A stretch of 47,568 nt of DNA from positions 1 to 47,568 of the forward strand of contig JABAAT010000031.1 in NCBI GenBank assembly GCA_014238615.1, in the 5' to 3' direction. Made by a program: the position numbers and the translations under genes. This stretch comes from Gammaproteobacteria bacterium. Lineage in GTDB: Bacteria; Pseudomonadota; Gammaproteobacteria; Porifericomitales; Porifericomitaceae. Positions 1 through 47,568 of this stretch are shown here, in pieces. The number at the start of each line of letters is the position of its first letter. Within the stretch, counting starts at the first letter, position 1. The notes beneath the pieces are model-generated. The model was given only the letters and a program-made list of their open reading frames with translations, ran no database searches and was not told the DNA's origin.

Positions 1-827
1 AACTTGAGCGTCATGCGATCGCTTTCGCCGATGGCCAGGTACTGATCGCGATCCTGGTCCTGCAGGCGCAGGGTCGGCGGCAGGGTCCACACGCCCTCGG
101 GGTGGCGCCGTGTATCGCGCGGGTTGGCGTTGAACTCGGCGCGCTCCAGCAGTTGAAAGCCCGCCTGTTCCGCGATGCCGACCAGGTAAGCTTCCGTCAC
201 ATAGCCCTGGCTCGCGCTCTCCCTGACCTCGGACCCGGGTGCGGCGCGATGCTGCACCACCCCCAGGATGCCACCCGGTCGCAGCACCCGGTAGAACTCC
301 TGGTAAACCTTGCGCTCCACACGGCCGTAGTGGATCCAATTGTGCGTGTTGCGGAAGGTCACCACCATGTCCGTTTCGGCGTCCGGCATTTCTTTCAGGT
401 AGCCGGGCCGCTGGAAATTGATGACGCGCACCCGGTCATAAATGTCAGGTGCGGATGCCATTTTTAGGACGTACCTGTCGTGGACCCTGGCCAGGGCACG
501 GTTGGAATAATCCGACCCGAAACTGGCCACGGTGAGCTTGCCGTGCTCCCGCAGCAGGGGCGCAAGGATCTCGGTGTACCAGCCGCCGCCTGGGAGGATC
601 TCCAGAACCCGCATATCGGGACGCAGGCCGAAGAAGGCCAAGGTCCTGCCCGGATGCCGGTAACGGTCGCGGGCCGTGTTCGCCGGGTCGCGGTGCGGCC
701 CGCCGATGGCTTGCTCCAGGGCCGCTGCCAGCTCCGGGCGCGGCGCCTGGACCTGGGCGCCGGCGCCGCCCGCCGCCGCGCCAAGCAGCAACAGCACGGA
801 AAGCCGAAACAGGCGTTCCTTAATCAC
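1..827 (-). CDS. Secreted class I SAM-dependent methyltransferase-like protein (partial, C-terminus outside window)
   Basis: Reading leftward from a GTG at 827, about 275 codons stay open to the window edge, so the stop is not seen. The product begins MIKERLFRLSVLLLLGAAGG, a typical Sec signal peptide. A Rossmann methyltransferase core follows: MRVLEILPGGGWYTEILAPL is motif I, and YRVLRPGGILGVVQH is the usual post-core strand. Exported methyltransferase-fold proteins with this layout (COG4798 type) are known but their substrates are not. The GTG overlaps the stop of the upstream FmdB-like gene by 8 nt, so the two are probably translationally coupled. An in-frame TTG lies one codon earlier. 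Fold confident; substrate unknown. Confidence 0.8.
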   Translation of the reverse strand, partial: MIKERLFRLSVLLLLGAAAGGAGAQVQAPRPELAAALEQAIGGPHRDPANTARDRYRHPGRTLAFFGLRPDMRVLEILPGGGWYTEILAPLLREHGKLTVASFGSDYSNRALARVHDRYVLKMASAPDIYDRVRVINFQRPGYLKEMPDAETDMVVTFRNTHNWIHYGRVERKVYQEFYRVLRPGGILGVVQHRAAPGSEVRESASQGYVTEAYLVGIAEQAGFQLLERAEFNANPRDTRRHPEGVWTLPPTLRLQDQDRDQYLAIGESDRMTLK

Positions 828-1158
828 CAATTTTTTTGTTCAGATGCGGCGCGGTTTCCGGTTTCCCGGCTACGAAATAACGGGCTTCCTTGTCCAGCGC
901 GGTGACATTCTCATAGACACCGACATCACGCCGCACCAGCTTGGTGAAGCCCCGCTCTTTTAACTCGCTGTCACCCACGCGCCGGTGCACGACCGGGACG
1001 CTGGGCAGGTACCGCACGGAAGCCTGGGGATCGGTGGGGCCGAGGGAAGTGCCCGAGAGGTAACAGAGCATGCCCCAGTCAGGCACATGCAGATCCATGG
1101 GATGCTGCACGGTGACACGCTGCTTGTTGGCTTCACAGTAATATTCGTAAGTGGGCAT
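820..1158 (-). CDS. FmdB-family small protein lacking the zinc-ribbon cysteine pairs
   Basis: 112 aa from the ATG at 1158. The N-terminus MPTYEYYCEANKQRVTVQHP is the hallmark of FmdB-family zinc-ribbon proteins, which normally carry two CxxC pairs. Here I see only two single cysteines, near residues 8 and 32, so a classical zinc ribbon cannot form. A longer open frame extends upstream to 1380 but lies antisense-in-frame within the TonB receptor gene and shows no family similarity, so it was not used. The gene starts 13 nt after the receptor stop and overlaps the downstream methyltransferase start by 8 nt, so the three look like one transcript. Function unknown; the family name comes from a formamidase operon and is not a functional assignment. 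Confidence 0.75.
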   Translation of the reverse strand: MPTYEYYCEANKQRVTVQHPMDLHVPDWGMLCYLSGTSLGPTDPQASVRYLPSVPVVHRRVGDSELKERGFTKLVRRDVGVYENVTALDKEARYFVAGKPETAPHLNKKIGD

Positions 1159-1171
1159 GTACGGAGTTGCT

Positions 1172-3565
1172 CTAGAAAGACAAACTGATACCCGCAAAGA
1201 CGGCGCGCGGCGCGCCCGGGGAAAGAAAACGCGGATCACTGTAACCGCTGAACCTGTCGATGCCCCGTGGAGCAGGGTCACCCAGCAGTCCAAAGGACTC
1301 GTAGTTTTTGGACAACACGTTGTCCACCCGGACATGGAAGCGCAGGTCCAGGGCCAGGGTCCTGGGAGAACGCACTTCACCGTAAAAGTTCAGCACGCCG
1401 TAGGAGCCAATCGGTTCCAGTTGATTGCTTTCATCGCCACGCAGCAGCTGGTCGGAGTTGAAGATATAGTCCAGGCCCAACAAGAGCTGCTCATGCGGAT
1501 GCCAGTCCAGGCCGGCTTTGCCGGTGTGGCGCGGTATGCTGGGAATGCGGTTGCCCTTGCCGACCAGGATGCGGCCGTCCGGGCCGGCGTTCGGGTGATG
1601 GGGGCTGAAGGATGGGAAAGTGGTTTCAAAAGTGGCTTCCACGAAGCTGTAGCTTAGATTCAGGTTCAGGTCCAGGGGGCGCAAGGCGTATTCCAGGCCC
1701 GCTTCCAGGCCGAGACGACGGGTATCCCCGACATTACTGAAAAACCCCCGGTTGGAACTCGTGCCCCCGGTCGCCTGGAAGATGATGTCCTGCTTGTTGA
1801 TGAAGCGAAAAGCGCTGAGCCGCCAACGCAGGTCATTCCCCTGGCGGCCGCGTACGCCCGCATCGAAACCCTTGGCCACGACCTGTTCCAGCGGCGGATC
1901 GCTTAGGAAAGAATTGGGCAGGAGGCAGGGGGCTTCGGGGGACGCGCAGGCCAGTTCCACCGGGCTGGGCGCGCGTGCGGACTCGCTGTAGCTGCCGTAG
2001 ATGGAGACCCGGGGATTCGCCTCGATGCTGAAGCCGATGGCCGGGTTAAAGCGCTGGTAGTCATGCATGCCGTTTAAGTCCGGGCGTGCCGTGGTCAGCG
2101 GGTGATTGCCCCCGGTATCGTCCAGGGTAAGGCGCGTGGAGTTGTAGCGCCCGGATAAAGTCACGTGCAACCAGCTGAAAGGGGTCAGCGTGTTGCTGAA
2201 ATAAGCCGACCAGGTGCGGTTCGTGGTCTCCAGCCCCACGCCTTCCCCGGGGATATAGAGTCCCGTACCGACCGTTGTGCGGTCATCAGCCAGCCGGGCA
2301 GCCTCCACCCAGGAGCGGAACTTCGCGTCGCCGTGTTGGTAGGAGCCGCCCACGGTCAAATGGTTGTCCAGCAGGTTTCCATCAAAAAACAGGGAGCCCT
2401 GCAGCGTCCCGCCGAAAGCGGACTGTTCCCGCTCACTGAGATTGTTCAAGGCATCCAGGGCGGCGTCCAGGGAATCGCCGTTCTGATCTTCCAGCGGGTC
2501 ATCCTCATCCTCTTCGCACAGCAAGGCGGCGTCGGGTGCCGGACAGGCTTCATATTCGGTGGAGTCGCCGTTGAAGGAATCGGTACGGGTTTCCCGGTAG
2601 TAGCCGGTGCCCGAGAACTGCGCGAAATCGCTCGCATAGTGCGAGAACTGCAGGTTGGCGTAACGCAGTTCGTTGTCAGTGATATCCGGTGCGGTGAAGA
2701 TCGCCTGCCGGCTTTCGCGCAGCAGCTCCGCCGGGGCCGGCCCGTTCCCTGTCAGTTCCGTGTCGGCGTAGGAAAGACTGAGGTGGATGTCGGTGCGGCC
2801 TTCAGGGTCCCGGAAACTCAGCTTGCCGAAGTAATTCTTGAGCCCGGAGGAAGTCAGGTCACGCCAAGAATCCTCATCCAGGTAGTTCAGGTGCCCGTAG
2901 TAGGCCCACAAATCCCCGTGCATGGCGCTTTCCACCTGTGTCGTCAACTGGCTGTGAGAACCGCCCTGCAGTTCAACGCCGTGCCCGGGATAGTCGAAAC
3001 CATTCTTGGTGGTGAGGGAAATCACCCCACCCAGGGTATTCAGGCCGAACAGCGGATTGGCGCCGCTCACCAGGTCCAGGCTGGCGATGGCTTCCTCCGG
3101 GATCAGGTCCCAGTTCAGGGTGTCGCCGAACACTTCGTTGACGCGCACGCCGTCCTGGTAAACGGACAGGCCCTGCGGCAGGCCCAGCAAAGGCGACAGG
3201 GTGAAGCCGCGGAACTGGATATTGGGCTGGTAGCGGTTGCCCTGGTTTTCCTGGATGTTGACGCCGGGAAGGCGGCGGTTCAGGTAATCCGTGATATCCA
3301 GGCCGTGGCCGACCTCAAGGTCGTCCGCGCTAACCCGTTCCGTGTGAAAAGGCAACTGCGTCTCCGGCAACTCCGCACCCTGGATCGGGGTAATGCCGAT
3401 CACTTCCATCACTGCCGGCCCCTGCTCTTCCCGGGCCTGCTCCTGAGCCTGGACCGACACGCTACACAATAGCGCGAGCAGCGCTCCAGGTAATATCCCT
3501 CTCAGGCCGTCGCCGCGCACGGAGGCCAAGCCGTTACCAGGCTGGAAAGGCAGGATGGTCTTCAT
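1172..3565 (-). CDS. TonB-dependent outer membrane receptor
   Basis: 797 aa. A signal peptide ends near residue 40 (SVSVQA before QEQ). The plug domain covers about residues 75-215, with typical stretches GLDITDYLNRRLPGVNIQEN and NPLFGLNTLGGVISLTTKNG. The rest is a 22-strand beta-barrel pattern ending in phenylalanine (FAGISLSF), the outer-membrane assembly signal. AAGGAG lies just before the ATG. Such receptors import iron chelates, cobalamin, sugars or lanthanide chelates using TonB energy; nothing here identifies the ligand. An acidic loop rich in E and D (around residues 350-375) could face the outside. The link with mtdB upstream makes a metal needed for C1 metabolism a possibility, but that is inference only. 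Confidence 0.93.
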   Translation of the reverse strand: MKTILPFQPGNGLASVRGDGLRGILPGALLALLCSVSVQAQEQAREEQGPAVMEVIGITPIQGAELPETQLPFHTERVSADDLEVGHGLDITDYLNRRLPGVNIQENQGNRYQPNIQFRGFTLSPLLGLPQGLSVYQDGVRVNEVFGDTLNWDLIPEEAIASLDLVSGANPLFGLNTLGGVISLTTKNGFDYPGHGVELQGGSHSQLTTQVESAMHGDLWAYYGHLNYLDEDSWRDLTSSGLKNYFGKLSFRDPEGRTDIHLSLSYADTELTGNGPAPAELLRESRQAIFTAPDITDNELRYANLQFSHYASDFAQFSGTGYYRETRTDSFNGDSTEYEACPAPDAALLCEEDEDDPLEDQNGDSLDAALDALNNLSEREQSAFGGTLQGSLFFDGNLLDNHLTVGGSYQHGDAKFRSWVEAARLADDRTTVGTGLYIPGEGVGLETTNRTWSAYFSNTLTPFSWLHVTLSGRYNSTRLTLDDTGGNHPLTTARPDLNGMHDYQRFNPAIGFSIEANPRVSIYGSYSESARAPSPVELACASPEAPCLLPNSFLSDPPLEQVVAKGFDAGVRGRQGNDLRWRLSAFRFINKQDIIFQATGGTSSNRGFFSNVGDTRRLGLEAGLEYALRPLDLNLNLSYSFVEATFETTFPSFSPHHPNAGPDGRILVGKGNRIPSIPRHTGKAGLDWHPHEQLLLGLDYIFNSDQLLRGDESNQLEPIGSYGVLNFYGEVRSPRTLALDLRFHVRVDNVLSKNYESFGLLGDPAPRGIDRFSGYSDPRFLSPGAPRAVFAGISLSF

Positions 3566-3677
3566 ATTATGAACTCCTTAATCTTCTGGTGCTTGCAAGT
3601 CCAACCATACGACCCTTCACAGGGCGTTTCGTCAGATCCCGGGCAAGGTTCAGCGCAACGAGGCGTTGCGATATCGT

Positions 3678-4802
3678 TCAGGGGGTTGACTCCTGCAGCA
3701 GTTGCTGCAGTTCTTCGAAACGCCGCGGCCATGGCTTTTTTTCAGCTGCTTCCGGTGGCAATTCGGAGATCGCGGCCCGTGCCGCTTGCTGGTCGATGAA
3801 GGAACCGTACACGCCATTGTAGCGGATCCGCCCTTGGACCAGAAGCCTGACATAGCCGACTTCCCGCTCCCATGTATGGCCGGTAATCATTCTCAGCACC
3901 TCGTTTTCATTCAGGGCGCTGATGAATTGCAGCGTGTAGTGCGCGGGGGGGCGTTCCCTGACCCAGTCCGCACGCCGGATGATACTGTCCGGGTGACGGG
4001 TGGGTGCCGCCGCCGTCCTGGACTCCGGGGCCGGGACGGCCTCCGGGGGCGCGGCGGGTGCCGCCGGCGCGGCGGGCTCCGGGGTCGTCGTGAGCTCCGG
4101 GGCTGCAGGCGGCCCCGGCGGCGCCTCGCCGTCCCACTCCAACAACCGCTCCCGGGCTTGCTGTAATCCCTGCTCCGCCGCCCGCCGGTACCAGGAACGC
4201 GCTTCCTCCAGGTCTCGCGGAACGCCGTAAGCGCGTTCGTGGAAAACACCCAGGTTGTATTGGGCCGCGGCGTTGCCTTGGGTCGCGGCGTCCCTGAACC
4301 AACGCAAGGCCTCTTGGTAATCCTGGTCCACGCCTTTACCGAAGGCGTAAAGCACGGCCAGGCTGTATTGGGCCTCGTCCAAACCTTGTGCCGCCGCTTT
4401 CGTGAACCATTCGGCCGCGGTGGCCGGATCCTGACCCACGCTGCGTCCGTAGTAATAGCGCAATCCCAGTTGCTGTTGCAGGTCGGACGCTCCTAACCCG
4501 GCGCCCCGCGTCAGGTAGCGCAGCACCTGCTGTTCGTTGCGGGAAACGCCAAGGCCGCGCTCATACATCGTCACGAGGCGGCGCAGGGCGCGCAGTTCGC
4601 CGCGCTCGGCCAGTTCCGAAAAGATGCTGAGAGCACTTTCGTAGTCACCACCCTGGTAGGCCGCCTCGCCCTCTTCAAAATCCGCGGCGGCGGCAACCCC
4701 TGCTAACAGCGCGGCGCAAAACAACGGCGCCAGCAGGCCCAGGCTTCGCAAAGCCCGCGGTGCCGGGAACGTCGCTTCAGGACATCCGGGAGGTAAGCTC
4801 AT
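3678..4802 (-). CDS. Sel1-repeat protein with C-terminal SPOR domain
   Basis: 374 aa, probably periplasmic or envelope-bound. It has an N-terminal hydrophobic export signal (LGLLAPLFCAALLAGVAAA). About four Sel1-like helical repeats follow at residues 40-220 (for example AAEWFTKAAAQGLDEAQYSL and EARSWYRRAAEQGLQQARE). A proline/alanine-rich linker spans about 225-275. The C-terminal SPOR-like domain of some 75 residues starts at HYTLQFISALNE. SPOR domains bind denuded peptidoglycan glycans; Sel1 repeats mediate protein contacts. The ATG lies inside the mtdB 3' end (26-nt overlap), so expression is probably coupled to mtdB. No enzyme motif is present. Confidence 0.88.
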   Translation of the reverse strand: MSLPPGCPEATFPAPRALRSLGLLAPLFCAALLAGVAAAADFEEGEAAYQGGDYESALSIFSELAERGELRALRRLVTMYERGLGVSRNEQQVLRYLTRGAGLGASDLQQQLGLRYYYGRSVGQDPATAAEWFTKAAAQGLDEAQYSLAVLYAFGKGVDQDYQEALRWFRDAATQGNAAAQYNLGVFHERAYGVPRDLEEARSWYRRAAEQGLQQARERLLEWDGEAPPGPPAAPELTTTPEPAAPAAPAAPPEAVPAPESRTAAAPTRHPDSIIRRADWVRERPPAHYTLQFISALNENEVLRMITGHTWEREVGYVRLLVQGRIRYNGVYGSFIDQQAARAAISELPPEAAEKKPWPRRFEELQQLLQESTP

Positions 4803-5634
4803 AAATGTTCAGTGCGTCCAGCACATGATCGGTGCGCTCAAACAGGTGGGCGATGCAATGTCGATGCAACGCCAGCTTCATGCCGCCGAAACCAATAGCC
4901 CCCCAGGCCTTCTTGCCGTGCCGCTCCCTGGCGCGGTCCTGAATGTCCACGCCTTTCAGGCCGGCCGGTGGAGCGGCGTTGGCGTCCAGCAGGACTTCTA
5001 GTTCCGGGCATACCCGCCAAGCCTCCTCGGCGAGCAGGTTGACTCCGCTCGCCCCCGCGGAAAAGAGTATTTGGAAGCCGGATAACGCCTGGGCACGAGC
5101 CGCGTTGGTGGCCGCTTCGATCGGCGCCGCGTGAATTCCGTAGTGCTTCTCCAACAATTCAGAACAGAGCATCGCTCTCTCCATGCGCCGTGAACTGATG
5201 CTGACCTCGGCCCCCTCGTGCGCCAACATCAAGGCCGCGCGTTGACCGACCGGCCCGGTGCCCGCCATCACCAGGACCCGCTTGCCGGTCAGGCTGGTGG
5301 TGCGTGCCAGGCAGGCCACACCGGCCGCCGCGGTGGTATTGCAGCCATTGCTGTCCAGCATGGCCGAAACCCTGAAGTCAGCGAAAAAATACGACTGAAC
5401 CGCCTCAAATACGGCCATTCCTTTATCCAGGTCACTGCCGCCCACGAAGATGGCCGTGTTGCATTTTTCCTTCGGAGAACGAGTGAAAATGGCGCCTTCC
5501 ACCAGGGCCCGGACGTTTTCCGTGGTCACCCCGGAGTAACCGATGACCTCATCGGCGCCGCCGTCATACCCGACTACGGTGTCAAAAAACGAAGCGTGAG
5601 AGTCGGGGTCAAGTTGTAACAGCAACTTTTTCAT
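4777..5634 (-). CDS. mtdB: NAD(P)-dependent methylene-tetrahydromethanopterin dehydrogenase
   Basis: 285 aa, cytoplasmic. It oxidises methylene-H4MPT to methenyl-H4MPT in the tetrahydromethanopterin-linked formaldehyde oxidation route of methylotrophs. The N-terminus MKKLLLQLDPDSHASFFDTV and the segment NGCNTTAAAGVACLAR are characteristic. A nucleotide-binding loop GTGPVGQRAA sits near residue 140, followed by SSRRMERA, where the MtdA/MtdB family contacts the dinucleotide phosphate. ATG 5634 was chosen because AGGAG precedes it by about 10 nt and homology begins there; the open frame continues upstream to 5931 without family similarity. MtdA and MtdB are paralogues; the local sequence favours MtdB, but cofactor preference was not tested. 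It is divergent from fchA across a 296-bp gap. Confidence 0.87.
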   Translation of the reverse strand: MKKLLLQLDPDSHASFFDTVVGYDGGADEVIGYSGVTTENVRALVEGAIFTRSPKEKCNTAIFVGGSDLDKGMAVFEAVQSYFFADFRVSAMLDSNGCNTTAAAGVACLARTTSLTGKRVLVMAGTGPVGQRAALMLAHEGAEVSISSRRMERAMLCSELLEKHYGIHAAPIEAATNAARAQALSGFQILFSAGASGVNLLAEEAWRVCPELEVLLDANAAPPAGLKGVDIQDRARERHGKKAWGAIGFGGMKLALHRHCIAHLFERTDHVLDALNIYELTSRMS

Positions 5635-5743
5635 AATGGTTGAGTGCTCCTGTCGGGCCCGTTGTGCAGCAGGCAGGTAATCAAAAAGTGATGGTGTCTC
5701 CACCCTCGCTTCGTATCGGGGCGGTCTTTCCATGCCGCACTGG

Positions 5744-5772
5744 TTGACACGCAGTGTCCCAGAGGAAACAAT
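5744..5772 (+). promoter_or_regulatory. Candidate sigma-70 promoter for fchA
   Basis: TTGACA at 5744-5749 and AACAAT at 5767-5772 are separated by 17 nt. The -35 is perfect and the -10 matches 4 of 6. It faces fchA, leaving a leader of roughly 150 nt. On the opposite strand TATAGT (5789-5794) could serve mtdB as a -10, but I see no good -35 for it. Prediction by eye only. Confidence 0.45.
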
Positions 5773-5930
5773 ACCGAGGCGCGATTTTACTATAAGATGA
5801 AATGACTTTCTTCGATCCGCGCCCCATGAACTCCCGGTGGGAAGTCCGCACACCGCAGACCGCGCGCAAACGTGTCTCAGCCCGCATCCCAGGCCACAGT
5901 TCAGGCCATCACCAATGGGGACGACAAGCA

Positions 5931-6557
5931 ATGCAAGAAACCACCTTAAACTCTTTCCTGGAACAGTTGGCGAGCGACAGTCCCACGCCGGGAGGAGGAG
6001 GCGCCGCCGCGCTCATGGGTGCACTGGCGGCCGCCCTGATCGCCATGGTCTGCCGACTGACCATCGGCAAGAAGGACTATGCCGCGGTGGAGCAGGACTG
6101 CCGCCGCATCCTGGAACAGGCCGATCGCTTCCGCGCACGATGCCTGGAGATGATGAGCAAAGATGAAGAGGCTTTTGCCGCGTTCATGGAAGCCTATCGT
6201 ATGCCGCGCGCCGACGAGGCCGAAAAGCTCGCGCGCAAGACGGCCGTGCAGCGCACCCTGCGCCTGGCGACCGAAACCCCCTTGCAATGCGCCGAACTCT
6301 GCTCCGAACTACTCACGTTGAGTCGCGAGATCTCCGAAATCGGCAATCGCAACGTCATCAGCGACGCCGGCGTGGCGCTGTTAGCCGCCTACGGCGGGAT
6401 GCGCTCCGCCGCCTTGAATGTCTATACCAACCTGGGCGGCCTGGAAGACGCCGAGCTCGCGGAGAGCAGTGCGAAGCGCCTGGAGGAATGCCTGCTTTTG
6501 GGTGAGGGATTGGAAGCGGACTACCAGGCGGTGCGGGTGCGCCTGCCCGGCGCCTGA
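5931..6557 (+). CDS. fchA: Methenyl-tetrahydrofolate cyclohydrolase (FTCD-like family)
   Basis: 208 aa, cytoplasmic. It belongs to the formiminotransferase-cyclodeaminase C-terminal family, whose methylotroph members (FchA) interconvert methenyl-H4F and 10-formyl-H4F. Supporting features are DSPTPGGGGAAALMGALAAA at residues 17-36, the family folate-binding loop, and NRNVISDAGVALLAA with SAALNVYTNLGG near residues 135-170. Length fits a stand-alone cyclodeaminase-type enzyme. ATG 5931 was chosen over the upstream in-frame ATG (5802) because GGGGACG precedes it and family similarity starts there. The divergent mtdB supports a one-carbon role rather than histidine degradation. The 3' end overlaps convergent nadC by 37 nt. 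Confidence 0.85.
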   Translation: MQETTLNSFLEQLASDSPTPGGGGAAALMGALAAALIAMVCRLTIGKKDYAAVEQDCRRILEQADRFRARCLEMMSKDEEAFAAFMEAYRMPRADEAEKLARKTAVQRTLRLATETPLQCAELCSELLTLSREISEIGNRNVISDAGVALLAAYGGMRSAALNVYTNLGGLEDAELAESSAKRLEECLLLGEGLEADYQAVRVRLPGA

Positions 6558-7432
6558 GCACCGGCCGGCCGCGCACCGCGCTGCACCGCCGGCTCCATAC
6601 GCAAGGAAAAATCCACCGCCCGCGGGTGCTTGGTCAGGGCGCCGACGGAGATGCGTTGCACACCGCTCGCCGCCAATCCCGGCAGGTTTTTCAGGCTCAC
6701 CGCACCTGAGATTTCCAACACCGCCCGTTTCGCGGCACGGCGCACCGCGGCACGGGCACGGCGCGGGCTGAAATTATCCAACAGGATGGAGCGGGCTCCG
6801 GCCTCCAGGGCCTCTTCCAGTTGCTCCAGGCTCTCCACCTCCACCTGCACCTCCACGCCGCGGCGTGCGGCGCGGCGCAGCAAGGCGCGCAAGCCGCCGC
6901 CCGCCGCCAGGTGATTTTCCTTGAGCAATATCGCATCGTACAGTCCCATGCGGTGATTCGAGCCGCCCCCGCAACGTACCGCATATTTCTGTGCCGAACG
7001 CAACCCGGGCAGGGTCTTGCGTGTATCCAGCAGGCGCACCGCGCCAGCCTGCTTTGCAAGTTGCGCGAAACGGTGTGTGGCGGTTGCGGTGCCGGACAAC
7101 AGCTGCAGGAAATTCAAGGCGGTGCGCTCGCCGCTGAGCAGCGCCCGCGCCGGTCCCCGCAGGCGGCATACGGTCTGTCCGGGGCGCAACGTCGCACCAT
7201 CACGGACCAGCCAGGAGCAGCGCACGGCCGGAGACAACAGGCTGAAACAGCGATCAAACCAGGGCGAGCCGCACAACACGGCCGCTTCGCGGCAGATCAG
7301 GGTGGCGCGCGCCTGGGTGGAGGACGGCACCAGGGCCGCGCTTAAATCGCCGTCGCCCAGGTCTTCCTCCAGCGTCCGGCGTACCTGTTGCTCTAAATCC
7401 TCGGGCGGCGGGCCGGTGGCGGGTGCGCTCAA
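6521..7432 (-). CDS. nadC: Nicotinate-nucleotide pyrophosphorylase (carboxylating)
   Basis: 303 aa from TTG 7432. It converts quinolinate and PRPP to nicotinate mononucleotide in de novo NAD synthesis. Family signatures include GERTALNFLQLLSGTAT, the active-site stretch LLDTRKTLPGLRSAQKYAV, GGGSNHRMGLYDAILLKENH, the metal/PRPP segment EVQVEVES, and LEISGAVSLKNL near the end. TTG is preferred because it forms a 4-nt overlap with the stop of the symporter gene upstream and gives a normal length; an in-frame ATG at 7489 would put 19 more residues inside that gene. It is the last gene of the egtC-egtB-protease-symporter run and converges on fchA. Confidence 0.93.
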   Translation of the reverse strand: MSAPATGPPPEDLEQQVRRTLEEDLGDGDLSAALVPSSTQARATLICREAAVLCGSPWFDRCFSLLSPAVRCSWLVRDGATLRPGQTVCRLRGPARALLSGERTALNFLQLLSGTATATHRFAQLAKQAGAVRLLDTRKTLPGLRSAQKYAVRCGGGSNHRMGLYDAILLKENHLAAGGGLRALLRRAARRGVEVQVEVESLEQLEEALEAGARSILLDNFSPRRARAAVRRAAKRAVLEISGAVSLKNLPGLAASGVQRISVGALTKHPRAVDFSLRMEPAVQRGARPAGAQAPGRRTRTAW

Positions 7433-8826
7433 GGTTCCCGCGCCCCGGGAGCGTTCGGGGCCGCCGTGTACTTGCGGGTCAGGCGCCACACCAGGCCGGA
7501 AAGCGCCAGCACCGCCAGCAGGTTAGGCACGGCCATGAGGAGATTGGTGATGTCGGCAAGGTCCCAGACCAACCGCAGGGGCGCCATCGCTCCAACAAAC
7601 ACCAGCGCCACGAAGATGAGCCGGTAGGGCCTTATGGCGCGTGCTCCGAACAGGAAGTCGGCGCAGCGGTCCCCGTAGTAAGACCAGGCCAGCATGGTGG
7701 AGAAGGCGAACAGGCAAAGTGAGACCTGTACCAGCGTCGCGCCCGCCGGGCCGAGTTGCAGCTGAAAGGCGTGGGAGGTCAAGGCGGCTCCGGTCAGGGC
7801 CGCCCCGTCCGGGTCCAACGGGGGCCGTTCCAGGACGCCGCCGGCCAACAGCACCAGTCCGGTCATACTGCAAATCACCAGCGTATCAATGAAGGGGCCG
7901 AGCATCGCCACGAGACCCCCCTGTACCGGGTGGCGGAAGCGCGCCGCCGCCATGGCCATGGGCGAGGAACCCAGGCCCGCCTCGTTCGAGAATAGCCCGC
8001 GCGCTACCCCCCAGCGCAGGGCTTCGCCGGCAACCGCGCCGCCCGCGGCCTCCAGGCTGAAAGCACTCCGCACTACTTCGCTGACCAGGCCCGGTATTTC
8101 GCCGGACCGCGTCAGCAGGATGGACAGCGCCCCTCCCACGTAGAGCAGCGCCATGGCGGGCGCCAGGGCAGCTGCCACCACGGCGATGCGGCGCACTCCA
8201 CCCAAGATGACCACCGCCACCAGCAGCGCCATCATCAAGCCCGGCAGCCAGCGCTTATCGTGCAAGCTCGGGAACATGTAGGCGGTGTTATCGGCGATGG
8301 AATTGGCCTGCACCATGTTGCCGATGCCGAAGGAGGCGATCATGGCGAACAACGCAAAACAGAACGCCATGCGCCGCCAACCCAGGCCGTTCACCAGGGT
8401 GTACATGGGACCGCCGGCCACCTCGCCATTCGGCCGCAGCTCGCGGAAACGCACGGCCAGGGTGCATTCCGCGAATTTGGTCGCCATCCCCAGGAAGGCC
8501 GTGACCCACATCCAGAACAGCGCCCCGGGGCCGCCCAGGGTCAGCGCGGTCGCCACCCCGGCGATGTTCCCTGTACCCACCGTGGCCGAAAGCATCGTGG
8601 CGAGCGCCTGGAAACCGGAGATCTCGCCGGCGCCGCGCCCCGTTCCGCGCCACAGCACGCGCCAGGAGAGCTTGAAGCAGCGCAACTGCACGAAAAACAG
8701 GCGCAGGGACAGGAACAGGCCCACACCCAGCAAGCCATAGAGGGTGACCGGATGTCCCCACAACAGGCTGGATAGCGCTCCCAGCCAGTCCCCCAGCTTG
8801 TCTGCCACGCTAAGCCGCTCCCTCAA
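7429..8826 (-). CDS. AGCS-family amino acid:cation symporter
   Basis: 465 aa, inner membrane, about 10-11 hydrophobic segments. The family-defining stretch TVGTGNIAGVATALTLGGPG (about residues 82-101) is present, as are PNGEVAGGPMYTL and RGLFSNEAGLGSSPMAMAAA. These are typical of sodium:alanine symporters (AlsT/DagA type), which import alanine or glycine with sodium or protons. Start and stop overlap neighbours by 4 nt on both sides, so the gene is embedded in the egt-nadC operon. The context could mean import of an amino acid or thiol precursor or product, but the substrate cannot be read from sequence. Confidence 0.92.
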   Translation of the reverse strand: MRERLSVADKLGDWLGALSSLLWGHPVTLYGLLGVGLFLSLRLFFVQLRCFKLSWRVLWRGTGRGAGEISGFQALATMLSATVGTGNIAGVATALTLGGPGALFWMWVTAFLGMATKFAECTLAVRFRELRPNGEVAGGPMYTLVNGLGWRRMAFCFALFAMIASFGIGNMVQANSIADNTAYMFPSLHDKRWLPGLMMALLVAVVILGGVRRIAVVAAALAPAMALLYVGGALSILLTRSGEIPGLVSEVVRSAFSLEAAGGAVAGEALRWGVARGLFSNEAGLGSSPMAMAAARFRHPVQGGLVAMLGPFIDTLVICSMTGLVLLAGGVLERPPLDPDGAALTGAALTSHAFQLQLGPAGATLVQVSLCLFAFSTMLAWSYYGDRCADFLFGARAIRPYRLIFVALVFVGAMAPLRLVWDLADITNLLMAVPNLLAVLALSGLVWRLTRKYTAAPNAPGAREP

Positions 8827-9335
8827 CCGCCGTCGTGGTGTTGCACCAGTTCAAAAGTGTCGCCTTGCTGCTTGAATTCCAGGCGTCCGAGAAAATTCAT
8901 GCCCAGCAAAACCTCGGCTCCCCGGTATGGGTTGATGGTGCCGGCCACATCGTACAACACGATATCGCCCAGGCGCACCTCGCGCAGCACGGTATGGTAG
9001 GCGCGCGCGGGTCCGGCGGCGGTCTGGACGACGAGTTCCGGGCCGTACTCCAACTCGAGTGTGCGCGCCAGTTTTTCGGGCACACTAACCGTGGTGGCCC
9101 CCGTGTCAAGCAGAAACCTGGCTTGCCTTCCATTGATGGAGCCGGTGGCCACGTAATGTCCTATGCGATTGCGCTGCAGCAGCACCCGGGTGGTCCCTTC
9201 CCCGGTGCGGCTGCGCACCTGCCGATTCGGATTTTCGTCGCGCTCCACCAAGAGCTGAAAAAACCCGGTCAGCAGGGCGATGCCAAGTACGCAGGCAATG
9301 AAGAGCATGCGCCCGCCGAGCCGTTCGGTGCTCAA
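8823..9335 (-). CDS. Membrane-anchored retropepsin-like aspartic protease (TIGR02281 type)
   Basis: 170 aa. One N-terminal membrane segment (LFIACVLGIALLTGFFQLLV, residues 11-30) is followed by a periplasmic domain of retropepsin fold. The catalytic motif is FLLDTGATTVSVP, with Asp near residue 77. A second family block reads AEVLLGMNFLGRLEF. Proteins of this family carry one DTG motif and are expected to act as homodimers, as retroviral proteases do. They are widespread in proteobacteria, with natural substrates mostly unknown. ATGA overlaps join it to egtB upstream and to the AGCS gene downstream. Confidence 0.88.
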   Translation of the reverse strand: MSTERLGGRMLFIACVLGIALLTGFFQLLVERDENPNRQVRSRTGEGTTRVLLQRNRIGHYVATGSINGRQARFLLDTGATTVSVPEKLARTLELEYGPELVVQTAAGPARAYHTVLREVRLGDIVLYDVAGTINPYRGAEVLLGMNFLGRLEFKQQGDTFELVQHHDGG

Positions 9336-10516
9336 TGGTGCTTCCTCATGGGGGCATCGTAAACCAAACGCAGCCCGGCATTCAGATGACGATGACCGGG
9401 AGGGTGGAAGTTCCTGAAACTGGGACGCTGCAACCAGTTTCCAGAAAGACGGCTGCCGCCGCGCAGGATATAGTGGCGGCCGTCGAACCAGGGAGTGGAG
9501 TATTCCTCGTAGGGATAAGCCTTGAATCCGGGGTAGGGGTGCAGGGGGTTAGCGCACCATTCCCAGGTCTGTCCACATCCTTCAAGGAGACCCAGGCGGC
9601 GCGCCGCCTCCCACTCGTACTCGTGCGGCAAGCGGCCTCCGCCCCAGGCGGCGCAGGCGGACGCCTCGTAATAACTGATGCCCCAGACGGGACGCCGCGC
9701 GGCCCGGTGCAGCTTGTCGTCCGGCCAGCGCCACCGCCCCGCGACGTCCCGCCGCCAATACCCGGGCGCCTCGCAAGCGTTCCGGCAGCGCCATTCCCAG
9801 CCTTCCCGGCTCCAGTATTCCGGGCGCCGATAACCCTCTTCCTCCATAAACGCCAGGTATTCGGCGCAACTCAGCGGCCGGCGTGCAACGCGGCATCCCG
9901 CCAGGTACACCTCGTGGGCGCGGCATTCGTTGTCAAAAGCCCCCCGCGCATTGGCGGTGCCTATGGAATAACGGCCGGTTGGCAGACTAAGGCTGTGGTG
10001 TGCCGCCGGACAGCGCGGCCCCGCGCGCGGCGCGGGCGCGACCGCGGCGTTCGGCGACGCATCACGCAGGGCGCGTTGTGCCTGCGCCAGGGTCAGGCTC
10101 TCCAGGTGCATGGCGTGGTGCTGGATCAAGAAGCGTGCCAGGTAATGGTCCTGCAGCAAAGCATGCCGGTGCTGTGCCGGCAACCGTCCCAGCAGGCGGC
10201 GGTGTCGGGCCTGGCGGGCGGTGCACTCGCGCAGCAATGACCGCAACGGCGGCAGCATGGCTCCGCGTTCTTGCTTCGGTAAGCTCCAGGGCATCCAGTC
10301 GATGCCTGGCCGCGCCCCCGTGTATCGCGTCAACCCGGCTTCCCTTATCCAGTGCGCCTCAACGTGCACACAATGCGCCAAGTGCCAGCCTGGCGGGCTC
10401 AACTCTTCGTGCCAGCAGCACCGGTAACCGGTCTCTCCAAAAAGCGCCACCGCCTTGCGCAGGCGGGCCTGCAGTTCATGCAAGGCACTGAGCAGCTGCG
10501 TTGTTTCCAGCGACAT
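9332..10516 (-). CDS. egtB: EgtB-type nonheme iron sulfoxide synthase (ergothioneine biosynthesis)
   Basis: 394 aa. An N-terminal DinB-like helical bundle (about 1-150) carries the iron ligands: HX3HXE at H133/H137/E139 and an earlier histidine in GWHLAHC (H45 or H48). A C-terminal formylglycine-generating-enzyme-like domain (about 175-390) shows FDNECRAHEVYLAG, EEEGYRRPEYW, LPHEYEWEAARR and LRGGSRLSGNWLQRPSFRNF. EgtB joins trimethylhistidine (hercynine) to a thiol donor with oxygen. The selenoneine synthase SenA has the same architecture. The adjacent egtC favours ergothioneine by a gamma-glutamylcysteine route, and the SenB/SenC partners are absent. No methyltransferase EgtD or lyase EgtE lies in the window. 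Confidence 0.85.
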   Translation of the reverse strand: MSLETTQLLSALHELQARLRKAVALFGETGYRCCWHEELSPPGWHLAHCVHVEAHWIREAGLTRYTGARPGIDWMPWSLPKQERGAMLPPLRSLLRECTARQARHRRLLGRLPAQHRHALLQDHYLARFLIQHHAMHLESLTLAQAQRALRDASPNAAVAPAPRAGPRCPAAHHSLSLPTGRYSIGTANARGAFDNECRAHEVYLAGCRVARRPLSCAEYLAFMEEEGYRRPEYWSREGWEWRCRNACEAPGYWRRDVAGRWRWPDDKLHRAARRPVWGISYYEASACAAWGGGRLPHEYEWEAARRLGLLEGCGQTWEWCANPLHPYPGFKAYPYEEYSTPWFDGRHYILRGGSRLSGNWLQRPSFRNFHPPGHRHLNAGLRLVYDAPMRKHH

Positions 10517-10585
10517 GCGCTCAATCCCGCCGCGCGTGCGGCGGTGCCTCCACCGACCGGCACGCCGTACCGGGACACTGCGGCT

Positions 10586-11359
10586 TCAAAGCTTCTCCAG
10601 CAAGAGCGGATGGCCGTGCCGCGCCAGTAACAGGGAATGCGGAGGCAACGTCCGCCAGCCGCGCGCCCGGGTCAGCTTTTCGGAGGCGACCAGCAGGGCC
10701 CCTGGATAACCTGGATCGCGCTCGCTGTAGTACAGCGAGGGACAGCGATCGTTTACGGCGTGGCGCAGGGCGCAGACCGACCGGCCGTCACTTAAGAGCA
10801 GGTTCAAAAGCCCCTTGCGCCGCCCCAGGAAATGGTGCAGCTGTGCGCAGACGGCGCGCAGGGCGCCTGGGAAGTCGCGGTGGCGACGCCACTGTTCCCG
10901 CAGCAGGGCGAAGATGTACTCGGAATCAGTGCTGCCCGCCACCTCGCCTCGCCGCTCCGGCGGTAGCAGCTCCAGCAATTCCCCCGCCATCCCGGAGCCG
11001 AAAGCCTGCAGGCAGCCGTTGTGCAGGTACATCAGGGAACCGTTCCGGAAAGGCTGGGTGTTGCTTTCGGTGACCGGTTGCCCGGAAGTTGCGCTGCGCA
11101 CGTTGGCCAGCCACAAGGTGCTACGCAGGCCGCGTCCCAGGCTTTCCAGGTTGCAATCGTTCCATATGGGGCGCGTGCTCAGGTAAACCAACGGCCGCCG
11201 TGCGGCGCCGTACCAGCCAAAGCCGTAACCATCCGCGTTGAGCCGCGCCTCGTGCATCTCACGCGGCGCCCAGGACTGCTGCAACAGGCTGTGCGACGGG
11301 CGGCACAAAAAGTCTTCCAGGCGGATGCGCGGCCCCAGGTAAGCGGCAAAACGGCACAT
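10586..11359 (-). CDS. egtC: Class II glutamine amidotransferase-like EgtC (gamma-glutamyl amidohydrolase)
   Basis: 257 aa. The start MCRFAAYLGP places the Ntn nucleophile Cys at position 2. Family segments include HEARLNADGYGFGWYG, LANVRSATSGQPVTESNTQP and SLMYLHNGCLQAFG, plus STDSEYIFALL. In mycobacterial ergothioneine synthesis EgtC removes gamma-glutamate from the hercynyl-gamma-glutamylcysteine sulfoxide made by EgtB. The open frame continues far upstream (to 12214), but that part is antisense to ampD and unrelated. The ATG at 11359 is required by the N-terminal cysteine mechanism. No strong ribosome site is seen. EgtB starts 69 nt downstream, consistent with one transcript. Confidence 0.88.
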   Translation of the reverse strand: MCRFAAYLGPRIRLEDFLCRPSHSLLQQSWAPREMHEARLNADGYGFGWYGAARRPLVYLSTRPIWNDCNLESLGRGLRSTLWLANVRSATSGQPVTESNTQPFRNGSLMYLHNGCLQAFGSGMAGELLELLPPERRGEVAGSTDSEYIFALLREQWRRHRDFPGALRAVCAQLHHFLGRRKGLLNLLLSDGRSVCALRHAVNDRCPSLYYSERDPGYPGALLVASEKLTRARGWRTLPPHSLLLARHGHPLLLEKL

Positions 11360-11378
11360 GCGTGCGAGCGGCGAAAAG

Positions 11379-11552
11379 CTATACTGGAAGCGCCGCGGGC
11401 TTGTGCGGTCGACTGTGCATTTGGCGCAAGCGGCAAAACGGCGGCATGGCGAGATCCTGCACGGCGCGTCCCATCCACCAAACCGGAACCCCCTGAAGGA
11501 TGAAGAGCAGCAGCTGCAAGCGCTTGAAACGGGCCATGGTTGAAGATGCCAT
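11379..11552 (-). CDS. Possible small hydrophobic ORF upstream of egtC
   Basis: A 57-codon frame lies between divergent ampD and egtC. It starts ATG 11552, preceded at about 10 nt by GGGGAACGAG, and an in-frame second ATG is at 11537. The product begins MASSTMARFKRLQLLLFILQ and has one hydrophobic stretch followed by a basic, proline-rich tail. Its stop lies 19 nt before the egtC ATG. It may be a small membrane peptide or a leader, or chance coding in an intergenic region. No family recognised; codon use gives no clear signal. Confidence 0.3.
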   Translation of the reverse strand: MASSTMARFKRLQLLLFILQGVPVWWMGRAVQDLAMPPFCRLRQMHSRPHKPAALPV

Positions 11553-11587
11553 TTTTCACTCGTTCCCCTGAAGGAGAAGAGTAGCAC

Positions 11588-12235
11588 ATGCAAGCGCTTG
11601 ACACGGCGGGGCCGGGGCTGCGCCTGGAAGCCGACGGCTGGCTGGGCACGGTGCGCCGTTGCCGTTCGCCCAACCAGGACGCGCGGCCTTCCGGTACGAC
11701 CGTCAACCTGCTGGTAGTGCACGCCATCAGCCTGCCGCCAGGCTGCTTCGGCGGTCCGCATGTCGACCGGTTGTTTACCAACACCCTTGAACCGCGGGCG
11801 CATCCCGGCCTTGAGACCCTGCGGGGACTCCGCGTCTCCGCCCATTTGCTGATTGCCCGTGACGGCGGGGTGACCCAGTACGTGTCCCTGTCCCGGCGCG
11901 CCTGGCACGCCGGGGAGTCGGTCTTCGAGCAGCGGCCGCGTTGCAACGATTACTCCATCGGCGTGGAGCTGGAAGGCGACTCCCAGGTTTCCTACGCGGA
12001 GGTGCAATACCTGCGCCTGGTGGAGCTGAGCCGCCTTCTCATGCGCGCCTATCCTGCCATCAGCCCCGAACGGGTCGTGGGGCACTGCCACATCGCCCCG
12101 AAGCGCAAGCAGGATCCCTACGCGCACTTTGACTGGGATTGGTACCGCGCCCGGTTGCGTGATCGGTCGCGCCCGCCCGGGGCGCGACCGCCGCTGCCGC
12201 CCGGCACCCGCCATGGTGAGCCCGACAGGATTTGA
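11588..12235 (+). CDS. ampD: 1,6-anhydro-N-acetylmuramyl-L-alanine amidase
   Basis: 215 aa, cytoplasmic zinc amidase. It cleaves the lactyl-amide bond of anhydromuropeptides during peptidoglycan recycling and so lowers the AmpR-inducing signal where AmpC is present. Zinc ligands are visible: the first His in LLVVHAISLPPG, and the second His with Asp in RVVGHCHIAPKRKQDPYAHF. SVSLSRRAW-type and NDYSIGVELEGD blocks also match. AAGGAG precedes the ATG by about 12 nt. The last seven codons lie inside the antisense tRNA-Lys gene (22-nt overlap), so the C-terminal tail HGEPDRI is encoded by tRNA sequence read backwards. Confidence 0.93.
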   Translation: MQALDTAGPGLRLEADGWLGTVRRCRSPNQDARPSGTTVNLLVVHAISLPPGCFGGPHVDRLFTNTLEPRAHPGLETLRGLRVSAHLLIARDGGVTQYVSLSRRAWHAGESVFEQRPRCNDYSIGVELEGDSQVSYAEVQYLRLVELSRLLMRAYPAISPERVVGHCHIAPKRKQDPYAHFDWDWYRARLRDRSRPPGARPPLPPGTRHGEPDRI

Positions 12236-12583
12236 ACCTGTGACCTGCTGATTACTCCACCACTACGGTTTTCACCGCCGCCTCCGTCAACCGATGCATC
12301 GGTGGTCGGGGGGCTTTGTGGCCCGGACTGTCTCTTCATCCCGGAGCAGGCCCCGACCGCTGCCGCGCTCGCTGCTGTCCGGGAGGGCGCCGTACAGTCT
12401 CTACACCTTCCCCGTCGGCGCGGCGCCGTTTCATGGAAGCACCGCCGTCCGGGGCTTGGCTCGGGATTGCCACCGGCTTGAGCCGCTGAGGGTTCCCCGA
12501 GTTTGACGCCTTTTCCACACGCCCGTTACCGGGCGGGGCTCCCATACGAAAGTCAGCTGCTCTACCACCTGAGCTACGGGCCC
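12214..12583 (-). tRNA. tRNA-Lys(UUU), split by a group I intron
   Basis: Exon 1 is 12549-12583 (35 nt) and exon 2 is 12214-12254 (41 nt), including an encoded CCA. Joined, they give a 76-nt tRNA. The acceptor stem is GGGCCCG with CGGGCTC (one G-U pair), the D arm contains GCTCAGGTGGTAGAGC, the anticodon stem is GCTGA with TCAGC, and the T arm is ACAGG-TTCAAAT-CCTGT. The spliced anticodon loop is CTTTTAA, so the anticodon is UUU. The intron interrupts between the second and third anticodon nucleotides. The gene cannot make a functional tRNA without splicing. It is convergent with and overlaps the ampD 3' end by 22 nt. Confidence 0.93.
12255..12548 (-). mobile_element. Group I intron (294 nt, IC3-like, no ORF)
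   Basis: The intron sits in the anticodon loop of tRNA-Lys and ends in G, as group I introns do. P1: exon CTTT plus intron C pairs with GGGAG around loop GTAT, placing the splice-site U in a U-G pair. P2 is CGCCCG-GTAA-CGGGCG. P4 pairs CTCGGG with CCCGAG, and P5 is CGGC-TCAA-GCCG. The core stretch GAAGGTGTAGAGACT is as I recall it from the Azoarcus tRNA-Ile intron. P7 pairs GACTGT (12394-12399) with ACAGTC (12326-12331). P8 pairs CCCGGA with TCCGGG. Peripheral hairpins are ACCGA-TGCA-TCGGT and CGGT-GAAA-ACCG. No homing endonuclease is encoded, so it is probably self-splicing and no longer autonomously mobile. Confidence 0.93.
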
Positions 12584-12654
12584 TTCACGAAGTCCATGCG
12601 GACCTCTGGAAAACTGAACCAGGATAAGCAAACGCACGGGAGCGAATCGCCCTG

Positions 12655-12663
12655 ATTCTAGCA
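12655..12663 (-). promoter_or_regulatory. Candidate extended -10 promoter for tRNA-Lys
   Basis: Read on the minus strand, TGCTAGAAT combines an extended TGn with a -10 hexamer matching TATAAT at 5 of 6 positions. No clear -35 lies 16-18 nt upstream, which extended -10 promoters can tolerate. Transcription from here would give a leader of about 65 nt before the tRNA 5' end. Confidence 0.35.
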
Positions 12664-12881
12664 TAAGCGGTTCCGCCACCCGGGCTCCTGGTGAGGCGGG
12701 CAACGGTGCAGGGAAGCCATGTCACTGTGCCCTGGTTCCGGGGCGCGCGTCCGCCCTGGAACACGCTGCTGAAGCCCCGGCGTTAGACGGCCCCGGTCAG
12801 TATATACAGGTAAACCGGGCTGTGATCCGTGCTGGATTGCCGAGGCAACCCCCAGCCCAATCCTTTAAGGGGAAAAACATA

Positions 12882-13013
12882 ATGAAGCTTAGCCCTAAGC
12901 CAACAGCATCGAGGTTTGTTCGCCGCCAGGCAAATTCAGCAACTTCACCTTGGGTTCCTGCTGTCTGGGCCTGCTGTCTGGGTGCTTCCCTGGGGCTGAT
13001 TTTCCGGGGCTGA
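12882..13013 (+). CDS. Possible small membrane peptide (43 aa)
   Basis: ATG 12882 follows AAGGGGA at about 8 nt, a good ribosome site. The product starts MKLSPKPTASRFVRRQANSA and ends with one hydrophobic segment (WVPAVWACCLGASLGLIF). Upstream, 12831-12856 folds as a hairpin (GCTGG with CCAGC, inner TTGC/GCAA around a CGAG loop). The last codons run into a short tandem duplication (GGGGCTGATTTTCC twice near 12992-13020). No family is recognised, and it could be a decayed gene or chance ORF. Apart from this frame, 12584-13265 holds only the tRNA-Lys promoter region and GC-rich sequence in which I see nothing further. Confidence 0.3.
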   Translation: MKLSPKPTASRFVRRQANSATSPWVPAVWACCLGASLGLIFRG

Positions 13014-13265
13014 TTTTCCGGTCGGGCGCCGGGATGGCTTTAGCGGTACCGCTCCCGGCGCATACTGACTCCTGGTTCAAGTGGATCGCCCGGGTACCGG
13101 CTTCCATCCCGTGCCGGGAGGAAAGTGCCCGCGAAGCCGCCTGGAAGGGGCTCCGGGAGCCTTCTTCCCTGGATGGCAAGCGACCCGGGAAGAGCTTGCG
13201 TGGCCCGGTGCCTTGGAATAAGATAAACAAGAATCAATCGCATCTTCTATGTATAGCTCCCGCAT

Positions 13266-14342
13266 TTGAAACCCATTCAGCCTTTTCCCAAGGTGCCGCA
13301 CGCCGTCTCCCCGCCTTGCCGCCCACGGCGGCTGCTCCGGATTTTTGCACCGGGATTGCTGCTGTTGGGGATGCTGCCGCCCGGTGCTCCGCCGACGGCG
13401 GCCGAAGAAGTGCATGTCTATTCGGCACGCAAAGAGACCCTGCTCCGCCCGCTGCTGGAAAAATTTAAGGCAGCCACGGGCATCCAAGTGAAATTGCTGG
13501 CCGGCAAGGGAGACGCGCTACTGCGGCGCCTGCAGCTGGAGGGCAAGCTGACCCGGGCTGACCTGTTCCTGGCCGTGGACGCGGCGCGCCTGCATCGCGC
13601 CCGCACGTGGGAGCTGCTGCGCTCCGTCACCTCGGGGCCCCTGGAAGAAGGCGTGCCACGCGCTTTCCGCGATCCACAGGGCTACTGGTACGGACTCACC
13701 GTGCGCGCCCGGCTGATCGCCTACGCCCCGGAGCGTGTGACACCGCGGTCGCTGGATAGCTACGCGGCCCTGGCCGAGCCCGGCCGGCGCCTGTGCCTGC
13801 GTTCCTCGGACCATGCTTACAATCAATCCCTGGTGGCCGGGCTACTGATCCACTGGGGAGACGTGCGCACCACGGACTGGCTGCACGGCCTGATGCGCAA
13901 CCTGGCGCGCCCGCCGCAGGGGGGGGACCGCGACCAGATCCGCGCCATCGCGGCCGGGATTTGTGATCTTTCCCTGGTGAACACGTATTACCACGCGCGC
14001 ATGCTGCACGCCGGGACGGAAAGCGAGCGGCAGGCGGTGTCCCAGGTCGTCCTGCACTGGCCGCGCCTGCCAGGCGGCGGGCACATCAACCTCAGCGGTG
14101 CCGGCATCACGCGCCACGCCCGCAACCCGGAAGCGGCCCTGCGGCTGCTGGAATTTTTCATCGAGCCTGAAGCCCAGGATTGGTTTGTTGAGCACAACCA
14201 CGAATACCCGGTGCGTGCGGGCCTGCCCGGGCCGGGCGGCGATTCCCTGGAGGAACATGCCCTGGACCTGGATGCCCTGCCGGATTTGGGTGCGTACAAC
14301 GCCGAAGCGGTGCGGCTCATGGACCAGGCCGAATGGCGTTGA
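13266..14342 (+). CDS. fbpA: Iron(III) ABC transporter, periplasmic substrate-binding protein
   Basis: 358 aa from TTG 13266. A basic N-terminus and hydrophobic export signal (FAPGLLLLGMLPPG) precede the mature start EEVHVYSARKE, the opening strand typical of FbpA/FutA/AfuA ferric-binding proteins. The paired tyrosines in LVNTYYHARM match the family's Fe(III)-coordinating YY motif. VSQVVLHWP, NLSGAGITRHARNPEAAL and EFFIEPEAQDWF complete the pattern. An in-frame GTG ten codons later is an alternative start. fbpB follows after 21 nt and fbpC overlaps fbpB, giving a complete binding-protein/permease/ATPase set that moves ferric iron from periplasm to cytoplasm. Confidence 0.9.
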   Translation: MKPIQPFPKVPHAVSPPCRPRRLLRIFAPGLLLLGMLPPGAPPTAAEEVHVYSARKETLLRPLLEKFKAATGIQVKLLAGKGDALLRRLQLEGKLTRADLFLAVDAARLHRARTWELLRSVTSGPLEEGVPRAFRDPQGYWYGLTVRARLIAYAPERVTPRSLDSYAALAEPGRRLCLRSSDHAYNQSLVAGLLIHWGDVRTTDWLHGLMRNLARPPQGGDRDQIRAIAAGICDLSLVNTYYHARMLHAGTESERQAVSQVVLHWPRLPGGGHINLSGAGITRHARNPEAALRLLEFFIEPEAQDWFVEHNHEYPVRAGLPGPGGDSLEEHALDLDALPDLGAYNAEAVRLMDQAEWR

Positions 14343-14363
14343 AGACGTGACACCCGGTAAAGG

Positions 14364-16028
14364 GTGATCCAGGCGGCGCCTAAAGCAATGCCCTGGCCAC
14401 GCTTCAGCCGCCGCGTTTGGACGGCCGCCGCCCTGCCCGTGGCCGCGGCGCTCGCCCTTCCGGTCCTGGTGGTGGTGTTGGCGCCGTTGGGGCCGGCCGG
14501 GGAAGCCTGGCCGCACCTGAGCCGGGAATTATTACCTGATTACCTGCTGAATACCCTGCGCCTGGCCTGCGGTGTGGCTTTTGGCAGCTTGTTGCTGGGC
14601 GTCATTCCAGCCTGGCTGATAAGCACTTATCATTTTCCCGGTGTTCGGGTACTGGGCTGGGCGCTGGTCTTGCCGCTCGCCCTGCCGGGTTACGTGATCG
14701 CCTACGCATATACCGGTTTGCTGGACAGCTCCGGTCCAGTCTATGCGTTCGTGCGGACCTGGTTCGACGCAACACTCCCGCATCTGCCGGTGCGCTCCCT
14801 GGGCGGCGCGGTGTGCATGCTTTCCCTGGTGTTGTATCCCTATGTTTACCTGCTGCTGCGCGCGGCCCTGCTGGAACAATCCCCCTGCCAGGTAGAGGCC
14901 GCCCGCACCCTGGGCTGCGGGCGCGTCAGCGCATTCTTCCGGGTGCGCGCGCTGCAGGCCCGTCCGGCTCTTGCGACCGGCCTGGCCCTGGTGCTGATGG
15001 AAACGGTGGCCGACTACGGCACCGTGCAGTATTTCGGTTTGCCGGTACTCTCCACCGGCATCTTCAAAGCCTGGCAAGGCTTCGGCGACCCGAGCACCGC
15101 GGTGCGTCTTTCCGCGCTGCTGCTGGGCGCCTCCGCGCTGTGCCTGTTCCTGGAACGGTACACGCGCTACCGGCGCCGCTACCACCAGGACGGCGCCGGG
15201 CCAAACGCCGGTGCGGCGCGCGTCCACCTGCGCGGCGCACGGGCCTGGCTCGCTTGCGGCGCCTGTGCCCTGCCACCGCTATGTGGTTTCATGCTGCCCT
15301 GTATCCTGCTGGCCGGTTGGTCCCTGGATAACGTTGCGTCGATCCAACGCGACGGCTTTGGTGTATTGCTGGTGCATAGCCTGTTGCTGGCCGCGGGGAG
15401 CGCCGGCCTGACGGTGGCGTTGGCGTTGTTGCTGGCCTACGCGCGCCACTTGGCGCCGCGCCCGCCTATCCTGCTGGCGACCGGCCTGGCGCGCCTGGGT
15501 TACGCCGCGCCCGGCGCGGTGATTGCCATCGGTGTGTTGATTCCCGCCGTCTGGCTGGACCATCGTCTGTACGCTTGGTTTCCGGGCCTGGCGGACGGCC
15601 GGGCGCTGCTCAGCGGCACCGCGGGGATCTTGGTGTTCGCCTACCTGGTGCGCTTCCTGGCGCCGGCCCTGCAAACGCTTGAGGGCGCCCTGGAGCGCCT
15701 GCGCCCTTCCATGGAAGAAACCGCGCGCCTGCTCGGCTCGAGCGCCGGCGGAATCCTGCGGCGCCTGCACCTGCCGTTAATTCGCCCCAGCCTGGCCACC
15801 GCCGCGCTCCTGGTGTTCGTGGAAGTGCTCCAGGAACTGCCGGCGACCCTGCTGCTGCGGCCCTTCGATTTCACCACGCTGGCTCTGCGCGCCTACGAAC
15901 TGGCCAACGAAGAGCGCCTGGTGGAGGCGGCGGCCCCGGCGCTGGCCATCATGGGCGCCGGCATCCCGGCGGTGCTGCTGCTCTACCTTTCCATGACCCG
16001 CACCTCGTGGGCCGCCGATAATGCTTGA
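14364..16028 (+). CDS. fbpB: Iron(III) ABC transporter, fused two-domain permease
   Basis: 554 aa, inner membrane, about 12 hydrophobic segments. It is built from two permease domains in one chain, as in FbpB/SfuB/ThiP proteins. Each half carries an EAA-type coupling loop facing the ATPase: EAARTLGCGRVSAFFRVRAL (about residue 179) and EETARLLGSSAGGILRRLHL (about residue 451). Start GTG 14364 gives the full frame; ATG 14388 (MPWPRF) is a plausible alternative. The stop overlaps the fbpC start by 8 nt. No Fur box was recognised in the short gap upstream. Confidence 0.9.
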   Translation: MIQAAPKAMPWPRFSRRVWTAAALPVAAALALPVLVVVLAPLGPAGEAWPHLSRELLPDYLLNTLRLACGVAFGSLLLGVIPAWLISTYHFPGVRVLGWALVLPLALPGYVIAYAYTGLLDSSGPVYAFVRTWFDATLPHLPVRSLGGAVCMLSLVLYPYVYLLLRAALLEQSPCQVEAARTLGCGRVSAFFRVRALQARPALATGLALVLMETVADYGTVQYFGLPVLSTGIFKAWQGFGDPSTAVRLSALLLGASALCLFLERYTRYRRRYHQDGAGPNAGAARVHLRGARAWLACGACALPPLCGFMLPCILLAGWSLDNVASIQRDGFGVLLVHSLLLAAGSAGLTVALALLLAYARHLAPRPPILLATGLARLGYAAPGAVIAIGVLIPAVWLDHRLYAWFPGLADGRALLSGTAGILVFAYLVRFLAPALQTLEGALERLRPSMEETARLLGSSAGGILRRLHLPLIRPSLATAALLVFVEVLQELPATLLLRPFDFTTLALRAYELANEERLVEAAAPALAIMGAGIPAVLLLYLSMTRTSWAADNA

Positions 16029-17091
16029 ACTGGACCGCGTATGCGCCGCTTACAACCGGCACCTGGTGCTGAACGGTATCTCGCTGCGCCTGAAGAGCGG
16101 AAGCAGCGGCTGCCTGCTTGGCGCCAGCGGTTGCGGCAAGACCACCTTGCTGCGTCTTATCGCCGGCCTGGAAACCCCACGCTCCGGGGAAATCCGTCAT
16201 AACGGCCTGGTCCTGGCCTACGCCGGCGGCGGCATCCCGGTGGAACAGCGCAACGTGGGCATGATGTTCCAGGACTACGCCTTGTTCCCGCACCTGCGGG
16301 TGTGTGAAAACATCTTCTTCGGCGCCCCGAAGGCGACGGCCTGGGTTCGGCGTCTGACGGAGTTGCTGGGGATCGGCAAATTGCTGCGGCGCTACCCGCA
16401 CGAACTTTCCGGCGGCCAACAGCAACGGGTCGCCCTGGCCCGCGCCTTGGCGCCGGAACCCGCCCTGCTGTTGCTGGATGAGCCTTTTTCCGGTCTGGAT
16501 CCGGAGCGGCGCGAACAATTGGCCCGCGACCTGCGCGGCTTGCTGCTGGAACGCGGTCGCACCACCACCTTGACGGTCAGTCACAGCCAGGCCGAAAGCT
16601 TCATCCTGGCGGACCGCGTCGGCGTTCTGCACAACGGTCGGCTGTGCCAATGGGACACGCCCTTCGAACTCTATCACCGGCCGCGGGATCGTTACGTGGC
16701 AGGCTTTATCGGTGAAGGCGTGCTGCTCCCGGGGTGCACCTTGGACGCCTGCTCCGTGGAGACCGCGCTGGGCATCATCCGGGGCTCCCGGCCCCACGGC
16801 CACCGCCCCGGCACGCCGGTGGACATGCTGGTCAGGCCGGACGACATTCTCCATGACGACGACAGCCCAAGCACCGCCCTGGTCCTGGGCAAGGCCTTCC
16901 GCGGCGCGCAATTCCTATATACTCTGTCCCTGGCGGGCGCGGAGCAGGTGCTTAGCCTGGTGCCCAGCCACCACGACCACGCCATCGGTCAGCCGATCGG
17001 AATCCGCCTGGAAATAGAGCATTTGGTGTTGTTCCCGCGCTACAATCCGGGAAAACCCCCCGCGGCATCCCCCGTTGCGGGAGACGCTTAA
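16021..17091 (+). CDS. fbpC: Iron(III) ABC transporter, ATP-binding subunit
   Basis: 356 aa. Walker A is GASGCGKTT, the Q-loop is MMFQDYALFPHLRV, the ABC signature is LSGGQQQRVALARAL, and Walker B is LLLLDEPFSGLD, followed by the switch histidine in LTVSHSQAE. The C-terminal ~110 residues form a TOBE-type regulatory domain (VDMLVRPDDILHDD). Length and the DFLxxG-less C-terminus fit FbpC-like ATPases. It overlaps fbpB by 8 nt. The HU-gene promoter begins only 10 nt after its stop, and I see no terminator between them. Confidence 0.92.
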   Translation: MLELDRVCAAYNRHLVLNGISLRLKSGSSGCLLGASGCGKTTLLRLIAGLETPRSGEIRHNGLVLAYAGGGIPVEQRNVGMMFQDYALFPHLRVCENIFFGAPKATAWVRRLTELLGIGKLLRRYPHELSGGQQQRVALARALAPEPALLLLDEPFSGLDPERREQLARDLRGLLLERGRTTTLTVSHSQAESFILADRVGVLHNGRLCQWDTPFELYHRPRDRYVAGFIGEGVLLPGCTLDACSVETALGIIRGSRPHGHRPGTPVDMLVRPDDILHDDDSPSTALVLGKAFRGAQFLYTLSLAGAEQVLSLVPSHHDHAIGQPIGIRLEIEHLVLFPRYNPGKPPAASPVAGDA

Positions 17092-17101
17092 TCGCCGCTG
17101 C

Positions 17102-17130
17102 TTGACGTTAGCGGTCTTGGCTTGTATAAA
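17102..17130 (+). promoter_or_regulatory. Strong sigma-70 promoter for the HU gene
   Basis: TTGACG (17102-17107) and TATAAA (17125-17130) are separated by exactly 17 nt, each one mismatch from consensus. Transcription would start near 17137 and leave a leader of about 148 nt before the HU ATG. It is the best promoter I found by eye in the window. Confidence 0.65.
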
Positions 17131-17209
17131 GGCTTCTGGGTTTGCGCACTGCTGCCTGTAGCGGGAGGGGCTAAAATGCGCAGGGGGGTGGCCATCTGTG
17201 GTTCTTTTG

Positions 17210-17247
17210 TTCCCATGGGATGCCGATTATTCCCGTGGGATGCCAAT
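17210..17247 (+). repeat. Direct repeat in the HU gene leader
   Basis: TTCCCATGGGATGCCGAT (17210-17227) and TTCCCGTGGGATGCCAAT (17230-17247) differ at two positions and are offset by 20 nt, about two helical turns. They lie downstream of the promoter and before the HU start, a position that fits an operator or a leader RNA element. The core TCCCATGGGA is palindromic in the first copy. Confidence 0.6.
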
Positions 17248-17284
17248 CGGGTTAGTACATATTCAGTATTCAGGAGTAGGTTTA

Positions 17285-17575
17285 ATGAAACAAGGTGACA
17301 AAATTTCAAAGCTTGAGTTTGTCGAAAAACTCGCAAAGGACACCGGTTTGTCCAAGACGGATGCGGCCAGAGCCATTGAGTCGTTCATCGAACAGGTGAC
17401 CAAGGCGCTTGCCAGGGGCAAAAAGGTCACCTTGACCGGCTTTGGCACTTTCTCGATGCGGAGACGGGCGGCGCGCACCGGGCGTAATCCCCAAACCAAC
17501 GAGACGATTAAAATCGCCGCTTCCAACGTGCCGGCCTTCAAGCCGGGTAAGGGCCTGCGCGACCGATTAAACTAA
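17285..17575 (+). CDS. HU-family nucleoid DNA-binding protein
   Basis: 96 aa. It is a small dimeric DNA-bending protein with the HU/IHF fold. Family segments are SKLEFVEKLAKDTGLSKTDA, KKVTLTGFGTFSMRRRAART and the arm-tip motif GRNPQTNETI with the conserved proline that intercalates into DNA. The C-terminus ends FKPGKGLRDRLN, as in HU-beta. AGGAG lies about 9 nt before ATG 17285. The order HU gene - tRNA-Val - tRNA-Asp - ppiD is the usual gammaproteobacterial hupB neighbourhood, although lon, normally just upstream, is replaced here by the iron transporter. HupB is the likely identity, but the slightly long N-terminus leaves other HU members possible. Confidence 0.9.
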   Translation: MKQGDKISKLEFVEKLAKDTGLSKTDAARAIESFIEQVTKALARGKKVTLTGFGTFSMRRRAARTGRNPQTNETIKIAASNVPAFKPGKGLRDRLN

Positions 17576-17613
17576 AAATCCCGGTGCCGTTGTCCGGCCC
17601 GGTGACATCGCCT

Positions 17614-17688
17614 GGGTGCTTAGCTCAACGGTAGAGCGTCGCCCTTACAAGGCGAAGGTTGGGGGTTCGACACCCTCAGCACCCACCA
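17614..17688 (+). tRNA. tRNA-Val(UAC)
   Basis: 75 nt with encoded CCA. Acceptor stem GGGTGCT/AGCACCC, anticodon stem TCGCC/GGCGA, and loop CTTACAA give anticodon TAC. The T arm contains GGTTCGA. It lies between the HU gene and tRNA-Asp, probably in the same transcript. Confidence 0.97.
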
Positions 17689-17708
17689 GTCGGTGGCGGA
17701 CAGTCTCG

Positions 17709-17786
17709 GGAGTGGTAGTTCAGCTGGTCTAGAACACCGGCCTGTCAAGCCGGGGGTCGCGGGTTCGAATCCCGTCCACTCCGCCA
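17709..17786 (+). tRNA. tRNA-Asp(GUC)
   Basis: 78 nt with encoded CCA. Acceptor stem GGAGTGG/CCACTCC, anticodon stem CCGGC/GCCGG, and loop CTGTCAA give anticodon GTC. The T arm contains GGTTCGAAT. It starts 20 nt after tRNA-Val and lies 84 nt before ppiD. Confidence 0.97.
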
Positions 17787-17870
17787 ATCCCATCCATCCT
17801 CACGGGTTGACAGGCTTTAGCCAAGGCGTCCGGCGGAGCACCGGCCCATCCCGTTACCGAACAAGTCACC

Positions 17871-19889
17871 ATGGAATTCATTCGCCAGCTGCTCAGCGGC
17901 CGCATCGCCAAGGTCGTCATCTTCATCCTGCTCGCCAGTTTCGCCTTCTGGGGTGTTGATGTGGGCTTTTTCAACACCCGCGGCAGCCTGGCGGCGCGGG
18001 TCGGGGAGCTTGAAATCAGCGCCGTCGCCCTCGATAACGCCGTGCAGCGAGAGCGCTTCAACCAGGAACGCTCCGCGGGCTTTGAGCTGCGCGGCCGGAT
18101 TCTGCGGGAAATGGTGCTGGGTGCCCTGCAGGCCGAATTCATACGCGAACAGCGCCTGCGTATCGGCAACACCCTGCTTGCCGAAAACATTCGCGAGGAT
18201 GCACGGTTTCAAAACACCGAAGGCGAGTTTGACCAGATGCTTTATGCTTCCGGCACCCGCGGCGGCCGCGGCCCGGACTTCGAGGAAGAACAGCGTCGCG
18301 CCATGGCCTTGGAGCTGTTACGCGGTGCGATCTTGAACACCTCTTTTGTCATGCCCTCGGAGTTGGAACAAAGCCTGCGCCGGCAGCGCCAGGCGCGCGA
18401 CCTGGACTACGCGGTGTTGCTCCCGGAAACGTTCCACGGGAAGTTACAGCCCGGGGACGAGGAGCTCGAGGAGTACTACCGCGCGCACAGCACCGCATAC
18501 CAGGTCCCGGAACGCGTGCGGGTCAGCTACCTGGAACTTGATCCAAAAACCGTGCCAGCGCGCGTCAAGGTAGAGGAACAAGCGCTGCGCAACTTCTACG
18601 AATTACGCGCGGACGACTACAGCTACGAAGAAGAACGCCGATCCACCCAGGTGCTGGTGCGGCTGGCGCCCGAGGCCGACGAGGCGCTCCGGGAGCAGGG
18701 CCGGGAGCGCGCCGAAGAGCTCCTGGAGGCCGCCCGCACGGGCCCGCGGAGCCTCACCGAACTGGTGGAGGACGCCCCGGATGCGGAGGACGGCAACACC
18801 GTGGAGCTCAACGAACTCGGTTTGCGTTCACGCGGTGAACTCCCGGAGCAACTGGCCGAGGTCCTGTTTGAAATGGGGCAGGCCGGGGATTTCTCCGAGG
18901 TGTTTGAGGATTCGCGCGGCTTCCTGTTCGTGCGCCTGGATGAAATCGAGACGGGCCGGGACAGCACTTTCGAAAATTCCCGTGACGACGCCGAAGTGGA
19001 CTATCGTGAAACGGAGGCGGGACGGCTTTTGGACGAATTGCGGGAGCAACTGGACGACCTCAGTTACCTGGCCCAGGACAACCTGCGGGAGGCCGCCGCC
19101 GCGCTGGAACTTCCGCAGCGGGAAAGCGGTTGGTTCTCCCGGGACGCGGTGCTTCCGGAAACCTCCGAAGCGGCGCGGGACGACCCGGAACAGGAAGGGC
19201 CGGAAGACGACCCCGGCGCCGAGAGCCTCACCGAGGCACCGGCCGCGGACCCGGAACCCCGCCTCGGCGAACGGGCTGAAATACGCGCAGCCGCCTTTGC
19301 CCCCGCGGTCTTGCGCGAAGGCCGCAACAGCCCCTTGCTGGACCTGGAGGACGGCAGGATCGTGGTGCTGCGCGTGCTTGAACATGAGGCGGTGACGCTG
19401 CTTCCCCTGGAGGAAGTGCGGGCACAGCTGCTCGAGGACTGGACGCGGGAGCGCGCCGAGGAAGAAGTGTTGAAGCTGGGCGAGAGCCTGTTGCGGCGAT
19501 TACGGGAAGGGGCCGATCCGGAGCAACTGGCTGAACAGGAGGATTTCGAGTGGCAACGCCGTGAAGGTGTGCAACGCAGCGATCCGGAGCTGCCGCGCGC
19601 CGTGCTGCGCCGCGCCTTTTCGCTGGCGCGGCCGCGCGCCGGCGAAATGGTCTTTGACGGCCTGCGGCGCGGCGATGACAGTTACGCGCTTATCGCCCTG
19701 CGGCGGGTGGCCCCGGTCGAGGAAATTGAACTGACCAGCGAAGATCTGCGCCAGGGCATATCCCTGCTGGAGCAGCTCAACGCCGTCCTCGACTGGAACG
19801 AGTGGATGGGTGCCTTGCAGGCGGAGACGAAGGTCACATACTACGGCACAGGCGACGCCACGGCCGAAGCGCCGCCGTCTCTCCCATGA
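17871..19889 (+). CDS. ppiD: PpiD-type periplasmic folding chaperone / peptidyl-prolyl isomerase
   Basis: 672 aa. A short cytoplasmic N-terminus is followed by one membrane anchor (VVIFILLASFAFWGVDVGFF) and a large periplasmic region. The N-terminal SurA-like chaperone half spans about 35-260. A parvulin-like domain sits around 270-360 (VELNELGLRSRGELPEQLAE then GFLFVRLDEI). A second long helical part follows. A very acidic insertion at about 425-465 (runs of E, D, P) is unlike the E. coli protein. PpiD assists outer-membrane and secreted protein folding near the Sec translocon, and its isomerase activity is weak or absent in E. coli. Position after the HU gene and tRNAs supports the call. 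Confidence 0.9.
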   Translation: MEFIRQLLSGRIAKVVIFILLASFAFWGVDVGFFNTRGSLAARVGELEISAVALDNAVQRERFNQERSAGFELRGRILREMVLGALQAEFIREQRLRIGNTLLAENIREDARFQNTEGEFDQMLYASGTRGGRGPDFEEEQRRAMALELLRGAILNTSFVMPSELEQSLRRQRQARDLDYAVLLPETFHGKLQPGDEELEEYYRAHSTAYQVPERVRVSYLELDPKTVPARVKVEEQALRNFYELRADDYSYEEERRSTQVLVRLAPEADEALREQGRERAEELLEAARTGPRSLTELVEDAPDAEDGNTVELNELGLRSRGELPEQLAEVLFEMGQAGDFSEVFEDSRGFLFVRLDEIETGRDSTFENSRDDAEVDYRETEAGRLLDELREQLDDLSYLAQDNLREAAAALELPQRESGWFSRDAVLPETSEAARDDPEQEGPEDDPGAESLTEAPAADPEPRLGERAEIRAAAFAPAVLREGRNSPLLDLEDGRIVVLRVLEHEAVTLLPLEEVRAQLLEDWTRERAEEEVLKLGESLLRRLREGADPEQLAEQEDFEWQRREGVQRSDPELPRAVLRRAFSLARPRAGEMVFDGLRRGDDSYALIALRRVAPVEEIELTSEDLRQGISLLEQLNAVLDWNEWMGALQAETKVTYYGTGDATAEAPPSLP

Positions 19890-19926
19890 AGCGCGCTCCC
19901 GCGCCGCGTTGAAGCAGCACAACTTC

Positions 19927-20343
19927 ATGGAACGCCTGCCGGAATTCATCTGGAATCATCCGTTCCTGGTGAGCCTGTTTCTAGTCTCCCTGGGGCTTTT
20001 GCTCTGGACGCTGCTGCGTCGTCAGCCAGGGGAAGTCGGGGTGTCGGAAGCGGTGCGGCTGATCAACGATCGCGACATGCTGGTTCTGGATGTGCGCGCC
20101 ACGGGCAATTTCTCCCGCGGCCACGTGGTAGGCGCGCTGCACATCCCCGTCACCGAACTGCCGAAGCGCCTCAAGGAGCTGGAAAAAAAGCGCGGCCAAC
20201 GACCGCTTTTGCTGTTCGGCACCCCCCTGGAACAAAACGCATCGCGTAAGCACCTTGCGGAAGGCTGTGAAGCCTACTGCCTGCGCGGCGGAGCTTTAGC
20301 CTGGGAGACCGCGGGCCTGCCCATTGTCTCGGGGGACTCATAA
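19927..20343 (+). CDS. Membrane-anchored rhodanese-like protein without catalytic cysteine
   Basis: 138 aa. An N-terminal membrane anchor (HPFLVSLFLVSLGLLLWTLL) is followed by a rhodanese domain with LDVRATGNFSRGHVVGALHI, the usual DVR and GHI blocks. Where active rhodaneses carry the loop Cys (CxxGxR), this protein reads LLLFGTPLEQNASRKHLA with no cysteine at that place, so sulfur transfer by the normal mechanism is unlikely. ATG 19927 was chosen because the frame upstream overlaps the ppiD 3' end and is arginine-rich and unrelated. It resembles the YibN-type protein often found upstream of grxC-secB-gpsA; gpsA does follow here, but grxC and secB are missing. Confidence 0.8.
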   Translation: MERLPEFIWNHPFLVSLFLVSLGLLLWTLLRRQPGEVGVSEAVRLINDRDMLVLDVRATGNFSRGHVVGALHIPVTELPKRLKELEKKRGQRPLLLFGTPLEQNASRKHLAEGCEAYCLRGGALAWETAGLPIVSGDS

Positions 20344-20388
20344 AATCCGGCCTGGTATGACACCCCGCCCGGCCGCTATCGACTGTTT

Positions 20389-20505
20389 CAGCACCGGGTT
20401 TCGTGTGTCCCGGGAAAGCCCGGCCCGGCATGCCACGCTGTCCAGCGGCTCCCGGTTGTTCCAGCACCGGGTTCCACGTCCCCTCGGAAAGCCCGGTCCG
20501 GCATG
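20389..20505 (+). repeat. Two 44-nt imperfect direct repeats upstream of gpsA
   Basis: Copies at 20389-20432 and 20462-20505, offset 73 nt, share CAGCACCGGGTT at the left, GGAAAGCCCGG in the middle and CCGGCATG at the right. The second copy ends on the gpsA start codon, and the first ends in an equivalent ATG followed by a stop-containing frame. Each can form small GC hairpins. This looks like a duplication of the gpsA translation-initiation region. Confidence 0.75.
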
Positions 20506-21501
20506 AAGTCTTACCCGGTACTGGTCATTGGCGCCGGCGCCTGGGGGACGGCCCTGGCCTTGCTCCTGTGCCGCAACGGCCACCGTGTGACCCTGACCGG
20601 GCGCTCCCCGGAGGTCTTGGAAGAGTTGCGCCGCGCGCGTTGCAACACGCGCCGCCTGCCCGGCGTTCAGTTGCCCCGGACCCTGGAGATTCTGCCCATG
20701 CGGGCGCTGGATGCGGCGGAGCGGATCATCGTGCTGGCTGTGCCCTGCCAGGCCCTGCGCGCCACCCTGCAGGAGCACCACGCCCTGGCGTCCGGCGCAC
20801 GCGCGCTTTGCCTGACTTGCAAGGGCATTGAAGAGAAAAGCCTGAAATTCCCCCACGAAATCGCCCGGCACTGCGCCCCGGAAACTCCCGCGGCGCTGCT
20901 TTCCGGTCCGACCTTCGCCTCTGAAACGGCGCGGGAACTACCCACCGCGGCGACCGTGGCGAGCGACGAGGACGCGTGCCGCTCCGTGGTATGTGAGCTC
21001 TTTCACAACACGCATTTCCGGGTCTATCCGACGCAGGATTTGATGGGGGTGGCGCTGGGCGGAGCCATGAAAAACGTGATCGCCATCGCCGCCGGTGCCT
21101 CCGATGGACTTGGCTTTGGACACAACGCGCGCGCCGCGCTGATCTCCCGGGGCCTGGCCGAGATCATGCGCCTGGGGGAAGTTCTGGGCGCCGCCCGCGA
21201 AACCCTGGCCGGGCTGGCCGGACTGGGCGACCTGGTGCTGACTTGTACCGGCAGCGAGTCCCGCAACTACAGCTTCGGCCGGCGGCTTGGCGAGGGTCTG
21301 ACGCCGGCCGAGGCGAGCGCACGCATCGGCGCCACCATTGAAGGATTGTACACTGCTACTGCCTGTGCAACCCTGGCCCTTGACCGACAAGTGGACATGC
21401 CCATCACCAGCGCGGTGACGCGCTTGCTGACCGGGAAGATCGCACCACGCGAGGTAGTGCACAGCCTGCTGACGCGCAAACCAAAACGTGAATTCTACTG
21501 A
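20503..21501 (+). CDS. gpsA: Glycerol-3-phosphate dehydrogenase [NAD(P)+]
   Basis: 332 aa, cytoplasmic. It reduces dihydroxyacetone phosphate to sn-glycerol-3-phosphate for phospholipid synthesis. The dinucleotide loop VIGAGAWGTALA sits at residues 8-19. The substrate-binding blocks ALLSGPTFASE and GGAMKNVIAIAAG carry the catalytic Lys, and GLGDLVLTCTGSESRNYSFG is the C-terminal signature. The ATG lies inside the second 44-nt repeat, and no clear ribosome site is visible. The stop overlaps the proposed pyrD GTG start by 14 nt. Confidence 0.95.
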   Translation: MKSYPVLVIGAGAWGTALALLLCRNGHRVTLTGRSPEVLEELRRARCNTRRLPGVQLPRTLEILPMRALDAAERIIVLAVPCQALRATLQEHHALASGARALCLTCKGIEEKSLKFPHEIARHCAPETPAALLSGPTFASETARELPTAATVASDEDACRSVVCELFHNTHFRVYPTQDLMGVALGGAMKNVIAIAAGASDGLGFGHNARAALISRGLAEIMRLGEVLGAARETLAGLAGLGDLVLTCTGSESRNYSFGRRLGEGLTPAEASARIGATIEGLYTATACATLALDRQVDMPITSAVTRLLTGKIAPREVVHSLLTRKPKREFY

Positions 21502-22483
21502 GCTGGACATACCGCCCCTCTCGGATCAAGAGATGCTGGCCGTGGAATTCTGCGGCCTGCGCCTGCGCAACCCCTTGGTGCTGCTCTCCGGATGCGTCGG
21601 GTTCGGTCGCGAATATGATCGCGTGCAGGGCTTCTCCAACGCACTCGCCGGCGCTGTCTGCCTGAAAGGCACCACCCTGAAGGAGCGCCTTGGCAATCAG
21701 CCGCACCGCATGGCGGAGACGCCGTCCGGCATGCTTAACTCCATCGGCCTGCAGAACCCGGGTGCACACCACGTACTGAAGAAGCTGCTGCCGCTGCTGC
21801 ATCCGCACGAGACCCACTATATCGCGAACATCTCCGGCGCCACGGTGGAAGAGTTTGGGGAACTCGCCGCGCTCTTTGACGACAGCCCGGTCTCCGCCAT
21901 CGAGATCAATGTCTCCTGTCCGAACGTCCGACGCGGCGGGATGGAATTCGGGAACGACCCGGAACTGTGCGCGCGCGTGATAGAGCTCTGTAAAAGCCGC
22001 ACCGGCAAACCGCTGATCACCAAGCTGTCTCCAAACCAAACCGACGTCGCGGCCAACGCGCGGCGCTGCCTGGAGGCAGGCAGTGATGCCTTTGCCGTCA
22101 TCAACACGGTGGCCGGCATGGCCATCGACCCTGAACGGCGCCGGCCGATCCTGGGCTACAACCAGGGCGGCCTCTCGGGTCCGGCCGTGAAGCCCATTGC
22201 CTTGTTGAAAGTGCACGAGGTTTACCAGGTGACGCGCCCGCACGGTGTTCCCATCATCGGCCAGGGGGGTATCTGCGGCGTCGATGACGCGCTGGAATTC
22301 CTCATCGCCGGTGCCACCGCGGTGGGCCTGGGAACCGGACTTTTCTACGACCCGCTGCTATGTGGGCGCGTGAACGAGGGACTCCTGGACTACCTGCGCC
22401 GCCATCACTTCCGCAAAATCACCGAATTGACCGGCAGCCTGCGCCTCCACGACCCCGCGCGGCGCACCGACGACTCCGGGTAG
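21488..22483 (+). CDS. pyrD: Dihydroorotate dehydrogenase, class 1B-like
   Basis: 331 aa from GTG 21488, or 316 aa from ATG 21533 (MLAVEFCGLRL), which may be the true start because family similarity begins there. FMN-dependent oxidation of dihydroorotate to orotate in pyrimidine synthesis. Diagnostic blocks are NPLVLLSGCVGFGREYDRV, GMLNSIGLQNPG, the catalytic-cysteine loop INVSCPNVRRGGMEFG, and GGLSGPAVKPIALL with GVPIIGQGGICGVDDALEF. Cys at the catalytic base identifies class 1 (class 2 uses Ser). Class 1B enzymes need the iron-sulfur subunit PyrK, which is not in this window. The 1B subclass is inferred by resemblance. Confidence 0.88.
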   Translation: MNSTELDIPPLSDQEMLAVEFCGLRLRNPLVLLSGCVGFGREYDRVQGFSNALAGAVCLKGTTLKERLGNQPHRMAETPSGMLNSIGLQNPGAHHVLKKLLPLLHPHETHYIANISGATVEEFGELAALFDDSPVSAIEINVSCPNVRRGGMEFGNDPELCARVIELCKSRTGKPLITKLSPNQTDVAANARRCLEAGSDAFAVINTVAGMAIDPERRRPILGYNQGGLSGPAVKPIALLKVHEVYQVTRPHGVPIIGQGGICGVDDALEFLIAGATAVGLGTGLFYDPLLCGRVNEGLLDYLRRHHFRKITELTGSLRLHDPARRTDDSG

Positions 22484-22519
22484 CCGCCCGGAGCTGTCAG
22501 CTGACCTGGCTCCGGCCCC

Positions 22520-22631
22520 GGCCCGGGGGAGGGTGAACCCGGTGCGGCTGTCAGCGCCCGATGCGGCGGCCTGGCGGCAGACAGCGCATAAAGGGCCCGG
22601 GGGAGGGTGAACCCGGTGCGGCTGTCAACGC
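22520..22631 (+). repeat. Pair of ~38-nt direct repeats between pyrD and a convergent gene
   Basis: The 38-nt unit beginning GGCCCGGGGGAGGGTGAACC occurs at 22520-22557 and 22594-22631 (offset 74 nt), with one difference near the end (CAGCGC versus CAACGC). It lies in the 182-bp gap between convergent genes. Each unit contains GGGTGAACCC, a short inverted repeat that could act in transcription termination, although no T-run follows. Confidence 0.8.
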
Positions 22632-22633
22632 GG

Positions 22634-22661
22634 GGACTGGTCGCGGAGGACTGGTCGCGGA
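22634..22661 (+). repeat. Tandem 14-bp repeat, two copies
   Basis: GGACTGGTCGCGGA occurs twice in exact tandem (22634-22647, 22648-22661), directly after the 38-nt repeat pair and just before the stop of the minus-strand hypothetical gene. Confidence 0.85.
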
Positions 22662-22665
22662 GGGT

Positions 22666-23205
22666 TCAAGGCTGCTCCGCGGTGCTGTTCCATTTGTCCC
22701 ACAACCCGCCGCCCAGCTGTTCCCTGGTCACCTGTTGTATTCTGCCCGGCAGGTCCGCTTCCGCTTCCCTCGGCAACACCTGCCCGCCGTAGTAGATGTC
22801 AGGGGCGCCCACCAGTTGCAACTCCTGCCTTCCAGGCACCCGCCGCACGCGTTGGAGCAAGGTGTACTCCCGCGGGTTGCGCCGCACCCAGATATCAAGC
22901 ACCAGGGTTTCAGTCACATCACCCGCCTGTTCCTCATGCTGGAACAGGCTCTCGTGCCCAAACACCCAGGCAGCGCTTTTTTCCTTGAAGACTTCCACCA
23001 TGCGCCGGCTCTCGGCCACCATGTACCCGGGATCTTCCCCCGCCGCGAAGTTGTCAAAGATCTGCACATCCACCCGCTGGTCGCCCAAGGCCTGAACATA
23101 GGCAAAGGGTTGCATGTGTTTCCCCTCTTCCAGGTTGGAGAAGGAAAGCAGTGCAAAGGCCAGGGACTTGCCCAGCAGGATGACAACGGATTCGGGGAGA
23201 CTCAT
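22666..23205 (-). CDS. Hypothetical protein
   Basis: 179 aa from ATG 23205, preceded by AAAGAG at about 6 nt. The open frame continues upstream to 23304, but the ribosome site supports the shorter form. The N-terminus MSLPESVVILLGKSLAFALL is mildly hydrophobic without a clear signal peptide or transmembrane helix. The middle is acidic and aromatic (DVQIFDNFAAGEDPGYMVAE), and VFGHESLFQHEEQAG contains clustered His and Glu. I do not recognise a family. It lies 108 nt downstream of folP on the same strand and could be the last gene of the pip-folP transcript. Confidence 0.6.
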   Translation of the reverse strand: MSLPESVVILLGKSLAFALLSFSNLEEGKHMQPFAYVQALGDQRVDVQIFDNFAAGEDPGYMVAESRRMVEVFKEKSAAWVFGHESLFQHEEQAGDVTETLVLDIWVRRNPREYTLLQRVRRVPGRQELQLVGAPDIYYGGQVLPREAEADLPGRIQQVTREQLGGGLWDKWNSTAEQP

Positions 23206-23313
23206 GATTTTCTCTTTATCGCTTTCCTGGGATGGGGTCGGGAAGACGAGCATTCCCACTGCCCGGGGCACGCCAAGGGTAGCACCGAAACCAGGCGGAC
23301 TCAACCAATTGCT

Positions 23314-24159
23314 TTAACGACAGCCTTCCAGGGTGCCGGTCAAGTCCGCGGCCTGGCGGTTGGGCCGAACGTCGTGCACCCGAAAGATGCGCACACCGGC
23401 CTGCACCCCCAGTACCGTGGTGGCGCAAGTGGCGCCGATGCGGTACCGCGCTTCCCGGGCGCCTTGCAGTTCGCGCATGAAGCGTTTACGGCTGGTGCCC
23501 AGCAGGATCGGGTACCCGGTGCCGGTCAAGGCTTCCAGGTGCGCCAGCAATTCCAGGTTGTGTTCCCGGGTCTTGCCGAAACCGATGCCCGGATCCAGGA
23601 TCAATTGCCCCGGCGCCAGCCCCACGCGCCGCGCCTGCGCCGCGCGTTCCAGAAGGAAGTCACGTACTTCCCGGATCACGTCCTGGTATACGGGTTGTTC
23701 CTGCATGGTGCGCGGGGTGCCTTGCATATGCATCAGCACGATGGGTAGGCCGCGGCGCGCCGCCAGCTCCAGCATGGCCGGATCGTTGCGCCCGGCTGAA
23801 ACGTCGTTGAGCAGGGCGGCGCCGGCCGCCACCGCGCCGGCCGCCACTTCGGCCGAAGTAGTGTCAATGCTGAGAACGATCCGCTCCGGCAGGCGGCGGC
23901 GCAACTCCGCAAGGACCCCGGAAACGCGGCGCAGTTGTTCAGCGGGCGGCACCGGCGCGGCGCCGGGCCGGGTGGACTCGCCGCCGACGTCAATGATATC
24001 AGCGCCCTCTTCCACCATCCGCAAGGCGTGTTCCAGCGCGTGCCGCGTATCCTCGTAGAACAGGCCGCCGTCGGAGAAGCTGTCCGGGGTCAGGTTGAGG
24101 ATGCCCATCAACAACGTCCGCCCGGGGTGCTCCCGCATCAGGGAAAGCAAGGCGTTCAT
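23314..24159 (-). CDS. folP: Dihydropteroate synthase
   Basis: 281 aa, cytoplasmic. It condenses p-aminobenzoate with hydroxymethyl-dihydropterin diphosphate in folate synthesis. Signatures are LLMGILNLTPDSFSDGGLFY and DIIDVGGESTRPGAAPV, VLSIDTTSAEVAAGAV, ALLNDVSAG, IVLMHMQGTPRTMQ and LDPGIGFGKTREHN, with FRVHDV at the end. ATG 24159 overlaps the pip stop by 4 nt (ATGA), so the long upstream open frame was not used. The usual neighbours ftsH and glmM are absent. Confidence 0.95.
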   Translation of the reverse strand: MNALLSLMREHPGRTLLMGILNLTPDSFSDGGLFYEDTRHALEHALRMVEEGADIIDVGGESTRPGAAPVPPAEQLRRVSGVLAELRRRLPERIVLSIDTTSAEVAAGAVAAGAALLNDVSAGRNDPAMLELAARRGLPIVLMHMQGTPRTMQEQPVYQDVIREVRDFLLERAAQARRVGLAPGQLILDPGIGFGKTREHNLELLAHLEALTGTGYPILLGTSRKRFMRELQGAREARYRIGATCATTVLGVQAGVRIFRVHDVRPNRQAADLTGTLEGCR

Positions 24160-25124
24160 AAGGACATCCGCGCATAGCGGTCCGTGGTATTGAGCAGCGC
24201 CTCCAGCATTTCCGCGCCGCCGGCCAGGTGGCCGGCGCTTTCCAGGATCAGCAGTTCCGAGCCGGGTAACGCATGATGCAGCTCCCAGGAGGCGGAGAGC
24301 GTACAGGTAATATCGCGCCGCCCATGGATGATGGTGACAGGCACGCGCGGCAGCCGCTTCAGGTCGCGCAGCAGTTGATTGGGCTCCAGGAAATAATGGT
24401 TCAGGGCGTAGTGCAGCTCGATGCCCACGCGCCGCACGGCGGAATCCGGCGTCTCTTTTTCGGTGTCTTCCTGGTACGCAGGCGCGCTGGGCGGCGGCAG
24501 GCAGTAGCTGACCAGGCGCCCGGTCCAGGTGTCCCAAAGGCGCGCCGCCCGCAAAGTCTCCTTGCGGTTGCGGCCCGTTACCATGCGAAACAGGTAGGGC
24601 ACCGGCTGGTCCCGCTCGGCCGGCGGCACGCCGCTTAGAAGCTCTTGCCAGGCGTCGGGGAAAAGGTGCGGCGGGCCGTGCACCAGGTACCAGTCCAGAT
24701 CCTCGCGGCGCGCCAGGAAACAACCGCGCAGGATCATTCCGGTGATGCGGTTCGGCTGCCGCTCTCCATAGGCAAGCGCCAGGGCGGCGCCCCAGGAACC
24801 TCCGAACAACAGCCAGCGCCTGATGCCCAGGTTCTCGCGGATCGCCTCCAGATCGGCCAGCAGTTCCTGGGTGTTGTTGTGCTGGAGGCGCCCCCGCGGC
24901 CTGGAACGCCCGCAGGCGCGCTGATCCAGAATGACAACGCGGTAGCGCGCCGGGTCAAAATAGCGCCGATGGTGAGGCTTGGCGCCGGACCCCGGTCCTC
25001 CGTGCAGAAACAGTACCGGGATGCCGTCCGGATTGCCGCTCTGCTCTACATAAATTTCATGGCCGCCGCTGACCGGCAGGTAACAGGTTGCATAAGGCTC
25101 AAGCGGAGAATAGAGATTGCGCAC
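24156..25124 (-). CDS. pip: Prolyl iminopeptidase (alpha/beta hydrolase, S33)
   Basis: 322 aa from GTG 25124. It releases N-terminal proline from peptides. Catalytic features are the oxyanion motif FLHGGPGSGAKPHHRRYFDP, the nucleophile elbow LFGGSWGAALALAYG, Asp in IIHGRRDITC and His in ESAGHLAGG. DQRACGRSRP differs from the common DQRGCGRS by a Gly-to-Ala change. The GTG start gives MRNLYSPLEPYATCYLPV, which aligns with the family N-terminus; the frame further upstream does not. The stop is coupled to folP. Confidence 0.92.
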   Translation of the reverse strand: MRNLYSPLEPYATCYLPVSGGHEIYVEQSGNPDGIPVLFLHGGPGSGAKPHHRRYFDPARYRVVILDQRACGRSRPRGRLQHNNTQELLADLEAIRENLGIRRWLLFGGSWGAALALAYGERQPNRITGMILRGCFLARREDLDWYLVHGPPHLFPDAWQELLSGVPPAERDQPVPYLFRMVTGRNRKETLRAARLWDTWTGRLVSYCLPPPSAPAYQEDTEKETPDSAVRRVGIELHYALNHYFLEPNQLLRDLKRLPRVPVTIIHGRRDITCTLSASWELHHALPGSELLILESAGHLAGGAEMLEALLNTTDRYARMSL

Positions 25125-25182
25125 GGGCAGGCGGTGGGCGGGGAAACAGGGGTGGACGAATGGTGGCCTTGGAGTTGCGGCC

Positions 25183-26172
25183 TTAGAGTTCTTCCAGCAG
25201 ATGTGCGCGCTTCGCCTGGTACTCCTCTTCGCTGATGAGTTCCCTGGCACGCAACTTTTGTAACAGCATCAAGCGCTTCTCCACCAATTCAGGAGCTTCT
25301 CCGGCGTTCGCGCCCTGCTCCAGTTCCCTGATGTATTTGCGCAGGCGCGCGAACTCCAGCTTCAACTGCCGGCTTTCCTCGCGCAGGCGGCCCAGCGATT
25401 CGTCCGAAGGCGCGGGTGTCGCCGCGCCGGTCGCCGGTTGCAGCGCCGCGGCCGGGAGCGTCGGGAAGGCTGCGGTGTTAATAGCCAGCCAATCGAAACG
25501 GGCCTCTCCGCCCACCTTTTGAAACGCTGCTCCCTCCGGCAGGACCATCGTCCAGGCTGCCTCCGCCGGCGCCGCGCCGCGGCGCCCGGTCTTATAAGGG
25601 TAGAGCCGCACATCAGCCTCCCACTCGATACCGCGGAAGTCGCGCCCGGGTCCGAAGTACACCGAACGATGCACATCCCCCAACAGCAGCTGCAGGCGAT
25701 CATCCAAGTAGAAGAGGCGGCCGCCGATGGCTTTTTTATCGTTGAAGAGCCGCCCCCCGTAATAACCGAACAACACGAAGCTCAATTCCTGGCTGGGTTC
25801 CAGTTTGGGGAAGGCTTCCGCCGCATGCCGGCTGAGCAGCTCAACCATCTGGGGAGTAAACACGGGCAGCGGGTCTTCCTCCTTTTCGCCGAAGCCGAAA
25901 AAGCCCTCGGTCCGGTGCCGCACCATCAAGGAGGACAGGACGCGCCGCAGGACCTGCTCGTCCAACTCGGCGGGATGCTGGTTGGGGGGCACATCATCCC
26001 CCCCGACCCTTGTTTCAATGCGGATGTATTGCCGCCTTGACTGCCAAAGCTCGGGGCCGGGTTCGAATTCCTCCTTTTTCCCCCAGTTGAAAAAACTCAA
26101 CGCTGCGGCGGGCGTGCAACACAGCAGGAACGCACTGTACAAAAATGCGCGGAAACAGAGGTGACGGCCCAT
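25183..26172 (-). CDS. Secreted protein of unknown function with SHOCT-like C-terminus
   Basis: 329 aa from ATG 26172 with CAGGAG about 10 nt upstream. A signal peptide (FLYSAFLLCCTPAAALS) ends near residue 27; the cysteine pair raises a lipoprotein possibility, but no clean lipobox is seen. A mixed-charge domain (about 35-225) includes RRQYIRIETRVGGDDVPPNQ and a metal-free-looking central part. A coiled-coil stretch at about 250-290 is rich in E, R and L. The end, LQKLRARELISEEEYQAKRA, is the short helical SHOCT-type pattern found at the C-termini of many oligomeric proteins. The enzyme or structural role is not evident. Confidence 0.7.
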   Translation of the reverse strand: MGRHLCFRAFLYSAFLLCCTPAAALSFFNWGKKEEFEPGPELWQSRRQYIRIETRVGGDDVPPNQHPAELDEQVLRRVLSSLMVRHRTEGFFGFGEKEEDPLPVFTPQMVELLSRHAAEAFPKLEPSQELSFVLFGYYGGRLFNDKKAIGGRLFYLDDRLQLLLGDVHRSVYFGPGRDFRGIEWEADVRLYPYKTGRRGAAPAEAAWTMVLPEGAAFQKVGGEARFDWLAINTAAFPTLPAAALQPATGAATPAPSDESLGRLREESRQLKLEFARLRKYIRELEQGANAGEAPELVEKRLMLLQKLRARELISEEEYQAKRAHLLEEL

Positions 26173-26296
26173 CAGCGGAAAACTCCAGGAGCCACCATCA
26201 AGCCCGGCGAACGGGCGCACGGCGGTAGGGGAAAAACGAGAAGCACCAAGCGAATTATAACGGAAAAGCGCGGCGCCCGCCGCATTGCCGCGTGTC

Positions 26297-27001
26297 TTAA
26301 AGATGCCGGGAAGTGAAGGTCATCAGGCTGGAGGCGGTGCGCATCAGCATTCTCACCGCGCCGGGAAGCGACGTGCCGCCCGCGTGCCGCGCCTGATCCC
26401 GATGCCGGGTCTCATCCACCAACATCCGTTGCAACACGACGCGGCTTGCGGTATCCGCGGACGGCAGCAGGCGCAGGTGTCGATCCAGGTGCGCCACCAC
26501 CTGGTTCTCGGTTTCGGCCAGGAAGCCCAGGCTCCAGCGATCCCCGGCCAGCGCCGCACCGGCTCCAAGCAGAAAAGAGCCCGCGTACCAAAGGGGTGTG
26601 AGTCGGCTTGGGGCGGCGTCGAGCTCAAGCAGGCGCTGCCGGCACCAGGACAAGTGCCGCGCTTCCTCCTGCGCGGCTTGCCGCAGGTGGTCGTGCAGGC
26701 GGGGGGAGCGGGCTCCCGCGAGTTGTCCCAGGTAGAGTGCCTGGGCGCACACTTCGCCGGCGTGATTGACGCGCATCAGTCCGGCGGAGCGGCGCCGCGC
26801 GGCGGCGTGCAGGACGGCGGCGCCCGCCGCCGACGGGCCCCCGGCCGCCGGCGCGGGATCGGGCAGGTCGCCTGGCGGGAGGGCATCCCCGGGTGGCACT
26901 CCGTGCACTTTCCTCAGCCAGCGGTCAACGGCGAAAATCCAGCGATCCGGGGCTGTCTTGACAGCACCCGCCGCTCCGGGGTTTAATGGCGCGTCGCACA
27001 T
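26297..27001 (-). CDS. coq7: Demethoxyubiquinone hydroxylase Coq7
   Basis: 234 aa. It carries out the last hydroxylation of ubiquinone synthesis, on the inner membrane face. The di-iron carboxylate/histidine ligands appear in order: [50 protein letters not shown] and [10 protein letters not shown]. The length and the extended N-terminal ~75 residues fit bacterial Coq7. It is divergent from rplM across an 81-bp gap and 124 bp upstream of the SHOCT-like gene on the same strand. Presence implies aerobic ubiquinone-dependent respiration. Confidence 0.93.
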
Positions 27002-27082
27002 ACTGCGGCAAAAGACCTCGCGCGGCGGGCGCGGTGCGGCCCGCTATGCGTGATGATTACTTGTGATGACTTAGGCGATACG

Positions 27083-27514
27083 ATGAAAACTTTCATGGCT
27101 TCTCACTCCACCGTGGAGCGGCGCTGGTGTCTGCTGGATGCCTCCGGGAAAACCCTGGGCCGGCTCGCCAGCTTTATCGCCGGGCGCCTGCGCGGCAAGC
27201 ACAAGCCCGAGTATACGCCACACGTGGACTGCGGTGATCACATCGTTGTCGTGAACGCGGCCCGCGTGCGACTGAGCGGCGCCAAGCCGCAGCAGAAGAT
27301 CTACTATCGCCATTCCGGATACCCGGGCGGCCTGCGCGGCATCCCTTTTGAGGCGATGCTCAAGAAACACCCCGAGCGCATCCTGGAGCTGGCCGTGAAG
27401 GGCATGCTGCCCAAGGGCCCCCTGGGCCGGGCCATGTTCCGCAAGCTCAAGGTTTACGCGGGCCCTGAACACCGGCAACAGGCCCAATCCCCCACACCCC
27501 TGGAAATGCAATGA
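27083..27514 (+). CDS. rplM: 50S ribosomal protein L13
   Basis: 143 aa, about the usual 142. [15 protein letters not shown] at the start, [29 protein letters not shown] and the highly conserved [20 protein letters not shown] define the family. ATG 27083 was chosen over an earlier in-frame ATG (27050) by family N-terminus, with AGG about 9 nt upstream. The stop overlaps the rpsI ATG by 4 nt, the universal rplM-rpsI operon. Confidence 0.98.
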
Positions 27515-27918
27515 GCACAGCGCAGCCGCAAAACTTCGTCCAATACAGCACCGGACGCCGCAAAACTTCCGTCGCCCGGGTTTTTATCCGCACGGGCGGC
27601 AGTCGCATCCAGGTGAACGGGCGCACCTTGAACGATTATTTCGGACGCGAAACGCGCCGCATGCTGGTGCGCCAGCCGCTGGTGATCAGCAAGCTGGAAA
27701 ACTCCGTGGATGTATGGGTCACCGTGCGCGGCGGCGGTAACTCCGGACAGGCCGAGGCGATCCGGCATGGCCTGGCTCGCGCCTTGGCCAAGCACAAGCC
27801 GGAGGTGGCCCGTGACCTGCGCACGGCCGGATTGCTGACCCGCGATGCGCGCAAGGTGGAACGCAAAAAGATTGGCCTGCACAAGGCGCGTAAGGCACTG
27901 CAATATTCCAAGCGCTGA
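27511..27918 (+). CDS. rpsI: 30S ribosomal protein S9
   Basis: 135 aa. [19 protein letters not shown] near the N-terminus and [20 protein letters not shown] in the middle are family hallmarks. The basic C-terminal tail [20 protein letters not shown] ends in YSKR and reaches the P-site tRNA in the ribosome. ATGA overlap with rplM. tRNA-Gln follows after 33 nt and may be co-transcribed. Confidence 0.98.
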
Positions 27919-27951
27919 TCCGCGGACGGGGGACCTCGGTTGGGGTACCAC

Positions 27952-28025
27952 TGGGGGATCGTCTAATGGTAGGACAACGGACTCTGACTCCGTCAGTGCA
28001 GGTTCGAATCCTGCTCCCCCAGCCA
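27952..28025 (+). tRNA. tRNA-Gln(CUG)
   Basis: 74 nt with encoded CCA. Acceptor TGGGGGA pairs with TCCCCCA, including the U1-A72 pair typical of bacterial tRNA-Gln, with discriminator G. Anticodon stem ACGGA/TCCGT and loop CTCTGAC give anticodon CTG. The T arm is GCAGGTTCGAATCCTGC. It lies downstream of rpsI. Confidence 0.96.
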
Positions 28026-28073
28026 TTTTTCCCGGCATTTTTCCCGGCCTGCTTTTCTGACGTTTTTCCCGGC
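28026..28073 (+). repeat. Three copies of TTTTTCCCGGC after tRNA-Gln
   Basis: The 11-mer occurs at 28026-28036, 28038-28048 and 28063-28073. The first two copies are a 12-bp tandem starting immediately at the tRNA 3' end. It is not a classical hairpin terminator, but the T-runs may help release the transcript. Confidence 0.75.
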
Positions 28074-28122
28074 CGCCTCCCGGGCCGCTCCACGGTCGGC
28101 ACGGCGGCCGGCGACGTTTCCT

Positions 28123-29409
28123 TCAACCATTTTCCAGTTTTTCGTGCCGCGGCCGCGCCGCGCGCGTTTCCGGAAGGAACAATTCCAGCAGCTCGTTGAG
28201 CCAGCGCAGGCCGGCCTCCGTGGGCTGGATGCGGGGACCGGCGGGGCATAACCAGCCGCGCGCGCGGGCCTGTTCCAACGGTTCACGCACCGCGGAGAGC
28301 GGCAGGCCGGTGCGTTGCCGCCAAAGCCCGGACGCGACTCCGGCGGGCAGGCGCAAGGCATTCAGGAAAAACTCGAGACGCAGGTCGGCCGCCCGCAAAG
28401 GCCGAGCCGACCATCCTGATGCGGTGCCAGCCTCACGCATGTAACGCACCGGGGAAGGCGGCCGGCTCTCACGCTCCACGGCCCGCTCCAGGCTCAGTTT
28501 GCCGTGCGCCCCGGCGCCCAGTCCCAGGTAATCGCCGAAACGCCAGTAATTCAGGTTATGGCGGCACTCCCTGCCGGGCCGTGCCCAGGCGGAAACCTCG
28601 TAGCGCCGGTAACCACGGCTCTCCAGCAAGGCGTAGCCTTCCTGCTCCATGGTCTCCAGGGCCCCGCCGCCCGGCAGCGCCCGCGGTGGACGGTGCGCGA
28701 AAACGGTGCCCGGCTCCAGGGTGAGTTGATACCAGGAAAGGTGCTCCGGCTCAAACTCCAGTGCGGCGGACAGGTCCTGCAAGGTTTGGGCGGCTGTCCG
28801 GCCGGGCAGGCCGTACATGAGATCCAGGTTCAGATTGTCGAACCCCGCGCGCCGGGCATCACGCACCGCGCGCCGCGCGCGTCGGGCATCGTGCGCCCGG
28901 CCCAACTCCTGCAGGGCACTCGTGGAGAAGCTCTGCACCCCCAGTGAAAGACGGTTGACGCCGAGCTGCCGGTAATCCTTTAGCTTCAACCGTGTGGCGC
29001 TTTCGGGATTGGCTTCCAGGCTGATTTCAGCGCTTTCTTCCAGGCACAGCCGTGCCGCACAGGCATCCAGGATGCGCTCCAGCGCGTGCGGTGAGAACAG
29101 GCTGGGTGTGCCGCCGCCGAAATAAACGCTGCCGATACGCCGCCCCGCGACGCGCGGCGCGGCGATTTCCAGGTCGCGCTCCAGGGCCGCGCAATATGCC
29201 GCCTCGCGCGGCGTTGCGGCATGGGCGTTAAAGTCACAGTAAGGACACTTGCTGCGGCACCAGGGCAGATGCAGGTACAGGCCCAGCGGCACCCCGGCCG
29301 GCCGGCGCGGCGTGGGGAAACAGGATTCAGCACGGGCCGCGGGGAGGTTGTGATTCCCGCCGCCGCTCCCGTTGTCCAAGGGTGTCGCGGCACCCACCGG
29401 GGAACTCAT
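28123..29409 (-). CDS. hemW: Radical SAM heme chaperone HemW (HemN-like)
   Basis: 428 aa. The radical SAM cluster motif is CRSKCPYC (CxxxCxxC) within LPWCRSKCPYCDFNAH. SAM-binding and family blocks follow: GSVYFGGGTPSL, LEANPESA, NRLSLGVQSFS and LDLMYGLPGRTAAQ. The C-terminal HemN domain starts near residue 330. The cysteine pattern matches HemW, a heme-binding chaperone; true HemN oxidases have a different N-terminus. An N-terminal extension of about 40 residues precedes the core, so a later start is possible. ATGA overlap couples it to rdgB, a common gammaproteobacterial pairing. Confidence 0.92.
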   Translation of the reverse strand: MSSPVGAATPLDNGSGGGNHNLPAARAESCFPTPRRPAGVPLGLYLHLPWCRSKCPYCDFNAHAATPREAAYCAALERDLEIAAPRVAGRRIGSVYFGGGTPSLFSPHALERILDACAARLCLEESAEISLEANPESATRLKLKDYRQLGVNRLSLGVQSFSTSALQELGRAHDARRARRAVRDARRAGFDNLNLDLMYGLPGRTAAQTLQDLSAALEFEPEHLSWYQLTLEPGTVFAHRPPRALPGGGALETMEQEGYALLESRGYRRYEVSAWARPGRECRHNLNYWRFGDYLGLGAGAHGKLSLERAVERESRPPSPVRYMREAGTASGWSARPLRAADLRLEFFLNALRLPAGVASGLWRQRTGLPLSAVREPLEQARARGWLCPAGPRIQPTEAGLRWLNELLELFLPETRAARPRHEKLENG

Positions 29410-30020
29410 GGCGCGCCGCGCGCGAGCAGGCGCAGCAAGGCGCGCGCGGCGCGGCCGCGGTGACTCAGGCGGTTCTTATGCGGCGCGCTCAGTTCGGCCG
29501 AAGTACGCGCCCCGCCGCCGGGGCGGAACACGGAGTCATAACCAAACCCCCCGGAACCGTGCGCCTCCAGGGCAATGCGCCCCTCCCAGACGCCCTCGCA
29601 GATGAGCGGCGCCGCGTCCCGCGCGTGGCGCAGGAAAATCAGCACACAGCGAAAGCGCGCACCGCGCCGTGCCACGCTCACACCCCGCAGGGCGCGCAGT
29701 AACTTGACGCGGTTCTGTTCATCGCTGGAGTCTTTTCCTGCGTAACGGGCCGAGTGCAGACCGGGCGCGCCCCGCAGGGCGTCGACTTCCAGGCCGGAGT
29801 CATCGGCAATGGCCGGCAACCCGGTGGCCAGGGAGGCGTCCCGGGCCTTGATGAGCGCGTTCTCAACGAAACTCAGTCCTTCCTCCGCGGGGGCGGGTCG
29901 TCCCGCGGGCAATAATTCCAGGCATAGATCGGCGCCGCGCAGCAGGGAACGGAATTCCCGCAGTTTTCCCGGATTGGCGCTGGCCAACACCACCCGGCGC
30001 GTCGTCGTCCCGCCAGCCAA
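29406..30020 (-). CDS. rdgB: XTP/dITP diphosphatase
   Basis: 204 aa from TTG 30020; in-frame GTG codons about 10 residues later, just before VLASANPGKLREF, could be the real start. It hydrolyses non-canonical purine triphosphates (XTP, dITP, ITP) and protects DNA and RNA. Signatures are ASANPGKLREFRSLL, EEGLSFVENALIKARDAS, AIADDSGLEVDAL, GAPGLHSARYAG and GSGGFGYDSVFRP, with HKNRLSHRG at the end. It overlaps hemW by 4 nt. Confidence 0.94.
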   Translation of the reverse strand: MAGGTTTRRVVLASANPGKLREFRSLLRGADLCLELLPAGRPAPAEEGLSFVENALIKARDASLATGLPAIADDSGLEVDALRGAPGLHSARYAGKDSSDEQNRVKLLRALRGVSVARRGARFRCVLIFLRHARDAAPLICEGVWEGRIALEAHGSGGFGYDSVFRPGGGARTSAELSAPHKNRLSHRGRAARALLRLLARGAP

Positions 30021-30062
30021 AATCAGGCGCGCGGGAGAGGGGCCGCAATGATCATGCTGGAA

Positions 30063-30620
30063 TCATTTTTCGAAGCTGTCCAGAAGCACCCTGTCTTGAT
30101 CGTTGTTCCGCAGTTGCCAATGCCGCGTGAGATAGTACATCCCCATCTTAAGCAGCAGGTTCTCGCTCTGTCGGGTTTCCCCAATGTAGCGTGACAACTC
30201 ACCGCTGCTGATGTTGAGGTAAACGACCTGGCCGTAAGAGTCGTCATGCGGCGCGTCCACACAGAGCAGCACCTGGTCGCGCACCATGACGACCATGCCC
30301 GCGCGTTTATGTACCAGGGGCATATCCGGTAGCGCGGACTCAAGATCAAACATCGGGGAAAAAACCACTTCCGCAGTGATATCCAACACGCGCTGCTCAA
30401 GCATGGCGGCATCGGCATCCATGAGGTGCGGCTTCACTTTCATCTGCTGACCGGCTTGCACCACCCGGAACACCAGCAATTTCTCGGAATAACCCCGCGT
30501 TTCCTTGAGGGAGGTCTTGATGCACCAGGCTGCCCCTATGTCCGGCAACTGCGCGATACAGATAGCTCCCGTACTCAGCGCCGTGAAATCCGTTACGTGG
30601 TTTAAAAGGTTAACTCTCAC
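30063..30620 (-). CDS. Hypothetical protein, unrecognised family
   Basis: 185 aa from GTG 30620, which follows a near-perfect AAGGAGG at 8 nt; the upstream ATG frame (30656) would place that site inside the gene. It starts MRVNLLNHVTDFTALSTGAI and ends with basic/acidic helix-like sequence (KMGMYYLTRHWQLRN). There is no signal peptide, membrane helix, or obvious catalytic motif. Mid-protein alternation of hydrophobic and charged residues (VVFSPMFDLESALPDMPLVH, GMVVMVRDQVLLCVDAPHDD) suggests a beta-rich fold. It stands alone between thiL and rdgB, 186 nt from thiL, with its own strong ribosome site. Function unknown. Confidence 0.65.
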   Translation of the reverse strand: MRVNLLNHVTDFTALSTGAICIAQLPDIGAAWCIKTSLKETRGYSEKLLVFRVVQAGQQMKVKPHLMDADAAMLEQRVLDITAEVVFSPMFDLESALPDMPLVHKRAGMVVMVRDQVLLCVDAPHDDSYGQVVYLNISSGELSRYIGETRQSENLLLKMGMYYLTRHWQLRNNDQDRVLLDSFEK

Positions 30621-30806
30621 TGCAGCACCCTCCTTATGCAAACCGTGTCCATCCATTGACCTTCACCCCGGAGCCGCCCTGTCAGCGGGCCGTGGAGAAT
30701 CAGCCTGAAAAATCGCCTGCATCAGCCCACGTCGCATGACAAGCGGCTTTCAGCCAGGCGCCCCGCACACCAAGCGCCATTATAAGCGGAGCAGCGGGTT
30801 CAACAA

Positions 30807-31787
30807 TCACGAGTCTCCCGGTGGCGGCGCACCTCGGCTTGTAAAGTGACGGAAGCCCTCCGCGCGAGGTTGGAAAGTCCGCCCGGAATCCCGCCAGCGC
30901 AGGCCGGGGGCGGCTTCCACTTCGCCTATGCGCGTGCAGGCGCGTCGCAGTTCGGGGTCCAGGGTCGTCCAGCGGGCGGGCGGCAGGGTGAAACAGAGTT
31001 CGTAGTCGTCCCCACCGCCAGCTGCCAATTGCAGGGCTTCCGTCCGGGGACAGGAAGCGCGCAGTGCCGGGGACAGGGGCAATTGCTCCGCGTTCAGAAA
31101 CGCACCGACGCCGCTTGCTTCCAGCAGGTGACGCAGGTCGGCGGCCAGGCCGTCGGAGATGTCAATGCAACTGCTGGCCTTGTCCCGCAGCAGCAGGGCC
31201 TCGTGCACCCGCGGCCGCGGCCGCGCCAAGCGCTCATGCAGCGCCGCCCGGCCGCGTTCCGTCTCACCGGGGCAGGTCTCCAGGCGCAGGGCGCGGGCGG
31301 CATCGCCCAAGGTGCCGGTGACACACACCCAGTCACCCGGGCGGGCACCCGTGCGCCGCATGGCCCGGCCGCGCGGCACGGTCCCAAGCACGGTCACACA
31401 AACACCCAGCGGGGCGCGGCTCAAGTCCCCACCCACCAGGCCGACACCGAATTCCCTCGCCACCTCGAACAGGCCGGCGGCGAAGCTGTCAAGCCAGTCC
31501 GCCTCGGCGCGCGGCAGGCTCAGGGAAAGCAGGAACCAGCGCGGTTGGGCTCCCATGGCCGCCAGATCGCTGAGGTTCACCGCCAGGCACCTGTAACCGA
31601 TCTCCCCGGGCCGCAGGGTGGCCGGGAAATGGCGTCCCTCCAGCAAAGCGTCGGTGCTGACCGCCAACTCCTGGCCGGGCGGCGGCCGCAGCAGGGCCGC
31701 GTCGTCGCCGATGCCCAGTGTTACCCCGGCGGCCGCCGGCCCATCCCGGAACCAACGTCGTACGATCTCGAACTCATCCAGCGCCAT
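30807..31787 (-). CDS. thiL: Thiamine-monophosphate kinase
   Basis: 326 aa. It phosphorylates thiamine phosphate to thiamine diphosphate. Family blocks are DEFEIVRRWF, GIGDDAALLRPPP, LAVSTDALLEGRHF, AVNLSDLAAMGAQP, GLVGGDLSRAPLGV, CIDISDGLAADLRHLLE and AAGGGDDYELCFTLP, with magnesium-binding aspartates in GDDA and STDA. ATG 31787 overlaps the nusB stop by 14 nt. It is the last gene of the riboflavin-nusB operon; pgpA, often next, is absent. Confidence 0.95.
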   Translation of the reverse strand: MALDEFEIVRRWFRDGPAAAGVTLGIGDDAALLRPPPGQELAVSTDALLEGRHFPATLRPGEIGYRCLAVNLSDLAAMGAQPRWFLLSLSLPRAEADWLDSFAAGLFEVAREFGVGLVGGDLSRAPLGVCVTVLGTVPRGRAMRRTGARPGDWVCVTGTLGDAARALRLETCPGETERGRAALHERLARPRPRVHEALLLRDKASSCIDISDGLAADLRHLLEASGVGAFLNAEQLPLSPALRASCPRTEALQLAAGGGDDYELCFTLPPARWTTLDPELRRACTRIGEVEAAPGLRWRDSGRTFQPRAEGFRHFTSRGAPPPGDS

Positions 31788-32286
31788 CGCCCAAGCACTC
31801 CGAAGTGTCCGGGTCTTCGGTGCCGACCGCCCCCGGGAGAGGAGGCCCGTCGGTGTCGCGCAACGCGCGCGCGGCGCGATCCAGCACCCCGTTCACGTAG
31901 CGGGTGGACTCGCTGTTACCGAACACCCGCGCCGCCTCCACGGCTTCGTTGATGACCACCCGCCAAGGCACTTCCGGACAGTGGGCCAGTTCATAGGAAC
32001 CGATGAGCAAAATCGCAAGCTCCACCGGGTCCAGCTCCTTCAGGGGTCGATCCAGCAACGGCGTCAGCAGGCCCCGCAGCTCTTCGTCATGCCCCACGCA
32101 CCCTTCCACCAGGCGGTGAAAGTATTCCAGGTCCAACGGCCCCCCCTGCGGGCGTTGCTGAAACTGCCGCAGCAGCTGCGTCACGCTGGAGTCCGTCAGC
32201 TGCCACTGGTAAAGCGCCTGTACCGTCCTGTGCCGGGCGTTCACCACGGCCCGCATGGGCCGGCCCCGGCGGCGGCCCCGCTTCAT
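31774..32286 (-). CDS. nusB: Transcription antitermination factor NusB
   Basis: 170 aa. An RNA-binding helical protein that with NusE (S10) binds boxA in rRNA antitermination. RHRTVQALYQWQLTD opens the fold, and ELDPVELAILLIGSYEL and VPWRVVINEAVEAARVFG are the usual conserved helices, ending in VNGVLDRAARALR. Extra basic residues precede the core (MKRGRRRGRPMR) and an acidic tail follows it. The start overlaps the ribH stop by 4 nt, so the longer frame to 32559 is not real. Confidence 0.93.
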   Translation of the reverse strand: MKRGRRRGRPMRAVVNARHRTVQALYQWQLTDSSVTQLLRQFQQRPQGGPLDLEYFHRLVEGCVGHDEELRGLLTPLLDRPLKELDPVELAILLIGSYELAHCPEVPWRVVINEAVEAARVFGNSESTRYVNGVLDRAARALRDTDGPPLPGAVGTEDPDTSECLGDGAG

Positions 32287-32768
32287 CCGCGTAACCCGGC
32301 CCCGAGCCGCACCATTTCCAGCGTGGCCAGGGCGGCCTCCCGGCCGCGATTCTTCGGGCCGGCGCCGGAGCGCTCCCGGGCCTGCTGCATGGTGTGCGCG
32401 GTGAGCACGCCGAAACCGATTGGCAGGGAAGATTCCAGCGACACCACCTCGATGCCGCGCGCGCAGGCCGTCGCTACCAGGTCGAAATGCGCGGTGTCTC
32501 CGCGCAGCAACGCACCCAGCGCCACCAGCCCCTGGAAACGCTCCGTACGGGCCAGCCACTGCAAGGCCAACGGCAATTCAAAGACACCCGGTACACGCAC
32601 CACCTGCACCGCCACCACACCGCATTCGGCAAAGACCTCCCGGCAACCCTTCAGCAATCCCTCAACGACCTGCGGGTTGTAACGCGCGGCGACCACCGCG
32701 TAACGCGCACCGTCCGCCGTGCGCGCCCCGGGAGAGGGAGGGGGAGAGGGAGGTCGCACGTCGCTCAT
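32283..32768 (-). CDS. ribH: 6,7-dimethyl-8-ribityllumazine synthase
   Basis: 161 aa from ATG 32768; an upstream in-frame GTG (32780) lies 3 nt after the ribBA stop and is an alternative. Penultimate riboflavin step. AVVAARYNPQVVEGLLKGC, VVRVPGVFELPLALQWLA, LVALGALLRGDTAHFDLV (with the catalytic His in the usual GET/DTxHF-like loop) and PIGFGVLTAHTMQQARERS are typical. A proline-rich N-terminal stretch precedes the core. The protein assembles as pentamers or icosahedral shells in the family. Confidence 0.94.
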   Translation of the reverse strand: MSDVRPPSPPPSPGARTADGARYAVVAARYNPQVVEGLLKGCREVFAECGVVAVQVVRVPGVFELPLALQWLARTERFQGLVALGALLRGDTAHFDLVATACARGIEVVSLESSLPIGFGVLTAHTMQQARERSGAGPKNRGREAALATLEMVRLGAGLRG

Positions 32769-32783
32769 GGCAACACGCACCGA

Positions 32784-33929
32784 TCAGGAAACATATTCCT
32801 CCACCTCCAGCCCGAAGCCGGACAGCCCGTGCATTTTCAGGGGCGAGCCCAGAACCCGCATGCGCCGCACCCCCAGGTCGGAGAGAATCTGTGCTCCCAG
32901 GCCATAGGTGCGTAATTCCACCTCGCCCTGAGCGGCATCCCGTTCCTGTTTCCCCCCGGCGTCCAGGCGCTGCACCTGCTCGATAAGAGCATTGGGATCA
33001 TATTGATTGCAGAGCACCACCAGCACCCCGGTTTTGGCGGCGGCGATGCGCTGCAGCGCATCGCGCAACGGACGGCCAAACAGATCACCCAGGGCCGCGC
33101 TCAAGTCAAAGAGCAGGTTGTGGATATGCACCCTGACCAGCACCAGGTCCTCCGGCCGCGGCTGACCGTGCGTCAGTGCGATATGCAGACCGCCCTCGAT
33201 CCGGTCTTCGTAAACCACCAGGCGAAACATGCCAAACTCGGTCTGCAAGTCGCAGGCGGCGCGCCGCACCACGGTTTTCTCATGACGGATGCGAAACCGG
33301 ATCAACTCGGCGATAGTGCCCATCCGGAGTCCGTGGCGCTGGGCGAATTTCTCCAACTGCGGGCGCCGCGCCATGCTGCCGTCCTCGTTCAGGATCTCCA
33401 CGATGACGGCCGCCGGAGGCAACCCCGCCAGGCGCGCCAGGTCGCACCCCGCCTCGGTATGACCGGCGCGCACCAGCACGCCCCCGGAATGCGCCATTAA
33501 CGGGAAAATATGTCCCGGCTGCACCAGGTCCCGGGGACCCGCTTCCGGGTTCACCGTGGTCCGTATGGTATGGGCGCGGTCCGCCGCCGAAATACCGGTG
33601 CTGACACCGTGCGCGGCGTCCACGGATACCGTGAAGTTCGTTTTGCGCGTGGAAAAGGCGCCGGCCCCCATGAGTTTCAGGTCAAAGCGCTCGCAATATT
33701 CCGGAGTCAGGGTCAGGCAGATCAGGCCGCGGCCATGGCGCGCCATGAAATTGACGTCCTCGGGTTTCACGAAGCAGGCGGCCATGGCCAGGTCCCCCTC
33801 GTTCTCCCGATCCTCGTCATCCAAAAGAATGACCATGCGTCCCTGCCGCAACTCGCTGATCAGCAGTTCGGTGTCACCCATGGGAGCAGCGAGCGCCTCC
33901 GACCCATGGATCGGCTTACGACGTGCCAT
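32784..33929 (-). CDS. ribBA: 3,4-dihydroxy-2-butanone 4-phosphate synthase fused to a degenerate GTP cyclohydrolase II-like domain
   Basis: 381 aa. The N-terminal ~205 residues are an intact RibB domain: LLDDEDRENEGDLAMAACFV, RHGRGLICLTLTPEYCERFD, DRAHTIRT, HIFPLMAHSGGVLVRAGHTE and EILNEDGSMAR. The C-terminal domain aligns with RibA, but the zinc-binding region (normally three Cys in ECxTG...CDC) reads VHIHNLLFDLSAAL with none. GTP cyclohydrolase activity is therefore not expected, and a separate RibA should exist elsewhere. Hybrids of this kind are common in gammaproteobacterial ribE-ribBA-ribH operons. Start overlaps the ribE stop by 14 nt. Confidence 0.92.
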   Translation of the reverse strand: MARRKPIHGSEALAAPMGDTELLISELRQGRMVILLDDEDRENEGDLAMAACFVKPEDVNFMARHGRGLICLTLTPEYCERFDLKLMGAGAFSTRKTNFTVSVDAAHGVSTGISAADRAHTIRTTVNPEAGPRDLVQPGHIFPLMAHSGGVLVRAGHTEAGCDLARLAGLPPAAVIVEILNEDGSMARRPQLEKFAQRHGLRMGTIAELIRFRIRHEKTVVRRAACDLQTEFGMFRLVVYEDRIEGGLHIALTHGQPRPEDLVLVRVHIHNLLFDLSAALGDLFGRPLRDALQRIAAAKTGVLVVLCNQYDPNALIEQVQRLDAGGKQERDAAQGEVELRTYGLGAQILSDLGVRRMRVLGSPLKMHGLSGFGLEVEEYVS

Positions 33930-34548
33930 GGCGCGCCTCCCCGGGAATGCGCCCGGCGCCCCGGGCGTCCAGCAGGCGGGCGAGATAGCGCGCCACCAGG
34001 TCCACCTCCAGGTTCAACCTGGTGCCGACCGCGCGACGGCCCAGCGTGGTGTGCTTCAGGGTGTGCGGGATGAGCGCGACCCGGAAGCAATTCCCCCGTA
34101 CCGCCGCCACCGTCAGGCTGACCCCGTCCACCGCGATGGAGCCGCGCTCGCACAGGTAAGGCTCCAGTGCGGCAGGCAACCGCAGGGTGAGCCCGGCATC
34201 CGCCCCCGTTTCCAGTTCCACGACTTCTCCCGACCCATCCACATGCCCGGCGAGCAGATGGCCGTCCAGCGGCTCACCCAGGGCCAGCGCCCCCTCCAGG
34301 TTCACCATGTCCCCCTCCCGCAGGCCGCCCAGGTTGCTTAAAGACAAGGTATGCCCGGTGACCTCCACCCAGAAGCGCGGCGCTTCCAGTCGAGTCACCG
34401 ACAGGCAGACGCCGTTCACGGCAATGCTGGAGCCGACCTTCCAGCGGTCCAGGCCGGGCGACCCGGCATCCAGGCAAAACAGGCGACCCGGTGCCACGGC
34501 GCGGCCGGACACGACCCGCCCCAGCGACTGGATGATCCCGGTAAACAA
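33916..34548 (-). CDS. ribE: Riboflavin synthase alpha chain
   Basis: 210 aa from TTG 34548, giving the universal N-terminus (M)FTGIIQSLGRV, with GAGGGG about 9-11 nt upstream. A longer frame to ATG 34593 has no family similarity. The two-fold repeated barrel is visible: GSSIAVNGVCLSVTRLE with GHLLAGHVDGSGEVVELE, then GSIAVDGVSLTVAAV with RYLARLLD near the end. It dismutates two lumazines to riboflavin. First gene of ribE-ribBA-ribH-nusB-thiL; ribD, often upstream, is absent. No FMN riboswitch resemblance was seen in the leader. Confidence 0.95.
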   Translation of the reverse strand: MFTGIIQSLGRVVSGRAVAPGRLFCLDAGSPGLDRWKVGSSIAVNGVCLSVTRLEAPRFWVEVTGHTLSLSNLGGLREGDMVNLEGALALGEPLDGHLLAGHVDGSGEVVELETGADAGLTLRLPAALEPYLCERGSIAVDGVSLTVAAVRGNCFRVALIPHTLKHTTLGRRAVGTRLNLEVDLVARYLARLLDARGAGRIPGEARHGTS

Positions 34549-34651
34549 GACAGCTAACCCCTCAGCACGGCCCGGCGGCCGGCCAGGATACAACGGACAC
34601 GAAGCCCGAAAAGCACAGATCCCAGACCAAAGCAGGCATTGCGGCGAGTTT

Positions 34652-34683
34652 GCACATACTGCATGATAGTATCCGCAGTGTGC
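34652..34683. promoter_or_regulatory. Inverted repeat upstream of ribE
   Basis: GCACATACTGC (34652-34662) and GCAGTGTGC (34675-34683) form an imperfect inverted repeat around ATGATAGTATCC. The centre contains GATAGTATC, itself palindromic and AT-rich in a GC-rich setting. The position, about 105 nt before the ribE start and 220 nt before the divergent pilin accessory gene, fits a promoter/operator. No regulator is identified. Confidence 0.35.
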
Positions 34684-34905
34684 GTCTCAAGCCATCCGGC
34701 ACGCACCCGGCCGGACAAACGCCGGCCACGGACACGGGCCACGGACACGGGAATAACCGTCCGAGAAACCGACGCGCCTCGGCACCCGGTATGACCACAT
34801 CCCGGCAGGCCGCACGAATCGCCTCGGCCCGGAAAATCAAGAATTTGAATGAAGCAGGCCCTGATGTGACCACCAAAGCTTCAAGCCCCACTGTGCCTGA
34901 AAACA

Positions 34906-35742
34906 GTGCCTGAAGACACACAACCCCAAAGCGACTCCCGGCCGGAGGAAAGCACCACCACGGCGGACACGCGCCCCGCCGCGCCCCGCTTCGGCATCCG
35001 TGGCCGCCTGAAAGCCGCCGGCGTCCACATGGTGCTCAGCATCCTGGCTTTCCTGGTGGTGCTCTACTTCATTTTGTTCTCCTGGTACCCGGCGCCGCAC
35101 TTCAGCATCACCGGCGGCTGGCAGGGCGTCCGCATCATGCTGTTCGTGGACCTGGTGCTGGGTCCGCTCATGACCCTCATTCTTTTCAACCCGGGCAAGC
35201 GCGTCCTACTCATCGCGATGGACCTGGCGATCATCGCCGCCATACAGATCAGCGCCTTCATCTGGGGTGTCTTTACGGTACACAGCCAACGCCCGGTCAA
35301 CCTGACCTTGTGGCAAGGAGGCTTTCACGCCGTTCTGGAAGCGGACTACCTGGAGCAGCAGGAGGATCCCGGGAAGGTACGGGCCATGAGCCCCGAGCGC
35401 CCGCCCCTGGTCTATGTCGCGGAACTGGACGTCACCGTTGAGCGTTTCCTCGGTGCCCTGAACCAGGAAGACACGAAGGCGGCGAGCGCACCGCAGGCGA
35501 CGATTAAGCTCTACCGCCCCCTGACCGAGTACCTGGATGTCCTGGCCGCCGTCTCCCTGGAGCACACCTCACAGGATCCCCGTACCCACACCGCGCTGGA
35601 GGAGTACCGCCGCACTCACCCCAACACGGAAGCTTCCTGGTTCGTCCCTTTCACAGCCCGCTTCGGCCGCTCCATCCTGGTATTCGACAGCCAGGGTCGC
35701 CTCCTGGACTCCATGGCCGACCCACGCCTGGCCGAACCCTAA
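34906..35742 (+). CDS. TfpX/TfpZ-family type IV pilin accessory protein
   Basis: 278 aa from GTG 34906. The hydrophilic N-terminus (about 1-35) is followed by a basic segment FGIRGRLKAAGVHMVLSI and about three membrane helices (AFLVVLYFILFSWY; VRIMLFVDLVLGPLMTLILF; IAIIAAIQISAFIWGV-like). FSWYPAPHFSITGGWQGVRI and LVLGPLMTLILFNPGKR are typical of TfpX/TfpZ proteins, which in Pseudomonas and Acinetobacter assist assembly of a specific type IV pilin. The C-terminal ~140 residues are soluble. No pilin gene lies next to it here, which is unusual because these genes normally sit beside their pilin. Confidence 0.8.
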   Translation: MPEDTQPQSDSRPEESTTTADTRPAAPRFGIRGRLKAAGVHMVLSILAFLVVLYFILFSWYPAPHFSITGGWQGVRIMLFVDLVLGPLMTLILFNPGKRVLLIAMDLAIIAAIQISAFIWGVFTVHSQRPVNLTLWQGGFHAVLEADYLEQQEDPGKVRAMSPERPPLVYVAELDVTVERFLGALNQEDTKAASAPQATIKLYRPLTEYLDVLAAVSLEHTSQDPRTHTALEEYRRTHPNTEASWFVPFTARFGRSILVFDSQGRLLDSMADPRLAEP

Positions 35743-36701
35743 ACAGCCCCGACCCCCCCTGGACTCAACGCCTACAGGCCCAACCCAAGGCACAACGATC
35801 ATCAGCCTGCTTACCAGGGAACAAAGTTACAAAAGCAGGACCACTTTTCAGCACGGGTTCCCACCGTAAGCCAAAAGATCAGCCACACAAGCCATCGTGG
35901 GGCTGGTCGACTCTCCTTCCCGCTTAAGGAGACTCCAGGCCACAAGATTGACAGCGGTTAACCCTCGCAAAGTCATGCAATCCCAGGGGCCCTGGTTGAG
36001 CTGCCTTGACCGGTGCCCTTTTTCAGATTGATTACGGTTTTATTAACAGGCCCATGTTTTAGCGATGACCGTTCTGGAGGGGAAAAGGTTACCCCGGCGC
36101 GTCAATAAGGCCGCACAGCTGAGAAAACGGCGCGCCGGACGGCGCCGAGGTTTGGCCCTGCGGCGCGGCAACCACGGTGTCGCCGCTGGTTAGCGGCTAA
36201 GGGGCTCCGGGAGAGGTTGCCTCGGCGCGGCGGTTGGAATTGCGGAGACCGGGATTCCGGAATATAACCCGGGCGCTTGTGATCTGCCGAGGCCGCCCGC
36301 CGCGCGAATTCTACAGGTGGCGAGGCCCCGGCGCGTCAATCAAGCCGCGCCGCTGTCGTATAGGCTGAGTTCCGGAGGAAAACTGCCAATCAGTGAGCCG
36401 TCAGGGTGAGTCAGTCGGCAATTATCCTGCATTTGTCCGGGAACGCGGGAAGGCTATCCTGGCATGGAGTCTTTGCCTGTCTCCCCGCTCGTCGGGGTTC
36501 ACCTTGCAGACAGCTCCGCCGTGTCCGCTTTTCCTGGCCGATCGAGTAGTTCCATGGGGTGGTTCTTTTGAGCGCATTGAGGAGATTCCCGGGTGTGCGG
36601 AGGCTTGAGCAGCGTCCATACATGCCTGGGTGCAACCGCGCGGCGTGTGTTGTATCTTCGTTCCCCGTGACAAAGATTCACACCCCGTGATGTGTTGACG
36701 A
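35743..36701. other. Gene-free stretch of about 960 bp
   Basis: No reading frame here has family similarity or convincing coding character; the longest (36393-36608 plus, 36422-36724 minus) look like chance frames. The left part (35743-36080) is ordinary mixed sequence with an AT-richer patch near 36018-36060. The middle (36092-36348) contains two direct repeats enclosing several GC-rich stems, including GCCTCGGC (near 36218) with GCCGAGGC (near 36286). The right part ends just before the restriction-modification remnant. A structured RNA or remnant of a mobile insertion is possible, but I could not match a known RNA family. Confidence 0.5.
36092..36348 (+). repeat. 23-nt direct repeats flanking a 211-bp GC-rich spacer
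   Basis: CCCCGGCGCGTCAATAAGGC at 36092 (unit to 36114) and CCCCGGCGCGTCAATCAAGC at 36326 (unit to 36348) match at 21 of 23 positions. The spacer is rich in inverted repeats. The position next to an acquired restriction-modification locus makes target-site or attachment duplication worth considering, but no integrase or transposase is present. Confidence 0.7.
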
Positions 36702-37595
36702 ATGGGCGCGGATTTTATCAACAAGGTGCATTACGGTGACTTTCTGGAGAAATCCAGGCTGTTAGGGCGGCGGAAGTTCGATGTTGTAATAGCCGACCCA
36801 CCGTATAACATCGGGAAGGACTTCGGAAACGATACGGACCAACGACAGCTGGAGGATTATCTCGCCTGGCCTGATAAATGGTTGTCGATTTGCAGGGATC
36901 ATTTATCCGACAACGGCCTGATATATGTTTATGGGTTTGCCGAGATACTGGCTCACGTTGCGGTCAGGCATCCACTGGAGAAACAACGCTGGCTGGTGTG
37001 GCATTACACGAACAAGACAGTACCAGGACGAAATTCTGGCAAAGAAGCCACGAGTCAATCCTCTGTCTATGGAAAGGTAAAAAACCAGGCATCTCCATCG
37101 ATCTAATCCGTGAGGAGTACACGGAAGCCTACAAGCGGTGCATCGGGCGGTGCATCGGGAAGCCGCGGAGGGAAACAAGGGGCCGCTTCAACAGAAACGG
37201 TCATGGGAGCCTATACAATGGGCACAAGAAGGGCGCGTTGCCCCGTGATGTTCTGAAAGTCCCGGCGCTTGCGGGGGGGGGCTGGATACAGGGAGAGGTG
37301 GTTTGTCTGTCGTGACTGCGGTAACCGGCTGTTCCCACCGGATAAAATGAGCGGTCATGACGGGCACAACATTCTAAAGCACCCGACCCAGAAGCCCATG
37401 GAGCTGACGCGGCGGCTCCTGTTGTCGACGGTCAATGGTAAAGGCGCGCTCATCCCTTTTGCCGGCTCCGGTTCAGAGTGCGTTGTTGCCCGAAAGCTGA
37501 AAGTCAGCTTCTTCACTACCGAAATCAATGCAGAGACTGTTTTGTTTGCACGGAAGTGGCTGAAGGTGGACCCGGAAAGGATATGTATCGACTAA
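36702..37595 (+). pseudogene. Frameshifted type II DNA methyltransferase
   Basis: Three consecutive frames together encode one N4-cytosine/N6-adenine methyltransferase of the beta order. Frame A (from 36702) carries KFDVVIADPPYNIGKDFGND, the catalytic DPPY motif. Frame B continues with TKFWQRSHESILCLWKGKKP. Frame C has a Cys pair (VCRDCGNRL), HPTQKPMELTRRLLLSTV and the SAM motif PFAGSGSECVVA. The shift A to B near 37022-37034 equals loss of one base. The shift B to C is in a run of nine G (37273-37281) and equals gain of one base. The segment is clearly AT-richer than its surroundings, which suggests horizontal acquisition. Sequencing error at the G-run cannot be excluded. Confidence 0.8.
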
Positions 37596-38174
37596 CGCCA
37601 AGAATGCTGCAGCAGTTAGAGAAATCTCTTGAGGAGTACCATAAACTTTTTAGATGCAGGAAGGTGTTCAGGGTGGGAACTGGAGGAGTTGATCGTTAAG
37701 GCTATAAAGTTAGACACGGTGGCCCAGCATCATGTACTTTGGAGAGAGATGGGGCATGATGACAAGGAGGATATAAAAATTAAGGCGGGCCCTGATACTC
37801 ATCCGATACAGATCAAGTCGGGTCAAGTAGGGAACGAATACCTGGTCCTATCCGGACACAGGCTTGGCCGATTCAAGGGTGATCTGCAAGAGATATCAAG
37901 CTACCTGCGGGGCAAGAGCGCGAATATAATCAGCGTTCCATATGAAAAAAAAGACGCGGAGCAGGGCAGGATACATATTTACCAGGTATCTTATGTAGAT
38001 CTTAAATACCTAACCGACGTCAGAGTCGATAACTGGGGATCATTAGGTAAGAGATATGAACAAGTGAATAGCCATGGAGTGCGCTTTTCACTTCGTCCAA
38101 CGATGAGCTGGCAGATCTGGTGGTCTATCCCCCTGAGCCTGGTTACCCAGGAAAGGAGTTTTGAGATCGGTTGA
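37583..38174 (+). pseudogene. Frameshifted type II restriction endonuclease partner
   Basis: It starts ATG 37583 after GGAAAGG and overlaps the methyltransferase stop by 13 nt, the normal layout of a restriction-modification pair. The N-terminal frame (MYRLTPRMLQQLEKSLEEYH) passes, through an extra T in a five-T run (37647-37651), into the main frame with GWELEELIVKAIKLDTVAQH. A PD-(D/E)xK-type core is visible as HDDKEDIKIKAG followed by PIQIKSGQ, with Gln in place of the usual Asp/Glu before I-Lys. The rest (DVRVDNWGSLGKRYEQVNSH) shows no family I can name with confidence. Very low GC. If the indel is real the enzyme is dead, unless a later start (37629) is used. Confidence 0.6.
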
Positions 38175-38358
38175 CGGCTGAGGAGCAACAGGCGCCGGAC
38201 TGAAGAAGGGAATTGCCAGGGGCCGTGATATGGGGTGAGGCTACGGCCTGGATGTCAGCAGGATGCAGGTGGCGTTGCGGCCCGGTTGCGCTGGTTCCTG
38301 GTTTCCAGGGGGCAACTGTACTCCCGTGTGCCTGGCGTCGGCAGGGGCCAGGCGTGGC

Positions 38359-39099
38359 TCAGTTCGTCGGCCAGCTGTCGTGGGCGGGGATGGACCACTG
38401 GACCAGGGGGAGGTTTCTCCGGGCCAGGGAGAAGGGGGTCGCCTTGGGGTCCAGCCATTCCTGCAGGTGTTGCTTCGCCCTGGGCCAGTCCTTGTCGATG
38501 ATGGAAAACCAGGCCGTGTCGCGGTTCCTGCCCTTGGTGATCATGTGTTGCCGGAAGACGCCCTCAAAGGCGAAGCCCAGGCGCAGGGCGGCCTGCCGGG
38601 AGCGTTGGTTGATGGCGTTGCATTTCCATTCCACGCGGCGGTAGCCCAGTCGGAATGCCTGCTCCATGAGCAGGAAAGCCGTCTCGGTGTTGGCGCGGCC
38701 GCGCCGGCGCTCCGGGGCGTGCCAGATGTGGCCTATCTCCAGGCTGTGTGCCTCCGGCTTGATGCGCAGGTAGCCAGCCATGCCGGCCAGGGTGTTGTCG
38801 TCATGGTGGTGTACCAGGTAGAGCGCGGTGTCGCCGCTTGCACCGAGGCGAAGATAGAAGTTCCGCATGGAGTCCGGGTCTTTGAAGGGGCCGTAGGACA
38901 TGAAACGCCAAGTCTCCGCGCGCTCGGGATGGCCGTGCGTGGGCGTGTAGAGTGCGGTGAAGTCCGTGTGCTGCTCGGTGAGCGGCACCAGGGAGATGAA
39001 GCGACCGGTCAGGCTTTGGCGCGGGGGTCTGGGCGGTCTTGCGGCTACGGGCTCCTGGTTCAGGCGGTAGGGGAGGCATGCTGGCCGGGGGGACGACAT
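38359..39099 (-). CDS. GNAT-family N-acetyltransferase (RimJ/RimL-like)
   Basis: 246 aa. After a proline-rich ~28-residue lead, the GNAT fold begins at LTGRFISLVPLTEQH. LYLVHHHDDNTLAGMAGYLR and LEIGHIWHAPERRRGRANTE contain the acetyl-CoA loop in diverged form (Q/RxxGxG/A). RRVEWKCNAINQRSRQAALR and LGFAFEGVFRQHMITKGRNR are typical of the RimJ/RimL branch that modifies protein or small-molecule amino groups. The substrate cannot be told. It is the first normal-composition gene after the restriction-modification remnant; the 184-bp gap between them holds nothing I recognise. Confidence 0.88.
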   Translation of the reverse strand: MSSPRPACLPYRLNQEPVAARPPRPPRQSLTGRFISLVPLTEQHTDFTALYTPTHGHPERAETWRFMSYGPFKDPDSMRNFYLRLGASGDTALYLVHHHDDNTLAGMAGYLRIKPEAHSLEIGHIWHAPERRRGRANTETAFLLMEQAFRLGYRRVEWKCNAINQRSRQAALRLGFAFEGVFRQHMITKGRNRDTAWFSIIDKDWPRAKQHLQEWLDPKATPFSLARRNLPLVQWSIPAHDSWPTN

Positions 39100-39248
39100 G
39101 GGGTATTTTAGGCGGCGGCGGCACCTTGTGACAAAGCGGGTACGCCGCGGCCCGTGGGTCTTGCCTTTCCGGGTCCGTGTTTCGGGTTCCCCCCGGGGCC
39201 GCGGTGTAGAATGGGCATCCGTTGTTTTTTGTCCGGAGGTTGGAATCC

Positions 39249-40058
39249 ATGGATCTATCTTCTTCCGTGCTGCGTTTCGGGGTGTTCCTGGCCTTGCTAT
39301 TCTTATTGCTGTTCCTCGAGTTTTTGTGGCCGAGCCGGGTTTCGCGCTTCGGGATTTGGCGGCGCTGCGGCAATCTCGGCCTGGGCCTGGTCGGGTCTTT
39401 CCTGCTGTGGCTGTTTGCGCCGTTGGCGGTGCTCTCCGTGGCCGCCTTCGCCGACGCTTATGACCTGGGGCTGTTGCGTGTCCTGGGGCTGTCTCCCTGG
39501 ATCGCCGGAGTGCTGGGGTTTGTGCTGCTGGACCTGGTTGTTTACCTGCAGCACCTGTTGCTACATCGGGTGAGCTGGCTGTGGCGGGTGCACCGGGTGC
39601 ATCACACGGATCCGGAGCTGGACGTCACCTCCGGGGTGCGGTTTCACCCGTTGGAGGTGCTGCTGTCTCTGCTTCTGAAGTCCGGCACGGTGCTGTTGCT
39701 GGGAGTGGGCTTCTGGACGGTGTTGGTCTTTGAGGTGATGTTGTCCGGGGCCTCCCTGTTTACGCATTGCAATCTTTCCCTGCCGGCCCGTGTGGACCGG
39801 GTGCTGCGGTATTTCGTGGTGACTCCGGGTATGCACCTGTTGCATCATTCCGTGCGGCGGGCTGAACATGACCGAAATTATGGCACGGTGCTGTCCTTGT
39901 GGGATCGGCTCTTCGGCACTTACCTTGCCGCCGCGCGCGGTGAGTTCCGCATCGGGCTGCGACGCCCCTTGCCACGCTACGTTATAGGGTTGCACTGGCT
40001 GCTGGTGCAGCCTTGGTTACGGCGCGCACGCAGCGCGGAGGGGGAACAGGAGGCATGA
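39249..40058 (+). CDS. Fatty acid hydroxylase / sterol desaturase-family membrane protein
   Basis: 269 aa from ATG 39249 with GGAGG about 10 nt upstream. At least four membrane segments (VLRFGVFLALLFLLLFLEFL; VGSFLLWLFAPLAVLSVAAF; VLGFVLLDLVVYLQHLLLH; LLLSLLLKSGTVLLLGVGFW). The eight-histidine di-iron box set is present: HLLLH, HRVHHTD, then HCN, and HLLHHSVRRAEHDRNYG. The family hydroxylates or desaturates lipids, sterols or carotenoids with oxygen. In some methanotrophs related proteins act on sterols or hopanoids, but the substrate here is unknown. The N-terminal frame start at 39222 was rejected in favour of the ribosome site. Confidence 0.9.
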   Translation: MDLSSSVLRFGVFLALLFLLLFLEFLWPSRVSRFGIWRRCGNLGLGLVGSFLLWLFAPLAVLSVAAFADAYDLGLLRVLGLSPWIAGVLGFVLLDLVVYLQHLLLHRVSWLWRVHRVHHTDPELDVTSGVRFHPLEVLLSLLLKSGTVLLLGVGFWTVLVFEVMLSGASLFTHCNLSLPARVDRVLRYFVVTPGMHLLHHSVRRAEHDRNYGTVLSLWDRLFGTYLAAARGEFRIGLRRPLPRYVIGLHWLLVQPWLRRARSAEGEQEA

Positions 40059-40140
40059 GATCCGTGGGTGCCTTGGTGTGGTTGCGTGCGCGGCGTCAGC
40101 TGCCGTAGGTTGCGGACGATTCGGTGCCTGGGGTTTCGTG

Positions 40141-40674
40141 ATGTCCCTGCGGGCCTACGGGGAAGTGCGACCTTGCGTGGACGCCGCCGCTTACGTGGAT
40201 CCGACCGCGGTGGTGATCGGAGATGTGCGGCTGGCCGCGGATGTGTCCCTGTGGCCGCAGGTGGTGGCGCGCGGGGATGTCAATGCCATCACGATAGGCG
40301 AGCGCACGAACATCCAGGACGCTTCGGTGTTGCACGTCACGAGCGCCGGACCTTTCTCGGAGTCTGGGTATCCGCTGCGGGTGGGTTGTGATGTGACGGT
40401 GGGGCACCGGGTGGTGCTGCACGGTTGCACGGTGGGCGATGGTTGTCTGATCGGTATGGGCTCCATATTGCTGGATGATGCGGTGCTGGAGCCGCGCGTC
40501 ATGCTGGGCGCGGGCTGCCTGGTGCCGCCCGGGAAGCGGCTGGAGGGCGGCTACCTTTACCTGGGTGCGCCGGTACGCCGTGCGCGCGCGCTGCGCGCCG
40601 AAGAATTGAAGTTAATGGAACACTCCGCGGCGCATTACGTGAGGCTGAAGGAGCGTCATCGATGTTCGGGTTGA
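40141..40674 (+). CDS. Gamma-class carbonic anhydrase-family protein
   Basis: 177 aa left-handed beta-helix protein of the YrdA/CaiE type. It starts MSLRAYGEVRPCVDAAAYVD. Three metal-binding histidines occur in the expected order: SVLHVTSAG, DVTVGHRVVLHGCTVGDG (two of them) and GCLIGMGSILLDDAV. The hexapeptide repeat pattern (V-I-G-D-V, I-G-E-R-T-N-I) covers residues 20-140. Whether it is an active carbonic anhydrase is uncertain; many members show none in vitro. ATG 40141 was chosen over 40078 because the longer frame overlaps the gap behind the desaturase gene without similarity. Cytoplasmic trimer in the family. Confidence 0.88.
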   Translation: MSLRAYGEVRPCVDAAAYVDPTAVVIGDVRLAADVSLWPQVVARGDVNAITIGERTNIQDASVLHVTSAGPFSESGYPLRVGCDVTVGHRVVLHGCTVGDGCLIGMGSILLDDAVLEPRVMLGAGCLVPPGKRLEGGYLYLGAPVRRARALRAEELKLMEHSAAHYVRLKERHRCSG

Positions 40675-40819
40675 AGCGGGCGCCGGCGGGTTGTGATGTT
40701 GCTCCACGGGTTGGATTGCCCCGGGGAGCGCGGTTTTCCATGATCGCCTTCCGCCCCCGCGCGGCGCGTGGAGTATGGGGGATGCCTTGCCCGTTTTCCG
40801 CTGCCCGGGGGTGGCCGTG

Positions 40820-41668
40820 ATGCTTGATGAAAACTGGTTCAGTGAAGCGGCGCAGGGGTTCGCCATGTCGCTGCGGCTGCAGCGCAAGCTGCACGAGGAG
40901 CGTTCTCCCCACCAGTTGATTTCGGTGTACGAGACCGAGAGTTTCGGGCGCCTGCTGGCCCTGGACGGCCTCACCATGTTGACCGAGCGCGACCATTTCA
41001 TCTACCACGAGATGTTGACGCACCCGGCGCACTTTACGCATCGGGAGCCGCGCGATGTGCTCATCGTTGGCGGCGGCGACTGCGGCACGCTTTCCGAGGT
41101 GCTGCGTCATCCGGTGCGTTCGGTGGTCCAGGTGGAGCTGGACGAGCGGGTCACCCGGGTCTCCGAGCGCTATTTTCCGGGGCTTTGCGGGGGGTTGGGG
41201 GATGCGCGGGTGCGCCTGGTTTTTCAGGACGCGGTGGACTGGATCGCGCGGGCGCCGTCCGACACCTATGATGTGCTGCTGCTGGATACCACCGACCCGG
41301 TGGGACAGGCCGCGCGGCTCTTCTCCGCACCTTTCTACCGGGAGTGCCGGCGCGTGTTGCGTCCGGACGGGGTGCTGGCGGCGCAGACCGAATCGCCGTT
41401 TTTAGACCTGGAGCTTCTGCGCGGTGCACTCACGGCCATGGGTGAAGCCGGGTTCCCGGTGCGGCGCCTGCTGCACTTTCCGCAGTGCAGTTATCCTTCG
41501 GGGTGGTGGTCGGTGACGCTGGCCGGCGCCGCGGGGCTTGCGGAGGGCTTCCGCGCCGAGGAGGCGGCCGCGAAAGCTTTCCCGACCCGCTACTACAACG
41601 CGCGTGTGCACGAGTCGAGCCAGGTGCTGCCGGAGTTCCTGTTGCATCAGTTGAAGGAGGCGCCCTAA
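40820..41668 (+). CDS. speE: Spermidine synthase
   Basis: 282 aa. It transfers aminopropyl from decarboxylated SAM to putrescine. NWFSEAAQGFAMSLRLQRKL is the N-terminal hairpin, followed by LLALDGLTMLTERDHFIYHE and MLTHPAHFTH. The SAM-binding loop is VLIVGGGDCGTLSEVLRHP (the usual GGGDGG is GGGDCG here). VELDERVTRV, FQDAVDWIAR and LLLDTTDPVGQA (normally DxTDPxGPA) follow. ATG 40820 fits the family; the earlier start (40775) adds unrelated residues. The 3' end is partly duplicated downstream. SpeD, which supplies the aminopropyl donor, is not in the window. Confidence 0.93.
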   Translation: MLDENWFSEAAQGFAMSLRLQRKLHEERSPHQLISVYETESFGRLLALDGLTMLTERDHFIYHEMLTHPAHFTHREPRDVLIVGGGDCGTLSEVLRHPVRSVVQVELDERVTRVSERYFPGLCGGLGDARVRLVFQDAVDWIARAPSDTYDVLLLDTTDPVGQAARLFSAPFYRECRRVLRPDGVLAAQTESPFLDLELLRGALTAMGEAGFPVRRLLHFPQCSYPSGWWSVTLAGAAGLAEGFRAEEAAAKAFPTRYYNARVHESSQVLPEFLLHQLKEAP

Positions 41669-41669
41669 G

Positions 41670-41846
41670 GTGTCCGCGCGGCGTCTGCAGCATTATCCGC
41701 GGGGCAGTGCTCTATCGGGGTGGTGGTCGGTGACCGCGAAAGTTTTCCCGACCCGCCGCCGCGCTATGTTCGGCAACGCGCGTGTGCACGAGTCGAGCCA
41801 GGTACTGCCGGAGTTCCTGTTGCATCAGTTGAAGGAGGCGCCCTGA
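41670..41846 (+). pseudogene. 58-codon duplicate of the speE tail with an mnmG-like start
   Basis: GTG 41670 to TGA 41846 is an open frame created by a 177-bp tandem duplication. Its first five residues copy the mnmG N-terminus (MSARR versus MSVRR). Its last 24 ([20 protein letters not shown] and EAP) copy the speE C-terminus, with SGWWSVT from speE in between after a deletion. The 89 nt at 41596-41684 match 41773-41861 with three differences. It even carries its own AAGGAGG (41654-41660). It is probably a nonfunctional recombination scar, though it could be translated. Confidence 0.85.
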
Positions 41847-41847
41847 G

Positions 41848-43746
41848 GTGTCCGTGCGGCGTTTTGATGTGATCGTGATCGGCGGCGGGCACGCCGGGAG
41901 CGAAGCGGCCCTGGCGGCGGCGCGCATGGGCGCCTGCACCCTGTTGCTGACCCAGTCGCTGGACACCCTGGGGCAGCTTTCCTGCAATCCCTCCGTGGGG
42001 GGCATCGGCAAAAGCCACATGGTGCGCGAAATCGATGCCCTGGGAGGGCTCATGGGGCGTGCCTCCGATCAGGCCGGCATTCATTTCCGGACACTGAATG
42101 CGGGCAAGGGCCCGGCGGTGCGCGCCACCCGTGCGCAGACGGACCGCAACCTGTATCGCGCCGCCGTGCGTGCCGCCCTGGAGCGTCAGCCCGGTCTGTG
42201 GTTGTTTCAGCAGCCGGTGGAAGACCTGCTGCTGGAAGGTGCCGCCGTGCGCGGGGTGGTAACCGGGATCGGTCTGCGGTTCGAGGCGCCGCAGGTCATT
42301 CTTACCGCGGGTACCTTCCTGGCCGGGCACATTCATATCGGCGAACGGGGCTATGGGGCAGGGCGCGCCGGGGAGGCACCGTCACGGCCGTTAGCGGTGC
42401 GGCTGCGCGAGTTGCGCCCGCGCACCGGGCGCTTGAAGACCGGTACGCCGCCGCGCCTGGCCGCCGCCGGCATCGATTTCTCTCGGCTCACCGAGCAGCC
42501 CGGGGAACAGCCGCCGCCGGTCTTCTCTTTTCTCGGGGCGCCGCCCGGGCGCCCGCGCCAGGTGTCTTGTCATATCACGCATACGAACGAGCGCAGCCAC
42601 GATATCATCCGCGCCGCCCTGCATCGCTCTCCCATGTACGCCAGCCGCATCCAGGGTGCCGGGCCGCGCTACTGTCCCTCGGTGGAGGATAAGGTAGTGC
42701 GGTTCCCGGAGCGCACCGCGCACCAGGTATTCGTGGAGCCCGAGGGATTGGATGCGGGAGAGTGCTACCCGGCCGGTATTTCCACCAGCCTGCCCTTCGA
42801 GGTCCAGCAGGAGCTGGTGCGCTCCATACGCGGCTTTGAGCAGGCCGACATCACGCGCCCCGGTTACGCCATCGAATACGACTATTACGATCCACGCGAT
42901 CTTTACCCCTGGCTGGAGAGCAAGGACCTGGAGGGGCTGTTCTTCGCCGGCCAGGTGAATGGCACCACCGGCTACGAGGAAGCCGCCGCGCAGGGGTTAA
43001 TGGCCGGCCTGAATGCGGCGCTGCGCGCGCGCGGCGCGGCGCCCTGGGTGCCGGAGCGCAACCAGGCCTACCTGGGTGTGCTGCTGGACGATTTGGCGGG
43101 GCGCGGGCTGGATGAGCCCTACCGCATGTTTACCAGTCGCGCCGAGTACCGCCTGCTGTTGCGTGAAGACAATGCCGATCTGCGGCTCACGGAGCAGGGC
43201 CGGCGCCTGGGATTGGTGGATGACGACCGCTGGCGGCTGTTTGAGCGCCGCCGCGCGGACCTGGACCACGCGCGACGCGTGCTGCGGGAAACGCGCCTGA
43301 AACCGGCGCCCGGAGTCTCCGGGGAAGCGCTGGAGCAGGTGCTGGGCGCACCGCCGAAGCCCTCCGCCACCTGGTTTGATTTGCTGCGGCGTCCCGGCGT
43401 CGGTTGCGCGGAATTGCGGCGCCTGGCGGGTGCGCTGCCCTGTGAAATGGCGCCGGAAGCGCTGCGCCAGGTGGAGATCGAGGCGCGCTACGGGGGATAT
43501 ATTGAGCGCCAGGAGCGCGAGGCGGAGCGGAATCGGCGCCAGGCGCGGCTTACCTTGCCGACTGACTTCGATTACGCGGCGGTGACCGGCCTGTCTCACG
43601 AAGCGGCGCAGAAGCTGGCGCAGTACCGGCCGGTGACCCTGGGGCAGGCGGCGCGGGTGCCCGGTGTCACCCCGGCAGCTGTTTCGCTGTTGCGGGTGCA
43701 TCTGCGGCGGCGCGCCGCCATGCCACCCGCCCGGCGCAGTGCCTGA
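41848..43746 (+). CDS. mnmG: tRNA uridine-5-carboxymethylaminomethyl modification enzyme MnmG (GidA)
   Basis: 632 aa from GTG 41848, with AAGGAGG 9 nt upstream. FAD-binding [20 protein letters not shown] at the start, [46 protein letters not shown] and [17 protein letters not shown] are family signatures. [20 protein letters not shown] contains the second nucleotide/FAD segment, and the helical C-terminal domain ends with [18 protein letters not shown]. With MnmE it modifies U34 of tRNAs reading split codon boxes, including tRNA-Lys(UUU). mnmE, usually adjacent, is not here. Confidence 0.97.
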
Positions 43747-43754
43747 GAGGCCGC

Positions 43755-44438
43755 GTGCGCGCGCCGTCTCTCGAGGAGCCGCCGGAGGTGATCCTGCACT
43801 CCGGTGTCCGCGCCCTCGGGGTGCGGCCCGCGCCCGGTTTCCAGGATGCTTGCCTGGCCTATGTGCGCCTGCTCATGGACTGGAACCGGGTGTTCAGCCT
43901 GACGGCCGCGCAATCCGCCGGTGAGATCATCCGTCGCCACGTGTTGGACGCGCTTGCGTTGCTGCCTTACCTGCGCGGCTGGAGTTGCCTGGACCTGGGC
44001 AGCGGCGCCGGCTTGCCCGGCCTGGTGCTGGCGTTGGCGGCGCCGGAGCGGCGCTGGGTGTTGCTGGACGCCAGCCTGAAGAAGACCCGCTTCCTGCGGC
44101 AGGTCTGCATGGAATTGCAGCCGTCCGGAGCCGGGCCGGGGATCACGGTGGAACGCTGCCGGGCCGAGGACTACCGGCCGGAGCGGGGGTTTGACACGGT
44201 GACCGCGCGCGCCGTGGGTGAGCCGCGCCAGGTACTGCGCCTGGCGACGCCGCTGTGTGCGCCCGGCGGCCGGGTCTTGCTGTGTCGCGGCATGGCGCCT
44301 GGCGCCGCTGAATGGACCGCCCTGGAGCGGGAGAGCGGCGTGGCCCGCTGCCACAGGCTGGTGGTGCCCGGCGCGGCGCACCGCTGCCTGCTGGAATTAG
44401 AGCCGCGTCCGGCCGCCCCGCGCGGCGTTGGAGCCTGA
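43755..44438 (+). CDS. rsmG: 16S rRNA (guanine(527)-N7)-methyltransferase RsmG (GidB)
   Basis: 227 aa from GTG 43755, 8 nt after mnmG, with GAGAGG upstream. YVRLLMDWNRVFSLTAAQSA, then IIRRHVLDALALLPYL and the SAM loop CLDLGSGAGLPGLVLALAAP are characteristic. KKTRFLRQVCMEL and VTARAVGEPRQVLRLATPL follow. It methylates G527 of 16S rRNA, and its loss gives low-level streptomycin resistance in other bacteria. Standard position between mnmG and parA. Confidence 0.95.
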   Translation: MRAPSLEEPPEVILHSGVRALGVRPAPGFQDACLAYVRLLMDWNRVFSLTAAQSAGEIIRRHVLDALALLPYLRGWSCLDLGSGAGLPGLVLALAAPERRWVLLDASLKKTRFLRQVCMELQPSGAGPGITVERCRAEDYRPERGFDTVTARAVGEPRQVLRLATPLCAPGGRVLLCRGMAPGAAEWTALERESGVARCHRLVVPGAAHRCLLELEPRPAAPRGVGA

Positions 44439-44441
44439 GGC

Positions 44442-45257
44442 ATGGTCGAAACCGGCACGGGAGTCCCGCCCGCCCCCAAGGGCCGCATCATCGCGGTTGC
44501 CAACCAGAAGGGCGGCGTCGGCAAGACCACCACCGCCGTCAACCTGGCCGCCTCCCTGGCCGCCACCCGGCGCAGGGTGTTGCTCGTGGACATGGATCCG
44601 CAGGGCAATGCCACCATGGGCAGCGGCGTGGACAAGGAAGAGCTGGAACATTCCCTGAGCAGCCTGCTGCTGGAAGAATGCCGCCTCGAGCAGGCGTTGC
44701 TGGATTGCAAAGACTACCGCTACCAGCTATTGCCCGGCAACGGCGATCTGACGCGGGCGGAGGTGCGCCTGGCGCCGGAAATCGGCCGGGAACTGCGCCT
44801 CAAGCGCCTGCTGTGGCCGCTCGCCGTCGATTACGACTACGTCTTTATCGACTGTCCGCCGGCGCTCAGCCTGCTGACGCTGAATGCCCTGGTGGCCGCG
44901 CACTCCGTGTTGATTCCCATGCAATGCGAGTATTATGCATTGGAAGGACTCAGTGCGCTGCTGGAGACTATTAACCGTATACGCGAGATGCTCAGCCCCG
45001 GGTTGAGCATCGAAGGATTGCTGCGAACCATGTATGACCCACGCAACCGTCTGGCCTGCGACGTTTCCGAACAACTACGGCGGCATTTCGGGGTCAAGCT
45101 CTACCGCACCGCCATTCCGCGCAATGTGCGGCTCGCGGAAGCCCCCAGCCACGGCCAGCCGGTGCTGTACTACGACCGCAAGTCGCGCGGCGCGCTGGCC
45201 TACCTTGCCTTGGCCGGGGAGATGCTCGACCTTAGCCCAGGCCCGGAGGCATCGTGA
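44442..45257 (+). CDS. parA: Chromosome partitioning ATPase ParA (Soj)
   Basis: 271 aa. The deviant Walker A is VANQKGGVGKTTTAVNLAAS, with the signature lysine. LLVDMDPQGNATMGSGVD is motif A', and YVFIDCPPALSLLTLNALVA is Walker B. MQCEYYALEGLSALLETI and YRTAIPRNVRLAEAPSHG are typical of the chromosomal Soj/ParA family. It forms ATP-dependent DNA-bound gradients that move ParB-parS. It lies 3 nt after rsmG, and its stop overlaps the parB start by 4 nt. Confidence 0.96.
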   Translation: MVETGTGVPPAPKGRIIAVANQKGGVGKTTTAVNLAASLAATRRRVLLVDMDPQGNATMGSGVDKEELEHSLSSLLLEECRLEQALLDCKDYRYQLLPGNGDLTRAEVRLAPEIGRELRLKRLLWPLAVDYDYVFIDCPPALSLLTLNALVAAHSVLIPMQCEYYALEGLSALLETINRIREMLSPGLSIEGLLRTMYDPRNRLACDVSEQLRRHFGVKLYRTAIPRNVRLAEAPSHGQPVLYYDRKSRGALAYLALAGEMLDLSPGPEAS

Positions 45258-46138
45258 TGGTGCGCCGCCGCGGCCTGGGACGCGGGCTGGATGCCTTGAT
45301 CGGGGATCGAGAGTCGCGCGGCGCGGCTTCTCCGACGCAGGGTGGGCGCCTGCTGGAGCTGTCGATCGATGCGATTCAGCGCGGCTCCGCGCAGCCACGC
45401 CAGGAGCTGGACGCGACCGGCCTGAAAGAGTTAAGCCGATCGATCCAGGCCCAGGGGCTGGTGCAGCCGGTGGTGGTGCGCAAGGCTGGCACCGACCGCT
45501 ATGAACTCATCGCCGGAGAACGGCGCTGGCAGGCCGCGCGCCTGGCCGGTCTGCGCACCATCCCGGCGCTGCTGCGGGAGGCGGACGACCGCAGCGCCGC
45601 CTGCCTGGCCCTGGTGGAGAATATCCAGCGCCGCGACCTGAACCCGGTGGAAGAGGCCGGCGCGTTGCAGCGCCTGGTGCGCGAGTTTGGCATGACCCAT
45701 GACGCGCTGGCCGTGGCCCTGGGCCGCTCGCGCGCCGCGGTCAGCAACCTGCTGCGGCTGCTCGGCCTGGCTCCCGACGCCCTGGAATTGCTGCGCCAGG
45801 AGCGCATCAGCGCCGGCCACGCCAAGGTCCTGCTCGCCCTGCCGCGGGAGCGCCAGGAGCCCGCCGCGCGCACGGTGAGCGAACGGGAACTTTCGGTGCG
45901 TGCGACCGAGCGCCTGGTGCGCGCCGCGTCGCGGCCCGGCCGCGACAAGAGTGGCACCGGGGCGGCCGCCGCCGGCGGCGAGCGGGATCCCAACATACTG
46001 AAGGAGGAGCGGCGGCTCTCCGAACGTCTCGCGGCCCGGGTACGCATCCGCCACCACGAGACGAAAGGCTCCGGGAGCCTGCAGATTCACTACAATTCCC
46101 TGGCCGAACTGGAGGGGATCCTGGAACGTATTCAGTGA
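45254..46138 (+). CDS. parB: Chromosome partitioning protein ParB (Spo0J)
   Basis: 294 aa from GTG 45254 (a second start, ATG 45257, is one codon later). GRGLDALIGD opens the ParA-interacting N-terminus. The CTPase/ParB box reads YELIAGERRWQAARLAGLRT with ALVENIQRRDLNPVEEAGAL. The helix-turn-helix for parS lies in MTHDALAVALGRSRAAVSNL. The C-terminal dimerisation domain ends with GSLQIHYNSLAELEGILERI. No consensus parS site was found by eye within the window. Its stop overlaps the MFS start. Confidence 0.96.
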   Translation: MMVRRRGLGRGLDALIGDRESRGAASPTQGGRLLELSIDAIQRGSAQPRQELDATGLKELSRSIQAQGLVQPVVVRKAGTDRYELIAGERRWQAARLAGLRTIPALLREADDRSAACLALVENIQRRDLNPVEEAGALQRLVREFGMTHDALAVALGRSRAAVSNLLRLLGLAPDALELLRQERISAGHAKVLLALPRERQEPAARTVSERELSVRATERLVRAASRPGRDKSGTGAAAAGGERDPNILKEERRLSERLAARVRIRHHETKGSGSLQIHYNSLAELEGILERIQ

Positions 46139-47358
46139 CGGTGCCGGAAAGCCGCGGCCGGAACCCGTCGTGGCACGTTCTGGTCAGCGGCTGCGGAGTC
46201 GCCCTGGTGGCCTTCGGCTTGCGCTATTCCTACGGGGTATTCGTGGCCCCGGTGTCCTCGGCCATGGGATGGGGGCGTGATGTCTTCTCCCTGGCCATCG
46301 CCCTGCAGAATCTCTTTTGGGGCATGGCCCAGCCGGTAGCCGGCGCCCTTGCCGACCGGCACGGCATCAGCCGGGTGATGTGGGGCGGCACCCTGTTGAG
46401 TGCGCTGGCGATGCTTGGCGCCTCCTTCGCGCGGAGCCCCCTGGAGTTCTGCCTGCTCCTGGGGGTGCTGACCGGCGTTGCCCAGAGTGGTTTCGGCCTA
46501 CCCCTGATTGTTGCGAGCTTTGGCCGCATCTTTCCGGAGGAGCGGCGCTCCCAGGCCATCGGCCTGGCGACCGCTTCCAGCAGCCTCGGACAGTTTCTGA
46601 TCGTCCCGCTGGTGCAGCTCGGTGTCGTCGGCCTGGGCTGGCAGGGCACCCTGTGGATGATGGCGCTGGTCATCGCGAGCCTGCCTTTCCTGGGATTGCC
46701 CCTGGGAAAGGCCACCCGCCCGCCTTCCGCCGCGCGAGACGACACCGACCTCAGACTCGCCGACGCCCTGCGCGGCTCCCTGGGTTCCAGCAGTTTCCGC
46801 CTGGTGCTGATCGGCTTTTTTGTCTGTGGCTTTCATGTCACTTTCATCGTCGTCCATATGCCGGGGTACCTGCTTGACCTGGGGTTCACAGCCTCCCTGG
46901 GTGCCTGGGCCATAGGGGTCATCGGCCTGTGCAATATTTTCGGCTCCTGGGGGGCTGGCTGGCTGGGCGCCCGCTACAGCAAACGCCTGTTGCTCTGCGC
47001 CTTGTACGCCGCCCGTGCTGTGATCATCACGCTGTTCCTGCTGTTGCCGCCGTCTCCCCTGGTGGTGCTTCTCTTCTCCGTCGGCATGGGCCTGCTGTGG
47101 CTGGGCACCATCCCCCTTACCTCCGGCCTGGTGGTGACGTTGTGCGGCACCCGCTACATCTCCACCCTGTTCGGCCTGGTGTTTTTCTCCCACCAGGTGG
47201 GTGCCTTCCTGGGGGTATGGCTGGCCGGCCTGCTGCACCACTGGGGCAACGGTTACGAGGCGATCTGGTGGGCCGCCGTCCTGTTCAGCGTCATCGCCTC
47301 CGTCCTGCACTGGCCCATTCGCGAGCGGCGTCTTGCCTGGGCGCTCAGCCCCGCCTGA
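46135..47358 (+). CDS. Major facilitator superfamily transporter
   Basis: 407 aa from GTG 46135, overlapping the parB stop by 4 nt. Twelve membrane segments can be traced. YSYGVFVAPVSSAMGWGRDV at the first loop and GALADRHGISRVMWGGTLLS (the MFS motif A region between TM2 and TM3) resemble the oxalate:formate antiporter-like and monocarboxylate branch. A cytoplasmic loop of about 30 residues separates the two halves. It lies where atpI usually begins in other gammaproteobacteria, so it is probably an insertion at this locus. Substrate unknown. Confidence 0.87.
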   Translation: MTVPESRGRNPSWHVLVSGCGVALVAFGLRYSYGVFVAPVSSAMGWGRDVFSLAIALQNLFWGMAQPVAGALADRHGISRVMWGGTLLSALAMLGASFARSPLEFCLLLGVLTGVAQSGFGLPLIVASFGRIFPEERRSQAIGLATASSSLGQFLIVPLVQLGVVGLGWQGTLWMMALVIASLPFLGLPLGKATRPPSAARDDTDLRLADALRGSLGSSSFRLVLIGFFVCGFHVTFIVVHMPGYLLDLGFTASLGAWAIGVIGLCNIFGSWGAGWLGARYSKRLLLCALYAARAVIITLFLLLPPSPLVVLLFSVGMGLLWLGTIPLTSGLVVTLCGTRYISTLFGLVFFSHQVGAFLGVWLAGLLHHWGNGYEAIWWAAVLFSVIASVLHWPIRERRLAWALSPA

Positions 47359-47568
47359 GAGGGCCCGCGCTGCTCATGCCGCCAGCCGGGTCGGTGGCCG
47401 GGCGGCGGTGCAGGTCGTGTACCACGCACACAGGCTGTCCCCGGCCGCGTTTTGCCACACGGCACACCGCTTTCGGGAGGCCGCGGAGACGAGGACGGTC
47501 GAAGGTGTACGCTCAGCCTGGTTCCGACTCGCTTGCAAGTAGCTTTAAGAAGTCCGGCCCGAAACGCT
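47359..47568. other. Right-end region without recognised gene
   Basis: About 210 bp after the MFS stop. Open frames here continue from shadow frames of the MFS gene and show no similarity. No tRNA, terminator hairpin with T-run, or promoter was recognised. A gene could begin beyond the window. Confidence 0.5.

Follow-up and report, generated by a model that had tools for sequence, protein, structure and literature searches.

Five genes lie close together on one strand of the window analysed here, a stretch of 47,568 nucleotides from a draft gammaproteobacterial genome, and they pair homologues of two ergothioneine genes, egtC and egtB, with a retropepsin-like protease, an AGCS symporter and nadC. 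Does such packing mark a single functional module, or have genes with different tasks come to share one place? Two independent neighbourhoods meet here, in the slot between ampD and nadC. Very probably the locus belongs to an ordinary ergothioneine pathway whose egtC-egtB pair has been placed in that slot next to an egt-independent block, and the arrangement is a gene-order variant rather than a new system.

Organization of the locus

Profile searches returned family matches for all five genes (Table 1). The order of the genes, their minus-strand orientation, the 69-nt gap between egtC and egtB and the 4-nt overlaps joining the others, as given in a preliminary description of this DNA, were all confirmed, the overlaps depending on assumed TTG starts for the retropepsin, AGCS and nadC genes alike. 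Each overlap reads TTGA (egtB/retropepsin, 9332-9335; retropepsin/AGCS, 8823-8826; AGCS/nadC, 7429-7432), and nadC, whose TTG start lies inside the last of these, has an alternative GTG start at 7489. The nadC gene also overlaps the convergent fchA-like gene by 37 nt. The protease scores above the TIGR02281 cut-off and carries the DTGA motif (FLLDTGAT in the sequence). Scans for promoters and terminators gave nothing beyond chance. We infer that the egt genes and the retropepsin, AGCS and nadC genes are likely to share a transcript and to be coupled in translation at this locus.

Table 1. Genes of the locus and its flanks, with positions in the window.
Gene and product	Position	Strand	Family match or remark
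egtC, class II glutamine amidotransferase	10586..11359	-	TIGR03442 EgtC, 221.8 bits (cut-off 218.65)
egtB, iron-dependent sulfoxide synthase	9332..10516	-	EgtB subfamily under curated cut-offs
retropepsin-like aspartic protease, membrane-anchored	8823..9335	-	TIGR02281, 90.3 bits (cut-off 57.95)
AGCS sodium:amino-acid symporter	7429..8826	-	TIGR00835, 478 bits (cut-off 272.65)
nadC, quinolinate phosphoribosyltransferase	6521..7432	-	TIGR00078, 288 bits (cut-off 198.4)
ampD, divergent, one slot edge	11588..12235	+	NF008758 AmpD, 254 bits (cut-off 143)
fchA-like methenyl-tetrahydrofolate cyclohydrolase, convergent with nadC	5802..6557	+	PF04961; NF045657 FchA, 246 bits (cut-off 275)
MtdA/MtdB-type methylene-tetrahydromethanopterin dehydrogenase	4777..5931	-	PF09176, 105 bits

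The EgtB and EgtC proteins

The window EgtB is a DinB/FGE-type protein whose nearest solved chain is the Mycobacterium thermoresistibile EgtB (4x8b, E 3.4e-40), and in the tree it groups with the EgtB of same-family genomes (support 96/84) on a long branch (0.75). It fell below the cut-offs of both the TIGR03440 EgtB model (235 bits, cut-off 360) and the SenA model (253 bits, cut-off 420), as did all eight other members of its clade that were scanned, with SenA again slightly ahead. Site equivalences were taken from an alignment to the M. thermoresistibile enzyme with positions counted by hand; by this alignment the iron histidines H48, H133 and H137, the catalytic tyrosine Y336 (equivalent to Tyr377), R84 (Arg90) and N369 are invariant across the 45 aligned EgtB rows, and K81 (Arg87) is lysine in 43 of them; K81 and R84 are the two basic residues on the substrate side. 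The roles of the iron histidines, Tyr377 and Arg87/Arg90 in mycobacterial EgtB are those set out in PMC4768315 and PMC10903977. Two mycobacterial residues, Trp415 and Asp416, are replaced in the window EgtB, the latter by His at a position that holds Tyr, Phe, His or Cys across the clade. Of 81 columns that are at least 90% conserved the protein departs at five; L105 and L010 depart at the same number, L103 and L111 at more.

The closest solved chains to EgtC are 3mdn and the EgtC structures 4zfj, 4zfk and 4zfl. The protein begins MCR, which we take to supply the cysteine expected at the N-terminus of class II amidotransferases. Read together, the EgtB residues and the adjacent EgtC would point to gamma-glutamylcysteine as the sulfur donor.

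An egtD gene elsewhere in the genome

The preliminary description regarded EgtD and EgtE as absent, spoke of a two-gene core, and proposed a genome search for egtD and a PLP lyase. The cluster is indeed without egtD, and no EgtE above cut-off was found genome-wide, but the search of the source genome (draft assembly of 1,666,869 bases in 75 contigs, 99.27% complete) did find an EgtD. It is the only Methyltransf_33 protein in the genome, lies on another contig (G000:C20:2071-2985) and scores 323 bits against TIGR03438, the model for the L-histidine N-alpha-methyltransferase EgtD (cut-off 290.9). TIGR03438 likewise matched in 31 of the 32 genomes with the window's type of EgtB, in 29 of them above cut-off, the two weaker matches being EgtDs truncated by contig ends; the notion of a two-gene core does not hold for this group.

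We considered contamination as the origin of this egtD, which neither composition nor phylogeny suggests. The GC content of the contig is 0.661 against 0.651 for the window, and their tetranucleotide make-up correlates at r 0.967, pieces of the window among themselves giving 0.91-0.985. In a tree of 46 rows the protein sits on a long branch (0.99) inside a supported group of eight (100/99) that includes the EgtD of three same-family genomes. Its neighbour on the contig is PstS, which was not found beside the egtD of relatives, so that this linkage is not conserved.

Proposed pathway and its missing steps

Ergothioneine synthesis by this organism is likely. In the proposed route EgtD would trimethylate histidine, EgtB would join the product to gamma-glutamylcysteine as a sulfoxide in an oxygen-dependent reaction, EgtC would strip the gamma-glutamate from that sulfoxide intermediate, and a PLP C-S lyase would complete ergothioneine. 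With the mycobacterial egtABCDE system (PDB 4x8b for EgtB) the window shares the iron ligands, the Tyr377 and Arg90 positions, EgtC and, in the genome, EgtD; it differs in that the genes occupy two loci, that no EgtA or EgtE was found and that EgtB lies under the curated cut-off. For Methylobacterium, PMC4621440 reports dispersed egt genes together with proven ergothioneine; they lie at separate places as they do here, the paired genes being egtB-egtD in that case and egtC-egtB in the window. In Gammaproteobacteria, too, the genes for ergothioneine can lie at more than one locus.

For the lyase step, the best genome-wide EgtE score (77 bits, cut-off 400) belongs to a SufS-type desulfurase, one of three weak PLP matches; the others are a PhnW-like enzyme and an unnamed member of class V. 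A dedicated EgtE within egt neighbourhoods was rejected, the three candidates having no relative at E 1e-8 in 242 other loci. It is possible that a non-orthologous C-S lyase fills the step, and the class V enzyme (G000:C57:24318-25313, in L229; SufS 121 bits, cut-off 475) is the least assigned candidate. As a separate observation, the desulfurase frame (624 aa; G000:C65, L228 1279-3150) also scores with the model for family 2A encapsulin cargo, at 580 bits and below its cut-off of 800.

For the donor, searches of the source genome for gamma-glutamylcysteine ligase gave no PF04262 and no PF04107 protein (controls for both worked) and no PF08886 protein, though for the last no control matched either. 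PF04107 and PF08886 were searched in this genome alone; PF04262 is absent from all four genomes of the family and from 15 of the 32 genomes searched (31 with the window's type of EgtB, plus G121), which may mean that other ligase types are at work. A bolder reading is that the family makes ergothioneine without a known gamma-glutamylcysteine ligase, by an undescribed ligase or from scavenged gamma-glutamyl thiols, and that the EgtB clade represents a subfamily not yet described, which binds the donor in a manner of its own; we consider this unlikely.

Neighbourhoods of egtB

Among 274 genomes of the class, 38 had an EgtB match at 1e-40, and setting aside the divergent EgtB-like rows L112-L115, L117 and L118 left a core of 32; two contig-end fragments (L110 and L116) are included in the neighbourhood figures but do not enter the alignments. 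The egtC gene is directly upstream of egtB in 29 of the 32 genomes, and egtD stands divergently beside the pair in 17. Downstream of egtB we found nadC in 20, AGCS in 16 and the retropepsin in 10 (immediately adjacent in 8), and eight genomes, spread over several families, hold all five genes in order. Ten of the 32 are without retropepsin, AGCS and nadC, although among these L107 stops 319 bases past egtB and L110 and L116 are the fragments. Within the family of the window, G001 and G002 have its entire gene order; in G003 the order is egtC-egtB-nadC, with neither the protease nor the symporter.

Named genomes, scanned separately, yielded 14 loci (L013-L026), all of Thioalkalivibrio. Their EgtB belongs to the same clade as the window's, and egtC is directly upstream of egtB in both. 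They differ from the window in that every one reads egtD-egtC-egtB, with egtD divergent next to egtC, and that none has a retropepsin, AGCS, nadC or ampD gene in the flanks covered.

The six proteins set aside above form a supported group (L112, L113, L114, L115, L117 and L118, from G241, G195, G087, G059, G127 and G255 respectively). They retain almost nothing of the active site (iron histidines, catalytic tyrosine, basic donor residues), their loci are without egtC, and EgtD is absent from four of the six genomes. The group is probably an EgtB-like family that lacks catalysis or has taken on another role.

The retropepsin block and the ampD-nadC slot

Approached from the protease side, some retropepsin match is present in 147 of the 274 genomes. 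We worked with 88 loci, the window included, that have full-length matches (E up to 3.8e-24), a set that leaves out weaker or shorter matches and from which the duplicate region L119 was dropped. A block was defined as a retropepsin that has AGCS or nadC no more than 2.5 kb away in the same orientation (L149 and L154 have nadC in line and AGCS on the opposite strand), and 30 of the 88 loci have such an AGCS or nadC gene after the retropepsin. The egtB or egtC gene is near the block in 11 of the 30, counting L168, which has egtC without egtB; the block stands without them in the other 19, counting L143, which has egtD and neither egtB nor egtC. None of the 19 egt-free genomes is among the 38 with an EgtB match.

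The preliminary description had left two roles open for the protease and symporter, one in thiol histidine metabolism or transport and one as passengers, and had proposed a neighbourhood survey of the EgtB clade, naming as one refuting outcome that protease, symporter and nadC stand together without egt genes in most relatives. The survey gave that outcome: the occurrence of the retropepsin with AGCS and/or nadC, and without egtB or egtC, in 19 of 30 loci speaks against the first role and favours the second. That the five genes are a single functional module, in which retropepsin and AGCS serve ergothioneine metabolism or transport (for example by taking up precursor amino acids for EgtB and EgtD), is very unlikely in our judgement. 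Consistent with it are the tight gene packing in the window genome, the eight genomes with the retropepsin right after egtB and the eight with all five genes in order. A full-length retropepsin is also in excess among genomes with the window's type of EgtB (17 of 32, against 70 of the 242 others; Fisher p 0.008, ancestry uncorrected), which counts against independence and could mean a functional link. The single-module reading is contradicted, beyond the egt-free blocks, by the egt loci that are without the block (the 10 of 32, with the short locus and the two fragments among them, and all 14 from Thioalkalivibrio) and by the 58 retropepsin loci outside the block, none of which has egtB or egtC nearby. 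Joint transcription of the five genes is plausible, a shared function unsupported, and the retropepsin is probably an accessory gene unrelated to ergothioneine.

The preferred reading, of an egt pair and an egt-independent block meeting in one slot, agrees with what lies between ampD and nadC in other genomes. Egt-free retropepsin-(AGCS)-nadC blocks often adjoin ampD. The series ampD-retropepsin-AGCS-nadC-fchA-mtdB-sel1 in L142 has the window's order and no egt genes, and L095 has the same series plus egtC-egtB (gap lengths in this comparison being those between BLAST matches, not start and stop codons). In L099 the stretch also holds two DUF1538 genes. The contents of these three loci indicate that the ampD-nadC stretch carries a changing set of accessory genes. 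The egtC-egtB pair would then lead a transcription unit set into a slot of varying accessory genes in Gammaproteobacteria, and retropepsin, AGCS and nadC would be a neighbourhood with tasks of its own. A caution follows for annotation: 4-nt overlaps alone are a poor guide to function, since the slot of these coupled neighbours exists without egt genes.

DUF1538 pairs were seen in the slot of four loci (L099, 8712-10282; L143, 4761-6275; L106, 8912-10461; L097, 7480-9023), in the opposite orientation to egtB or the retropepsin; the assignment was Pfam-tested for L099 only and rests on reading-frame likeness in the other three.

The preliminary description did not consider the cluster a described one for ergothioneine. 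We likewise found no paper in the open-licence PMC literature that treats egtB, egtC and nadC together and nothing relevant on a retropepsin with nadC or ampD, but what is new is confined to gene order. The protease resembles the bacterial retropepsins RloA and RimB (PMC12239564) and ApRick (PDB 5c9b) in being an exported or anchored member of that family; its sequence matched ApRick (E 3e-4) and neither RloA nor RimB.

Nature of the product and state of the pathway

We regard it as highly improbable that EgtB is a SenA-like selenoneine synthase, or uses another thiol, and that the product is not ergothioneine. The lead of the SenA model over the EgtB model, in the window and in all eight clade members, would fit such an enzyme, but the score is far under the SenA cut-off. 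TIGR04348, which we take to be the SenB model, gave only a weak partial match in the genome (24 bits, cut-off 300), and SenB was rejected on that ground. The adjacent EgtC, kept in 29 of 32 genomes, would be superfluous for a selenosugar route, and K81 and R84 are conserved. Least probable of all is a decaying relic whose pathway was broken by loss of ligase and lyase, a reading that the reduced genome (1.67 Mb), the two genes not found and the long EgtB and EgtD branches would suit, but against which stand the retention of all catalytic residues, the mere five departures at conserved columns and an intact EgtD above cut-off.

The EgtB clade is common in Gammaproteobacteria and goes unnamed by the curated models; organisms that make ergothioneine may therefore be undercounted by automatic annotation.

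Beside nadC, the MtdA/MtdB-type dehydrogenase and FchA-like cyclohydrolase genes (4777-6557) form a divergent pair that recurs in L088, L095 and L142. The true start of the fchA-like gene is probably near 5930, and that of the dehydrogenase gene probably downstream of its first TTG. The pair may replace FolD or be part of one-carbon oxidation.

Follow-up and report, generated by a model that had tools for sequence, protein, structure and literature searches.

Within the window (the whole 47,568-nt stretch of DNA analyzed here), a tRNA-Lys(UUU) gene occupies positions 12583-12214 of the minus strand, with coordinates that inspection of the sequence fixed to the base. Its 5' exon (12549..12583, minus strand) comprises an acceptor strand, the D arm, anticodon-stem sequence and C32 U33 U34 U35, and its 3' exon (12214..12254, minus strand) comprises U36 A37 A38, the rest of the anticodon stem, the T arm, an acceptor strand and an encoded CCA. 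Between U35 and U36, the anticodon is interrupted by 294 nt (12255..12548, minus strand). The first-pass annotation had placed an insert of this length between anticodon positions 35 and 36 and held that its removal gives a tRNA-Lys, and this proved exact: ARAGORN reads the joined exons (76 nt) as tRNA-Lys(ttt), with pairing in all four stems and an encoded CCA. Run on the window without introns, the program missed the gene; with introns allowed, it found the correct gene ends, shifted the splice site and mislabeled the product as tRNA-Thr. The insert contains no open reading frame of homing-endonuclease size, its longest stop-free stretch being 90 codons. An open reading frame for an AmpD-like N-acetylmuramoyl-L-alanine amidase (11588-12235, plus strand) extends 22 bases into the 3' end of the tRNA gene, which runs in the opposite direction.

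We examined the fold of the insert helix by helix against an alignment of 20 related introns, the window's included; all positions in this paragraph are on the minus strand. P1 (12539..12552) joins exon C32 U33 U34 U35 to intron G7 G8 A9 G10 in four exon pairs, of which U35·G7 marks the 5' splice site. This pair of an exon-end U with a guide G is kept in all 20 introns, and a G is the last base of every one (the terminal, or omega, guanosine, 12255..12255 in the window). P2 (12521..12534) is a hairpin capped by a GUAA tetraloop of the GNRA type, with covariation in six of its seven pairs. P3 pairs GGCGUC (12505..12510) with GGCGCC (12386..12391); across the alignment, 99.2% of its cells are paired and four pairs show changes on both sides. 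The two strands of P4, UCGGG (12496..12500) and CCCGA (12461..12465), are invariant in all 20 introns. P7, formed by GACUGU (12394..12399) and ACAGUC (12326..12331), shows UA/CG/GC and AU/GC/UA compensations. An earlier count of six perfect pairs in this helix is right for the window itself, but conservation extends to five of them, and the sixth forms in 1 of the 20 introns, the window's own. P8 (UCCCGG, 12379..12384; CCGGGA, 12339..12344) is supported by sequence and covariation, with a register in the window that is one off relative to its relatives, and the P9.2 hairpin CGGU-GAAA-ACCG (12266..12277) has 100% of its cells paired and three covarying pairs. The other landmarks first picked out by eye (the U-G splice pair of P1, P4, P8, the GNRA-capped stems and the terminal G) are all present. 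Compared with most relatives, the window intron has longer P6, P8 and P9 loops, and its R1 score lies close to the bottom of the range for Lys introns.

At the gathering threshold, an Rfam search of the insert returned nothing. The Intron_gpI model (RF00028) matched part of the core at 23.7 bits (E 7e-4), below a gathering cut-off of 50 that is a convention of the curators and no property of the RNA. As a yardstick we used an intron in tRNA-Leu(UAA), an established group I intron host; it scored 40.8 bits with the same model, also below 50. The first-pass annotation had proposed this search and had named a score below threshold as grounds for rejecting a group I intron. The score does formally fall there, but the cut-off fails the yardstick as well, and we regard the Rfam result by itself as equivocal, suggestive rather than decisive. 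We therefore gathered relatives and built a family model, a covariance model running from P3 to P7 and made from 19 introns with the window excluded to avoid circularity. With this window-free model, the intron of the window scored 91.7 bits (E ~1e-20, 61 kb searched), and the runner-up match across the whole genome reached 15.3 bits.

Covariation in the 20 aligned introns (199-311 nt) points the same way. Over P2, P3, P4, P5, P6, P7, P8, P9.0, P9 and P9.2, 93.8% of cells were paired, and 27 of the 48 pairs showed compensatory double changes. The covariation score was 0.455, compared with 0.142 in shuffled alignments; none of 500 shuffles reached the observed value, a count that is not to be read as a probability because the shuffles ignore relatedness. 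Controls in which the partners were slid by one to three columns agreed in direction, with pairing falling to 28-47%. The minimum-free-energy fold of the whole precursor gave an uninformative z of -1.5. What emerges is a group I core with the P3/P7 pseudoknot, comprising P3-P8 and P4-P6. Judged against the introns gathered here, the anticodon-loop site, a compact P5 without P5abc and close kinship to tRNA-Leu(UAA) introns would agree with subgroup IC3, that of tRNA introns, to which the window intron may belong. These data support the earlier group I assignment, and we consider it very probable, jointly with the self-splicing set out below, that the insert is a group I intron.

After transcription, GGAG in the intron would act as the internal guide and pair with the exon end CUUU; a guanosine supplied from outside (GTP) and bound in P7 would cleave 3' of U35. 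The freed 3'-OH of U35 would then attack after the terminal G (G294), joining U35 to U36 and releasing the 294 nt, and the mature tRNA would read AAA and AAG. The exon-guide pairing, the U·G, the G-binding helix P7 and the terminal G are the features of the sequence that point to this route, and splicing in the cell, by this chemistry, is what would be expected from established group I introns. We are highly confident in the prediction that the 294-nt RNA removes itself as a group I intron to yield tRNA-Lys(UUU).

The genome probably has no other source of this tRNA. In an assembly of 1.67 Mb that is 99.3% complete, we found 44 tRNA genes, the split Lys(UUU) and 43 others, with each anticodon present once except for three CAT and with all amino acids covered. 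The sole other lysine tRNA has the anticodon CUU, and a pattern search for an intact Lys(UUU) anticodon arm found none in this genome, although the division into 75 contigs limits the sole-copy call, as an intact copy could be missing. Nor did the search find one in genome G002 of the same family, which has the intron form alone; another genome of the family, G001, has one uninterrupted arm. AAA codons occur in genes of the window (five, for example, in an HU-family gene), and, by established decoding rules, a CUU anticodon does not read AAA. With no intact Lys(UUU) and a CUU tRNA unable to read AAA, splicing should be essential, and AAA decoding should depend on it. The dependence noticed earlier for the only lysine tRNA of the window thus extends to the whole assembly, where a count of other tRNA-Lys genes, suggested as a check, gives a single one, with CUU. 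Among ten other genomes with an intron at U35/U36, two (G376 and G379) had a possible arm with one mismatch. The search of the remaining eight brought up no second candidate for a Lys(UUU) arm, at most near-matches of the Lys(CUU) or Asn type, so that the intron form is tolerated as the sole copy in separate lineages. Tistrella mobilis and Sphingomonas cremea, both cultured isolates, share this sole-copy allele.

We weighed two other accounts of the insert. It might be a decayed intron that no longer splices, with the gene reduced to a pseudogene and an intact tRNA-Lys(UUU) lying on a stretch of the genome missing from the assembly, as the 75 contigs and the Rfam score under the cut-off would allow. 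Every core helix, the guide, the U·G and the terminal G are intact, however, and since all of the 43 other tRNAs, including those with the other standard anticodons, were found, Lys(UUU) alone would have to be missing; G002, too, has only the intron form. We therefore hold decay to be very improbable. Still further from the evidence is an intron of another type, either group II, for which there is a model in the plant chloroplast trnK gene, or the protein-spliced archaeal type. The chloroplast gene likewise encodes a lysine tRNA(UUU), but its intron is a group II intron with matK and has an unrelated fold. No group II family appeared among the Rfam matches to E 10, and the 5' end of the insert is CGUAU rather than GUGYG. 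An archaeal-type intron would be expected at position 37/38, not 35/36, and would be very much shorter than 294 nt. Covariation of the P3/P7 pseudoknot argues against both, and the core structure already refutes them, so that we give this account almost no chance against a self-splicing group I intron.

Introns of this kind in tRNA-Lys(UUU) are also present, though not annotated, in bacteria unrelated to this one and in a phage. When contigs of GTDB species were scanned for a tRNA-Lys(UUU) 5' half followed at the proper distance by the conserved P4 strand, 18 of the 20 matches proved to be true tRNA-Lys genes carrying an insert; of the other two, L082 was dropped because its tRNA is intact and L087 because it matched by chance. 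The hosts are Sphingomonas cremea, S. solaris, Sphingomonas sp. ID1715, Tistrella mobilis, Neomegalonema perideroedes, several alpha- and gammaproteobacterial metagenome-assembled genomes (MAGs) and the actinobacterium Nesterenkonia salmonea. A Blast search of phages added Gordonia phage Daredevil, which completed the 20-intron set (these 18, Daredevil and the window), and one of plasmids matched only the tRNA 3' end. Several viral contigs also carry a tRNA-Lys(UUU) intron. The lysine host is thus shared by Alpha- and Gammaproteobacteria, one actinobacterium and one phage, and is overlooked by Rfam as well as by tRNA finders; a genome with such an intron looks as though it had no tRNA-Lys(UUU). 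In the Gammaproteobacteria, the family model found a related intron in 69 of 369 sampled genomes, and a pattern search found the Lys(UUU) form in two of the 369, the window genome and G002. Of the 29 loci inspected, most lie in tRNA-Leu(UAA) and others in Ile2(CAU), Arg(CCU) and Arg(UCU), while a single locus reads as Ser(UGA) and another as Thr(UGU). The last two (L109 in G281 and L122 in G209) are apparent group I intron hosts absent from the papers cited here.

We compared these introns with those known from other tRNAs in a tree of 84 introns and 139 columns that has many open forks. Proteobacterial Lys introns and most gammaproteobacterial Leu introns fall into one branch (support 97/97, 37 rows), and the Nesterenkonia and Daredevil introns pair with each other (97/86); a single origin of the Lys introns is neither shown nor excluded by the tree. 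The tRNA-Leu(UAA) introns of cyanobacteria, plastids and many of the Gammaproteobacteria sampled here resemble the Lys intron in being short, in interrupting the anticodon and in having the same core, but differ in their host tRNA, in their exon-guide pairing and in their insertion after U34, where the window intron follows U35. The tRNA-Ile2(CAU) introns of Azoarcus, and those of Acidovorax and Burkholderia (PMC8450103), are likewise proteobacterial group I introns of the anticodon loop, and one of them, in G049, scored 125.8 bits with the Lys model; they differ in tRNA and splice site and lie outside the Lys/Leu branch. Introns of tRNA-Arg(CCU) and Arg(UCU) (Beggiatoaceae, PMC4853749) are matched by the Lys model at 70-112 bits, but those of Arg(CCU) form a branch of their own (98/92). 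A lysine host has been claimed for a "group I intron" in cyanobacterial tRNA-Lys(CTT) (PMC5733544), but that gene has another anticodon, and we did not accept it as a true precedent because inserts of the claimed 22-49 nt are too short for a group I core.

In the open-access literature searched, we found no group I intron in tRNA-Lys(UUU) and no lysine case of group I size; the bacterial tRNAs named as hosts are those for Leu, fMet, Ile2 and Arg. Lysine tRNA goes unmentioned in a review devoted to group I introns of bacteria (PMC3984707); fMet and Ile2 are named as tRNA intron hosts (PMC8450103), Leu(UAA) and Arg(UCU) introns are reported in Beggiatoaceae (PMC4853749), and tRNAs are said in general to be often invaded (PMC8172020). 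The first-pass annotation knew of no well-described bacterial tRNA-Lys(UUU) case. The open-access literature searched agrees with this, but the window's intron is not isolated, with 18 more bacterial loci and several viral ones, and lysine tRNA joins the few bacterial tRNAs for which a group I intron has been described.

Three introns (those of Nesterenkonia, a Rhizobiales MAG and Daredevil) are inserted at U34/U35, one base earlier than in the window, and each is associated with an integration site that consists of the tRNA-Lys anticodon arm in uninterrupted form. In the Rhizobiales MAG (CAIRGJ010000035.1, L083:2491-4316), a tRNA-Lys(UUU) is halved by a 1.75-kb insert. The truncated 5' half (2491-2535) and the orphan 3' half (from 4275) share a 14-bp direct repeat, CTTTTAATCAGGTG, and the insert contains a complete intron-split tRNA-Lys(UUU) along with a Schlafen/AlbA_2 gene. 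In Nesterenkonia salmonea (L231, L235 and L079), the 5' and 3' halves of a tRNA-Lys(UUU) lie on separate contigs, with the common core CTTTTAATCCGCT and with Abi_2 and MerR genes close by, and the intron-split tRNA-Lys on a third contig adjoins a large serine recombinase. Daredevil (NC_048021.1, L094:1325-1809) has a tRNA-Lys(UUU), missing from its annotation, that adjoins the integrase and contains a group I intron of 238 nt; about 170 bp from it, beside the integrase, is an uninterrupted anticodon-arm sequence, GACTTTTAATCCGC, that is likely attP. On the simplest reading of these arrangements, an element would insert into tRNA-Lys(UUU), destroy the gene and carry a substitute, and we infer that the intron may keep the substitute from being an integration target.

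These three cases raise a further possibility for the window, that its intron was brought by, and serves, an element targeting the anticodon loop of tRNA-Lys(UUU), the split gene escaping the element's own or related integrases. Yet the window has no att-like duplicate of either tRNA half, its intron is at U35/U36 rather than U34/U35, and the ordinary ways in which introns spread, homing or reverse splicing, are just as possible, which makes this history unlikely and, for the window, speculative. It also concerns the origin and benefit of the intron and not the mode of its removal. More generally, group I introns might persist in tRNA-Lys(UUU) by masking the anticodon-loop site CTTTTAATC from integrating elements, which would break the host gene and bring a split substitute that still yields the tRNA but cannot be targeted, an idea that we put forward only tentatively and with considerable doubt. 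If it is true, an intron allele present as the only copy, as in the window, would protect its genome permanently against elements of this type. The link to integrative elements may matter more than the window finding itself, as it makes testable a long-open question, namely why introns keep landing in the anticodon loops of single-copy tRNAs. We found no paper joining introns with attachment sites, and none of the papers listed for group I introns together with tRNAs of phages described an intron in a phage tRNA; every phage intron known in 2014 sat in a protein gene (PMC3984707).

Many viral contigs from IMG/VR (L126-L214), some of which may be cellular, carry group I introns in tRNA genes, among them those for Leu(UAA), for Lys with either UUU or CUU, for Thr and for Arg; these genes often stand within tRNA arrays. 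We did not accept L131, L135 and L137 as proven phage, as they have metabolic genes among their neighbors. L213 has three of these tRNA introns, and in L143 (6105-6237) and L183 a related intron splits tRNA-Lys(CUU) (GACTCT | ... | TAATC). In L130 (3386-4168 and 10458-11138), genes for HNH endonucleases, possibly free-standing homing enzymes, lie near intron-split tRNAs.
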